Shown piece after piece: positions 1-49,256 of a stretch of DNA of 49,256 nucleotides. A program made the position numbers and the translations under genes. The DNA is taken from positions 1 to 49,256 of the forward strand of contig DAIDHX010000316.1 of assembly GCA_027451885.1 (NCBI GenBank), written 5' to 3'. The stretch is from Planctomycetales bacterium (lineage in GTDB: Bacteria > Planctomycetota > Planctomycetia > Isosphaerales > Isosphaeraceae). Positions within the stretch are counted from its first letter, which is position 1, and every line of letters begins with the position of its first letter. Below the pieces are notes generated by a model. That model was given only the letters and a program-made list of their open reading frames with translations. It had not been told where the DNA came from and did not search any database.

Positions 1-1140
1 GGCCCCGACGGCACGATTTACGGCTTCGCTCAGTACGAGGTGCTCGATCCACGCTGGTTCTTCGCGCTCATCAACCATCTGATCACCGTCGGTCTGGGAC
101 CAGTCAAGACCACGGTCAACCCGCCGCCCGTGATCCCCCTGGGCGCGCCGGGCGCATCCTCGATCACGATCGCGCTTGTGAGCGACTGGGGCACGGGCCG
201 GTATACGCTGGGCCTTGATCTCAAAGGCCCCGCGCTCGACGTGATGAACCAGCTCATGTCGCTCAACCCCGATTACGTCATCCATCTGGGCGATGTCTAT
301 TACTCGGGCACGCCACGGCCGGAAAGCATCGAGGATCGGCTGCTCATTCCCGAAAGAGAAGAGATTCATAACTTCCTCAACAACTGGCCCCGGGCAAACG
401 GTAAGGGTGTTACAGAGGGCTGGTCGTTCGCGCTCAATTCGAATCATGAGATGTATGCCGCGGGCGCTGGGTATTTCCTCGATGCGCTTGGCGACACGCG
501 CTTTTCCGGGCAAAGAAACGGCAGCTCGGCATCGAGTCTCTTCGCTCTTGGCTTCGGCGGCTGGACCATTCTGGGGCTCGATTCCGCGTACTTCGACCAG
601 TCGCCCATGGTAATGGTGGGCAGCCTGGGAGGCGCGCGCTCTGCCCAGGCGCAGTGGATCCACAGTCTTGGCCTCGACCCCACGCGCACGATCGTGCTTA
701 CCCACCACGCCCCAATTGACTATAACGCAACCGGCCTTACCACCTACACCAACTCCGGCACAACCTACGGCCTCTGGCCTGAGATTACCTCACCCACCGC
801 GCTCGGCGCGGGGCCCGCGGCCTGGTATTACGGCCACCTCCACAACGGCATCATCTACAAACCCGGTCTCACGGCGACAGGATCGAGCCCAGCTCTGCTG
901 CGCTGCCTTGGCAACGGCGCTTTACCCTACGGCGCGGCCAGCGGGCTCGCCGGCAATTCCGAAATCGCAACCTACTATCAGACGCCAAATCCAGGCGATC
1001 CCACCGGCCTGCGGATCATGAACGGCTTTGTGTTGCTCACGATTTCGTCGCAGGGCGAGGTGATCGAGCAGTTCTACCAGCAAGGTACAGCGGGCAATCC
1101 CACGCTCATCTTCTCCAATTCTTACAGTCTCGGCTCCTGA
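1..1140 (+). CDS. Calcineurin-like metallophosphoesterase, 5' truncated by window edge
   Basis: The reading frame is open to the first base, so the true start probably lies outside the window; the first in-window start is a GTG at 40. Counting from that GTG, the metal-binding motifs of the calcineurin-like phosphoesterase fold appear in order: SDWG (Asp49), GDVYY (Gly84-Asp85), NHE (135-137), THH (221-223) and GHLH (265-268). These residues normally bind two metal ions that hydrolyse a phosphoester. The substrate cannot be inferred. The text before the domain (Pro-rich, around residues 21-38) looks like a linker from an unseen N-terminal domain. No partner gene is visible downstream on this strand apart from a small membrane protein 124 bp away. 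Confidence 0.85.
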   Translation, partial: GPDGTIYGFAQYEVLDPRWFFALINHLITVGLGPVKTTVNPPPVIPLGAPGASSITIALVSDWGTGRYTLGLDLKGPALDVMNQLMSLNPDYVIHLGDVYYSGTPRPESIEDRLLIPEREEIHNFLNNWPRANGKGVTEGWSFALNSNHEMYAAGAGYFLDALGDTRFSGQRNGSSASSLFALGFGGWTILGLDSAYFDQSPMVMVGSLGGARSAQAQWIHSLGLDPTRTIVLTHHAPIDYNATGLTTYTNSGTTYGLWPEITSPTALGAGPAAWYYGHLHNGIIYKPGLTATGSSPALLRCLGNGALPYGAASGLAGNSEIATYYQTPNPGDPTGLRIMNGFVLLTISSQGEVIEQFYQQGTAGNPTLIFSNSYSLGS

Positions 1141-1264
1141 AGCAGGCCGCCGCATCCTGCCCAACCGCCACAACGAACCCTCACTCCGCTTGACTTTGCT
1201 TGAAACACTCTGTATCGTAAAGTGAATTCGCTGCGATTTCGAAGCACATCAAGGGGAGCTGATC

Positions 1265-1504
1265 ATGGCGGTGGTTCTGCGAATTCTCGGCTGCTCCTTG
1301 TCCCTGGCCGGTCTGATTGTGGTCCTGGCGCATTTGCTCTTGGACTCGGGCCAGGCGATTGCCGCGTCCATTCTGCTTGGGCCCGTCGGGGCGATCGTGG
1401 GCGCGGTTGCGGGGGCAGCCAGCGAGATCGTCCGCGCCCAGCGCCTGGCCACGGAGCTCCGGTTGCTCGAACTCAAGTCCAGGACGAACGACGCACTCGA
1501 ATAG
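1265..1504 (+). CDS. Small two-helix membrane protein
   Basis: This 79-residue protein is not a family I recognise. It has two hydrophobic segments, about residues 3-26 and 30-55, separated by a short Asp-Ser-Gly-Gln turn and rich in Ala and Gly. A charged C-terminal tail (about residues 56-79) is probably helical and cytoplasmic. The start is supported by a purine-rich AAGGGGAG site about 6 bases upstream of ATG. It stands alone between the phosphoesterase and the repeat arrays. The function is unknown; the hydrophobic pattern and good ribosome binding site are the only evidence that it is real. Confidence 0.6.
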   Translation: MAVVLRILGCSLSLAGLIVVLAHLLLDSGQAIAASILLGPVGAIVGAVAGAASEIVRAQRLATELRLLELKSRTNDALE

Positions 1505-1752
1505 CCCCAGCGCAAGACGTGACTGATGAGAACCGCGCAGCACCCACGCGCAACCGGTACGCTGGCCGCTCACCGCGACCCAGGACCATTCCGCCGAATT
1601 GTCAAGGAACGTGATCAGGTTCGCACCCTGGGCGTTTGCCTTATCGCTTAACTTCGAGTCGAGCAGATCCCGGTCACGCTGTTCGCTCCATGCCGATCTT
1701 GATGGCCAATTCCGCATGCGACGATCCTGCGGATCGAGCGGAAGTTGAGACG

Positions 1753-2028
1753 ATCGTCGCTTCGCTCCGCCGCATGCTGGCTTTGCTTCGCATGGGCCGT
1801 TGGCTTCGCTTCGCAGGGGCCGTTGGCTTCGCTTCGCGCGGGACGTTGGCTTTGCTTCGCGCGGGCCGTTGGCTTCGCTTCGCAGGGGCTGTTGGCTTCG
1901 CTTCGCGCGGGCCGTTGGCTTCGCTTCGCGCGGGCCGTTGGCTTCGCTTCGCGCGGGCCGTTGGCTTCGCTTCGCACGGGACGTTGGCTTCGCTTCGCGC
2001 GGGCCGTTGGCTTCGCTTCGCACGTGAT
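1753..2028. repeat. Tandem array A, 23-bp period, about 12 copies
   Basis: A core resembling GTTGGCTTCGCTTCGC recurs with an exact 23-bp spacing. Copies begin at 1776, 1799, 1822, 1845, 1868, 1891, 1914, 1937, 1960, 1983 and 2006, with a more degenerate copy at 1753. The unit ends in variable forms such as GCGGGCC, AGGGGCC and GCGGGAC. Because 23 is not a multiple of three and the unit lacks stops, several frames stay open through the array. This accounts for the long low-complexity reading frames here and argues against coding. It resembles a minisatellite or VNTR. It is probably polymorphic in copy number, which is inferred. Confidence 0.9.
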
Positions 2029-2084
2029 GCTTCTCTCGTGATGGCTTCACTTTCTGACGAGAACGGGTCCGGTCTGGCGCCGCG

Positions 2085-2222
2085 GTTGGGTTCGGTTTGC
2101 GGGAGCGGTTGGCTTCGGTTTGCGGGAGCGGTTGGCTTCGGTTTTTCGGAGCGATTGGGTTCGGTTTGTCGGAGCGGTTGGCTTCGGTTTTTCGGAGCGG
2201 TTGGCTTCGCTTTCTGGCGAGC
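2085..2222. repeat. Tandem array B, 23-bp period, six copies
   Basis: A related core, GTTGGCTTCGGTTT, repeats with the same exact 23-bp spacing at 2085, 2108, 2131, 2154, 2177 and 2200. The tail alternates between TGCGGGAGC and TTCGGAGC types. The GTTGGCTTCG half is shared with array A while the second half has diverged. Array B is out of phase with array A by 10 bp (2085 is not 1776 plus a multiple of 23), and about 56 bp of unique sequence separates them. It looks like a sister array from the same ancestral unit. Confidence 0.85.
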
Positions 2223-2720
2223 CCGGATTCGGTTTTGGAGGGGTGCTGGGTGCGCAGTATGGCGCGCGGTTTCGGCGCGGGTGGGGTTGTTTGAAGGCAG
2301 GGGTGGTCGATCCGCCAAGGGCGTCATAATTGTCGGATTCGTCAAGGGCTGCGCAGCGCGAGCGGTTCTTACCAGACTGTGCGCTTCGGGGTGTGGATGC
2401 CGTTGGTGTCGATGTGCCTGGGCGAAGGATCTTCGAGCGTGGGTGGTGGCCTGGAGGTGCTCGCCTGGGAGAGGACGCGACGGGTTCAGGCGGCTTTTCA
2501 GATTACGCCCCATGTTACCTTAACGCACATTCAGACCATTGGAATCCAGGGAGCCCTGATTTGTGCTCGCCTGATTCAGTCTGCACAAGGAGTGAGGATC
2601 GTAACGTTGGTGCTCGGTCTCGCTGGGCAGGGCTTACGAGCCTGCGCCTGCGCTCCATGCCCGCGCAGCTCCGGGAGGCGCAGCACGCCGTCGTCCCGGA
2701 GCCGCGTCGTTACTTCGACC
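2223..2720. other. Gap without recognisable gene
   Basis: These 498 bases follow repeat array B and end at the 3' end of the RNA ligase gene. The reading frames that cross it are continuations of repeat-derived frames or antisense shadows, with no recognisable domain or ribosome binding site. The 248 bases before array A (1505-1752) are likewise without a recognisable feature. Confidence 0.5.
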
Positions 2721-3782
2721 TCACTCGTCGTACTTGAGCAGGAACTTCGGATTGATGACCTTGAAGCTGAGTCTGCCGCCGACCTCCGCGTCGAACTCCT
2801 CGACCAGGGGCCGCATGACGATCCCCTCGCGCTGAATCCTGGGATTCAGGACGCTCGAACCCTCGGCGAGCGCGACCAGCTCGTCGACGGTGTGCTCGAG
2901 CACGACGGTCCCAAGCTGTGGCACAGGCTCGAGCCCCAGGTCCCCCAGAAGTGTGAGCATCGCGCCATGGTCGAGGAGCTTGTAGGCACTGGTGTCGAGG
3001 ACGCTGAAGACCCGGAGCGCGACCTTCGGCAACGCGTACTTGTTTTTCTGGATCCCTGGGCCGATGACCTCCGCCTGGATCGCAACGTCAAATCCCAGTC
3101 GCTCCCGCGCCCAGGATAGTTTGTGATCGAGCCGTGCACCTTGCGCAACCTGGACGAGCACGTTGGTGGTGTCGGACTCGTCCAGCCAGAGGTTGCGGCT
3201 GCAGATGCCGAATTCGCCCTGATGCACAAACGCTGTGAATGACGTGCCGTCGAGCTTCTCCGTAAGATAGAATGTCTTACCGCGATGCCGCTCGAGCACC
3301 CCTTCGAGAACCTGCACCCGCGTTTCGTCGGTTCTGGGTAAGAAGGCAGGGAACGCACCCTTGACGCGCCCGCCCATCCCCACTGGAAGTGGCGGCTCCC
3401 ATTTCACGATGCCGAGCAGGTCGGTCACATCCGCTCCCTCTTCCGTCGGAGCGCCCGGCGGTAAGATCGAAAGCGGGAAGCAAATCCCTTGCGAGACCTG
3501 GCCGCGAAGCCGCAATGTCTTGATACGGAACCCCGCCCGCAGGAGGATCTCGCCTGCCGGGCTCTCCTGCGCGGGCTTGAAACTGCTTGCGCGCAGAAAC
3601 TCGAACTCTGCCCGCTCGGGCAGAAGCGAGTCGATCTCGCAGTAGACGATTCGGTCGCCGACCTGATGCTCGCCTTTCTTGACCACCACCCACCAGCCGA
3701 GCACCCGAATCTTCTCGATCGCATCGGCACCTGGGATGGGTTCCACTGCGCCCACCGTTTGGATGCTCGCGAGTTTGCGCAT
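2721..3782 (-). CDS. RNA ligase, DRB0094/Rnl5 family
   Basis: The protein (about 353 aa) belongs to the covalent nucleotidyltransferase superfamily of ATP-dependent RNA ligases. Counting from the upstream in-frame ATG at 3785, the nucleotidyl-lysine motif I is KLDG at 177-180, preceded by YLTE. A GPGIQKN segment lies near 242-248, motif IV is EGIVMR at 320-325 and motif V is FKVINPKF at 341-348. The N-terminal 120 residues match the extra OB-like domain of the Deinococcus DRB0094 (Rnl5) type, which seals nicks whose 3'-OH strand is RNA. Two adjacent ATGs exist. I chose the second (3782) because the AGGAGG site lies 5 bases upstream of it and only 2 from the first. It is divergent from the adenosine-kinase gene. 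A role in RNA repair is inferred from the family. Confidence 0.9.
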   Translation of the reverse strand: MRKLASIQTVGAVEPIPGADAIEKIRVLGWWVVVKKGEHQVGDRIVYCEIDSLLPERAEFEFLRASSFKPAQESPAGEILLRAGFRIKTLRLRGQVSQGICFPLSILPPGAPTEEGADVTDLLGIVKWEPPLPVGMGGRVKGAFPAFLPRTDETRVQVLEGVLERHRGKTFYLTEKLDGTSFTAFVHQGEFGICSRNLWLDESDTTNVLVQVAQGARLDHKLSWARERLGFDVAIQAEVIGPGIQKNKYALPKVALRVFSVLDTSAYKLLDHGAMLTLLGDLGLEPVPQLGTVVLEHTVDELVALAEGSSVLNPRIQREGIVMRPLVEEFDAEVGGRLSFKVINPKFLLKYDE

Positions 3783-3785
3783 CAT

Positions 3786-4255
3786 CGCCTCCTATCCCGT
3801 GATCTCTGATCGACACGGCGGACGCATCGAGGGTTCAGCACTTTCCAGGAGAATCTGCCGCAACCGATTTTACCGATCGACCTTACCTGAAACGGAGCGC
3901 GTTCCGCGTGAGCTTGGAGCTCCTGGCACCCCTGCGCGTGACGCGCGATGCGGGTGGACCCTTCGCCCGTTTCCGTCCAGGCGCCCTCGGCCGCTTCCGC
4001 GCATGCCATGCGCCCGCGAGACCGCGAGGATCGCGCACCGGTCCCGCGCTCGCGAGGAGGATGAGCGTCCATCGGCCAATTCTTGCGCGGACACTCGCGT
4101 TCTCAGGGCGGATCTGATAGCAGATGAACGTCAGGCGAGCGCGGTTCCGCGAGCGATTTCGTCCCGCGGATCGGCTCGAGCCGCGCGGGTGTGATCCCCG
4201 GGCATGCGACGCTCTCCGGCAGTCTCCAGGCCCGGTTGAGGAAGGAGTATCGACC
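3786..4255. other. Divergent intergenic region, 470 bp
   Basis: This stretch separates the RNA ligase and adenosine-specific kinase genes, which point away from each other. It must carry both promoters, but I could not pick out convincing -35/-10 pairs in it. It contains short inverted motifs such as GGAGCTCC near 3914. Reading frames crossing it lack ribosome binding sites and recognisable domains. Confidence 0.4.
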
Positions 4256-4741
4256 ATGCAGCTCAAGATCGTCACGATCGAGAAACCGGACGAAACCAAT
4301 TTCATTCTGGGCCAGGCGCACTTTATCAAGAGCGTCGAGGACATGCACGAGGCACTCGTTGCCTCCGTCCCGGGCATCCGATTCGGCCTGGCGTTCTGCG
4401 AGGCGTCGGGCAAGTGCCTCGTGCGCTGGTCGGGAACCGACCACGCGATGATCGAGCTCGCGAAAAAAAACGCCGCGGCCATCGGGGCAGGGCATAGCTT
4501 CATGATCTTCCTGGGCCTGGGCTTCTTCCCGCTCAACGTGCTCAATGCGCTCAAGCTGGTCCCGGAGGTCTGCCGCATCTTCTGCGCAACGGCCAACCCG
4601 GCCGAGGTCGTGCTCGCCGAGACCGGCACGGGCCGGGGAATCCTGGGGGTGATCGACGGCTTCTCGCCCCGGGGCATCGAGGACGATCACGAGATCCAGG
4701 AACGCAGGGATTTTCTGCGGCAGATTGGCTACAAACAGTGA
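4256..4741 (+). CDS. Adenosine-specific kinase (PF04008 family)
   Basis: The 161-residue product is full length for the adenosine-specific kinase family, known from the Pyrobaculum protein PAE2307 and found widely in archaea and some bacteria. Recognisable conserved stretches are TNFILGQAHFIKSVEDMHEA near the N-terminus, a Gly/Phe-rich hydrophobic core around residues 80-100, and NPAEVVLAETGTGRGILGV near 115-133. The family phosphorylates or binds adenosine; the physiological role is unclear. The frame extends upstream to 4124, but ATG at 4256 is chosen because AGGAAGGAG lies about 8 bases before it and the protein then begins as in the family. The next gene starts within 15 bases, so they are probably cotranscribed. 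Confidence 0.85.
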   Translation: MQLKIVTIEKPDETNFILGQAHFIKSVEDMHEALVASVPGIRFGLAFCEASGKCLVRWSGTDHAMIELAKKNAAAIGAGHSFMIFLGLGFFPLNVLNALKLVPEVCRIFCATANPAEVVLAETGTGRGILGVIDGFSPRGIEDDHEIQERRDFLRQIGYKQ

Positions 4742-4755
4742 CGGAGCCCCGCGCG

Positions 4756-5211
4756 ATGACGATTCTCTTTCTCCACGGCTGGCAATCGGTGCCTGGCGGC
4801 GTGAAGCCAACGTATCTCACCAATCAGGGCCACCAGGTGATCAACCCCAGCCTGCCGGACGAGGACTTCGCGGCAGCGGTGCGGATCGCCCAGGCTGAGC
4901 TCGACCGGCATCAGCCGCGGGTGGTGGTGGGCTCGAGCCGCGGCGGCGCAGTGGCCATGAATCTCAACCTTGGCGACGCCCGGCTCGTTCTGCTCTGCCC
5001 CGCCTGGAAAAAGTGGGGAAACGCCCGGAGCGTCCGGCCGGACACGGTGATCCTGCACAGCCGCGCGGACGACGTGGTCCCCTTCGCTCACTCCGAGGAG
5101 CTGGCGCGAACCAGTGGCGCAACCCTGATCGACGTCGGCACGGATCACCGCCTGGCCGATCCCGAGCCCCTCGCGGCATTGAACAGGGCGTGCGAGGGGT
5201 TGCTCTCATGA
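4756..5211 (+). CDS. Small alpha/beta hydrolase (RBBP9/YdeN-like or YqiA-like)
   Basis: This compact alpha/beta hydrolase has 151 residues. It opens with ILFLHGWQ, an oxyanion-loop HG motif. The nucleophile elbow is GSSRGG with Ser61, followed by an acidic candidate at Asp105/Asp106 (SRADD) and His131 (DHRLAD), giving a complete Ser-Asp-His triad. The size and motifs suit the RBBP9/YdeN or YqiA-like esterases. A GTG at 4738 overlaps the preceding stop, but ATG at 4756 with GGAG about 9 bases upstream is preferred because the protein then begins at the first beta strand. It follows the adenosine-specific kinase in an apparent operon. The substrate is unknown. Confidence 0.8.
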   Translation: MTILFLHGWQSVPGGVKPTYLTNQGHQVINPSLPDEDFAAAVRIAQAELDRHQPRVVVGSSRGGAVAMNLNLGDARLVLLCPAWKKWGNARSVRPDTVILHSRADDVVPFAHSEELARTSGATLIDVGTDHRLADPEPLAALNRACEGLLS

Positions 5212-5253
5212 CCCACCACGAATCCGCGGGAGTGCATCTTTCTTATCTTATGC

Positions 5254-5282
5254 TTGACATGTTTGCACATGCACACTGAATA
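5254..5282 (+). promoter_or_regulatory. Sigma-70-type promoter for the RHH antitoxin
   Basis: A perfect TTGACA (5254-5259) is followed after exactly 17 bases by TGAATA (5277-5282). This is the best housekeeping-type promoter seen in the window. It faces the antitoxin gene that starts 125 bp downstream. Its functional role is inferred from consensus and spacing. Confidence 0.65.
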
Positions 5283-5353
5283 GCATTGTGAGACGTTACA
5301 CTCGATGTTTTCCGGCTGGTGATGGCCTGGTCGGTATCCGAGTTGCTTGCGTG

Positions 5354-5382
5354 TGTCAGACAGCGGTGATGGAATGTCTGAC
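5354..5382 (+). promoter_or_regulatory. Paired operator-like sites upstream of antitoxin
   Basis: TGTCAGACA (5354-5362) is itself a 9-bp palindrome. A second TGTCTGAC lies at 5375-5382, 21 bp from the first, or two helical turns. GTCAGACA and TGTCTGAC also form an 8-bp inverted repeat with a 12-base spacer. Ribbon-helix-helix antitoxins commonly bind such tandem short palindromes, so this is a plausible autoregulatory operator between the promoter and the start codon. Confidence 0.5.
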
Positions 5383-5407
5383 GCGCATCTGGTCGTAGGA
5401 GATACGA

Positions 5408-5653
5408 ATGGAACGCATTAACGTCAGAATTGATGAACGGCTCAAGAAGGAGCTGGAGAGCGAGGCCAGTGAGAAAGGCGTCAGCCCCTCGGCCGTCGTC
5501 CGCGAGGCGCTGACAGAACATATGCGCCGGCGGGCGCCGCGTGAATCGGCCTATGACATCGCCAAACGCCTCGGAATCATCGGCGTACACAAGAACACCC
5601 CACCTGACTTGAGTACAAACCCCGAGCACATGGAAGGATTCGGGCGTGACTGA
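5408..5653 (+). CDS. Ribbon-helix-helix (CopG-type) antitoxin
   Basis: This 81-residue protein starts with a ribbon-helix-helix domain. The strand is ERINVRIDE, followed by helix LKKELESEASEKG and then SPSAVVREALTEHMRRR, the usual RHH layout over residues 2-42. The C-terminal half (YDIAKRLGIIGVHKNTPPDLSTNPEHMEGFG) matches the toxin-binding tail of CopG-like antitoxins that pair with PIN-domain toxins. The start has AGGAG seven bases upstream. The stop overlaps the start of a following frame by 8 bp, as in TA operons, but that toxin appears truncated. It is probably autoregulated through the sites at 5354-5382. Confidence 0.85.
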   Translation: MERINVRIDERLKKELESEASEKGVSPSAVVREALTEHMRRRAPRESAYDIAKRLGIIGVHKNTPPDLSTNPEHMEGFGRD

Positions 5654-5888
5654 ACGGCGCATCCTTCTCGATACTGGTCTACAGGTCGCCATCCTCGCCG
5701 ATCGATGCCGGGAGAGTTGCGAGGCCGCCCCAGTCACATGCAAGCATCGCTTGTTGCCCAGAACCCCCGTGCGCGCGGGTCCTTCACAGCCCACACGAAG
5801 GTCCGCTCGCTTCCCGGGTCGGGTTGTCTCAAGGTCGCTCGACTACTTTCGCGCCTTGAAAACCCGTTTCATCCGTTGGACTCATTGA
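5646..5888 (+). pseudogene. Truncated VapC/PIN-domain toxin remnant
   Basis: The frame starts with GTG overlapping the antitoxin stop by 8 bp. Its first 25 residues read like a PIN-domain N-terminus: ERRILLDTG with the first catalytic Asp, then VAILADRCRESC, which fits the usual DTGPLVA...DR.H..C pattern. After about residue 30 the similarity is lost, and the sequence becomes Arg/Pro-rich and unlike any PIN domain. No later acidic residues in a PIN context are visible, and the frame ends at 80 residues where about 130-140 are expected. I read this as an inactivated toxin that leaves an orphan antitoxin. The identification rests on a short match plus gene context. Confidence 0.5.
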
Positions 5889-6000
5889 AAGGAAACTGAA
5901 TCTTTCGCGTCTCAGCGATGAGTGACCGTCCATGGCCGGGTTCCCTGTAAATAGACGGTTACGATATCCTTGGCTACACGTTGTCCAAGGTAATTCTTTT

Positions 6001-6450
6001 TCAACCTGGCAAGCTCCAGCACATCCCGAGCACCAGGGCGCCTCGCGCTGTCCAGGCAGCGGTTCGGAGCCAGTTGGTCGCGACCAGGCGGCGGTGGGTG
6101 CTGGCGTCAAAGCCCGCGGCCAGGCGGTCATGGCAGGGGACCTGAACGAGTGCGGTCGAGATCCAGATCGGGGCCAGGAGCCCAAGCCCCGTCCAGGCTT
6201 GCCATTCCGCCACACCCGCGGGATGAAGCCAGAGGAGAAGTATCGCGGAGGCCGCCTCGACCAGCATCGGCGGCCCAACCACCCACGTGGTCCGCGCAGC
6301 GTGCCGCGATTCATACTCCGCAAACGCCTCCCGGCCGACGCCGTCGAAGAGCGGATAATGCACGACCTGCACGAACCAGATGAGCCCGGCCATGAACCAC
6401 GTCGACGCCAGGTGGGCCAGGAAGATCAGCCGATCAGGCGCGAGGCTCAT
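6001..6450 (-). CDS. Four-helix integral membrane protein
   Basis: This 149-residue protein has hydrophobic segments at about residues 8-30, 56-76, 85-105 and 130-148. A conserved-looking loop after the first helix contains VHYPLF, FAEYESRH and RTTWVVGPPMLVEA. His and Glu residues near the membrane face recall small DUF1772-like membrane proteins, but I cannot assign the family firmly. Its ATG overlaps the stop of the upstream SRPBCC fusion gene by 4 bp (ATGA), implying translational coupling. The function is unknown. Confidence 0.7.
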   Translation of the reverse strand: MSLAPDRLIFLAHLASTWFMAGLIWFVQVVHYPLFDGVGREAFAEYESRHAARTTWVVGPPMLVEAASAILLLWLHPAGVAEWQAWTGLGLLAPIWISTALVQVPCHDRLAAGFDASTHRRLVATNWLRTAAWTARGALVLGMCWSLPG

Positions 6451-7349
6451 GGCTGCGATTTACCCTCGGCCTCGACCCGCTTGCGCGTGATTTCATGTCG
6501 ATATGCGAACATCCGGTCGAGTTTGCGGCGGAGAAAGCCGCCGCCGAGCGTGCGGCCGATCATGCCGAGCGGGGGCAAGTATTCGACCTCGTCGCGCAGG
6601 ATGGTGCACCCCTGGCCGTCGTCGAGGAACCGGTGGCGGTGGTACCAGTAGGCGAACGGGCCTGATTCCTGGCGGTCGGCGAAGAGGTGGGGCGGGGCAT
6701 ACTCTGTGTGGATCGCGACCCACTCGACCGCGAGCGGGCCGACACGCCCGCGGAGCACGACCTTGCTGCCGGGCGCAAGCGAGCCGGGCGATTCCACAAC
6801 GGCCATCGATTCCCAGGGCGGAATCAGCGCAGTGAGCGCCTGGGGGCTCTCATGAAAGCGAAAGACGTCCGCGGGTGCGGCGGCGATCCGGCATTCCCGC
6901 ACATACGTCAGGCACGACCCGGGCTGGATTCGGGAAGCGAGGGTTCGATGCTGGGCGGCATCGACCAGGATCATGACGAACGGCACCCACCAGATGAGGT
7001 CGTTGGTCAAAATCGTAAGTCCGAAGAGCGGGGGAAAGACGCCGCGTACAAGCGCATCCGCGAAGCCGATCGGGCCGAACGTCTTGCCCAGCAGACCCAC
7101 GAGAACGATGGGCCAGTGCCGGCGGGAATCGCTGGCGGCGATGAGATAGCCGACGCCGTACACGCCCACGATCATCCCGACGCCTTGCCAGATCTCGGGA
7201 TAATTGCAGCGAGTGATGCCGGTCCAGTCGAAGAGCAGGTGGGGAAAAAAAATCGTCGCTGTTCCCCAGGCGAGGTTATAAACCCCCGCCGCGAGCAGCC
7301 ACCAGACCGTCCAGGCCGGGGGCGCCTGGGGTTTCGATACCGAGTTCAT
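6447..7349 (-). CDS. Membrane-anchored SRPBCC (START-like) fusion protein
   Basis: The protein (300 aa from the ATG at 7349) joins two parts. Residues 1-130 carry about four hydrophobic helices, beginning WTVWWLLAAGVYNLAWG and including a GVYGVGYLIAA helix. Residues 140-290 look like an SRPBCC hydrophobic ligand-binding domain of the cyclase/dehydrase type, with FHESPQALTALIPPW, YWYHRHRFLDD and LRDEVEYLPP as typical strand motifs. The frame runs further upstream to 7574, but ATG 7349 is chosen because GGAG lies 6-7 bases before it and the first helix follows soon after. It is coupled to the downstream membrane protein by a 4-bp overlap. The ligand is unknown. Confidence 0.75.
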   Translation of the reverse strand: MNSVSKPQAPPAWTVWWLLAAGVYNLAWGTATIFFPHLLFDWTGITRCNYPEIWQGVGMIVGVYGVGYLIAASDSRRHWPIVLVGLLGKTFGPIGFADALVRGVFPPLFGLTILTNDLIWWVPFVMILVDAAQHRTLASRIQPGSCLTYVRECRIAAAPADVFRFHESPQALTALIPPWESMAVVESPGSLAPGSKVVLRGRVGPLAVEWVAIHTEYAPPHLFADRQESGPFAYWYHRHRFLDDGQGCTILRDEVEYLPPLGMIGRTLGGGFLRRKLDRMFAYRHEITRKRVEAEGKSQP

Positions 7350-7761
7350 GCCATGCTCCAGCAGGCCGCGGGACGAACCGGCTCGAGCATGGTCGAGCCT
7401 GGAAACACAAAGCCTCGTCGCCTTCCTGGAGCAACATTCGCCCGCGTGGGCCCACGTACCTGTTGTAGGGTCGCGTGCCGTGGAGTCAAGTGACCAGCGC
7501 TGATCGAGCCAACGAGGGCGCTCAAGCGCGTGCAGCAGGCAGGAAAATCGCTCGCTTTTGCGGAGCTTGAGCAATATTCCTGCCGCGGCTTTTGCGAAGA
7601 ATCGCAGTGCACATCCACGAACTACCCGACTGGCCGCGATTCCCCGGGATCACGAGGCGATCTCGCCGCGGTCCCGCGCAAGGGGCGACTCTGGGAGATT
7701 CACGCGGGAGCGACGTTCCACAACCGCCAGAGCAAGTTCGTTAACCAGTGACTCGACGGCT

Positions 7762-9066
7762 TCACACGCTGGAGAGCGGTTCGTTTGAGTCGCCGAACTG
7801 TTTCAGGTGCACATCGGCCTTGTCGAGCAGCGCGAGGAAGAGGCTGCACATCTTGCGGTTGGGGTCGTTCATGTGGTCGAGCACGCGCCCGCCCTTGATT
7901 TTGCCCCCCGCGCCGCCGAGCAGGACGACCGGCAGCTTGGTGGCGTCGTGGCCGCCGGTCAGCATGCTCGAGCAATACATGAGCATTGAATTATCAAGCG
8001 CTGTGCGTTCGCCTTCCTGGATGGCGTCGAGCCTGGCCGCGATGTAGGCAACCTGCTTCAGGAAGAACTGGTTGACCTTGAGCCAGTCGTCGGTGTCGCT
8101 GTGCGAGAGCAGGTGATGGATCATGTAATCGACGCCGAGGTTTGGGAACCGCAGCGAGCTATGGTCGTTATTGAGCTTGAGGGTGCAGACGCGGGTGGTG
8201 TCGGTCTGGAACGCGAGCACGAGGATGTCGCACATGAGCCGCATGTGCTCGCCGATATCCTGGGGGATGCCGTCTGCGGGGCGGGGGATGTTGGGCTTCT
8301 CGAGCGTGGGTCTGTAGCCCTGGAGCTCGCCGCGCTTGCCCGCGCGCTCGATGCGCTGTTCGACCTCGCGCACGGAATCGAGGTATTCATCGAGCTTGCG
8401 CTGATCCGACGTGCTGATCGCCCTGCGCACGTCCCTCGCGTCCTCGAGCACCGAATCGAGCACGCTCTCGTCTCCCTGGCGCACCTCGTCCTTGAAGAGG
8501 CGGTCGAAGGCGAGCGCGGGGAAGAGCTCGAGCGGCGTGGGGGTCGTGGGCGATGTCCAGGAGATATGCGACGAATAGAGCATGGAGTAGTTTTTATGCA
8601 CGGATGGGTTTGACTTTTCGCAGCCGAGGACCAGGCTGGGGACCTTGGTGGATCGGCCATGGGTTTGCGCCAGGAGCTGGTCGAAGCTGGTGCCGGAGCG
8701 GATCTCGCCGCCGGAGGCCAGAGGCGCGCCTGAGAGCAGGTTGCCGGTCTGGGAGCTATGGATGTTGCCCTTGAGGGCCTCGGCGTTATAGAGGCCCTTC
8801 AAGAAGAGGAGCTTTTCGCGGTGGGGGTGAAGCGGCGCGAGGACCTTGCCGAGCTCCATGTTCTTGCCAGCGCCCCTGGCCCACCACTCGCGTGAATGGA
8901 AGCCGTTTCCGGAGAAGAGCACCGCGAGCCGCACGGGGGCTGCGTTGGGGCGGCGGAGCGTTTCGCCGCCCCACACATCGAGCGACTCGAGCCACGGCAG
9001 GGCCATGCTCACGCCCACGCCGCGAAGAAACGTGCGCCGCTCGAGAAGGGTGTTGCGATCGATCAT
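7762..9066 (-). CDS. DUF1552 protein, Tat-exported
   Basis: This 434-residue protein belongs to the DUF1552 family, typical of planctomycetes, verrucomicrobia and myxobacteria. It starts with a twin-arginine signal, ERRTFLRGVGVSMALPWLESL. Recognisable family features include VRLAVLFSGNGFHSREWW, a PLHPHREKLLFLKGL segment, GTSFDQLLA, SLVLGCE and the C-terminal FPNLGVDYMIHHLLSH followed by HDATKLPVVLLGGAGG. The fold is thought to be related to the alkaline-phosphatase/DUF1501 group, and the biochemical role is unknown. It lies 70 bp downstream of the giant DUF1592 protein on the same strand, the canonical pairing, so the two probably form an operon and an exported complex. Confidence 0.92.
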   Translation of the reverse strand: MIDRNTLLERRTFLRGVGVSMALPWLESLDVWGGETLRRPNAAPVRLAVLFSGNGFHSREWWARGAGKNMELGKVLAPLHPHREKLLFLKGLYNAEALKGNIHSSQTGNLLSGAPLASGGEIRSGTSFDQLLAQTHGRSTKVPSLVLGCEKSNPSVHKNYSMLYSSHISWTSPTTPTPLELFPALAFDRLFKDEVRQGDESVLDSVLEDARDVRRAISTSDQRKLDEYLDSVREVEQRIERAGKRGELQGYRPTLEKPNIPRPADGIPQDIGEHMRLMCDILVLAFQTDTTRVCTLKLNNDHSSLRFPNLGVDYMIHHLLSHSDTDDWLKVNQFFLKQVAYIAARLDAIQEGERTALDNSMLMYCSSMLTGGHDATKLPVVLLGGAGGKIKGGRVLDHMNDPNRKMCSLFLALLDKADVHLKQFGDSNEPLSSV

Positions 9067-9136
9067 GCTCGGCCTCGGAGGCTAGAGAATCAGGTATCGG
9101 TAAGAGGGACCACGGCGCGGGGGTTTGCGTACGGGC

Positions 9137-12100
9137 TCAGGGAGTCTGGGCGATCATGGCCTCACGGCCGCGGATCTCACGGAACTGGGGGCTGCGGACG
9201 ATGGTCTCGATCAGGTCGCCGATGCGCCCGCCGCTGGCAACCTGCCGGGTCATCACGTCGAGCAGGGGATCGTCCGAGAGGGCGACTCCGCGCCCGAGTG
9301 CGTAACCGAGCAGCTTGCGGCTGAATTGCCGCGCGACGGCCTCACGGCGTTTGGTGAGCAGGTAGGTTCGCAGTCCTTCGAGCCCTTCGAAGTTCGCGCC
9401 GTCGAGCGTTTTGGCCTTGGCGTCGATGGGGTTGCCGTTCAGATCCCGGGCGCGGCGGCGGCCGATGGCGTCGTATGCCTCGAGCGCAAAGCCCATGGGA
9501 TCGATCCGGGCGTGGCAGGTGGTGCATTTGGGGTCTCGGCTGTGGCGTTCCACGAGGGCGCGCATGGTCTGGCCGCCGGTGGACGATTCATCCTCGGGCA
9601 GCAGCGGCACGCCGGGGGGTGGTTTGGGCAGCTTTTCGCCCAGGAGCACCTCGGAGATCCAGTTGCCGCGGAGAATGGGGCTGGTGCGTGACGCGCCCGA
9701 CTGTTTCGCGAGCGTGCTCGCGAGGCCGAGGATACCGCCGCGGCCGTGGGCCTTCACGCCGTCCACCCTGCGCCAGTCGTTGCCGGTGACGCCTGGGATA
9801 CCGTAATGCTCGGCGAGGGGGGCGTTGACGAAGGTGTGGTCGGAGTCGAGCACGTCGAGCACGGGGCGATTCGTCTGGCAAAGGTCGGCGAAGAAGCGGA
9901 TTGTTTCCTCGTACATCGCAGCGCGCAGGGCGTTAAAGGTCGGAAAGTGGCGTTCGCTTTTTTCGTCGAGGGAATCGAACTCGTAAACGTGCAGCCACTG
10001 GCAGGCGAATTCGGTCGCGAGGCGGCGGATCTTTTCGTCCTTGAGCATGCGTCTGGCCTGCGCGGCGGCGGAGTCTGGGTCGTGCAGGCGCCCACTGGCC
10101 GCCAGGTTTCGCAGCGTGTCGTCGGGCGCGGACGACCAGAGGAAATAGCTCAGGCGGCTGGCGAGCTCCCAGTCCGACACCGGAGCGGGTTGAGCGCCTT
10201 TCGCGGCGGCCTCGACGCGATAGAGAAACGCGGGGGCGACGAGCACTCGCGCCAGCACGAGCCGCCAGGCATCGGTATGCGGCAACCCTTCGCCGCGGAG
10301 CTTGCGATAAAGCGCGCGGAGCGTGTCCGCCTCGGCCCCGCGTAGAGGCCGGCGATACGCCCGCTCGGCGAATGCGATCACGGCCTCGAGCTGGCGGGGC
10401 TCGGCGTCGACAAGCGCCTGGCGAAACGCGGCCGCGCGATCCAGAATCGGCTTGCGGAGCGGCTCGAAGATCCTGGGATCTCCGTCTTGCGAGGCGTATT
10501 CCAGCAGTTGCTGGAACGCGTCAACCATCATGAGCGCATCCTGGCTGATGAAACGCAGCTCGAGCCAGAGCCGATCGAGCCGGGCGGCCGCGGCGTCGTC
10601 GAGCATCAGGCGGCGGAGATTGTCGTCCTCGCGATAGAACAGGCTGAGGGTGATGACCTCGTCGACCGGGACGATCTTGGAATAGCAGAGCACGGGTGGA
10701 AACAGGCGGCGGAAATCGGCAAACGCGGTCTCGAAGCGGAGCTTGGCGGGGCCGGCTTTCGCGGTGACGACCGGCCGCGCTGGGTCGGCGGCGGGTTTGA
10801 GTTCGGGCCTGGCGGTCGAGATCGCAAGCTGGGCGCTGGCCTCACCCGCGGAATCGTCGACGCGCCCGGTGGTGACGAACTCGCAGCCGGCGGCGAGCTC
10901 CGCGGGCAGAGTGACCGCGATTGCGGCGGGTGTCTGCATGACGAGGTTCGCGGGGTCGGTGGCGCGGCCGTCCGGCAAGCGCCCGAACTGGCCGGGGAGG
11001 AAACGGTCCGCACCCGCTTGCGGCTGAGCGGTCTGTTTTCCCGCGGCGCTCCGCCAGGAGCGAAAGAGCGGCCCGCGGAACGAAATAAGCTGGCGGTAGA
11101 GCTCTGCGTTGGGATCGTTCTTCGCCGCGGCCGTGCCCGAGATCAGGAGCGCTTGCAGTTCGCGTGCGAGCGTTTTTTTCGCGCTGGGATTCGTCGCCGA
11201 CTGCCAGCGCGCGAGGATCGACCCGGCGGGAATCACGGCGTCGGGCTCGCCCCCGCTTTCGGGCTCGGTGTAGAAATGCCAGACGGCGGGATGGCCCTGG
11301 CGGTCGGCGTGGGGATTGCCGGCGAGAATGCTGGGCGAAACGTCAGCCGCCAGATCCCACTTGCCCGCCGCACCCTCGAGCGTGAGGTCGACGGCCGTGA
11401 GGTCGCAGGAATGGTCGCCATTGCGCGGCCCGAGCACGATCGAGACAAGATCGCCGGGCTGGACCGGGATCGATTCCAGGGGCCCGATCGTGTGGATTTG
11501 CGGCCCGTGCGCCACACCGGCCGCGAGCCTTTGCCGCGTTGCGCCTCTGCGCACCTCGAGCGACCAGGTGACGCCGTTGCCGCATTCAGGGTGTGCATGC
11601 TGGACGCGCCCGGAAATCCGCATCACGCCCGCGACCGGGCTCTGCCAGCCGGCCGCCACGCGCAATGTGGGCGAGGGATGCATCGCCACACTGTGCGGGC
11701 GCAAATTCCCGGGCACCCGCACGTGCTCGTCGGAAGCATTCGCCACGGCGTTCGGCGTCTCGCCCGGGCCCCAGCCATTCACGAAATCGTAGCCCGAGGC
11801 CTTCTCCATTTTCCCCACCAGATGCGTTCTGATGGTGACGCCGCGCTCGCTGAGCCCCAGATAATCAAACCACGCGGAGAGCACGTCCTCGGCCACGCCG
11901 TGCTTGCGTGCCAGCGCGGCCCGGTCGATCGCGCCGCGGGCCAGAGACGCCTCGTCAGCCGCGGCCAGGCATTGCGCTGCGCTCGCGAACACACGCTTTC
12001 GCCTTTCAACAAGCGCCTGCGCCAGAGCGTGAAGATCTTTTAGAAGAATCTCGGGCATCCCGGGCGCGGCCAGGCGCGGCCGTTCCCAGACGACCACGTC

Positions 12101-13285
12101 GTGCGCGGAGCCGTCGCCCGCGGGCGTCGCGCTCAGGTAAAGCGTGACGTCCTTGCCCGGTTCAGCCTGGATCGGGACACGGAACTCCTGGCGCTCGAGC
12201 AGCGGCGAGACCGGCTCGAGCCACGACTTCGGGCCATTCAGCTTGCCGATATGGCCCACGCTGTTGAATTTCCACAGTCGCGCCTGCCAGCCCGCGACCG
12301 CGATTGCGAGCGCGTGGGCATCGCCGCTCTTGGCCGACCGGAAGCGCGTGCGCAGGTCGTCGAGCAAGAGCGAGGGGGCGCGGTCGCCAAGCGCGTCCCA
12401 GAGCAGGGCCAGATACTTTGGGCTGAGCTTGTAATCGCGGGCGACCGCGGCGATCGATTTTTTGCCGTGTTCAAGCGCGTCGCGCTCGGCGAGCGTGGCG
12501 GCCAGATAGCGCTCGAGCGGGAGCCTGCCGCCGTTGTTGGTATCGAAGACGATGCCTTGCAGGTTGACCTGGGAACCGCCGCCGGAATCGGCGTATTCGG
12601 CGTAGAGCGCGCGGATGCTGGCGACGGCCTCGTTGGTCCAGTCGCGGCGGGTGACGCTGGGTGAGAACCGCATGCCATCGGGCAACGGCACGGCATGCGC
12701 GGCGACTGACTTGGCGGCGTCGAAATACTTGGTGAGCAGGGCGGGGGACATCACAAGCGCGTTGCCGGTGTTGGTGAACCCCTCCCCGGCCGCGCCATCG
12801 ACGGGAAACTCCCGCGCTGGGTCGAGCGCCACGCCCGTGAGGTCGCGGAGCGTGTAGGTATACTGTGCGTTCGAGAGCCGCCGGATGATCACCGGCCCCG
12901 GATCGCCCGCGCTGGCGAGCGCTTCGGCCTTCAAATACTGCGTGACCCAGCCGCGCAGCGACCGCCGCTCGAGATCGCTCGGCTTGCGCGCGTTCCTGGG
13001 GGGCATCTCGCCGTTGTCGAGCATCTCCGCGACCTTGAGCCACACCGAGGTCGCCTTGCGAACCTCGCTCAGCGTGGCGAATCGCTCGAGATCGAGATCC
13101 CCCTCGGCTCGCTTCGTCGAGTGGCACTTCAGGCAGTACTTCGCCACCAGCGGCATGGCCGTGGCCGTGTAGTCATGCGCGGCCCGCTTGAGCTCGGGCG
13201 TATCCGCCGCGCCAAACGCCACAGGCGATCCGAACACGAGCAAGACAAACCCCGTCGCCAGGCCCAGGGCCTTCATCCGGCTCAT
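9137..13285 (-). CDS. Giant cytochrome-like DUF1587/1595/1592/1588/1585 protein
   Basis: This 1382-residue exported protein has a signal peptide (residues 1-25) and a heme-c motif CLKCH at 51-55. DUF1587 (RRLSNAQYTYTLRDLTG) lies near 135-200. A very long middle region follows. The C-terminal third carries DUF1595 (ERAYRRPLRGAEADTLRALY), DUF1592 (ELASRLSYFLWSSAPDDTL), DUF1588 (SPILRGNWISEVLLGEKLPKP) and DUF1585 (RQFSRKLLGYALGRG). A second heme motif, CTTCH, sits at about 1254-1258 and is followed by RIDPMGF. The family usually has roughly 700-1000 residues, so the central 400-plus residues are extra and contain beta-rich text that may be a carbohydrate-binding module. Start: GGGGAGAA 7 bases before ATG. 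It pairs with DUF1552 downstream. Electron transfer is inferred from the heme motifs. Confidence 0.92.
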   Translation of the reverse strand: MSRMKALGLATGFVLLVFGSPVAFGAADTPELKRAAHDYTATAMPLVAKYCLKCHSTKRAEGDLDLERFATLSEVRKATSVWLKVAEMLDNGEMPPRNARKPSDLERRSLRGWVTQYLKAEALASAGDPGPVIIRRLSNAQYTYTLRDLTGVALDPAREFPVDGAAGEGFTNTGNALVMSPALLTKYFDAAKSVAAHAVPLPDGMRFSPSVTRRDWTNEAVASIRALYAEYADSGGGSQVNLQGIVFDTNNGGRLPLERYLAATLAERDALEHGKKSIAAVARDYKLSPKYLALLWDALGDRAPSLLLDDLRTRFRSAKSGDAHALAIAVAGWQARLWKFNSVGHIGKLNGPKSWLEPVSPLLERQEFRVPIQAEPGKDVTLYLSATPAGDGSAHDVVVWERPRLAAPGMPEILLKDLHALAQALVERRKRVFASAAQCLAAADEASLARGAIDRAALARKHGVAEDVLSAWFDYLGLSERGVTIRTHLVGKMEKASGYDFVNGWGPGETPNAVANASDEHVRVPGNLRPHSVAMHPSPTLRVAAGWQSPVAGVMRISGRVQHAHPECGNGVTWSLEVRRGATRQRLAAGVAHGPQIHTIGPLESIPVQPGDLVSIVLGPRNGDHSCDLTAVDLTLEGAAGKWDLAADVSPSILAGNPHADRQGHPAVWHFYTEPESGGEPDAVIPAGSILARWQSATNPSAKKTLARELQALLISGTAAAKNDPNAELYRQLISFRGPLFRSWRSAAGKQTAQPQAGADRFLPGQFGRLPDGRATDPANLVMQTPAAIAVTLPAELAAGCEFVTTGRVDDSAGEASAQLAISTARPELKPAADPARPVVTAKAGPAKLRFETAFADFRRLFPPVLCYSKIVPVDEVITLSLFYREDDNLRRLMLDDAAAARLDRLWLELRFISQDALMMVDAFQQLLEYASQDGDPRIFEPLRKPILDRAAAFRQALVDAEPRQLEAVIAFAERAYRRPLRGAEADTLRALYRKLRGEGLPHTDAWRLVLARVLVAPAFLYRVEAAAKGAQPAPVSDWELASRLSYFLWSSAPDDTLRNLAASGRLHDPDSAAAQARRMLKDEKIRRLATEFACQWLHVYEFDSLDEKSERHFPTFNALRAAMYEETIRFFADLCQTNRPVLDVLDSDHTFVNAPLAEHYGIPGVTGNDWRRVDGVKAHGRGGILGLASTLAKQSGASRTSPILRGNWISEVLLGEKLPKPPPGVPLLPEDESSTGGQTMRALVERHSRDPKCTTCHARIDPMGFALEAYDAIGRRRARDLNGNPIDAKAKTLDGANFEGLEGLRTYLLTKRREAVARQFSRKLLGYALGRGVALSDDPLLDVMTRQVASGGRIGDLIETIVRSPQFREIRGREAMIAQTP

Positions 13286-13590
13286 GACGTTTCTCCCCTG
13301 CTTTGATTACGGCCGCCAGAGTCGACCCGGGCGGTCGATCGGCGGGTTGCGGTGGGCTGCGCTTCGCACAGACGGCAGCACGAGCCTGCCTGGCGATCCG
13401 AGCATTGTCAAACACATTTTAAACAACAATCCCGCTTTCCGAAACAGCAAGTCGCCGGGGCGGCCTGAAACCCGGAGCAGACGGTCGCGACGGCGGCCTG
13501 GGCTCGTTACAGTGCGGGAACGATCGAGCTTGAGACGGGTCGATGCGGGCTCGACGATGCCATCGCCAACGACACCCGGAGCGCGTTTCC
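13286..13590. other. Divergent intergenic region, 305 bp
   Basis: This stretch lies between the divergent giant DUF1592 gene and the DUF1080 gene and should carry both promoters. An AT-richer patch, CACATTTTAAACAACAAT near 13413-13430, is the most promoter-like part, but no clear hexamer pair with proper spacing was found. Confidence 0.35.
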
Positions 13591-14691
13591 ATGCCTCGGC
13601 TTTTTGTGCGTCTTGCATCGGTCGGAGTGGTGTTGACCGCGGGGATCTTCGTTTGCCTGGCCGCGGGCGAATCGGGGCGAGACAGCGCTGTACGCTGGCG
13701 GCAGCATGACATTCACCGGCCGAAGCCCGCGGTGCTCGAGCCCTCGGACGATCCCGCGAAGCCGCCGCATGGAGCGGTGGTGCTCTTCGACGGCACGACG
13801 CTCCGCGGCTGGAAGTCGGCCACGGGGGGGCCTGCCGCGTGGAAGGTCAAGGATGGCGTGCTCGAGACTGTTCCGGGGGCGGGTCCGATCGAGACGCGGG
13901 CCGAGTTTGGCGACATTCAGCTTCACGTCGAGTGGGCCGCGCCAAGCCCGCCGCGCGGGCGCAGCCAGGATCGAGGAAACAGCGGCATCTTCCTCATGGG
14001 CCAGTTCGAGATTCAGGTTCTCGACTCCTACCAGGCCGAGACCTACGCCGATGGTCAGGCTGGCTCGATCTACGGCCAGTATCCGCCGCTGTTCAACGCC
14101 GCGCGCCCGCCCGGCACGTGGCAGACTTACGACATCGCGTTCCGCAAGCCGCGATTCGATTCCGCGGGCAAGCTCACGGAGCCAGCGCGGATTACTGTGT
14201 TCCACAACGGCATCCTGGTGCAAAACAACGAGGCGCCGTTCGGGCCGACCTCGTGGCTGCGCTGGCAGCCTTACCAGGATCGCGGCGGGCGCGGACCGAT
14301 CAGGTTGCAAGATCACGATCACCCTGTGCATTTCCGCAACATCTGGGTGCTCGAGCTCCCCGATCGACCGCGGCCTACCGCGGCAGACGTTGCGCCGATT
14401 CACCGCGTGAGCCTCTCCCCAGCACAGCTCGACCGTTACGTGGGCGCGTACCGAATGGGGGACATCCCAGCCGCGCCAACGGCCAAAATCGCCCGCTCGA
14501 GTGATCATCTTGAGATCACATTGCCCTTTCGCCCGGGAGCACTCGAGCTGGTGCCGACCTCGGATACCGAGTTCGCCATGCCATACACCGACGGGCACTT
14601 CACCTTCAAGCGAAATACCGAGGGCAAGGTAACGGGTGTGATCTTCCGCGTGGCGGATGGCGAGCGCGAGCTCAAGCGCGCGGATCCTTAA
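13591..14691 (+). CDS. DUF1080 (3-keto-disaccharide hydrolase-like) secreted protein
   Basis: The exported protein has 366 residues, with a signal peptide over about residues 1-28. A DUF1080 concanavalin-like domain follows, marked by VVLFDGTTLRGWKS, a WKVKDGVLE strand, GDIQLHVEW, the NSGIFLMGQFEIQVLDSY core and PARITVFHNGILVQNN. Residues after about 275 form a small beta domain (YVGAYRMG to FTFKRNTEGKVTGVIF) like the DUF3471-type tail. Family members bind or hydrolyse oxidised disaccharides, fitting the sugar-degradation setting. The frame is open to 13543, but ATG 13591 is chosen because it directly precedes the signal peptide and has a GGAG about 10 bases upstream. Confidence 0.88.
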   Translation: MPRLFVRLASVGVVLTAGIFVCLAAGESGRDSAVRWRQHDIHRPKPAVLEPSDDPAKPPHGAVVLFDGTTLRGWKSATGGPAAWKVKDGVLETVPGAGPIETRAEFGDIQLHVEWAAPSPPRGRSQDRGNSGIFLMGQFEIQVLDSYQAETYADGQAGSIYGQYPPLFNAARPPGTWQTYDIAFRKPRFDSAGKLTEPARITVFHNGILVQNNEAPFGPTSWLRWQPYQDRGGRGPIRLQDHDHPVHFRNIWVLELPDRPRPTAADVAPIHRVSLSPAQLDRYVGAYRMGDIPAAPTAKIARSSDHLEITLPFRPGALELVPTSDTEFAMPYTDGHFTFKRNTEGKVTGVIFRVADGERELKRADP

Positions 14692-14857
14692 AGAACTCCG
14701 CGTGGGATGCGCCCCCCGCGCTTCCCGGCGGCGGCGTAATGGTTTAGGATAGGGGCACGGCCGCGAGGCAAGGCCGCACCCGCCTTATTCGATCGGACCT
14801 GACCACGCTCGTCGCCTGCCCGAGGGGCCAACCGAGCCGGCGCCGCAGGACCCCGCC

Positions 14858-17434
14858 ATGATGCTTCGATTGACCTTCCGGACCGGGTGGACCGTAGCGA
14901 TTTTCGCTGGCCAGTTGGGGGCTTTCGCACTTTGTGCGGCAGGCGAAGCCGAAGCCGATAAATCCCCGCCCGCCGTGCCTGCGCGGATCGAGTTCAACCG
15001 CGACGTCCGGCCGATCCTGGCCGACAATTGCTTCCTCTGCCACGGGCCCGACCAGAATCGACGCAAGGCCGATTTGCGGCTCGACATTCGCGACGATGCG
15101 CTCAAGGCCGAGGCGTTTGTGCCGGGCAAACCGAGCGAAAGCGAACTCGTGGCGCGGGTTGAGAGCGCGGACCCGGCCGAGATCATGCCGCCGCCCAGGT
15201 CCAACAAGAAGCTCGACGCCCGGCAAAAGGAGATCCTCAGGCGCTGGGTGGGCCAGGGGGCGCAATACCAGCGGCACTGGTCGTACGAAAAGCCGGTCAA
15301 GGCGGAGATCCCGGCCGGTCAGAACGCGATCGACGTCCTGGTAGGCAGGCGGCTCGATGCGCTCGGCATGAAACCCGCGCCCGAGGCCGACCGCCGCACC
15401 CTCATCCGCCGCCTGTCGTTTGACCTGATCGGCCTGCCGCCCACCCCCGAAGAGGTGAGCGCCTTCGTGGCCGACACCGCCCCGGGCGCCTACGAGCGGC
15501 TGGTCGACCGCCTGCTCGCGAACCCGCATTACGGCGAGCGCATGGCGCTCGGCTGGCTGGACGTCGTCCGCTTCGCCGACACCATCGGCTACCACAGCGA
15601 CAACCCCAGAAACATCTGGCCCTACCGCGACTGGGTGATCAGGAGCTTCAACGACAACAAGCCGTTCGACCGCTTCACCGTCGAGCAGATCGCCGGCGAT
15701 CTGATGCCCGGCGCGACGACCGAAACGCGGGTAGGCTCGGCGTTCAACCGGCTCCTGCTCACCACCGAGGAAGGGGGCGCACAGCCCAGGGATTATGAGT
15801 CGCGCATGCTGACTGATCGCGTCCGCGCGATTGGCGCGGCGTGGCTCGGCCAGACAACCGGCTGCGCGCAGTGCCACGATCACAAGTTCGACCCGTTCAC
15901 GATGCGTGACTTTTATTCCCTGGGCGCGTTCTTCGCCGATATCCAGGAGCCGATCATCGGGCGCAGGGAAGACGGCATGATCGTCGCCTCGGCCGAGGAG
16001 GAGAAGACGCTCGCCCGGCTTGACGCCGCGGTTGCGGAGGCCCGGAAGCGGCTCGACGCCGTCGCGCGCGAGCTCGACGCCGCGCAAACGCAGTGGGAAG
16101 CCGACGTGGCCCGCTACGCGATCACACTCCCCGAACTGGGCCGCGATTCGAAGGCAAGTCCCGCCGAGAAGGGAACCGCCACCGCGGTGCAAGCCGCCCT
16201 CACGAAGACCGCCGGCGTGCGCAATCGCCGTGAGCGCGAGGTCATCCGGTCGTACTTCCGGGACAGGATCACACCGCTTTATCCAGCCGAGCGTGCCGCG
16301 TACGCCCAGGCCGAGCAGGCGCGCAGGGAATTCGCTGAGCGCCTGCCGCGCTGCCTCGTCAGCGTCCACACCGAGCACCCGCGCACGGTGCGAATCCTGC
16401 CGCGCGGCAACTGGATGAACGAGACCGGCGAGATCGTGAAGCCCGCGCTGCCGCATTACCTGTCCCAGCCGGAGCACAGCGGCCGGGCGCTCACCCGGCT
16501 CGACCTGGCCCTGTGGCTCGTCTCCCGCGACAACCCGCTCACCGCCCGCACCGTCATGAACCGGCTCTGGAAGCAATTCTTCGGCCAGGGCCTCTCTCGC
16601 CAGCTCGACGACCTGGGCGCGCAGGGCGAACCGCCCGCCAACCCGGCGCTCCTCGACTGGCTGGCGTGCGAATTCATGGACAGCGGCTGGAATGGGAAAC
16701 ACATGGTGCGCATCCTCGTCACCAGCAACACGTATCGCCAGTCCTCGACTGCCACGCCCGAGGTCCTTGCCGCCGATCCGCTCAACCGGGAGCTCGCGCG
16801 GCAAAACGCGTATCGAATCGACGCCGAGCTCGTGCGCGACAACGCGCTTGCCATCGCCGGCCTGCTGGTGACGAAAATCGGCGGGCCGAGCGTCAAGCCG
16901 TATCAGCCCGAGGGATACTGGGAAAACCTCAATTTCCCACCACGGCACTACGTCGCGGACACAGGCGACGCCGAGCACCGCCGCGGGCTTTACACCTGGT
17001 GGCAGCGCACGTTTTTGCATCCCAGCTTGCTGGCCTTCGACGCCCCCAGCCGCGAGGAATGCACGGCCGAGCGGACCCGCTCGAATATCCCACAGCAGGC
17101 GCTTGTGCTTCTGAACGATCCCACCTACGTCGAGGCCGCGCGTGCCTTCGCCGCCCGGATCCTCCGGGAGTGCGCGGGCCGGCCGGAGGATCGTCTCACG
17201 CGCGCCTGGCAGCTTGCGCTTCAGCGCACGCCGCGGCCGCCCGAGCTCGCGACCGTGACCAAGCTGCTCGCGCAGCACTTGAAAGATTACCGCGCGCATC
17301 CCGACGCCGCGCGTGCCCTGATCTCCATCGGCGTCGCACCCGCACCCGCCGGCATCGACCCGGCCGAGCTCGCCGCCTGGACCCACGTCGCCCGCGTCCT
17401 CCTCAACCTCCACGAAACGATCACAAGGTCGTGA
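14858..17434 (+). CDS. PSCyt1/DUF1549/DUF1553 (PSD1) cytochrome-like protein
   Basis: This 858-residue planctomycete-specific exported protein has a signal peptide over about residues 1-29. A cytochrome-c-like PSCyt1 domain has its heme motif CFLCH at 58-62 with the downstream axial-ligand-type sequence EIMPPP. DUF1549 (PSCyt2) spans about 155-365 and includes LIRRLSFDLIGLPPTPEEV and a second motif, CAQCH, at 336-340 followed by DHKFDPF. DUF1553 (PSD1) occupies about 500-830, with RLDLALWLVSRDNPLTARTVMNR and RQNAYRIDAELVRDNAL. Two ATGs are adjacent at 14858 and 14861. The DUF1501 gene starts 4 bases after its stop, the classic pairing, so the two likely act together at the cell envelope. Electron transfer is inferred. 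Confidence 0.94.
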   Translation: MMLRLTFRTGWTVAIFAGQLGAFALCAAGEAEADKSPPAVPARIEFNRDVRPILADNCFLCHGPDQNRRKADLRLDIRDDALKAEAFVPGKPSESELVARVESADPAEIMPPPRSNKKLDARQKEILRRWVGQGAQYQRHWSYEKPVKAEIPAGQNAIDVLVGRRLDALGMKPAPEADRRTLIRRLSFDLIGLPPTPEEVSAFVADTAPGAYERLVDRLLANPHYGERMALGWLDVVRFADTIGYHSDNPRNIWPYRDWVIRSFNDNKPFDRFTVEQIAGDLMPGATTETRVGSAFNRLLLTTEEGGAQPRDYESRMLTDRVRAIGAAWLGQTTGCAQCHDHKFDPFTMRDFYSLGAFFADIQEPIIGRREDGMIVASAEEEKTLARLDAAVAEARKRLDAVARELDAAQTQWEADVARYAITLPELGRDSKASPAEKGTATAVQAALTKTAGVRNRREREVIRSYFRDRITPLYPAERAAYAQAEQARREFAERLPRCLVSVHTEHPRTVRILPRGNWMNETGEIVKPALPHYLSQPEHSGRALTRLDLALWLVSRDNPLTARTVMNRLWKQFFGQGLSRQLDDLGAQGEPPANPALLDWLACEFMDSGWNGKHMVRILVTSNTYRQSSTATPEVLAADPLNRELARQNAYRIDAELVRDNALAIAGLLVTKIGGPSVKPYQPEGYWENLNFPPRHYVADTGDAEHRRGLYTWWQRTFLHPSLLAFDAPSREECTAERTRSNIPQQALVLLNDPTYVEAARAFAARILRECAGRPEDRLTRAWQLALQRTPRPPELATVTKLLAQHLKDYRAHPDAARALISIGVAPAPAGIDPAELAAWTHVARVLLNLHETITRS

Positions 17435-17438
17435 ACTT

Positions 17439-18881
17439 ATGAACGAGCGTTTCGACCGCGCTGGCGTGCCGCTCGATCGCCGGGCCTTCCTGGGCCGATC
17501 CGCGCACGGGCTCGGCACGGTCGCGCTGGCGTCGCTCCTGAGCCCGTCCCTCCTCCGCGCGGGGCCGGAAAACCCAGCCGCGCACGAACCCGCGCTCACC
17601 CTCCCGCGCCAGGCCAGGCGCGTCATCTGGCTCACCATGGCCGGCGGACCCTCGCAGTTCGAGACCTTCGACCCCAAGCCCGGTCTCGCCCGCGCTGCCG
17701 GCCAGCCAATGCCCGAGTCGTTCACCCGCGGCCAGCAGCTCGCCCAGCTCCAGGGCGAACGGCTCGTTTGCCTGCCGCCCCTGTTTCGATTCCGCACGTA
17801 CGGCAAGAACGGCACCGAGATCAGCGAGCTTTTGCCCCACATCGGGTCGATCATCGATGAGATCTGCCTCATCCGCTCCATGACCACCGAGGCCATCAAC
17901 CACGATCCAGCTCACATGTTCATGAATACCGGTTCGCAGATCGCCGGCCGGCCGAGCATGGGCGCCTGGGTGACCTACGGCCTGGGGAGCGAGGCCGAGA
18001 ATCTGCCCGGGTTCGTGGTGATGGTGTCGACCGGCAAGGGACGCTCGCCGCAGCCGATCGCCGCGCGGCAGTGGAGCAGCGGCTTCTTGCCCGGGCGCTA
18101 CCAGGGCGTGCCCGTGCGCGGCCAGGGGGAGGCTGTGCACTACCTGAGCCGCCCGCGCGGCGTCTCACGCGACCAGCAAGCGGCCGACGTCGCCGCCATT
18201 CGCGCGCTCAACCACAACCATGACAGCGTCGCGCACGACCCCGAGATCGCCGTGCGCATCGCCCAGTATGAGATGGCCTTTCGCATGCAGACCGGCGTGC
18301 CGGAGCTGACCGACCTCCGCGGTGAAAGCGCCCGGACGCTGGCGCTATACGGCTGCCAGCCTGGCGACGGCTCGTTCGCCTCCAACTGCCTGCTCGCCCG
18401 CCGCATGGCCGAGCGCGGCGTGCGCTTCATCCAGCTCTATCATCGCGACTGGGACCATCACAGCCTGCTCCGCGAGGAGCTGCCGCTCCGCTGCCGCGAG
18501 ATCGACCAGGCCTGCGCAGCGCTCATTCTCGACCTCAAGCGTAGAGGCATGCTCGAGGAAACACTCGTCGTCTGGACGGGCGAGTTCGGGCGCACGCCGA
18601 TGTCGCAATCGAACAAGGGGCCTGTCGGCCGCGACCACCACAACAAGGCGATGTCGATGTGGCTCGCCGGCGCGGGGGTGAAGCCAGGGTTCGTCCTGGG
18701 CGCGACCGACGAACTGGGCTACGCCGCCGTCGAAAACGTCTGCACCGTCCACGACCTTCACGCCACCATGCTGCACCAGCTTGGTATCGATCACAACGCC
18801 TTCCGTGTCAAATTCCAGGGGCTCGACGCCCGGCTCACTGGCGTCGAGGGGGCGAAGGTCATCAAGGATATCCTGGTCTGA
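17439..18881 (+). CDS. DUF1501 protein, Tat-exported (copy 1 of tandem pair)
   Basis: This 480-residue DUF1501 protein has a twin-arginine-type signal, DRRAFLGRSAHGLGTVALAS. The DUF1501 hallmarks are IWLTMAGGPSQFETFDPKPG, the HIGSIIDEICLIRSM block, RRMAERGVRFIQLYH and the signature TGEFGRTPMSQ followed by GRDHHNKAMS. The fold resembles the alkaline-phosphatase/sulfatase superfamily; the natural reaction is unknown. Its ATG lies 4 bases after the PSD1 stop, and a close paralog follows 23 bases later. Between 17904 and 17991 its DNA is identical to that paralog over 88 bp although both flanks differ, which suggests gene conversion. Confidence 0.94.
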   Translation: MNERFDRAGVPLDRRAFLGRSAHGLGTVALASLLSPSLLRAGPENPAAHEPALTLPRQARRVIWLTMAGGPSQFETFDPKPGLARAAGQPMPESFTRGQQLAQLQGERLVCLPPLFRFRTYGKNGTEISELLPHIGSIIDEICLIRSMTTEAINHDPAHMFMNTGSQIAGRPSMGAWVTYGLGSEAENLPGFVVMVSTGKGRSPQPIAARQWSSGFLPGRYQGVPVRGQGEAVHYLSRPRGVSRDQQAADVAAIRALNHNHDSVAHDPEIAVRIAQYEMAFRMQTGVPELTDLRGESARTLALYGCQPGDGSFASNCLLARRMAERGVRFIQLYHRDWDHHSLLREELPLRCREIDQACAALILDLKRRGMLEETLVVWTGEFGRTPMSQSNKGPVGRDHHNKAMSMWLAGAGVKPGFVLGATDELGYAAVENVCTVHDLHATMLHQLGIDHNAFRVKFQGLDARLTGVEGAKVIKDILV

Positions 18882-18904
18882 GCACGCACGAGGTCCTACC
18901 CGCC

Positions 18905-20323
18905 ATGAATCGCCACGCCGATCCCGCACTCACCCGCCGCGCCTTCCTGGGTAAATCATCGCAAAGCCTGGGGGCAGTCGCGCTCGCGTCGCTCATGGAT
19001 CCAGCCGGGCTCCGTGCCGAGGCCGAGCGGGGCGTTCTGCGCACGCTCCCCTTGCCCCAGAAGGCCAGCCGCGTGATCTGGCTCACCATGGCCGGCGGAC
19101 CCTCCCACCTGGAAACCTTCGACCCCAAGCCAGGGCTCGCCGCCATGCACGGCAAGCCCATGCCCGAAAGCTTCACCCGCGGACAGCAGCTCGCCCAGCT
19201 CCAGGGCCAGCCGCTCAAATGCTTCGCCCCACAGCACCCGTTCCAGGCATTCGGCAAGGAACGCACCGAAATCTGCGCCCTCTTCCCCCACATCGGCTCG
19301 GTCATCGACGACATCTGCCTCATCCGCTCCATGACCACAGAAGCCATCAACCATGATCCAGCTCACATGTTCATGAATACCGGTTCGCAGATCGCCGGCC
19401 GGCCGAGCATGGGCGCCTGGGTGACCTACGGCCTGGGGAGCGTGGCTCAGGACCTGCCCGGCTTTGTGGTGTTGACGTCGCTTGGCCAGGGGGGCCAAAA
19501 CCAGCCGATCGCGGCCCGGCAATGGTCGAGCGGATTCTTGCCCAGCCGCCACCAGGGGGTTCAGCTTCGGGCCAAGGGCGATCCCGTGCTCTATCTCAAC
19601 AACCCGCCCGGCGTCTCCTCGAGCCAGCAAGCCGACGACGTCGCCGCGATCAGCGCCCTTAACCACCAGCACGAACGCGTGGTCCACGACCCAGAAATCG
19701 CCACCCGCGTCGCGCAGTACGAGATGGCCTTCCAGATGCAGGCGAGCGTGCCCAAACTGATGGACCTGAGCGGCGAGAGCCGGAGCATGCTCGAGCTCTA
19801 CGGCTGCCAGCCGGGCGATGGCTCGTTCGCCTCGAACTGCCTGCTCGCGCGCAGGCTCGCCGAGCGCGGCGTGCGATTCATCCAGCTTTACCACAAGGAC
19901 TGGGACCATCACGGCGGCGTGAAACAGGGCGTCGCGCTCAAGGCCAGGGAGATCGACCGCGCCTGCATGGCGCTCCTGACCGATCTCAAACAGCGCGGGA
20001 TGCTCGACGACACCCTGGTCGTCTGGGCCGGCGAGTTCGGGCGCACGCCAATGTCGCAAGGAGGCGACGGCCGCGACCACCACAACAAGGCCATGTCGGT
20101 GTGGCTCGCTGGCGGAGGCGTGCGCGGAGGCATCGTCCATGGCGCATCGGATGAGCTCGGCTACGCCGCCGTCGAAAACATCTGCACCGTGCACGACCTG
20201 CACGCCACCATGCTGCACCAGCTTGGCATCGAACACGAAGCCTTCAGCGTGAAGTTCCAGGGCCTCGACGCCCGGCTCACTGGCGTGGAAGGCGCAAAGG
20301 TCATCAAGGGAATCCTCGCCTGA
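18905..20323 (+). CDS. DUF1501 protein, Tat-exported (copy 2 of tandem pair)
   Basis: This 472-residue protein is closely similar to the preceding DUF1501 protein along its whole length. It shares the Tat-like TRRAFLGKSSQSLGAVALAS, the IWLTMAGGPSHLETFDPKPG block, GEFGRTPMSQ and the C-terminal LTGVEGAKVIKGIL. The same frame is open upstream to 18659, but that overlaps copy 1; ATG 18905 directly precedes the Tat signal and is the sensible start. One PSD1 partner thus serves two DUF1501 paralogs. The central loops (for example QGGQNQPIAAR versus GKGRSPQPIAAR) are where the two differ most and could mark altered specificity, which is inferred. Confidence 0.94.
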   Translation: MNRHADPALTRRAFLGKSSQSLGAVALASLMDPAGLRAEAERGVLRTLPLPQKASRVIWLTMAGGPSHLETFDPKPGLAAMHGKPMPESFTRGQQLAQLQGQPLKCFAPQHPFQAFGKERTEICALFPHIGSVIDDICLIRSMTTEAINHDPAHMFMNTGSQIAGRPSMGAWVTYGLGSVAQDLPGFVVLTSLGQGGQNQPIAARQWSSGFLPSRHQGVQLRAKGDPVLYLNNPPGVSSSQQADDVAAISALNHQHERVVHDPEIATRVAQYEMAFQMQASVPKLMDLSGESRSMLELYGCQPGDGSFASNCLLARRLAERGVRFIQLYHKDWDHHGGVKQGVALKAREIDRACMALLTDLKQRGMLDDTLVVWAGEFGRTPMSQGGDGRDHHNKAMSVWLAGGGVRGGIVHGASDELGYAAVENICTVHDLHATMLHQLGIEHEAFSVKFQGLDARLTGVEGAKVIKGILA

Positions 20324-20364
20324 TCGCGCTCCACCGCGCAGGGATCGCAACTCGAAATCGGAAC

Positions 20365-21888
20365 ATGCCCATGCGATTAATCCAACGCAGCGTCCCGCCA
20401 GCCGTGCCGAGCGCCACGCTCCTGCTGATCGCGCTCTCGTTTGCCGGCGGACTGTCCTTTAACGCATGCGCAACCGAGCCGGCCAGGCGCCCAAATATCG
20501 TCTGGATCGTGGTGGATGACATGTCTGCGAACTTCTCGTGCTACGGCGAGAAGGTCATCCAGACGCCCCACGTCGATCGCCTTGCGCGTGAAGGAACGCG
20601 CTTCACCCGCGCGTTCACCACAGCGCCTGTGTGCTCGCCATGCCGCTCGGCCCTGATCACCGGCTGCTACCAGACGACCCTCGGCGCCCATCATCACCGC
20701 AGCGGCCGCGGCAAGCTCAAGATCCACTTGCCCGCGGACGTCGTCCCGGTCCCGCTCCTGTTCCAGAAGGCAGGTTACTACACCTGCATCGGCGGCCCCA
20801 TCGCAGGCCGAAAAACGCTCGGCAAGACCGACTATAACTTCGAATGGGACCCAGCCATTTACAACGGCAACGACTGGTCGGGGCGCAAGCCGGGCCAGCC
20901 GTTCTTCATGCAGGTGCAGCTCCACGGCGGCAAGTATCGCGGTCAGCGCCCCAACCGGGCATGGCAGGAACGCGTGCGTAAAGAGCTCGGATCCAACACC
21001 AGCCCCGGCGCCGTCACGCTACCCCCCTATTACCCCCGCGACCCAGTTCTGCTCCAGGACTGGGCCGACTATCTCGACGCCTGCCGCTATACCGACCGCG
21101 AAGTCGGCGACGTGATTACCAGGCTCGAATCCGAAAAACTGCTCGACGGCACCGTGGTCTTCTTCCTCACAGACCATGGCATCAGCCACGCGCGCGGCAA
21201 GCAGTTTCTCTACGATGAGGGGATCCATGTTCCGCTCATCGTGCGCGGGCCAGACATCGCAAAGGCGCTCGTCCGCGACGACCTGGTCCAGCAGATCGAC
21301 CTGGCGGCGACGTCGCTCGCACTCGCCGGCATCGAAATCCCGCGCTCGATGCAGGGGCGAAACATCCTGGCAGCGCATGACAAACCACGCGAGGCCGTGT
21401 TCGCCGCCCGCGACCGCTGCGACGAAACCATCGACCACATCCGATGCGTGCGCACATCACATTATAAATATATACGCAATTACATGAATGATCGGCCGCT
21501 CCTCGCGCCCTGCGCTTACAAGGACGACAAGGCGATCCTGCAGCGGCTGCGTGTGCTCCACCAGGAGAGCAAGCTGAGCGCGTTGCAGGAAGAGCTCCTG
21601 TTCGCACCCAGGCGTCCCGCCGAGGAGCTTTACGACCTTGCCGCCGACCCGCACGAGCTTCACAATCTTGCGTCTGACCCTGCGCACGCCGCAACCTTGA
21701 AGGCCATGCGCACCCGGCTTGAGGAGTGGGAAATATCCAGCGGCGACGCGGGGCGATCCCCCGAGCCGGCCGCAATGTACGACTCCGACATGGAGGTTTA
21801 TCTTGCCCCCATGAAGGGCGTGAAGCGCGCGGAGCTCTTAAAGAATATCCAGCTCAACAAGGACTGGCCGCGCCGAGAACAGCGATAA
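20365..21888 (+). CDS. Formylglycine-dependent sulfatase (heparan N-sulfatase-like)
   Basis: This 507-residue exported arylsulfatase-family enzyme has a signal peptide over about residues 1-36. Metal-binding Asp51-Asp52 lie in WIVVDDMSANFSCYG. The sulfatase signature is CSPCRSALITG with Cys90 as the formylglycine precursor (C-x-P-x-R). VVFFLTDHGISHARGK supplies the second metal-binding set (Asp-His). The tail RRPAEELYDLAADPHELHNLASDP is typical of the family. The overall pattern suits N-sulfoglucosamine sulfohydrolase (sulfamidase) type enzymes. It requires a formylglycine-generating enzyme, and none is present in this window. It follows the DUF1501 pair on the same strand and precedes another sulfatase, suggesting a polysaccharide-desulfation role. 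Confidence 0.93.
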   Translation: MPMRLIQRSVPPAVPSATLLLIALSFAGGLSFNACATEPARRPNIVWIVVDDMSANFSCYGEKVIQTPHVDRLAREGTRFTRAFTTAPVCSPCRSALITGCYQTTLGAHHHRSGRGKLKIHLPADVVPVPLLFQKAGYYTCIGGPIAGRKTLGKTDYNFEWDPAIYNGNDWSGRKPGQPFFMQVQLHGGKYRGQRPNRAWQERVRKELGSNTSPGAVTLPPYYPRDPVLLQDWADYLDACRYTDREVGDVITRLESEKLLDGTVVFFLTDHGISHARGKQFLYDEGIHVPLIVRGPDIAKALVRDDLVQQIDLAATSLALAGIEIPRSMQGRNILAAHDKPREAVFAARDRCDETIDHIRCVRTSHYKYIRNYMNDRPLLAPCAYKDDKAILQRLRVLHQESKLSALQEELLFAPRRPAEELYDLAADPHELHNLASDPAHAATLKAMRTRLEEWEISSGDAGRSPEPAAMYDSDMEVYLAPMKGVKRAELLKNIQLNKDWPRREQR

Positions 21889-21963
21889 CGACCGGCCGAG
21901 CGTCGTCGCCTGACTGCGGACAACGAACCCGATCGGATTTATCACAACGTCAGCGAGGATTTG

Positions 21964-23415
21964 ATGCCCATTCACCGCCACGTGATCGCTCTTGCCATCC
22001 TCGCGGCCGCGCCCGCGTTCGCCCGCGCTCAGGCTCCTGAAAAGATGAACGTGCTGGTCATCGTCTCCGACGACCTCACAGCGCGTGCCCTGGGCACATA
22101 CGGCGGGCCCCAGCGCACGCCCAATCTTGACGCCCTGGCCCAGCGTGGGGTGCAGTTCGACCGGGCGTACTGCCAGTTTCCTCTCTGCAACCCCAGCCGG
22201 ACCAGCTTCCTCACCGGTCTGCGGCCCGACACCACCCGGGTTTACGAGAACTCCACCCAGTTCCGCCAGAACCTGCCCGACGCCCAGAGCCTGCCGCAGA
22301 CCTTCCGCAAGGCAGGATACACGGTCGCCCGCGTGGGCAAGCTCTACCACTACGGCGTACCTGGGCAGATCGGCACGCCCGGGCTCGACGATCCTCCAAG
22401 CTGGGATCACACCGAGAATCCCCGCGGCCGCGACAAGGACGAGGAAGACCTGATCTTCACGCTCGCCCCGCGCGCGAGGGGCTCAGGACGCTTTGGCGCG
22501 ACCTTGAGCTGGCTCGCCGCAGAGGGGAAGGATGCCGAGCAGACGGACGGCAAGACCGCCCAGGCGATCGCCCGTCTGCTGCGCGAATACCGGGATCGGC
22601 CTTTCTTTCTCGCCTGCGGATTCTTCCGGCCGCACACCCCCTACGTCGCACCCAGAGCCTACTTCAGCCAGCATCCGCTGTCGGAGATCGTCCTGCCAAC
22701 CGTGCCGGCGGATCATCGTAAGAGCGGCCCCGCGGCCGCCTTCGCCAGCGCCAAGCGCGAGCAAGATACAATGAGCGACGACCTGCGACGCCAGGCGATC
22801 CAGGCCTACCGCGCCAGCACAAGCTTCATGGACGCACAGCTTGGAATCGTGCTCCGAACGCTCGAGGAGCTCAAGCTCGCGGACAAAACCATCGTGGTCT
22901 TTCTCAGCGACCACGGCTACCATCTCGGCGAGCACGGCCTCTGGCAAAAGATGAGCCTGTTCGAAAACGCCGCGCGCGTCCCCCTGATCATCGTTGATCC
23001 CCGCAACCCCGGGCGCGGCCGCCATTGCCTGCGCACCGTCGAGCTCGTCGACCTTCACGCGACCCTCGCCGATCTCTGTGGTCTCCAGCCGCCAAGGACC
23101 GACGGCACGAGCCTCAAACCGCTGCTCGACGACCCCAAAAGCGCCTGGGATAAACCCGCCTTCACCCAGGTTTCGCGAGGCACGCCGATCATGACCGGTG
23201 AGACAACCAAGGGCAGGCCGCGCTGGTTCATGGGCCGCAGCATCCGCACCGAACGCTACCGCTATACCGAATGGGACGGCGGCAAACGCGGAATCCAGCT
23301 CTACGACTACGACACCGACCCCGACGAGCTCAAAAATCTCGCGAGCGACCCCGCACACGTGCCCGTGCGTGAGCGACTCTCACGCCTGCTCAAACCCGCG
23401 CCCAAACATCCGTGA
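21964..23415 (+). CDS. Formylglycine-dependent sulfatase (iduronate-2-sulfatase-like)
   Basis: This 483-residue exported sulfatase has a signal peptide over about residues 1-23. Asp36-Asp37 lie in VLVIVSDDLTARALG. The active-site signature is CNPSRTSFLTG with Cys75. The second metal site is VVFLSDHGYHLGEHGLWQK, and the C-terminus has IQLYDYDTDPDELKNLASDP. The motif set and the FRPHTPYVAP segment fit the iduronate-2-sulfatase group. A TTG at 21961 is in frame, but the adjacent ATG at 21964 is more likely, with GAGGA a few bases upstream. It follows the previous sulfatase by 75 bp on the same strand. Confidence 0.93.
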   Translation: MPIHRHVIALAILAAAPAFARAQAPEKMNVLVIVSDDLTARALGTYGGPQRTPNLDALAQRGVQFDRAYCQFPLCNPSRTSFLTGLRPDTTRVYENSTQFRQNLPDAQSLPQTFRKAGYTVARVGKLYHYGVPGQIGTPGLDDPPSWDHTENPRGRDKDEEDLIFTLAPRARGSGRFGATLSWLAAEGKDAEQTDGKTAQAIARLLREYRDRPFFLACGFFRPHTPYVAPRAYFSQHPLSEIVLPTVPADHRKSGPAAAFASAKREQDTMSDDLRRQAIQAYRASTSFMDAQLGIVLRTLEELKLADKTIVVFLSDHGYHLGEHGLWQKMSLFENAARVPLIIVDPRNPGRGRHCLRTVELVDLHATLADLCGLQPPRTDGTSLKPLLDDPKSAWDKPAFTQVSRGTPIMTGETTKGRPRWFMGRSIRTERYRYTEWDGGKRGIQLYDYDTDPDELKNLASDPAHVPVRERLSRLLKPAPKHP

Positions 23416-24001
23416 GAACCGATCGCCAGGCGCCCGCAACCAGCGCTCCAACCGCTGCGCTTTGGAATTCGCAGGCACGACCCCAGGTCGCGCCACGAAG
23501 CAACTTGCCCTGCTCAGACATCATTTCTATACGCGCACGTTCATACTTTCCGGCGCGATTTTATTCACATATATTCTTGTTATGATCGCTCGGCGTCACC
23601 CACGCTTGACGACATCAACCAGATCACGTCGCAATCCCGAAGCACCACCGAACTCCGCCCACGCACGCCTGATGCGACGCTCCTGAGCAATCGCGAAACG
23701 GGCCACACCACCGAAATGCTTCGTCCTGTCCTGAATCAGCCGCTGCAGTCCGTTAAGAACGCGTATGAACTAGTCTTAAGAGAAGCGTCTTAGATCATTA
23801 ACACACGATCTGGCCGGCGCATTTTCGCATTTTTAAGAATTCTTAACACGACATTGTTTCCGACTTCACATTCGAGCGGACAATGACGGCTCGCCAACGT
23901 GAACACCAGGGGCGCGGCCATTCACCCTCCAGCAGGATCTGGGACATCGTCTCTGGGGATTCCACTTTCAAGGCTGACATTTCATGAACAGGTGTTTTTC
24001 C
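23416..24001. other. AT-richer intergenic region upstream of prepilin-like gene
   Basis: This region of about 590 bp has no recognisable gene. It is visibly richer in A and T than its surroundings, especially 23520-23590 and 23745-23860. TTAAGA or its complement recurs at 23753, 23774-23781 (palindrome TCTTAAGA) and 23833-23846 (14-bp palindrome TTAAGAATTCTTAA). It probably holds the promoter and regulatory sites for the downstream DUF1559 gene. Confidence 0.45.
23833..23846. promoter_or_regulatory. 14-bp palindrome, possible operator
   Basis: TTAAGAATTCTTAA is a perfect palindrome about 155 bp upstream of the prepilin-like gene. Related half-sites lie at 23753-23758 and 23774-23781. The repetition in an AT-rich leader suggests a regulator-binding cluster. 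The regulator is unknown. Confidence 0.35.
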
Positions 24002-25096
24002 ATGATTCGTTTCGGTCGATCGAAGCAGGCGGGCTTTACCCTGATCGAGTTGCTCGTCGTGATCGCGATCATTGCTGTTCTCATTTCACTTTTGCTACCC
24101 GCGGTCCAAAGCGCCCGCGAGGCGGCAAGGCGGATCCAGTGCACGAATAATCTCAAGCAGCTCGGCCTGGCGATGCACAATTACGAGAGTTCGAACGGGG
24201 CATTCCCGCCTTCGGGGACGTACTCGTTCGTGGGGGGCCAGTTTTTTCTTGGTAACCAGTTCAGCCCCTCAGCTCGGATCATGCCTTACTCCGAGCAGGG
24301 AGCGATGTACAACTCGATGAACTTCAGCCTTGAGTACAGCGATCCCAGCAACGCCACGGTGATGGGAACGCGTGCCGCGTTTCTGATGTGCCCGAGCGAG
24401 GTCTATCCCATGGGCACGCTTACCGGCGATGGGTTCTTCTATCCCACGAATTATGGCTGGTGCATGGGCGACTGGTTCATCTGGGGCGGGATTCCCGGCA
24501 ACGCGGGCTCGCTGCCGTTTACGACGCGGAGCATGTTCTCGATCAATCTCTCGCGACCGATTGCCGCGGTAACCGACGGCACGAGCAACACACTGTTCGC
24601 GGCCGAGTGCAAGTCGTACGCACCCCAGCTCAGGCACTGTTTCCCGGCCGGCACGGGCGCTCCTGGGATTACTTTTACCAGCTATCCCACCACCACGGCC
24701 GCGGGCGTCGCCTACATCCAGGCCAACTCCTCGACTTGCAAGCAACTGGACGTCGGCCACAGCCGCTGGAATGACGGCGGATCCTACTACGGCGGCTTCA
24801 CCACGGCCCTGACGCCAAACGCCCACGTGGGCGTGCTGGGGTCCAACATCACCCTGAATCCCGCCGGTACGAACTACGTTGGCGGGTATCTCGACTTCGA
24901 CTGGCTGACCACCGACGAAAACGACGGCGGCCCCACCCTGGGCGCACTCACGGCCCGCAGCTTCCACCCAGGCGGCGTCAACTCACTCTTCGCGGATGGC
25001 AGCGTCCATTTCGTCAAGGACACCATCGCGCTTACCACCTGGCAAGCGCTCGGAACCGTGGGTTCGGGAGAGGTCATCTCCAGCGACCAGTATTGA
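24002..25096 (+). CDS. DUF1559 prepilin-like protein with H-X9-DG C-terminus
   Basis: This planctomycete prepilin-like protein has about 364 residues. It carries a type IV prepilin-type leader, a short basic segment then AG followed by [20 protein letters not shown], a single N-terminal helix. The conserved [20 protein letters not shown] then [22 protein letters not shown] follow, and the C-terminal [16 protein letters not shown] box gives the family its H-X9-DG name. Cleavage by a prepilin peptidase and assembly into a pseudopilus-like structure are expected from the leader. ATG 23984 is also in frame; I prefer 24002 because AGGTG lies 7 bases upstream and the leader is then of usual length. 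A small lipoprotein gene follows. Confidence 0.93.
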
Positions 25097-25218
25097 ACCG
25101 ACAATTGTGGATTCCGACACGGCTTCCGTTCACTGGCTTGCACCGGGACGGAAGCCGTCGATGCGGGCGCGTCGGTAAAAAAAACCACCTCTCCCCGACA
25201 CGGAGAATCCGATTGAAC

Positions 25219-25611
25219 ATGAGAAATCGACCGAGCTTGCTCCCTGGACTTTTCCTTGCTGTTCTCGTGAGCTTGAGCCTGCTTCCAATCGGCTGCCAGA
25301 GCTCCATGTCCGAGGGCAAGGGAGTGGAGGTCGCGAAGGCTGAGCTTGAGAACCCGGACGCGATCGCGACTTGCCTTCCAGCCGGGATCACAATGGAAAC
25401 GAAAACCACGGACAAGGAAGGTGACGCCTCTGAGACCGTGAAGGACACCCTGGGTCGTCTCAAGGCGACCGCCAGGGGAGGCAAGCTTTATGATCTCAAC
25501 AAGCGCGAGATCCACTTTTACAAACCAACCAGCAAGGGATTGGCGATTCTCAAGGAACCGGAATACAAGAAGCTCGCCAAGAAATACACCCTGGTCATGG
25601 TCACGGATTGA
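25219..25611 (+). CDS. Small putative lipoprotein
   Basis: This 130-residue protein has an N-terminal signal (NRPSLLPGLFLAVLVSLSLLP) ending in IGCQ, which looks like a lipobox with Cys26 although the -3 residue is not ideal. The mature part is charged and Lys-rich, with KTTDKEGDASETVKDTLGRL and a C-terminal YKKLAKKYTLVMV strand. Small secreted proteins of this kind often sit directly after DUF1559 genes in planctomycetes, and here the gap is 122 bp. I do not recognise a specific family. ATG 25219 is chosen because it begins the signal; a TTG two codons earlier is possible. Confidence 0.7.
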   Translation: MRNRPSLLPGLFLAVLVSLSLLPIGCQSSMSEGKGVEVAKAELENPDAIATCLPAGITMETKTTDKEGDASETVKDTLGRLKATARGGKLYDLNKREIHFYKPTSKGLAILKEPEYKKLAKKYTLVMVTD

Positions 25612-25943
25612 GCCTGCGACGCCAAGGCGCCGTGCCGCGAACCGCGGACCCGCGCAGCCGGCGCCTGCTTGAATCGGTGGCAGGGCGTTCGTGCACCGCG
25701 CTGAGATCCCTGTTGCGCCAATCCTGCGCTTGTCACCACCGCCGTTCCATTGGGCGAACGACCAGTCGAGCCACTCCTGACGCGGAGGCGGATCCAGGCA
25801 AGCTCGCTCTGTCCATCCCGCGCCTGCGCGCTCGCTGCCCCCTGATCTCCCTGAATGACTTCGGCTAAGCTAGGGAATCGCAACGCCCCTCGGCCAGCCG
25901 AAGCCAGGACGAGGGTGCGTTCGCGGCTCTGGAGGCAGGTTGG
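25612..25943. other. Gap without recognisable gene
   Basis: These 332 bases lie between the lipoprotein and the third sulfatase. They must contain the sulfatase promoter unless the genes are cotranscribed. I see no terminator hairpin with a T-run, no repeat and no coding frame with a ribosome binding site. Confidence 0.4.
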
Positions 25944-27329
25944 ATGTCATCGATCGAGCGCGGTGTGGGATTCCTCGTTTTCACCCTTCTGGCCGTTTGC
26001 GCAACCCCAGCGCTCGAAGCAGGTGGAACCGCGGCGCGGCAGCCGAACATCTTGCATATCCACGCGGACGACTTTCGCCCGGACGCGATCCACGCGCTCG
26101 GCAACCCCGCGATCCAGACACCCCACCTCGACGCGCTCGTTGCTAGAGGACACGTGTTCACGCACTGTTATACGCAGGGCTCCATGGAAGGAGCAGTGTG
26201 CTTGCCAAGCCGAAGAATGTTGCTCACCGGCCGATCCTGGCTGCGCACGGCCGCGGCCACCGATCCGCGCACGTTCTTGCCAGGCGTGCTCCGAAACGCG
26301 GGTTACGAAACCTGGCACATGGGCAAAAGCAGTAACGAATTCCGGGCCGGAATCGCCGCGTTTGACACCAACCTGGTGGACAACGCTCCCGCGGTCGCGA
26401 ATGGTCCGCAGAGCCGCGCCGGCGCCAGTCGCCGTCATGCTGATGCCGCGATCGCGTTTCTCCAGTCACGCAGGCATGATCGGCCGTTTTACATCTACCT
26501 TGCGCCCCCAGTGCCCCACGACCCGCGGATCGCCGAGCCGCAATTTATGAAGATGTATCGACCCGAATCGATTCCGCTCTCACCCGCCTTCATGCCGCTG
26601 CACCCGTTTGACAATGGCGAGATGACCGTCCGCGACGAAACCCTCGCCCCCTGGCCACGCACGCCGGACGATACCAGACGCCAGGTTGCCGAGTACTACG
26701 CTTGCATCACCGCGCTCGACCACCACGTGGGCCGAATCCTGGACGAGCTCAAACGCTCAGGAACGCTGAATAACACCATCGTCGTCTTCAGCGGCGACAA
26801 CGGCCTGTCGCTTGGCGAACACGGCCTCTTCGGTAAGCAAAACCTCTATGAATATGGCGGCATGCACGTGCCACTCGTCCTTGCCGGGCCTGGCATCCCA
26901 CACGGTACAAGCCACGCACTCGTTTATTTGATGGATCTGTTCCCGACCTTCTGCGATCTTGTGGGAGCGGACATCCCAGGCACCGTCGAGGGCAAGAGCC
27001 TCGTGCCGATTCTCCAGGGCAAGCAAACCGCGGTGCGTGAGGTGCTGTATACCGCCTACCGGGAATGCCAGCGTTCCATTCGAGACGACCGCTACCAGCT
27101 CATCCGCTATCCCCTCGTCAACGAGACACAGCTCTTTGATGTTGCAAATGACCCGCACGAGCTCACGAACCTTGCGGACAAACCCGAGCACGCTGCCAGG
27201 GTGAAAACGATGCTCGCGCGGCTCAGGCGCGAGATGGACAACTACGGCGACCACGCGCCGCTGACGGTCGCCCATCCCAGGCCAGCCAGATGGACGCCCC
27301 CCGCGCGCGGCTCGGCGGGCAAGCATTAA
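25944..27329 (+). CDS. Formylglycine-dependent sulfatase (third in window)
   Basis: This 461-residue exported sulfatase has a signal peptide over about residues 1-26. Asp42-Asp43 lie in ILHIHADDFRPDAI. The active-site signature is CLPSRRMLLTGRSW with Cys86 as formylglycine precursor. IVVFSGDNGLSLGEHGLFGKQ supplies the second metal site, with Asn in the DNG form common in choline- and iduronate-type sulfatases. The C-terminus has ETQLFDVANDPHELTNLADKP. A GGAGG lies shortly upstream of ATG. It ends 33 bp before the convergent oxidoreductase gene; the gap contains the 10-bp palindrome GCGGATCCGC at 27335-27344 without a T-run. Confidence 0.93.
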   Translation: MSSIERGVGFLVFTLLAVCATPALEAGGTAARQPNILHIHADDFRPDAIHALGNPAIQTPHLDALVARGHVFTHCYTQGSMEGAVCLPSRRMLLTGRSWLRTAAATDPRTFLPGVLRNAGYETWHMGKSSNEFRAGIAAFDTNLVDNAPAVANGPQSRAGASRRHADAAIAFLQSRRHDRPFYIYLAPPVPHDPRIAEPQFMKMYRPESIPLSPAFMPLHPFDNGEMTVRDETLAPWPRTPDDTRRQVAEYYACITALDHHVGRILDELKRSGTLNNTIVVFSGDNGLSLGEHGLFGKQNLYEYGGMHVPLVLAGPGIPHGTSHALVYLMDLFPTFCDLVGADIPGTVEGKSLVPILQGKQTAVREVLYTAYRECQRSIRDDRYQLIRYPLVNETQLFDVANDPHELTNLADKPEHAARVKTMLARLRREMDNYGDHAPLTVAHPRPARWTPPARGSAGKH

Positions 27330-27362
27330 GGCGTGCGGATCCGCTCACAGGGGTTGGTTCGC

Positions 27363-28739
27363 CTAGACCTCGATTTCGAACCCCTTGCGGCGTTCGCGAG
27401 AGAGCAGCGCCTGGGCTTGTGAATCCTCGATCACCGCCTCCGCCGCGGGATTCCAGCGGACCGTACGCCCGAGCCGCGCGGCGATGCCAGCCAGGTGGCA
27501 GGTGGTCAGCGCGCGGTGGTGGCTCCAGACGTCGGAGATCGGCTCCTGGCGCGAGACAACACAATCGAAGAAATTGCGAATATGATCAACCACCGGTCGA
27601 TTCTTGTAGACCTTCTCGAGCGCGCCTGAGGGCAGGGGCCTGGTCTTGAGCTCATCGACAGCCTTGCCGCGGAGCACACCCCGGCTGACGAAGATCTCCC
27701 CAAGGGTCCCTTCGAGCCGGATGCCGTTCTCGCCGTCGTGGCGAATGTCGAGCTCGAGCCCATCAGCGTAGCGCACCCGGATCAAGAACGCCGTGGCTGT
27801 GTTGTATCGCGATGGGTCGGTGGGGTAGCCGTCCTTGAAGGGGACGGGATGCTCGATCTTGAGCGGGTCGACGCTCACCGGCCCAGTTTCGCATTTCTCC
27901 ATCGCCCAGGTTGCGATATCGACGTGATGCGCTCCCCAGTCGGTGAGCTTGCCGCCGCTGTATTCGTACCACCAGCGGAATTCGTAATGGCAGCGTGACC
28001 AGCTTTTGGTTTCGCCATGTTTGCCGGCCAGGTAGCGAAAATCGACCTGGGGCGCGGGCCCAAGCCAGAGGTTCCAGTCGAGCCCCTGGGGCGCAGCGAC
28101 CACGGGAAGCTCCGGGCTCGTGTCAGCGCCGCCGATCGCGCACGTCGCCTTCTTGAGCTTGCCGATCCGCCCGTCGCGCACAAGCGCGATCGCCTTCAGG
28201 AACGTGCGCTCGCTCCGCTGCTGCGTGCCGATCTGGACGACCCGGCCCGTCTGCCGCGCCACGGCACACATCTGCCGGCCTTCGTCGATCGTCAGCGTCA
28301 TCGGCTTTTCACAGTAGACGTCCTTGCCCGCCTTCATCGCCTCGATCGCGATCTTGGCATGCCAGTGATCTGGCGTGGTAATATGAACAACATCAATATC
28401 CTTGCGGTCGATGATGACTCGGTAATCCGCCAGCACGTCGGGGGATTTGCCGCTCCATTCCTTGACGAGCTCGCTGGCCTTGTTTCTGCGAAACGCGTCG
28501 GCATCGCACACGGCCGTGTAGTCGCCGAGCTTGCGAAACGTGGGCGCGGTGCCCCAGGGTCCGTTCAGCCCCGTGGCCTTCTGGCACCAGCGGCTTCCCG
28601 TACCGATCGCCCCCACGCGGGGTCGATCATTCGCGGCCACGAATCCAGGCGACCGCTCCGTTCGCCCAAGCGTAATTGCACCCGCCCAGAGCAGGGACGT
28701 CTTCAGAACATCACGACGGCGGGGTTCGAACTGGCTCAT
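27363..28739 (-). CDS. Tat-exported Gfo/Idh/MocA oxidoreductase
   Basis: This 458-residue protein has a twin-arginine signal (EPRRRDVLKTSLLWAGAITLG) followed by the Gfo/Idh/MocA Rossmann domain, starting VGAIGTGSR. HITTPDHWHAKIAIEAMKAG and the catalytic EKP motif (VYCEKPMTL) follow. The C-terminal alpha/beta domain includes WWYEYSGGKLTDWGAHHVDIATWAM, typical of planctomycete secreted members. Such enzymes oxidise or epimerise sugars with bound NAD(P); a periplasmic location suggests the cofactor is carried out already bound, as in glucose-fructose oxidoreductase (inference). A GTG at 28754 is an alternative start. It converges with the sulfatase gene. Confidence 0.92.
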   Translation of the reverse strand: MSQFEPRRRDVLKTSLLWAGAITLGRTERSPGFVAANDRPRVGAIGTGSRWCQKATGLNGPWGTAPTFRKLGDYTAVCDADAFRRNKASELVKEWSGKSPDVLADYRVIIDRKDIDVVHITTPDHWHAKIAIEAMKAGKDVYCEKPMTLTIDEGRQMCAVARQTGRVVQIGTQQRSERTFLKAIALVRDGRIGKLKKATCAIGGADTSPELPVVAAPQGLDWNLWLGPAPQVDFRYLAGKHGETKSWSRCHYEFRWWYEYSGGKLTDWGAHHVDIATWAMEKCETGPVSVDPLKIEHPVPFKDGYPTDPSRYNTATAFLIRVRYADGLELDIRHDGENGIRLEGTLGEIFVSRGVLRGKAVDELKTRPLPSGALEKVYKNRPVVDHIRNFFDCVVSRQEPISDVWSHHRALTTCHLAGIAARLGRTVRWNPAAEAVIEDSQAQALLSRERRKGFEIEV

Positions 28740-28868
28740 GGAATGACTCGGCACGAGGGTTGGCGAGCGACTTCACGCAAGACGTTCACAATAGCGCGCC
28801 AGCCGCCTCAACGAAAGGTAGACGCGGCCCGTCCGCGCGGGCACAGCGCGGCGAGCGCAAGGCGGATC

Positions 28869-29312
28869 TTACGTCAGGACCGGTTCGAGATGCCTCAGGA
28901 TCTCAGCCCTCGACCTGAGGCCAGCCAGGCGATCAACCTCGTGACCCGCCACCAGGACGACGAGCAGGGGGATCCCACGCGCCTGGAACCGAGCCGCGCT
29001 CACCGGGTTCTCGTCCACATTGAGCTTGGCGATGCGAACCCGTCCCGCAAGCGCGCCGGCGAGCTCGTCGAGCACAGGCGCAAGCATGCGGCACGGTCCG
29101 CACCAGGGCGCCCAGAGATCCAGAAGCACCGGCAACCGCCAGCGATCCACCTCACGCGTGAAGCTTGCGTCGGTCACGGTCACAGGCCGCACGTCGATGG
29201 GCATGGGCGCCTTGCACCGACCGCAAATCGGGTTCAGCCCCGCCCTGACCTTCTCCAGCGGCACTCGATTGCCAGCGCCACAGGCAGGACAGCGGATCAC
29301 GGGTGTGTCCAT
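28869..29312 (-). CDS. trxC: Thioredoxin 2 with N-terminal zinc ribbon
   Basis: This 147-residue protein has the thioredoxin-2 architecture. An N-terminal zinc ribbon has CPAC (Cys8, Cys11) and CGRC (Cys30, Cys33). The thioredoxin domain follows with the WCGPC active site (Cys71, Cys74) and the cis-proline in RGIPLLVVL. It reduces protein disulfides in the cytoplasm, and the zinc ribbon makes the family sensitive to oxidative conditions. The start has GAGG about five bases upstream. It lies 129 bp upstream of the oxidoreductase gene on the same strand, so cotranscription is possible but not clear. Confidence 0.93.
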
Positions 29313-29548
29313 GTATACCTCATTAACTCGTAACAGCTCGGGCCGTTTCCCAATTTCGAAACCGTCCGCTGGGAATTATCCTCTTGTAAGGAATCGTCAG
29401 GAGGATTCGCAAGTCACGGCTCACGCTCGGAATCCCCTGGTCGATCCCGCGCCGAATGCCTAAACCACTCAAGGATAGACGGACCACGAAACGCGATCCA
29501 CCAACTCCATCCAACTCCCACTGTACGTCCGGTAAGGGACTCGCTCAC

Positions 29549-30148
29549 ATGAAATTGAGCTCCGTCTTCTTATTCATGCTTTGCGCCCTGTTTTCACCGT
29601 GTTCCAGCATCATGGCCATGGCGGCAGACGGCGACCGAGTTCTGTTTGATTTCAAGCAACCGGAAGCAGTCAAGGCGTGGGTTGCGGTGAACGACGGCGT
29701 CATGGGCGGCGTCTCCGATGGGCGATTTTCGATCACCAAACAGGGGACCATGGAGTTTTTCGGCACGCTTTCACTGGAGCACAACGGCGGCTTCACCTCC
29801 GTTCGATCACGCTCCACCAAACTCGCTCTCAGGGAAGGCGATGTTCTCTTGCTTCGCTTGCGTGGGGATGGGCGGCAGTATTTGCTCAATCTCTACGTAC
29901 CGACTGTTCAGATGGCGTACTCGTACTGGGCCGAGGTTCCCACCAGGGCCGGCGAGTGGACCGAGGTTCGCATCCCGCTCAAGGCGTGCTATGCAACCTC
30001 ATTTGGCAGGCGCGTGGAGCGCGCAGGCCCGGTGAATGCCGCACGTGTGAACGGCATCGGGTTCATGCTCTATGACAAGAAGCCGGGGCCGTTCAAGCTG
30101 GAGGTCGACTGGGTCAAGGTCGTATCAGAGAATAATCCCGGCAAGTGA
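29549..30148 (+). CDS. CIA30-like secreted protein
   Basis: This 199-residue protein has a signal peptide (about residues 1-28) and a CIA30 (complex I intermediate-associated protein 30-like) jelly-roll domain. The family markers are the N-terminal FDFKQPEAVKAWVAVNDGVMGG with the VNDGVMGG turn, the GGFTSVRS strand, LRLRGDGRQYLLNLY and the C-terminal INGIGFMLYDKKPGPFKLEV-type ending (here VNGIGF). Bacterial members bind unknown ligands, perhaps carbohydrate, and the eukaryotic name does not imply a complex I role here. ATG 29549 is chosen because AAGGGA lies about nine bases upstream and the signal peptide follows directly. It is convergent with the TPR gene. Confidence 0.85.
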   Translation: MKLSSVFLFMLCALFSPCSSIMAMAADGDRVLFDFKQPEAVKAWVAVNDGVMGGVSDGRFSITKQGTMEFFGTLSLEHNGGFTSVRSRSTKLALREGDVLLLRLRGDGRQYLLNLYVPTVQMAYSYWAEVPTRAGEWTEVRIPLKACYATSFGRRVERAGPVNAARVNGIGFMLYDKKPGPFKLEVDWVKVVSENNPGK

Positions 30149-30151
30149 CCT

Positions 30152-31417
30152 CTAGCGCTCCGGTTTTCCATCCGGTTCAAGCTCTGCCAAACGGTCGCGT
30201 ACCTGATGGACAAGATCTGCTCGGGTCAGCTCGGCGAGCAGGCGTTTGAGTAAGCTGGCGGCGGCGGTGCGATTTTCGCGATCCTCGTCCAGAATGTCCG
30301 CGAGCAAGAGCCCTGCGCGAAATCGCGCGAATTCGATTTTTTCGCTTGCGAGCGCAGCACGCAGGAGTGTCTCGGCCTCGCCGGTTTTCTGATGATCGCG
30401 GAGTAGCTCCACGCGTCGGCCAAGAATTGCCACTCTGGCCGTGATGGGTAGTGGCTGGCGTGCGAGCTGTTCGAGCGTGACCGGCACCTGCTCCTGGTCC
30501 TCAGTTTCCGCGAGGGCGTCCAGCAGCGCATCGAGCTCATCCTCGGAATCACCCACGGATTCCTTGATTCGGGTGATGAGCAGGCTGCGTGCGCGGCCAG
30601 CCTGTTTTTCGCGGCTGAGCATCGACGCGGCCTGTAGCAGGAGCTCGAGCCGGTCGTCGCGATCGAGGTCAGGGAAGTCGGTATCGATCGCGGTCAATGC
30701 GGCGATGGCGGGCGCCGACTCACCGCGGCGCAGGTCGCGCAGGGCGCGGAGCACGCGCTTCCATCCCGTCTCAAGCGCACTTGCGGGATCAAACCAGCGC
30801 TCCATCCAGAGGTCGGCGTCGTTGTCGCGGCCGAGCGCGACCAGGCAATACGCGCCGGCGTAGCGAACCTCAGAGATACCCGAGCGATCGGTGGTTTCTG
30901 CGACCACGCGTTCGCAGTAGGGAAGACACGCGGCGTAATCGCGCTTTTCGTGAAACAAAACATCCACGATCTGCGCGGCTGCCTCGATCCGCCAGGGGGA
31001 CGAAGGATACTTCTCGAGCAGCCGCTTCCACGCGTCGAGTGCGCGGTCTGTGCGGTCCTGGCCGCGATACGCATGGCCAAGCTGGAGCAGGGAGTCGTCG
31101 GCCCATTTATCGCCCGCAAGTGCGTTTTCGAACGGCTCGAGCGTACCGGCCGCGTCGTCGAATTCGCCCTCCTTGACGAGCGCGTAACCGATCCAGAATC
31201 GTGCTTCAGATGTCCGCGGATCGTCCGGCGCCTGGCGCAGAAACTGGCGGAAACGCTCGATCGATTCGCTCCAGTGTTCCTGGGTCGAGAGTGTCTTGGC
31301 CTCGCCAAACAGATCCTCCTGGGGCGGTTGCTGGGCGTGTGAACGATCGACCAGGAGCGCGGCGAGCAGCAGCCCCAGGAGCGGGTGACCAATCACAAAT
31401 CGCCGCGGCCGTGACAT
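30152..31417 (-). CDS. Secreted TPR-repeat protein
   Basis: This 421-residue protein has a signal peptide (RPRRFVIGHPLLGLLLAALL, cleaving before QQPPQ) and a string of tetratricopeptide repeats. They begin DLFGEAKTLSTQEHWSESIERFRQFL and continue through AYRGQDRTDRALDAWKRLLEKYPSSPWRIEAA, the YbgF/Tol-Pal-associated pattern. The later half is a less regular helical solenoid. The start is very well supported by AAGGAGG six bases upstream. The gene lies 37 bp downstream of the anti-sigma-like gene and is probably the last member of the sigma operon. TPR proteins are scaffolds; the partner is unknown. Confidence 0.82.
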   Translation of the reverse strand: MSRPRRFVIGHPLLGLLLAALLVDRSHAQQPPQEDLFGEAKTLSTQEHWSESIERFRQFLRQAPDDPRTSEARFWIGYALVKEGEFDDAAGTLEPFENALAGDKWADDSLLQLGHAYRGQDRTDRALDAWKRLLEKYPSSPWRIEAAAQIVDVLFHEKRDYAACLPYCERVVAETTDRSGISEVRYAGAYCLVALGRDNDADLWMERWFDPASALETGWKRVLRALRDLRRGESAPAIAALTAIDTDFPDLDRDDRLELLLQAASMLSREKQAGRARSLLITRIKESVGDSEDELDALLDALAETEDQEQVPVTLEQLARQPLPITARVAILGRRVELLRDHQKTGEAETLLRAALASEKIEFARFRAGLLLADILDEDRENRTAAASLLKRLLAELTRADLVHQVRDRLAELEPDGKPER

Positions 31418-31454
31418 GGGCGCCTCCTTAGGTGAAGGGTGTTTCGCGATGAAC

Positions 31455-32045
31455 TCAAATTCCTGGGGTACGGGTGCGGGTTCGCCTCGGGTGCCGGTCG
31501 ATCCGCACGCGTGTCGAAGTCGACCCGCGCTGCACGATCGCCACGGTTTCGAGCTCGGGGACAGCGGCCGGATCGGCATTCGCGAAGTCGAAGGCCCGGA
31601 TCTCCACCGCGGCCTTGCGCTTGCCGAATCGGCCGCTCGGCAGCACGATCGCCGAGCGCTCCGGCTGAACCATGCGATCCTCGCGCCCGCCAGGGTTTGA
31701 CGCTTCGTGGAATGGGCGCGCGGCGGCCGATTCCAGGGTATGTGGCCGCGGCTCGACCCAGCCTCGCGCCAGAATCACTGCCGCGATGCCGGCCGCCACG
31801 CCGGCCGCTGCGATGCGCCAGGAGCGCCTGCCCAATCCCCAGGCGCTGCGCACGTCTCGAGCAAAATGCGGCACAACGCATCTTGATGCGTGCGCGCGTG
31901 CCAGGTCTCTCAGCCGGCCGAGCTGCGCAAGATAACGCGCCGCGGCTTCTTCCTCGGCGATGATCCGCTCGACCTCTGCCCGCCGATCCGTCGCAAGCAC
32001 GCCGTCAAAATAGGCTTCCAGCTCCTTGCGCGTGTGATCGTTCAT
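31455..32045 (-). CDS. Anti-sigma-factor-like single-pass membrane protein
   Basis: This 196-residue protein is encoded directly after an ECF sigma gene, with ATGA overlap. Its N-terminal about 95 residues are helical and charged (MNDHTRKELEAYFDGVLATDRRAEVERII), like the cytoplasmic domain of anti-sigma factors. A membrane helix follows (IAAAGVAAGIAAVILARG, about residues 98-115) and then a periplasmic region of about 80 residues. The usual zinc-binding H-x3-C-x2-C anti-sigma motif is absent, with only one Cys in the N-terminal part. The sequestering role is inferred from gene order and topology. Confidence 0.7.
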   Translation of the reverse strand: MNDHTRKELEAYFDGVLATDRRAEVERIIAEEEAAARYLAQLGRLRDLARAHASRCVVPHFARDVRSAWGLGRRSWRIAAAGVAAGIAAVILARGWVEPRPHTLESAAARPFHEASNPGGREDRMVQPERSAIVLPSGRFGKRKAAVEIRAFDFANADPAAVPELETVAIVQRGSTSTRVRIDRHPRRTRTRTPGI

Positions 32046-32581
32046 GGTAGGAATTCCTCGAACCGTTCGCTGAGCGCCTCGATCAGCCTGGCTCGAGCGC
32101 GGTGCAGGCGGCTCATGACCGTGCCCACGGGGCACCTGAGCTTGACCGCGATCTGCTCATAGCTGAGCCCGTCAGCCTCATGCAGCAAGAACACCGCGCG
32201 CTGATCGGGCGTGAGCTGCTCGAGCGCACGCGCGTAGGCCGCCTCGAGCTGCCCCTCGCACACGCTCGCGCGGTCCGTGACCTCTGGAATCGCAGATTCG
32301 GCAAGCGGCTCGCTCGGGCGTCGCGCGCGAATCCAGCTTCGCGACACATTCACCGCGATTCGCGTCATCCACGTGCCCGGACTGCTCTCGCCGCGAAACC
32401 GGCCTAATCCCCGCCAGGCGCGGAGATACGTCTCCTGCACCAGGTCGTCCACATCCGCCGTCCGGCCGCAGATCCGCCGCACAAGCCGCTTGAGTGCAGG
32501 CTCGGAAGCCTTCACCAGCTCGGCAAAGCCGTCCGGATCGACCGCGCGACCGACCTGCGCTCGATCCGACGGCTTGCCCAT
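32042..32581 (-). CDS. ECF-family RNA polymerase sigma factor
   Basis: This 179-residue protein is an extracytoplasmic-function sigma factor. Region 2 includes LVRRICGRTADVDDLVQETYLRAWRGLGRF with the DDLVQE core. Region 4 includes LEQLTPDQRAVFLLHEADGLSYEQIAVKLRCPVGTVMSRLHRAR, a clear helix-turn-helix. It would redirect RNA polymerase to stress or envelope promoters. The frame extends to 32638, but ATG 32581 is chosen because GAGGAGG lies six bases upstream. Its stop overlaps the anti-sigma start. No self-promoter of the AAC/CGT type was convincingly seen in the 117 bp upstream. Confidence 0.92.
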   Translation of the reverse strand: MGKPSDRAQVGRAVDPDGFAELVKASEPALKRLVRRICGRTADVDDLVQETYLRAWRGLGRFRGESSPGTWMTRIAVNVSRSWIRARRPSEPLAESAIPEVTDRASVCEGQLEAAYARALEQLTPDQRAVFLLHEADGLSYEQIAVKLRCPVGTVMSRLHRARARLIEALSERFEEFLP

Positions 32582-32698
32582 GCACGCCTCCTCGATCCCT
32601 GCGACACCAGCCACGCGGAGCGACGACCTCAGATGCATCGTCCACTTTTTCCCCGAGACTCACCAGCGCACGCGGGTGCAAATTCAGAACGCTCCCTG

Positions 32699-33580
32699 TC
32701 ACAGCGCGTCGTCTTCGTCGTCCTGCTCGACCTCGACTTTCTGGCCGTCGGGCGAGACCAGAACAACTCGATCCTCACCGTCTTCTTCACCCTCGAACCG
32801 ATACGATTGGACCCCTTTCTCCGTGAAGAGCTCAACCGAGCCCGCCTCGAAATCGGGTCTCTTCGCCTTGAGTGCATCGACCACGGCGAGCGGCACCTCG
32901 TCCATCTCAAGCTCGGTTCGCGCAGTCGTCTTGCCGTCGCTTTCGATCGCGACCGTGACCTCATGCTCCTTCGCGTCGACCCCGGTCGCCTCCAGCTCTG
33001 TTTCCTCGCCGTTCTGCCGGGAGATCGCTCGTTTCCACGTGACCCCCGAGAACGGCTTGATGGCATCCGCCAGACCCGTGGGCAGATCCTTGAAATCGAG
33101 CTCCGATTCAACCTCGACTTCAACCTCCACGCGGATCGTAACGTCGATCTTGCGACCCTTCGCGTCGGTTCCCAGCAGATGATACTGGGTCTCGTCGTCC
33201 TCGGTGCGCAGAACGGCGCTGGTCCAGACCGCGCCCCGGGCCGCCGACTCCGCCGCCTTGAGAACCGGCGCGGGTAGACCCCGCGATTCTTGCAGCTCGA
33301 GCGCAGTCTCAACGCGCTGAACTTCACCTTCCTCGTCGATCGCCGCCTCCACACGCGATCCCTGGTCATTTGTTCCCTTGAGCAAAAAGGACGTGTCGTC
33401 ATCCTCAACCCGAAATACGGCCGAGGTCCATTTGACGCCCCTGGCCGCTCGATCCGCGGCCTCACGCACAAGCTGGGGCACATCCTTGAGATCCACGGTT
33501 TGCTCGTCACCGCGCGAGGCCAGCGGAACCAGGCCCAACCAGGCCAGGGTTGCAAGTTGTGCAAATCGTCCCGAGCGCAT
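32699..33580 (-). CDS. Secreted protein with four PepSY-like repeats
   Basis: This 293-residue exported protein has a signal peptide (about residues 1-24) and four internal repeats of about 50-75 residues, covering roughly 28-98, 99-171, 172-232 and 233-285. Each repeat has the pattern helix (for example LPAPVLKAAESAARG), then VxWxxAxxRxED, a beta strand, then GTDAKGRKIDVTI. This resembles the PepSY/BLIP-like fold, in which a helix precedes a strand pair ending in D.xG. The C-terminus is strongly acidic (EVEQDDEDDAL). Start: GGGAGGAA 6 bases upstream of ATG. It lies upstream of the ECF sigma gene on the same strand and may be its envelope-side sensor or target; that link is inferred. Confidence 0.7.
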   Translation of the reverse strand: MRSGRFAQLATLAWLGLVPLASRGDEQTVDLKDVPQLVREAADRAARGVKWTSAVFRVEDDDTSFLLKGTNDQGSRVEAAIDEEGEVQRVETALELQESRGLPAPVLKAAESAARGAVWTSAVLRTEDDETQYHLLGTDAKGRKIDVTIRVEVEVEVESELDFKDLPTGLADAIKPFSGVTWKRAISRQNGEETELEATGVDAKEHEVTVAIESDGKTTARTELEMDEVPLAVVDALKAKRPDFEAGSVELFTEKGVQSYRFEGEEDGEDRVVLVSPDGQKVEVEQDDEDDAL

Positions 33581-33904
33581 GCCGTTCCTCCCTCTCAAAA
33601 CCAGGATCGTTGAATGCGTTAGCGAACGCTGACAACAGATTGGACTCGGCTGCGGGTGGATTATTCCCGGGAACTTTTCACCGCTCGGATGTTGTCACAA
33701 ACCTCCTGCTCATACCGAACTTGCGCCCTCGATTGTGTATCTTGTTTGAAATGAGGGCAGGGGAGAAAGTGTTGAGCACGCTCGGGCGGCTGGCAAATCT
33801 GGGGCTGTTGAAACCGCCGTGGATCGATCAGGACGCCTGGCACACCAGTACCAGCGGGTCGAAGCCGGCCGTAGCGACCGCGACTTCGGCGTCTGGAGCC
33901 AATT
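33581..33904. other. Divergent intergenic region
   Basis: These 324 bases lie between the PepSY-like gene and the orphan 220-residue gene, which diverge. The AT-richer part around 33600-33760 likely holds both promoters. A reading frame beginning at 33750 (RAGEKVLSTLGRLANLG) exists but overlaps the next gene and lacks support, so I did not call it. Confidence 0.4.
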
Positions 33905-34567
33905 ATGAACCACGGCGTCGTGATGTTTCGAGGCAAGGGCGTGTCGGAGTCACGCCTCTGGGCGATGGCAATGCGCCGTGGTCAGTTCGTCGCCCTTTAC
34001 ACTGAGAAACGAATGGAGCAAGAAGCCGATGGCTTCGTCAGCAAACACTGGGCTCAGGCATTCGTGCGGAGGATCCCAGGACCGCATGGGCCCCTACCAT
34101 CGCCCGACCGCACCGATGACCGCGCCGATTACGCCAGGTATGAGCCGACATACGACCAGCAGTTCCTCGAGATGTGCCAGCGTTGCGCGAGCTATGCCGG
34201 CGCTTCCACAGTCGTACTCCCGACGACCGCAAGCGACGAGGAAAGCGTGCGTCTCCTCGTCGACTTGCAGCTCACCGAGAGTGGTGCCTGGACCTACCTT
34301 TACGAGCGGTTCTACGTCGTGCCACGGCACAACCTGAGACGGCAAGAAAGAAGTCACATCCAGCTCTCCCACATGATGAGGTCCATCCACCTGAATGGCC
34401 GGTGGGCCTACTTCCTGGGCTTCTTCCGTAGCGGGGATGGTGTCGTCGTATTTTTGTCTGATCGCGAATCGGACGTGGAAGGGCTATTTCAGACGACGGA
34501 AGTAGCCCGCCCACCGAAGCGGCGGGCAGACTGGCTTCACGACCATGGTGTCATAGAAAAGTGGTGA
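33905..34567 (+). CDS. Hypothetical protein, no recognised family
   Basis: This 220-residue protein has no domain I recognise. It is a soluble alpha/beta-looking sequence without signal peptide or membrane helix. Notable segments are an N-terminal basic stretch MAMRRGQFVALYTEKRMEQ, a Cys pair in EMCQRCASYAG and a C-terminal IHLNGRWAYFLGFFRSGDGVVVFLSDRESD, a likely strand-turn-strand. The start has TGGAG about seven bases upstream. Base composition looks slightly lower in GC than the neighbours, and it has no operon partner. It could be a recently acquired accessory gene. The function is unknown. Confidence 0.65.
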   Translation: MNHGVVMFRGKGVSESRLWAMAMRRGQFVALYTEKRMEQEADGFVSKHWAQAFVRRIPGPHGPLPSPDRTDDRADYARYEPTYDQQFLEMCQRCASYAGASTVVLPTTASDEESVRLLVDLQLTESGAWTYLYERFYVVPRHNLRRQERSHIQLSHMMRSIHLNGRWAYFLGFFRSGDGVVVFLSDRESDVEGLFQTTEVARPPKRRADWLHDHGVIEKW

Positions 34568-34870
34568 TATCAGGTTACAATACGGCCTTTGTTATGACAT
34601 TCAAGATCCCCAACCCGAGCCTCGTCGTCGTGATTCGCACCAGCAGCGCGGGCAAGAGCATCCGCGCGCGGGCTCGGCCACAAGCGCTCCCTTGCACTCG
34701 GCGAATTCGCTCCTGGTATCGAGGCCCTCGAGCGCTTCGCGCGCAAGGAACCCCTGCGCAAGGTGGACGAGTGCGTCTTCGGCGTGCTCGCTCTTGAAAG
34801 CGAGCCGGTCGACCCCCCGGTTGTAACCTGCTTCCACGCCCCGGATGGCAGGCGACCGCGGGCGGATCGC
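34568..34870. other. Convergent gap without recognisable gene
   Basis: These 303 bases lie between the orphan gene and the 3' end of the TolB-like gene. Short frames here have no ribosome binding site or domain. No terminator hairpin with a T-run was seen. Confidence 0.4.
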
Positions 34871-35764
34871 TCAGCGTACTGTGATCATGTAAAGATCCGA
34901 TCCGCCCGCGCGGTCCGAGACGTAAAGCAAACGTGCGCCATCGGGATGCCAGGCTGCGTGATCGTCCCGCCCTGCGTGTGTAGTGAGGTTGCGTGGGTGC
35001 GAGCCGTCCGCGTCCATGATGTAAATCTCGTAGTTTCCATCGCGATTGCTGGTGAACGCGATCGACTTGCCATCCGGGGACCACGCAGGTCGAATGTCGA
35101 GACCCGGGCTACGTGTCAGCCTGCGCACGTTGCCACCGCCGGCGTCCATCACGTAAATCTCAAAATCACCATTCCGGCTCGAGCCGAAAACGATCGAACG
35201 GCCGTCGGGTGAAAACGCGGGCCAGGCGTTCATACCAGCCGAGTTTGTGAGAATCTTGAGGCTGTTGCCCTGGTGATCGACCGAGGCGATCTGCTGCCCG
35301 CCGTGGTCCGAAAGGCTGAAGACAATGACCGAGCCATCGGGCGCGAACGCGGGATTGCGGGCCGTTGCCCTGGAGTCGCGGGGGCGAAAAAGCGTGTCTT
35401 TCTTCTCCGCCCGGTCGTGAATCACGAGCACAAGCTGAGGCGCAGTGGACGACCGGGCATAGACCGCCCAGCGCCCGTCCCTGGAATACGCGGGATCGAA
35501 CTGGTGCGCGGTTGAGCCGGAGTACTCAGGCTGTCTTGTGCCGTCGCTTAAATCAAGGCGAACGAGCGCAACCGCGTTGGGACGATCGTGGATCGCGAAG
35601 ACCACTTCCTTGCCATCGGCCAGAACAACAGGCGAGAGCTTGAGCTTGCCGTCGGTGGTGATCCGGACCGGATCCGGCCCGCCGCGTGCGCACGCCGCAC
35701 ACGCCAGCCAGATGAGCGGGGCGAAGAGACGTGCCGACGCACGCTTGCGTCTAGAATAGCTCAT
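34871..35764 (-). CDS. TolB-like beta-propeller protein (WD40-like/PD40 repeats)
   Basis: This 297-residue exported protein has an N-terminal hydrophobic signal (LFAPLIWLACAACARGG), possibly with a lipoprotein-type Cys. At least five PD40/TolB-type blades follow, each with the DG..I.F.S...G..EIY.MDADG signature. Examples are AFSPDGRSIVFGSSRNGDFEIYVMD and AWSPDGKSIAFTSNRDGNYEIYIMD. The family forms a six-bladed propeller acting in envelope protein interactions or as part of exported enzymes. Its start overlaps the end of the upstream DUF1501 gene by 14 bp, so the two are probably cotranscribed and translationally linked. Confidence 0.88.
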   Translation of the reverse strand: MSYSRRKRASARLFAPLIWLACAACARGGPDPVRITTDGKLKLSPVVLADGKEVVFAIHDRPNAVALVRLDLSDGTRQPEYSGSTAHQFDPAYSRDGRWAVYARSSTAPQLVLVIHDRAEKKDTLFRPRDSRATARNPAFAPDGSVIVFSLSDHGGQQIASVDHQGNSLKILTNSAGMNAWPAFSPDGRSIVFGSSRNGDFEIYVMDAGGGNVRRLTRSPGLDIRPAWSPDGKSIAFTSNRDGNYEIYIMDADGSHPRNLTTHAGRDDHAAWHPDGARLLYVSDRAGGSDLYMITVR

Positions 35765-37037
35765 GGATCACACGGCCCCCCTCGAGCACGCGCAGCTCCG
35801 CCCGCATCGCGGAGCTGATTCCCGCCAGCTCAACGATGGTTGTGCCCACCATCGCGGGGGTGACCTCAAAGCGCGCGGGGAACTCGCCGCGCGCATCGCT
35901 TTCTCCCACGACGCGCCCGCCCTTGACCCCCGCGCCCGCCCAGAGCGAAAAATAACACTGGTGCCAGTGGTCTCGCGAGCCGATGTCATTGATCCTGGGC
36001 GTGCGCCCGAACTCACCCATGCAGACGACCAGGGTAGTCTCGAGCAAACCCTTGCTCTGGAGATCGTCGAGCAGCGTTGAAAAGACGCGATCGAACAGGG
36101 GGGCATGCCATTCGGCCAGCAGGCCAAAGTTGTCGGCGTGCGTGTCCCAACCGTAGTCCGAGAATGCGTAATAAACCTCGACGTACTGGCTCCAGTTGAC
36201 CTGGACGTAAGGCACGCCAGCCTCGACCAGCCTGCGTCCGAGCAGACAGCTCTGACCGAACGAGGTCTGGCCGTAGGCTTCGCGCACGGCCCTGGGCTCG
36301 CGTGCGAGATCAAGCGCGGCGATCCCCGCGCGCGAGGTCAGCAGAGCGTAAGCGCTTCGATTCAGATCGTCCCAAACGGTTTCGGCCCGGGCGTCGTAGC
36401 TGCGGCGGAAGCGGTCGAGCTCCTCGAGCATGGCCCTGCGATCGGCCAGCCGGGCGGGCGTGAGCCCCTCGGCCAGCTTGAGGCTGGGGATCGCGAGCTC
36501 ACCCGTTTCGGAGCAGCCGATCAGGAACGGATCGTAGCCACGGCCCCAGGTGCCGCCGCCGTAGCCCTGCACAGGGCCGACGCCGTCGCGGATCGGCCCC
36601 TTCGCCAGTGAGATGAACCGCGGCAGCCGATCGTCCCCCCGCTTGCGCGCCACGATCGAGCCAAAGTTCGGCGGATAAACTCTGGCCTCACGCGCCACAC
36701 CCGTAAGCCCAATCGAAGCCGCCTCGCGGTGTCCATCGTGATAATTGACATTGCTGCGAATGAGCGCATACTGATCCGATCGCGCCGCCAGCCGGGGCAC
36801 AAGCTCGCTATAGCGCACGCCCGGTGTGCGCGTGGCAATGGTCGAAAACGGGCCGCGATACTCCGCCGGGGCGTTCGGCTTGGGATCGAACAGATCGAGA
36901 TGGCTGGGACCACCGCCAAGCCAGACGAGCAAGATCGACTTCGCCCTGGGCGACTCCGCAGCACGCGACCAGCCCTCAACCGCCCCAAGCGCAAAAGGCG
37001 CGGCAAGCCCCACACGCAAAAGCGATCGACGCGTCAT
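35751..37037 (-). CDS. DUF1501 protein, Tat-exported (third)
   Basis: This 428-residue DUF1501 protein has a Tat-like signal, TRRSLLRVGLAAPFALGAVEGWS. The hallmarks are LLVWLGGGPSHLDLFDPKPNAP, RYSELVPRLAARSDQYALIRS, GQSCLLGRRLVEAGVPYVQVNW and CMGEFGRTPRINDIGSRDHW. It belongs to a different subgroup from the tandem pair at 17.4-20.3 kb and is closer to the one at 38.8 kb. The frame is open upstream to 37121, but ATG 37037 directly precedes the Tat signal, with an AGGGG just before it. It is followed by the TolB-like propeller with a 14-bp overlap, so the propeller may be its partner in place of a PSD1 protein. Confidence 0.92.
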   Translation of the reverse strand: MTRRSLLRVGLAAPFALGAVEGWSRAAESPRAKSILLVWLGGGPSHLDLFDPKPNAPAEYRGPFSTIATRTPGVRYSELVPRLAARSDQYALIRSNVNYHDGHREAASIGLTGVAREARVYPPNFGSIVARKRGDDRLPRFISLAKGPIRDGVGPVQGYGGGTWGRGYDPFLIGCSETGELAIPSLKLAEGLTPARLADRRAMLEELDRFRRSYDARAETVWDDLNRSAYALLTSRAGIAALDLAREPRAVREAYGQTSFGQSCLLGRRLVEAGVPYVQVNWSQYVEVYYAFSDYGWDTHADNFGLLAEWHAPLFDRVFSTLLDDLQSKGLLETTLVVCMGEFGRTPRINDIGSRDHWHQCYFSLWAGAGVKGGRVVGESDARGEFPARFEVTPAMVGTTIVELAGISSAMRAELRVLEGGRVIHELF

Positions 37038-37396
37038 CCCCTGGCACGTGCGCGACCAGTCGCCGCCAATCTCGATGAGACCCACACGCGGACTCCCATC
37101 CCAGACCCACTCGACACGCAAAGTCCCAGCCTACACCCAGTATCCGAGCATGGCATCCATCACACAACGCCGGCAATCCCGAAAGCGCTGTTTGACCAAA
37201 GTTTGCCAAGCCTAATGTTTAACTCTTGTATAACATCGCGTGGGCCATTTAGACTACCTGTGCCGCCCTCAGGCGCAAGTCGCGCTGGGTGCTCGACGAA
37301 TCGAATCCCTGATTCGCTCTCGGTTCCGCATCCGCCTGGCTCCTCCGCGCGGATCCCGCCTCGCTGTACGGTCCCTGCCTCAGAATGGGAGGTACG
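37038..37396. other. Divergent intergenic region
   Basis: These 359 bases lie between divergent genes. An AT-rich patch at 37190-37240 contains TTGCCA (37203-37208) and TATAAC (37229-37234) separated by 20 bases, a possible but poorly spaced promoter facing the plus-strand gene. Nothing else was recognised. Confidence 0.35.
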
Positions 37397-38665
37397 ATGC
37401 TCCGGGTTGTGCGTTTGATCCGCCCGTTTTACGGGTGCGCCTCGAGTTGCGCATGGCTTCTGGCTTGCCACTCCGCGCTTGCCGCTGACCAGGCACCCAG
37501 ACGCGTCGCCGCGATCGTGACGGAGTATCGCCACAACTCGCACGCCGACATCATCGTGAGCCGGCTTTTGCTCACCGACACGCTCGACGGCAAGGGACGC
37601 ACATTCCCGCTCAAGCTTGTCTCGCTTTACACCGATCAAAAGCCGCCGAACGACATCAGCCGTTTGCTCGCCGCATCGCATCGATTCCCGATCGCGCGGG
37701 GGATCTCCGATGCGTTAACGCTGGGCACGGGAAAGCTCGCCGTCGACGGTGTTTTGCTCATCGCTGAACATGGCAATTACCCGTTCTCCGCCACCGGAAA
37801 CCACCAGTACCCCAAGCGGCGATTCTGGGACGAGACGATCGCCGTGTTTCGCAAGAGCGGGCGAGTGGTGCCGGTTTTCATTGACAAGCATCTCGCGGAC
37901 AACTGGGCGGATGCCATGCATATTTATAAGACTGCACATGAGCTCAAGATACCGCTCATGGCGGGCTCTTCGGTACCTGGGGCCTGGCGGCGACCGCCTG
38001 TCGCCGTCGACCGCGGCGCAGGCTTAAGCGAGATTGTGGGAATCACGCACGGATCGACTGACGCTTATGGATTTCACGGGCTGGAAGCTGTGCAGGCGGT
38101 TGCGGAAGAACGGCGCGGCGGCGAAACCGGCGTCCGGGCTGTGCAGTGCCTTGCGGGCGAGCGGGTCTGGCGCGCGCTCGAGGAACACCTGGTTGATCCC
38201 GAGCTGTTTCGCGCAGCGCTCGCCCGCGCTCCCGGTTATGAGCACGGCCAAACGCTCGATCGCAGCCGGGTAAACGATCCCCGGCTGCTCATCGTCCATC
38301 ACCGGGATGGGCTCAAGGTCTCACTGTTCGAGCTCAATGGCGCGGTCGCCGCCTGGACGGCTGCCTGGCGCGCAGGCGCATCGGGCTCGATCGTCGCCAC
38401 GCAGTTCTGGACTCAGGAAGCGCGCCCGGGCGAGCATTTTGGCCTCCTGCTCGACGGCTTTACCAAAATGATGCAGACTGGCGTTCCAAGCTGGCCGGTG
38501 GAGCGTACGCTGCTCACCAGCGGCGCACTCGACGCGATTCTGCTTTCTCATACCCACGCAGGCGCACTGATCGAAACGCCGGAACTGCGCGTCGATTATC
38601 AACCCACCTGGCGCTGGCGCCAACCGCCCCCGCCGCCGCCCGGCCGACCCTGGAGCGAACAGTGA
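37397..38665 (+). CDS. Secreted protein of unknown function, DUF1501-linked
   Basis: This 422-residue exported protein has a signal peptide (LRVVRLIRPFYGCASSCAWL, ending near ALAA). Distinct segments are VAAIVTEYRHNSHADIIVSRLL, VDGVLLIAEHGNYPFSATG, a KSGRVVPVFIDKHLADNW strand-turn and a C-terminal half with LLIVHHRDGLKVSLFELNGAV. The alternating strand-helix pattern recalls a nucleotide-binding alpha/beta fold, but no GxGxxG motif is present, so I do not assign an enzyme class. The tail is poly-Pro. Start: GGGAGG is about five bases upstream of ATG 37397. A DUF1501 gene follows 163 bp later on the same strand. Confidence 0.75.
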   Translation: MLRVVRLIRPFYGCASSCAWLLACHSALAADQAPRRVAAIVTEYRHNSHADIIVSRLLLTDTLDGKGRTFPLKLVSLYTDQKPPNDISRLLAASHRFPIARGISDALTLGTGKLAVDGVLLIAEHGNYPFSATGNHQYPKRRFWDETIAVFRKSGRVVPVFIDKHLADNWADAMHIYKTAHELKIPLMAGSSVPGAWRRPPVAVDRGAGLSEIVGITHGSTDAYGFHGLEAVQAVAEERRGGETGVRAVQCLAGERVWRALEEHLVDPELFRAALARAPGYEHGQTLDRSRVNDPRLLIVHHRDGLKVSLFELNGAVAAWTAAWRAGASGSIVATQFWTQEARPGEHFGLLLDGFTKMMQTGVPSWPVERTLLTSGALDAILLSHTHAGALIETPELRVDYQPTWRWRQPPPPPPGRPWSEQ

Positions 38666-38828
38666 CTCCAGGCGCATCGCCTTTCCGGCGGACACCAGAA
38701 CGTCGACCCGCACGGGGACCGAACAGACCTTCCGCGCACGCTTGATTTTTGTTTAACATCAGGACCGTCCCCGTGGCGCGAATCCCGCAAGGCGCATCGT
38801 TCCCGGATCAGCTTGCCGGAGCCAGGTT

Positions 38829-40208
38829 ATGCATCGACGCGAATTCCTCCGCCTCGGTCTTGCAGGCCTGGCGAATCTCACGCTGCCCGAACTGCTGGCG
38901 CAGCGGGCTCGCGCGGGCACAAGCGCAGCCGGCGATCGTACCGCCGTCATCGTGGTCTGGCTCCAGGGAGGCGCAAGCCACCTGGAAACGTACGACCCCA
39001 AGCCCGACGCCCCAGCGGAGATCCGCGGCCCCTTCGGCTCGATCGCCACAAAGGCGAAAGGCGTGCGCCTCTCTGAGCTTCTGCCCGGGCACGCCGCGGT
39101 GGCTGATCGCTTCGCCATTGTGCGCTCGCTTGCGCATTCCGGCTTCTGCCATCAACAAGGCAATCAGCAGATGTTCACTGGCCACCCGGAGCTCGTGCTC
39201 AAGCTCAAGCCAGAACATCCCGATATGTTCTGCATTGCGAACCGGTTGCGATCCGATCCCACCAGGAGCCTGCCAGCGTATGTGGGCGTGAACCCCATCC
39301 CTTATCTGGGCGGCGCCTATCTGGGGCCGGCGTCGGAGCCGTTTGCCGTCTATGGAGACCCCAACACGCCCAGTTTCAGCGTCTCCGAGATCGGGATCAG
39401 GGACGCCGGCGAATTGCGCAGACTCGATCGCCGCATGAAGCTCGCGGCAAGTTTTGATCAAATGCGCAGCACGCTCGACGACCGGCTCGAGCGCGAGAGT
39501 TTCGACGCCTTCCAGCACCAGGCCTACACGATGCTCGCCGGCCCGGCCGCGCGGCGCGCGTTTGACATCGAGAGTGAAGATCCCCGCCTCCGCGACCGTT
39601 ATGGCCGCAACACCTGGGGCCAGCGCTGCCTGCTGGCCAGGCGGCTGGTCGAGGCCGGCGTGGATCTGGTCACCACCAGCCTCGACGGACCACTGTGCGG
39701 CCGCGTGGGAAACTGGGACGACCACGCCGTCAACCACCACGTCTTTGACGCCATGAAGGCCCGCTGCCGTTACTTCGACCAGGCCGTGAGCGCCCTGATC
39801 GAGGACATCCACAACCGCGGGCTTGATCGCAGGGTTCTTGTAGTGGTGACTGGCGAGTTCGGCCGGACTCCTCGCATCAGTTATGCCAAGGATTCTGCCT
39901 CGGGCGTGATGCAGCCGGGGCGCGACCACTGGCCGCGTGCGGTCTCGCTGATCGTGAGCGGCGGCGGGGTTCAAGGGGGTCAGGTCATTGGGGCAACCGA
40001 TCGCCATGGCGCGGATGTCACGCAGAGGCGAGTCGGCGTGCGCGACCTCATGGCCACGATCTACCAGCACCTGGGCATCGACGCTGCGCGGCTCACACTC
40101 AAGGACAGGACCGGCCGGCCCGTGCCCGTGCTCCCCGAAGGCCGAGCGATCCCTGAGCTCGTCGCGCAGGGTCCGCGAACGCCGGCCCGGCAGACGCGCA
40201 CGGGTTGA
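38829..40208 (+). CDS. DUF1501 protein, Tat-exported (fourth)
   Basis: This 459-residue protein has a short Tat-type N-terminus, HRREFLRLGLAGLANLTLPELL. The DUF1501 hallmarks are VIVVWLQGGASHLETYDPKPDAP, FGSIATKAKGVRLSELLPGHA, RCLLARRLVEAGVDLVTTSL and VTGEFGRTPRISY followed by GRDHWPRAVSLIVSGGG. It retains the metal-type Asp/His residues of the family. The upstream secreted unknown protein and this gene point the same way with a 163-bp gap. It ends immediately before the convergent ceramidase-like gene with no intervening base, leaving almost no room for a terminator. Confidence 0.93.
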   Translation: MHRREFLRLGLAGLANLTLPELLAQRARAGTSAAGDRTAVIVVWLQGGASHLETYDPKPDAPAEIRGPFGSIATKAKGVRLSELLPGHAAVADRFAIVRSLAHSGFCHQQGNQQMFTGHPELVLKLKPEHPDMFCIANRLRSDPTRSLPAYVGVNPIPYLGGAYLGPASEPFAVYGDPNTPSFSVSEIGIRDAGELRRLDRRMKLAASFDQMRSTLDDRLERESFDAFQHQAYTMLAGPAARRAFDIESEDPRLRDRYGRNTWGQRCLLARRLVEAGVDLVTTSLDGPLCGRVGNWDDHAVNHHVFDAMKARCRYFDQAVSALIEDIHNRGLDRRVLVVVTGEFGRTPRISYAKDSASGVMQPGRDHWPRAVSLIVSGGGVQGGQVIGATDRHGADVTQRRVGVRDLMATIYQHLGIDAARLTLKDRTGRPVPVLPEGRAIPELVAQGPRTPARQTRTG

Positions 40209-41657
40209 TCACTCCGGCCAGAGTGAATTCACCAGCTCAACCGTGCGCTCCGCGAGAACTTGCCCGCCTTCAGGGCCGACGACGTTACTTTCCGGAATCG
40301 CGCTATAGCCGCCCCCGCGCACGGCGATCTGCGTCGGCACGTAGGTTCCTGGTCCCGCAAGCTGGATCAGGAACGTCTGCAAGGCCCGGCTCCGCGACTT
40401 GATCTGAATCCCAAATTGCGTGTAGTACTCGAACGCGTTCGTGGCAATCGCCACGTCTCCCAGCCGAATCGCGTGCAGCTCCATCTTGTAAGGCTTTGAC
40501 GTACCCGCCTTCTGACTGTCGAATCGATCGACGACATCCTGATGCCACACCACCAGCCGGCGGTTGCGAGGATCTTTCGAAAGTGCGGCCACCTTCGACC
40601 TCGCCTCGGCCGCTTCGGGCTCGGTAATCACGCGCAACGGCAGCTCAACCGTGGCGATCTGGTGCCGCAGGACGGCATCGCCATGCGGCTCCTTGCGAGC
40701 CCCCGCATAGGCTTCTTCCCAGGCCGTGACCACACGCCCGGCGAGCTCCTCGAGCCGGGTCAACCCGCGCAGGGCGCGCATTCGCTCCTCGGCCTTTTTG
40801 CGATACATGAGATGCGGCGATTGATCCCCCGCCGCACCCGTCCAGCCGAGCACGACCAACCCCTTGCCATGCTTCGACTGAAGCGCCTGGCGGATCGTAT
40901 GCCAGAAATCGGCGTGAACCGTCGAGCCTCCCTCCACCTCCTGCGACGGGCAGGCCAGGTTGATCGCCGTGGCGATCAGGTTGCCGGTTTCATCCCAGAA
41001 GCAAAGCACCTCGACGCCATGATCCTCCGGCCCCTCGATCCCGCGGAATTCCGCCCGATCGGTCGCGCCATACATCTGCGCATGACCGTCCGCGTAAATC
41101 GCGCGCCGATTCTGCGCTACCATCGCATGCCCAAGGCCCCAGCCCGCGCGACCCGGCTTGCGCGACTCCCACGCACGCGCCACCGCGCCCGCAAGCCGCG
41201 CGCACAGGAATTCGACATACTCCGCCGGGCGCATCACGTCGGCCTCCGCGATGTGATAGTCCCCCTCCTTCGTCACGGGTGCGGTGTGCGTGTGCGTTGC
41301 GCTCAGAACGACCATCCGCGGATCCAGCCCCGCGACCTTGCCCGCCAGCCGCTTGCGCGTGCCCGCCAGCACCTCGTCGTCGATCGCAACCAGGTCGCAC
41401 GCGACAAAGACCGCCTGAGCAGTCTGCGTACCTTCGCGAGACTCGAGAGCCAGCACCGACGCAATCGCCTCCGCCTCGGTAACGCGCGCGATCCGCGTGT
41501 GCATCTGCCCCGAAAGCGCAACGGGACGCCCCGGGGTGATGCTCACGCTCGCCGCGCCCACATAAAGCTTGCTCGCACCCGCGGCACGCCCCGCGCCAAG
41601 AACCGCGCATACCGCGACCAAACACACCATGACTCGCTTAACTCGATGCATGCTCAT
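40209..41657 (-). CDS. Neutral/alkaline ceramidase-like hydrolase
   Basis: This 482-residue exported protein has a signal peptide (about residues 1-27). It resembles the N-terminal catalytic domain of neutral/alkaline non-lysosomal ceramidases, starting LYVGAASVSITPGRPVALSG. The zinc-binding histidine motif VLSATHTHTAP, the INLACPSQEVEGGSTVHADF block and LGWTGAAGDQSP are characteristic. The planctomycete versions are shorter than true ceramidases and lack the C-terminal Ig-like domain; their substrate is unknown. The start has AAAGGA about seven bases upstream. It follows a Gfo/Idh oxidoreductase by 30 bp and is probably cotranscribed. Confidence 0.87.
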   Translation of the reverse strand: MSMHRVKRVMVCLVAVCAVLGAGRAAGASKLYVGAASVSITPGRPVALSGQMHTRIARVTEAEAIASVLALESREGTQTAQAVFVACDLVAIDDEVLAGTRKRLAGKVAGLDPRMVVLSATHTHTAPVTKEGDYHIAEADVMRPAEYVEFLCARLAGAVARAWESRKPGRAGWGLGHAMVAQNRRAIYADGHAQMYGATDRAEFRGIEGPEDHGVEVLCFWDETGNLIATAINLACPSQEVEGGSTVHADFWHTIRQALQSKHGKGLVVLGWTGAAGDQSPHLMYRKKAEERMRALRGLTRLEELAGRVVTAWEEAYAGARKEPHGDAVLRHQIATVELPLRVITEPEAAEARSKVAALSKDPRNRRLVVWHQDVVDRFDSQKAGTSKPYKMELHAIRLGDVAIATNAFEYYTQFGIQIKSRSRALQTFLIQLAGPGTYVPTQIAVRGGGYSAIPESNVVGPEGGQVLAERTVELVNSLWPE

Positions 41658-41687
41658 TGCTTTGTCCTTTGTTGCGTGAGTCCCGAT

Positions 41688-43058
41688 CTAGGCGTGCGAC
41701 CAGGGCTTGCGATACTCGTAATCGAGCAGGGCGTTGGCCTCTTCGCTATTTGTGAAGCGTTCGGCCGCCGGGTCCCAGTCGAGACGGGCGCGGGTGGCAA
41801 GCGCGATGTTCGCCACATGGGCGAAGGTCGTCGAACGGTGGCCCTCCTCGATGTCGGCGTTTGGCTTCTTGCGCGACTTGACACAATCGAGAAAGTTCCG
41901 TGCGTGATTCTGATCGAGCGTGCCGTACCCTTCCTTCGCCGCATGCGACACGGCCTTCATCCGCGGCTGGGGATCCTGGAACTGGCCGCCGCGCTCGGGC
42001 AGGATCTCGAACTTGCCCAGGTCGGCGTAGGCGGTGCCGAGCGTGCCGCGGAGCTCGATTTCGCCGCGATCGAATGCGTGCCGCCCGCTTGCCTCGAACG
42101 TGCCAAAGATCATGAGCATGCCTGAGGGGAGCTCAAAAATCACCTCGGCGGTATCGGGAATCGTCCGCGCATCCTTGACCGCGTAGCGCCCGCCGATCGC
42201 CGCGCACGACACCGGCGCCGTTTCGCCGACCAGCCAGCGCAGGACGTCGGTATAGTGCACACCCCAGTTGGCCATCTGGGACGAATAAAGGTGCCACCAG
42301 CGGAACTTGTAGGGTGCGATGTTCGCGTTGTACGGGCGCATCGGCCGCGGGCCAAGCCACATGTCCCAGTCGAGCCCTTCCGGAGGCGCGGAGTCGGGCG
42401 CGATCCCAATGCCAGCGGGCGCCATGTTCGATGTCAGGTAAGCCCGCGCGACCGTCACCTTGCCAAGCGCACCCGCGTGCACCAGCCCCGCCAGCTCCGC
42501 ATAAAGCGCGGAAGACCTGCGCTGAGTACCCACCTGGACCACGCGATTGGCCTTGCGCGCAGCCTCGACCATCCGCCTGCCCTCGCGGATCGTGATCGAA
42601 AGCGGCTTCTCCACGTAAACATCCTTGCCCGCCTCACACGCCTTGATCGTCTGGATCGCGTGCCAGTGGTCGGGCGTGGCAATGATCACCGCATCGATAT
42701 CCTTGCGATCGAGAATCTGGCGGAAGTCCTTGTAACGATCCACCGGGTTGCCGAATTCCGGCTGGCCGCCCGGCACCAGACGCCCGAGCGCCTGGAACCG
42801 CGGATCAACCTGGTCGTACCGATTGTGGAGGTAGGGCTCATAAACATCCGCAAGTGCGATGATCTGAGCATCCGCCTGGGCATGAAACGCCCGCAGCACC
42901 TGCACCCCGCGATTGCCCACGCCAATGCAGCCGATCCGCACGCGCTCATTCGCGCCCAGCACACGCCCCGCACGCGCCACGGCCGGCATAAAACTCGCCG
43001 CCGCCACGCTCGCCGAAACTCCCCGTGCCAGTTTCCGACGATTGATCCGATCGCCCAT
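41688..43058 (-). CDS. Tat-exported Gfo/Idh/MocA oxidoreductase (second)
   Basis: This 456-residue protein has a Tat-like N-terminus (NRRKLARGVSASVAAASFMPAVARA). The Rossmann domain starts IGCIGVGNRGVQVLRAF. IIATPDHWHAIQTIKACEAG and the catalytic EKP in VYVEKPLSI follow, then the C-terminal domain with KFRWWHLYSSQMANWGVHYTDVLRWL. It is a different paralog from the one at 27.4 kb, with an extra region around HNRYDQVDPRFQALGRLVPGG. AAGGAG lies seven bases upstream of ATG. It is the first gene of a two-gene unit with the ceramidase-like hydrolase, suggesting a shared carbohydrate or lipid substrate (inference). Confidence 0.92.
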   Translation of the reverse strand: MGDRINRRKLARGVSASVAAASFMPAVARAGRVLGANERVRIGCIGVGNRGVQVLRAFHAQADAQIIALADVYEPYLHNRYDQVDPRFQALGRLVPGGQPEFGNPVDRYKDFRQILDRKDIDAVIIATPDHWHAIQTIKACEAGKDVYVEKPLSITIREGRRMVEAARKANRVVQVGTQRRSSALYAELAGLVHAGALGKVTVARAYLTSNMAPAGIGIAPDSAPPEGLDWDMWLGPRPMRPYNANIAPYKFRWWHLYSSQMANWGVHYTDVLRWLVGETAPVSCAAIGGRYAVKDARTIPDTAEVIFELPSGMLMIFGTFEASGRHAFDRGEIELRGTLGTAYADLGKFEILPERGGQFQDPQPRMKAVSHAAKEGYGTLDQNHARNFLDCVKSRKKPNADIEEGHRSTTFAHVANIALATRARLDWDPAAERFTNSEEANALLDYEYRKPWSHA

Positions 43059-43268
43059 GCGAGTCTCCTTCGCGGTTGGGGATGCTCGATTCGAACTCGC
43101 TTCACCTTAACCCGCCCCACCGCGCCCTTCAATCAAACGGCGATCCCAGGGCGAACCCGAATGCGAGCGTGCTTGAAATCCCAGCGCCGATCGCCATTTT
43201 CTCGAAGACTCCGCCGCCGCGATCGAATACGCTCTGTCCGGTTCGACGGTGTTGTGGGAGTGACAGTC

Positions 43269-43760
43269 ATGCGTTACGCGATGAAGCAAAAGATCTTTTG
43301 CCTGGGAGACGATTATCGTGTCCTCGACGACGAGGGGAACGAGGTTTACCTGATCGACGGCGCGGCGTTTCCGATCCTGGGCAACAAGCTGAGGATTCTC
43401 GATCGCGACGGCGTCTGCGTGGCACAGATCCGCCAGCGGCTGCTTTCCTGGGGCCCATGCTACGACGTGGTGCGCGACGGCGCGACCGTTGCCACCGTGA
43501 GCAAGCACCTTTTCACGCTCTTCCTGTGCAAGTTCACGGTCGACGTGCCGGGGCCGGACGATCTCGAAGCCAGCGGCAACCTGTTCGACTATGAGTACCA
43601 TTTTGTGCGCGGCGGGCGCACCGTTGCGCGCGTCTTGCGCCAGTTCTTCGCCTGGAGCGATACCTACGGCGTCGACATCGATCCCGGCGAGGACGACGTG
43701 CTGATCCTGGCCGCGACCGTGGTCATCGACCTTTGCTGCCACACGGAGCGGGAAAAGTAG
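43269..43760 (+). CDS. LURP-one-related (Tubby-like) protein
   Basis: This 163-residue protein matches the LURP-one-related/YxjI family, a small Tubby-like beta barrel. Supporting segments are MKQKIFCLGDDYRVLDDEGNEVYLIDG at the start, KLRILDRDGVCVAQIRQR, a FTLFLCKFTVDVPG strand, DYEYHFVRGGRTVARVLRQ and the C-terminal hydrophobic helix VLILAATVVIDLCCH that fills the barrel. The function is unknown; membrane-phosphoinositide or scramblase-like roles are proposed for relatives. The frame is open far upstream to 42255, but that part is antisense to the oxidoreductase; ATG 43269 with a GGAG about eight bases upstream is the real start. Confidence 0.85.
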   Translation: MRYAMKQKIFCLGDDYRVLDDEGNEVYLIDGAAFPILGNKLRILDRDGVCVAQIRQRLLSWGPCYDVVRDGATVATVSKHLFTLFLCKFTVDVPGPDDLEASGNLFDYEYHFVRGGRTVARVLRQFFAWSDTYGVDIDPGEDDVLILAATVVIDLCCHTEREK

Positions 43761-43785
43761 CGTTCTGGCCGATCGCGAGCCAGGA

Positions 43786-44082
43786 CTAACCGCCCGCGAT
43801 CGCTCCCAGAATGATCAACGTCTCTGCGCCTCGGAGCACGGCGTCGGGCAGGGGGGCGTCCATGGGTTCGTGCGACAGATCTTCCGAGCAGGCGTAGAAA
43901 CGCAGGAGCGGTCTGCGCTTGCGCGTGACTGGGTCGCGGATCGTCCCCTTGAGCGCGGGGAAGCGCGCTTCGAGGGCGTCCACAACCGTGTGGATCGTGG
44001 CCACGCCCTCGATCTCAAGCTCCACATCACCCGCCACGCCCGCGAGCGTGCGCAGGTGAAACGGAATCGCCACGCGAATCAT
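43786..44082 (-). CDS. MoaD/ThiS-like ubiquitin-fold sulfur carrier
   Basis: This 98-residue protein has the beta-grasp pattern of MoaD/ThiS sulfur carriers. It starts [26 protein letters not shown], has a [15 protein letters not shown] helix, and ends exactly in GAIAGG, the C-terminal Gly-Gly that is adenylated and thiocarboxylated in the family. The longer frame to 44142 is rejected because ATG 44082 overlaps the stop of the BNR-repeat gene by 4 bp (ATGA), showing coupling. No MoaE, MoeB/ThiF or molybdopterin genes are nearby, so it is probably not a canonical MoaD. Its function with the propeller protein is unknown. Confidence 0.88.
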
Positions 44083-45194
44083 GGCAAGGTTTGCACCTCG
44101 ACGGAGAGCACGGCCGGCAGGTCGCGCACGATGGCCGCCCACGACTCACCCCCATCGGCCGAGGCATAAACCTGCCCGCCCGTCGTGCCGAAGTAAACCC
44201 CGCAGGGGTCGAGCGCATCGACCGCCATGGCCTCCCGCAGCACGTTCACATAGCAATCGCGCTGGGGCAGCCCGTTCGTCATCGCTTCCCAGTCGTTGCC
44301 GCCGGTCTTGCTGCGATAGACGCACAGCTTGCCGTCGAGCGGGAAGTGCTCCGAATCGCTCTTGATCGGCACCACGAACACCGTTTCCGGCTCATGCGCA
44401 TGCACGTCGATCACAAAGCCGAAATCGGTCGGTAAGTTGCCCGAGACTTCATACCATGTGTCGCCCGCGTTGTCGGAGCGCATGATGTCCCAGTGCTTCT
44501 GCATGTAGAGCACATCGGGCCGTGAGCGGTGGAACGCGATCCTGTGCACGCAATGGCCCACCTCGGCGTTGGGATCGGGAATGTACTGCGACTTGAGTCC
44601 CTTGTTGATCGGCTTCCACGTCGCCGCGCCGTCGTCGGTGCGGAACGCCCCCGCCGCCGAGATCGCGATGTACATCCGGTGGGGATTGCCGGGATCGATG
44701 AGCATGGTATGCAGCCCCATCCCCCCCGCGCCGGGGCTCCAGCGCGGGCCAGACTCATGCGTCCGCAATCCTTTCATCTCATGCCACGACTGGCCGCCAT
44801 CGGTCGTGCGGAAAAGCGCAGCATCTTCAACCCCCGCGTAGACCGTCTCCGGATCGGAAAGCGACGGCTCAAGGTGCCACACCCGCTTGAATTCCCAGGG
44901 ATGCTGCGTGCCGTCATACCACTGGTGCGTACCAGTCTCTCCGTCGTATGCAAACGTATTACCCACCGGATTCCAGGTCTTGCCGCCGTCATCCGAGCGC
45001 TGAATCATCTGGCCGAACCACCCGCTCGATTGCGAGGCATACAGCCGATTGGGATCCGCGGGCGAACCCTTGACGTGGTAGATCTCCCAGCCGGCGAAAA
45101 ACGGCCCCGCCACGTCCCAATTCTTACGCGCACCGTCCGACGTGAAAACAAATGCCCCCTTGCGCGTACCCACCAGCACCCGAATGGTACTCAT
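44079..45194 (-). CDS. BNR/Asp-box beta-propeller (sialidase/sortilin-like) protein
   Basis: This 371-residue protein has a beta-propeller of BNR/Asp-box repeats. The S/T-x-D-x-G-x-x-W motif recurs as [46 protein letters not shown] and [10 protein letters not shown]. It lacks a signal peptide, so it is probably cytoplasmic. The catalytic Arg triad and Tyr of true sialidases are not apparent; the protein is closer to the photosystem-assembly/Ycf48 or sortilin-like propellers, so exo-sialidase activity should not be assumed. The start is ATG 45194, with GGGAG seven bases upstream. Its stop overlaps the MoaD-like gene by 4 bp. Confidence 0.85.
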
Positions 45195-45424
45195 CAATTG
45201 CTCCCGATCATGACATGCCGATGACGTGACCAGGTTCGAATCCTAGCCTATTACTGTTCGCATGTCTAGAAACTCGCTGCCCTCAGCCTCGAAAAGTCGT
45301 CCGCGCCGTGCGCGCAATCGTCACACGTATTGCGATTCTCACGGCGGGGGCGTTTCGCGATGATGCTACGTTCGTTCGGAAACGTGCAATGTTGAGTTCG
45401 CATGAGGAGGCGCGGGGATTTTTC

Positions 45425-47143
45425 ATGCCCGAGATCGTGAACCACGCATCGACCGAGCCTGGCGACGAACCGATCGACGCGCCTTACGGCGGCCGTGCGC
45501 TTTTGATCCAGCCGCTGCTCAACAAGGGAACGGCGTTCACTGAGCAGGAACGCAGGGATCTGGGCCTGCTGGGCCTGTTGCCGCCGATCGAGGAGACGCT
45601 CGAGGAGCAGGCGATCCGCGCTTACGAAGCCTATGGCGCCAAGCCGACGGACCTCGAGCGGCATATCTACCTGCGGCAGCTTCAGGACGCGAACGAGACG
45701 TTGTTTTACAAGGTGCTTCTCGACCATCTCGAGGAAATGGCGCCGATTATTTACACGCCGACGGTGGGCCTGGCGTGCGAGCAATTCAGCCACATCTTCC
45801 GCCGCCCGCGCGGGCTCTTTATCTCGTATCCTGAGCGGGAGCACATTGAAGAGATCCTTTCAAACGCCCCGGTCGCGCCCGTTGAGGTGATCGTGGTCAC
45901 CGACGGCGAGCGGATTCTCGGCCTGGGCGACCAGGGCGCAGGGGGCATGGGCATCCCCATCGGCAAGCTCTCGCTCTACACCGCCTGCGGGGGGATCTCG
46001 CCGGCGACCACGCTGCCGATTTTGCTCGACGTTGGCACCAACAACCCCGATCGCCTGGCCGACCCGCTCTACATCGGCTGGCGGCATGAGCGCATCGCGG
46101 GCGCGGAGTATGACGCGTTCATCGAGCTCTTCGTCACGTCGGTGATGAAGCGCTTTCCAGGCGTGCTGCTCCAGTGGGAGGACTTCGCCCAGGCGCACGC
46201 AGGTGCGATTCTCGAGCGTTATCGCGACCGGCTTTGCACGTTCAACGACGACTTTCAGGGCACGGCCGCGGTGACGACGGGCACGATCGCGGCCGCTGCG
46301 CGTTCGATCGGGGGCCGCCTGCGCGACCAGCGAGTCGCGATCCTGGGCGCAGGCTCGGCCGGCTGCGGCATCGCCGAGCAGCTTGTGCGGGCACTTGTGG
46401 CCGATGGTCTTACCGAGCGCGACGCGCGCGACCGCTTCTACATGGTCGACCGCGACGGCCTCCTGCACGACGCATCGCCCGGCCTCAAGCCCTTCCAGCA
46501 ACCGCTTGCTCAGCCACGCGCGCGCGTCGCCGGCTGGAAGCCGGGGCCGAGCGGCCGGCTGGGCCTGCTCGAGGTGGTCGAGCACGCATCGCCCACGATT
46601 CTGATCGGGGCGTCGGGTCAGCCAGGCACGTTCACGGAGGCCGTGGTGCGCGCCATGGCCTCGCGGGTGGAGCGGCCGATCATCCTGCCGCTTTCGAATC
46701 CCACCTCGCGTGCCGAGGCCCAGCCGCGGGATCTCATCGCCTGGACCGACGGCAGAGCCCTGGTCGCAACCGGCAGCCCCTTCGCCGACGTGACCTGGGA
46801 TGGCAAGCCCCGGCGGATTTCCCAGTGCAACAACAGCTACATCTTCCCGGGCGTGGGCCTGGGGGTTCTGGCGGCGGGTGCAACGCGCGTGACGGACCGA
46901 ATGTTCATGGCGGCGGCGGATGCGCTTGCGAGTGCGTCGCCAGGGCCGGGCGACCCCGCGGGTGCGATTCTGCCGCCGCTCGCGGAGTCCCGGGCCGTTT
47001 CACGCACGATTGCGCTTGCGGTCGCAGCCGCCGCGGTGACCGATGGCGTGGCGGATCCTCATTCGCCAGAACAGCTTGAGAAACTGGTCGATGCGCGAAT
47101 CTGGGCGCCTCGCTACCGCCGCATGCGGCTGGCCCGAAATTGA
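45425..47143 (+). CDS. maeA: NAD-dependent malic enzyme
   Basis: This protein of about 572 residues is a full-length malic enzyme. The N-terminal domain has [31 protein letters not shown] and the signature [21 protein letters not shown]. The divalent-metal and catalytic region is [21 protein letters not shown], followed by [19 protein letters not shown] and the NAD-binding [13 protein letters not shown]. It converts malate to pyruvate and CO2 with NAD(P)H. The frame runs upstream to 45308; ATG 45425 gives the usual length, with GGGGA about six bases upstream, but ATG 45389 is possible. It diverges from the BNR gene across 230 bp. The cofactor choice is inferred from overall similarity to NAD-type enzymes. 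Confidence 0.94.
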
Positions 47144-47200
47144 CACGCGAACCTGGCGCGATTGACAGATCTCCCGCCATCGCTAAGATCAAAGGGTCTG

Positions 47201-47275
47201 CGGGGCGTAGCTCAGCTTGGCTAGAGCGCACGGTTCGGGTCCGTGAGGTCGCAGGTTCAAATCCTGTCGCCCCGA
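47201..47275 (+). tRNA. tRNA-Pro (anticodon CGG)
   Basis: A complete cloverleaf can be drawn. The acceptor stem CGGGGCG (47201-47207) pairs with CGCCCCG (47268-47274), with discriminator A at 47275. The D-arm is GCTC/GAGC. The anticodon stem CACGG/CCGTG encloses the loop TTCGGGT with anticodon CGG, and the T-arm GCAGG/CCTGT-type stem encloses TTCAAAT. The C1-G72 pair and A73 are the identity features of bacterial proline tRNA. No CCA is encoded. Fragments of its 3' end are repeated downstream. Confidence 0.93.
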
Positions 47276-47289
47276 CTATTTTCAGAAAG

Positions 47290-47319
47290 AAGCCCTTCGA
47301 CGTTCTCGCCGAAGGGCTT
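47290..47319 (+). terminator. Hairpin terminator after tRNA-Pro
   Basis: AAGCCCTTCG (47290-47299) and CGAAGGGCTT (47310-47319) form a perfect 10-bp stem with a 10-base loop, 15 bases after the tRNA. The T-run that follows is weak (TTTGTCATTGTT). Confidence 0.6.
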
Positions 47320-47432
47320 TGTCATTGTTGGGATGCGAGTTATAACTCCCGCAGTGTGTTCAACTGGCGGGACTCGATAGTCCGTTGTTCGAGGTGAATC
47401 GACGCAACTCGTTTCTGCAATTCCGAAAGCGC

Positions 47433-47450
47433 GGTTCAAATCTCGTCGCC
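47433..47450. repeat. Degenerate copy of tRNA-Pro 3' end
   Basis: GGTTCAAATCTCGTCGCC matches the tRNA's GGTTCAAATCCTGTCGCC in 16 of 18 positions. It may be a second att-like scar or tRNA debris. Confidence 0.45.
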
Positions 47451-47622
47451 AGTTGGGTGGCAAGTAAATCGTACTTCAAAATAAAGCAGGGCGATTCGCG
47501 CGGCTCAATGGGGCAATTTGTCTGCGATGAATCAGAATCTGGGACATTGATGAGCGGTTGCGGGACCACTAAGATCCATGAGGTCTTGCAAGATCGTGAC
47601 GAGTTTGGCGACGAGGCGCGCG

Positions 47623-48681
47623 ATGAGAGTTGACCTTGGCCAGATGCACGGCTGGATCGTGGACGAACTTACGCGCGATCGGCCAGTTTCCGAGTCAATG
47701 GCCTCATTGATCGATCAGTGTAGTGCCGCTCATCCGCACCCGGATTGGGCCAAGCTGCGAGCACTGCCGTATGCCGACCTATCCGAGCTGCATGATTGGG
47801 TACAGCGGCCGTTCAGTGAAGAGCCGCCCGAGAAGTTGCTTAAGGGGCTATGGTTCGGGCTGTTCAATCCATGCCCGGACGGGCACACCCCCGTCGCCGA
47901 CATCTACGTCTGCGGATCGAAGCGGTTCGACCCGGACCCGGACGACAACAGTTGGGCTGTTGACCCCGACTGGTGGCCAGCTACCCGATACGCCAACTCG
48001 ACGGTACTGTACGACATCTATCGCATTGCCTACCGCCAGGGGTCGCCCTCGCCTGACCAGAACGAATGCTTGGGCAACGACGCCGAGTATCCGTTGGCGC
48101 TCGGGTATGGCGTGTTCGCTATTCGGGAGTTGCTCGGGCAAATCGAACCGCAGTTGCTGCTCGGCCGGGCCGATTCGTTCGGCGTGGCAGTTGGGTTCGA
48201 CAGCGGCGACTTCGTGGTGCTCGGAAAATTGACGAGCGCTGGTCTGAAGCCAATTGACCCGAATGCCGAGCGCCCGGAGGTTTCGATCGAGCCTGTGCTG
48301 GAGGGACTACGATCGTCCGATGGCAACAAGGTCTTTCACGCGATATTCGAGTTGCGCCGACTCGGAGTACATGCGCGAGCAGCAATTCCGGAGTTGCAAA
48401 GGATTGCACTCTCTGATGAGATGGGCCTGAGGCAAGCGGCAGTGAACATGCTCGGAGCGGTCGCCCCAGACGACCCGGGCGCAAGGGCGACGGTTCTTCA
48501 GGCTTTGGATGACACAAGTCCGTTCGTGAGGCGGGAAGCGCTCCAGGCGCTAATCGCACTCAAAGGGCTTTCGGCGTCTGATCTTACCAGGATCAAAGAC
48601 ATGGAGAACGACGAGGACGAGAATGTGGCACGTTGGTCTGAGATCGCGCTCCGAAATATTCGACTCCGGGGTGGGATCTAA
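47623..48681 (+). CDS. Hypothetical protein with C-terminal HEAT repeats
   Basis: This 352-residue protein is inside the tRNA-bounded segment. The N-terminal 220 residues are not a family I recognise. They are acidic and aromatic-rich (DIYVCGSKRFDPDPDDNSWA, YPLALGYGVFAIRELL, FGVAVGFDSGDFVVLG) and reminiscent of immunity-protein-like domains, though this is only an impression. Residues about 230-340 are HEAT-like helical repeats: VFHAIFELRRLGVHARAAIPEL, RQAAVNMLGAVAPDD, RREALQALIALKG. ATG 47623 is preferred because GAGG lies about six bases upstream; 47578 is an in-frame alternative. Codon use is less GC-rich than in the neighbours, consistent with acquisition. There is no signal peptide. Confidence 0.75.
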   Translation: MRVDLGQMHGWIVDELTRDRPVSESMASLIDQCSAAHPHPDWAKLRALPYADLSELHDWVQRPFSEEPPEKLLKGLWFGLFNPCPDGHTPVADIYVCGSKRFDPDPDDNSWAVDPDWWPATRYANSTVLYDIYRIAYRQGSPSPDQNECLGNDAEYPLALGYGVFAIRELLGQIEPQLLLGRADSFGVAVGFDSGDFVVLGKLTSAGLKPIDPNAERPEVSIEPVLEGLRSSDGNKVFHAIFELRRLGVHARAAIPELQRIALSDEMGLRQAAVNMLGAVAPDDPGARATVLQALDDTSPFVRREALQALIALKGLSASDLTRIKDMENDEDENVARWSEIALRNIRLRGGI

Positions 48682-48812
48682 CTACCCAACATGGTGGCAA
48701 TACCGCGCGCCTTGATTCTTCTTTTAGGATCCAAACTCTGCTTGACTACTGAGCATTAGTGGCAAGCGTGCCTCCCAACCTTGCACACCTACGATAAAAA
48801 GTTCAATAGCCG

Positions 48813-48826
48813 TCCTGTCGCCCCGA
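48813..48826. repeat. Exact 14-bp copy of tRNA-Pro 3' end
   Basis: TCCTGTCGCCCCGA is identical to 47262-47275. It lies 12 bases before a strong terminator hairpin, as expected if that hairpin originally terminated the tRNA. It is a candidate attachment-site duplicate. Confidence 0.6.
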
Positions 48827-48837
48827 TCCTGGAAAAA

Positions 48838-48879
48838 GGGGCTGGCTCTCGCCGATGGCGAATGCCAGCCCCTTTTTTT
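48838..48879 (+). terminator. Strong rho-independent terminator
   Basis: GGGGCTGGC (48838-48846) pairs with GCCAGCCCC (48864-48872). The apex holds an inner hairpin, TCGCC-GAT-GGCGA, and seven Ts follow (48873-48879). Five As precede the stem, so it could work in both directions. Confidence 0.85.
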
Positions 48880-49006
48880 AATCTTCCTGTCTGTTCGTTT
48901 CTGTCGTTGCCAGCGAATCATAGGGAAATAAAGTACATCGTCTCATTTTTCATTCCTGCCTCACGACACGGCAGTCCGAACAGCTCAAGAAGCAAAACTT
49001 GACGGC

Positions 49007-49030
49007 AGTATCATCCGATGATACTATCAT
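49007..49030. promoter_or_regulatory. Overlapping palindromes at HicA-like start
   Basis: AGTATCATC-C-GATGATACT (49007-49025) is a perfect 19-bp palindrome. It overlaps a second perfect palindrome, ATGATA-C-TATCAT (49018-49030), which ends within the ATG at 49029. Three TATCAT half-sites alternate in orientation at 49009, 49018 and 49025. This is a likely autoregulatory operator of a toxin-antitoxin locus. Confidence 0.6.
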
Positions 49031-49151
49031 GAATGGCATGAGGCCGAAGCACCAACGCACGCTCGACGCGATTCTCGAGGACCCAGTCAGGTCGAACATC
49101 GCCTGGCGGGACATCCAGGGCGATTGCGCGATCCTGGGGAATCTGGCATGA
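49029..49151 (+). pseudogene. Truncated HicA-like toxin fragment
   Basis: The 40-residue frame begins MNGMRPKHQRTLDAILEDPV followed by RSNIAWRDI. This matches the N-terminus of the HicA-like toxin family (pattern TL..IF..PV.SNI.W.DIE) that cleaves mRNA in hicAB systems. After WRDI the sequence departs (QGDCAILGNLA, stop), so the double-stranded RNA-binding-like core with its catalytic His is missing. Other frames downstream give no clear continuation, although a frameshift cannot be excluded. No HicB antitoxin is seen before the window ends at 49256. The operator-like palindromes upstream remain intact. Confidence 0.5.
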
Positions 49152-49256
49152 TTGGGGGAACATCTTCTCGACTCTCGCCGCGGTTGCAGGCGGGTCGTGA
49201 GAGGAAGACTCATCCCCATCCCAGGAGTCCATGCCATGCCTCGGCCCGGGTCCGTT

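Follow-up and report, generated by a model that had tools for sequence, protein, structure and literature searches.

The window examined here (the entire contig C316, 49,256 bases, from a genome of 6.18 Mb in 316 contigs) carries, at the 3′ end of a tRNA-Pro gene, a small integrated element that we regard as very probably a cargo-only member of a family of mobile elements in Planctomycetia that employ a large serine recombinase (LSR) and whose attP lies inside the LSR gene. The element is real and is not an artefact; the main uncertainties concern its mobilisation in trans and the effect that the loss of a C-terminal tail has on the LSR, both of which are inferred only.

The integration target is a tRNA-Pro(CGG) gene at 47,201–47,276 on the forward strand (ARAGORN and Rfam RF00005, 62.3 bits), which stands at the left junction (attL) of the element. 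A preliminary description of this locus had reported an exact 14-bp copy of the tRNA 3′ end at 48,813–48,826 (forward strand), and this was borne out: TCCTGTCGCCCCGA is found without mismatch at only two places in the window, 47,262–47,275 and 48,813–48,826, the latter being the attR core. A relaxed match to these 14 bp (up to two mismatches) is not rare by itself, with 1.05 expected by chance in the window. The second copy sits in a 23-bp motif that occurs with no mismatches once in the window and never in 100 shuffles, and that is present at six places in the window’s own genome versus none for a reversed control. The strong terminator that had been noted just after the copy was also recovered as a hairpin at 48,830–48,880 on the forward strand (−38.3 kcal/mol, z −7.3), and is probably the original terminator of tRNA-Pro. 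The lower GC content ascribed to the insert is likewise evident (0.57 vs 0.64 for the window), as are its single HEAT-repeat gene and the absence of an integrase. The one convincing gene, on the forward strand at 47,578–48,681, is 367 codons long as listed, a start at 47,623 instead of 47,578 being more likely, and has C-terminal HEAT repeats (PF13646, HEAT_2, E 3.6e-10); the tyrosine integrase profile PF00589 had no match on contig C316, and its four matches in G000 all lie elsewhere. The contig ends (49,256) 376 bp beyond the terminator, and no overlap was found between the end of the window and contig C250. A short frame at 49,030–49,150, MNGMRPKHQRTLDAILEDPVRSNIAWRDIQ, broken near the contig end, looks similar to the beginning of a HicA-like toxin.

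The 14-bp copy forms the outer edge of a right end (RE) of about 75 bp, which in the window occupies 48,757–48,826 on the reverse strand, where it is matched by R1, a 77-position model of the RE motif, with 64.9 bits and an E-value of 2.6e-17. Six copies of the motif, CGATAAAAAGTTCAATAGCCGTC-CTGTCGCCCCGA, are present in the window’s own genome; four follow tRNA-Ser(GGA) on contig C82, and C250 and the window have one each. The R1 model located REs in 126 of 398 Planctomycetia genomes, representing 80 of 186 genera, and an exact-pattern scan of GTDB genomes returned 26 stretches, nearly all labelled as Planctomycetota or as an unnamed bacterium, the exceptions being one Alphaproteobacteria MAG and one Ca. 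Obscuribacter MAG. The flanks of the REs end as a tRNA-Pro type (GCCCCGA) or a tRNA-Ser type (CTCTCCGC), the RE is common to elements at tRNA-Pro and tRNA-Ser genes across many genera, and in some genomes several copies stand in tandem downstream of a single tRNA. The orientation of these ends was evaluated for 82 REs from 64 loci, for just 25 of which a tRNA fell within the fetched stretch, the other 57 being without any; for 24 REs the nearest interior tRNA was a Pro or Ser in antisense, for one it was a sense Ala, and no tRNA was located on the exterior side (0/82). We also considered tmRNA as a target and found none.

Read away from the tRNA core, the RE encodes the peptide D(R/K)TAIELF(I/V/L)AGVRGWEA.LRR. 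The third positions of its codons are the most variable, and pN/pS is 0.56 over codons 8–20 and 0.32 over codons 1–7, vs 0.71–1.5 in the other frames; judged by these substitution patterns, the RE tails of the family evolve as protein. The corresponding open reading frame in the window, on the reverse strand at 48,724–48,813, comprises the 29 codons of a putative detached recombinase tail, TAIELFIVGVQGWEARLPLMLSSQAEFGS, and a stop codon. The idea that the RE motif was merely a repeated peptide or repeat element was dropped when an LSR gene proved to end in the motif.

That gene, in the sequence L112, is a single unsplit open reading frame of 525 codons that unites an LSR body with the RE tail, and its product is identified as a large serine recombinase by its domain content (Resolvase PF00239, Recombinase PF07508, and Zn-ribbon PF13408). 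Homologues of the LSR were detected in 77 of 398 genomes, many of them 70–85% identical, and the matches stop at about query residue 487–499, the position of the tRNA core, where L112 reads SRGDK-TAIELF. Of 30 loci, 18 have a tRNA-Pro, -Ser, or -Ala gene abutting the LSR 3′ end in antisense orientation. The LSR frame runs without a stop as far as the core in 28 of 29, beyond which it continues on codons of the flanking DNA, mostly those of the tRNA antisense strand, and the integrated frames often terminate in SRGDRI followed by a TGA from the tRNA T-loop. In G331, G189, G142, G098, and G075, the LSR lies next to the tRNA, and the tail is found at the opposite end of the element, approximately 14–73 kb away. 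This placement of body and tail, together with the unsplit gene of L112, implies an attP inside the LSR gene near its 3′ end, and integration would thus remove the tail of about 29 codons; both the position of attP and the severing of the tail are inferences from sequence, for which there are no recombination data.

The sequence L112 (also L252–L255) belongs to JAGVLO010000009.1, a contig of an Alphaproteobacteria MAG, and holds the sole unsplit LSR gene that we saw. This 85-kb contig looks alphaproteobacterial, and either cross-phylum transfer or a chimeric contig is possible; a circular form was rejected given that look and the absence of a terminal overlap. By eye, the LSR gene of L112 lies near AbiEi/AbiEii-like genes. 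Searches for the family LSR found none in plasmids and one match of only 25% in phages, and a search of IMG/VR returned one match of 71%. An AlphaFold model of the LSR (pLDDT 60, pTM 0.32) rendered the tail helical at low confidence and was not used. Some LSR genes (L217, L229) adjoin merely a partial 3′ copy of a tRNA, which suggests that these elements entered at the attR of a pre-existing tRNA island.

The left end (LE) of the window element (47,265–47,342) is a stretch of 78 bp that includes the tRNA 3′ end and is 87% identical to the 3′ end of the LSR gene (blastn against L112, E 2e-22). An HMM of the LSR C-terminus, run against all six frames of the entire window, had its top match at 47,260–47,343 (E 2.6e-5), and translation of the reverse strand at 47,257–47,343 yields a recombinase stub of 28 codons, ITRIPTMTKPFGENVEGLLSENSRGDRI, that is closed by a TGA from the tRNA T-loop. 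On the forward strand, a hairpin borne by the element follows the tRNA at 47,289–47,320 (−21.3 kcal/mol, z −5.0) and overlaps the KPF..EGL codons of the stub. In other genomes with such elements, hairpins of this kind stand after tRNA-Pro and tRNA-Ser and coincide with the LSR codons KPFDVLAEGL, and the element thus seems to carry a replacement terminator inside its coding end; the hairpin at 47,289–47,320 is likely to be the replacement terminator for this tRNA. The displacement of the original terminator, as proposed in the preliminary description, is supported, but that account has to be amended in that tRNA-Pro itself has a second hairpin, one belonging to the left end of the element. We had entertained the possibility that a conserved hairpin at this position refuted displacement, and abandoned it on finding the same hairpin after tRNA-Ser genes and inside LSR genes. 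What had been described as a degenerate third copy of the tRNA 3′ end is also a genuine feature, a conserved T-arm-like motif of the left end at 47,430–47,451 on the forward strand, CGCGGTTCAAATC(C/T)CGTCGCCA, which recurs inside other left ends at 130–175 bp from the tRNA or RE; ten matches were listed, and nine were counted in 1.3 Mb vs about 0.5 expected by a rough estimate. The motif was seen inside the left ends of L066, L068, L069, L141, L152, and L156 as well. Several right ends and tRNAs (L139, L129, L130, L118, L140, L073) are followed by a separate repeat, similar to TTGCAGTGGCATTGCATTCACGTTG, which may represent the left end of an additional element family.

The two ends, their origin in an LSR gene, their geometry, and the split gene in relatives can be read from the sequences themselves; the recombination event, its reliance on a trans-acting LSR, and the function of the tail are inferred. 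We propose that elements of the family integrate at the 3′ end of tRNA-Pro, tRNA-Ser, or tRNA-Ala genes, and that autonomous members encode an LSR with the attachment site near the 3′ end of its gene. Recombination with the tRNA would split this gene, leaving its body at the tRNA with a new end taken from the tRNA antisense strand and transferring the last 29 or so codons to the end of the element distal to the tRNA. The window element would have retained only the two end pieces (at the LE the 28-codon stub and hairpin, at the RE the tail) around one HEAT gene, and would most likely have been integrated via an LSR supplied by another element. In doing so, it would have restored the 3′ end of the tRNA in full, supplied a new hairpin, and pushed the old terminator 1.5 kb away. 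The window element has what marks the family, namely an RE composed of an antisense tRNA core and a TAIELF tail and an LSR-derived LE at the tRNA, and lacks what marks an autonomous member, its insert holding the HEAT gene only and no LSR. The combination put forward in the preliminary description, an attR with a displaced terminator bounding a minimal cargo element moved in trans, fits this class-wide pattern, with the movement in trans unproven; the type of enzyme, the attachment site within the recombinase gene, and the tandem arrays had gone unseen. No LSR of this family was found in the window’s own genome, where the sole PF07508 match was weak (26 bits) and, by tblastn, unrelated to the family LSR; mobilisation in trans is therefore only inferred, and current mobility is unsupported. 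No empty site backs the insertion at this particular locus. In G035, the sequence beyond an RE is 81–84% identical over 45–52 bp to what immediately follows tRNA-Pro in G027 and G017, but these latter sites carry a tyrosine integrase, and the comparison thus supports insertion only partly.

An alternative that we consider rather unlikely is decay in place, whereby a full LSR element entered tRNA-Pro and its LSR body was deleted later, such that the element never moved in a cargo-only state. The 28-codon LSR stub left at the expected position is compatible with such a history, as is an LSR fragment in G002, of the same genus, that stops at an apparent transposase insertion by its tRNA-Pro. Several genomes, however, contain tandem series of cargo-only elements of about 1–3 kb that all have both an RE and a left end, some of them sharing the T-arm-like motif, and independent deletions would need to have had similar stopping points.

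It is very improbable that the window element was moved in trans by a tyrosine integrase of tRNA-Pro islands. The preliminary description had advised a search for an integrase targeting tRNA-Pro elsewhere, and tyrosine integrase genes do adjoin tRNA-Pro(CGG) in relatives (L026, L027, L028, L034) and adjoin the RE in L153; the ends of the element, however, derive from a large serine recombinase instead, both being pieces of its gene. Second, partial tRNA-Pro copies in several relatives, 47–55 bp of the 3′ part, suit classic islands, whereas the RE has about 12–14 bp. The LSR origin of the ends largely refutes a tyrosine integrase as the mover, unless both enzymes use the site. As general movers, tyrosine integrases were rejected as well, being found beside the RE only in L071 and L153, where they are poorly related to each other and on the exterior side. 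The integrase genes of L026, L027, L028, and L034 lie directly downstream of tRNA-Pro(CGG) in the same orientation as the tRNA. In L153, the tyrosine integrase follows the RE, and two element types are thus stacked at one tRNA. A chance match, a decayed second tRNA gene (which the preliminary description had named as grounds for its own refutation), or an ordinary dispersed repeat unrelated to integration, in whose favour stands only the roughly one relaxed 14-bp match expected in the window, has already been ruled out by the distribution and geometry of the REs across the class, given that no tRNA is predicted at 48,813, the 77-position model matches there at E 2.6e-17, the geometry of the RE to tRNAs is fixed, and the tails are protein-coding.

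The reading of the window element as a cargo-only member of the LSR family invites comparison with several known systems. Archaeal ‘suicidal’ integrases of the SSV1 type, which a 2021 review calls exclusive to archaea, are tyrosine recombinases with the att site in the integrase gene, which is broken into two inactive pseudogene parts when the element enters a tRNA gene (PMC8371274). The LSR family is like them in that, as inferred from the sequences of autonomous relatives, attP lies in a recombinase gene that is split upon integration into a tRNA, the att site is translated in the protein, and a complete enzyme would be needed in trans if the split enzyme is inactive. It is unlike them in that its enzyme is a large serine recombinase, its hosts are bacterial (Planctomycetota genomes), and the LSR loses only about 29 C-terminal residues with the integrated gene open in 28 of 29, from neither of which do we infer activity. 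The family would thus represent a bacterial counterpart of a design that the review restricts to archaea. No bacterial or serine version of a suicidal integrase was found in the open papers searched, and no published account of the LSR/tRNA element family was found in the open-access literature searched, most subscription papers and bioRxiv preprints being outside its scope; the family is apparently undescribed so far. We suggest, tentatively and as a possibility only, that integration could act as a recombinase switch, in which the unsplit LSR with its conserved tail performs integration, whereas the form without the tail, closed by residues from the tRNA antisense strand, has its direction changed or is silent, and cargo-only elements with no more than the two gene pieces as ends borrow the enzyme in trans; the LSR would then be what the suicidal integrases are in archaea, a bacterial serine equivalent that gives rise to tandem arrays of defence cargo at tRNA genes.

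Classic tRNA islands (with a tyrosine integrase) and tycheposons target the tRNA 3′ end, restore the tRNA, and leave a partial copy at the far end. The window element shares these three properties, and differs in having no tyrosine integrase, a short core of 12–14 bp, and conserved coding ends. CIMEs are cargo units that are flanked by attL and attR, are without a recombinase of their own, and are often in tandem with others. In the same manner, the window element consists of cargo between attL and attR without a recombinase, and tandem units are present in relatives; unlike CIMEs, the LSR family targets tRNA genes in Planctomycetia and has ends that come from a serine recombinase gene. Autonomous relatives with the same ends exist, and the window element may or may not derive from, and be mobilised with, such a relative in the way that a CIME depends on an ICE or IME. 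CIMEs and the tandem accretion of ICEs and IMEs have been documented in Streptococcus (PMC5704250, PMC7563491). In the integration-dependent immunity of mycobacteriophage BPs, the attachment site is inside the repressor gene, and integration alters the C-terminus of the product (PMC4557955). The LSR family likewise has an attachment site inside a gene whose product would be altered at its C-terminus by integration, although the gene encodes the recombinase and not a repressor.

Homologues of the HEAT cargo gene are patchily distributed, being present in 20 of 398 genomes and reaching 72% identity in another family. No RE was found beside the homologues in other genomes within the fetched flanks, and evidence is thus lacking that the cargo travels as the unit seen in the window. 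Related arrays carry IetA/IetS (own genome, C82), type III-D CRISPR effector genes (G001), Fic/Doc (G004), and PIN (G003). The autonomous element of G331, 13.7 kb in length, encodes the LSR, DUF5906, a small resolvase, and HNH nucleases, and no relaxase was seen among its ten scanned proteins. With the enzyme and ends now named for a mobile-element family found in roughly one in three of the Planctomycetia genomes sampled, the searchable ends render tRNA-linked cargo arrays (toxin-antitoxin, CRISPR type III, IetAS, and unknown genes) mappable, and new defence genes could be sought by their position relative to the element ends. The attachment site in the LSR gene additionally offers a natural test of the role that the C-terminal end of large serine recombinases, enzymes in wide use, has in direction control. 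In the tRNA-Ser array of C82 (L045, approximately positions 2400–2990), a gene is followed by what, by eye only, resembles an integron attC site (GCCTAAC...GTTAGC).
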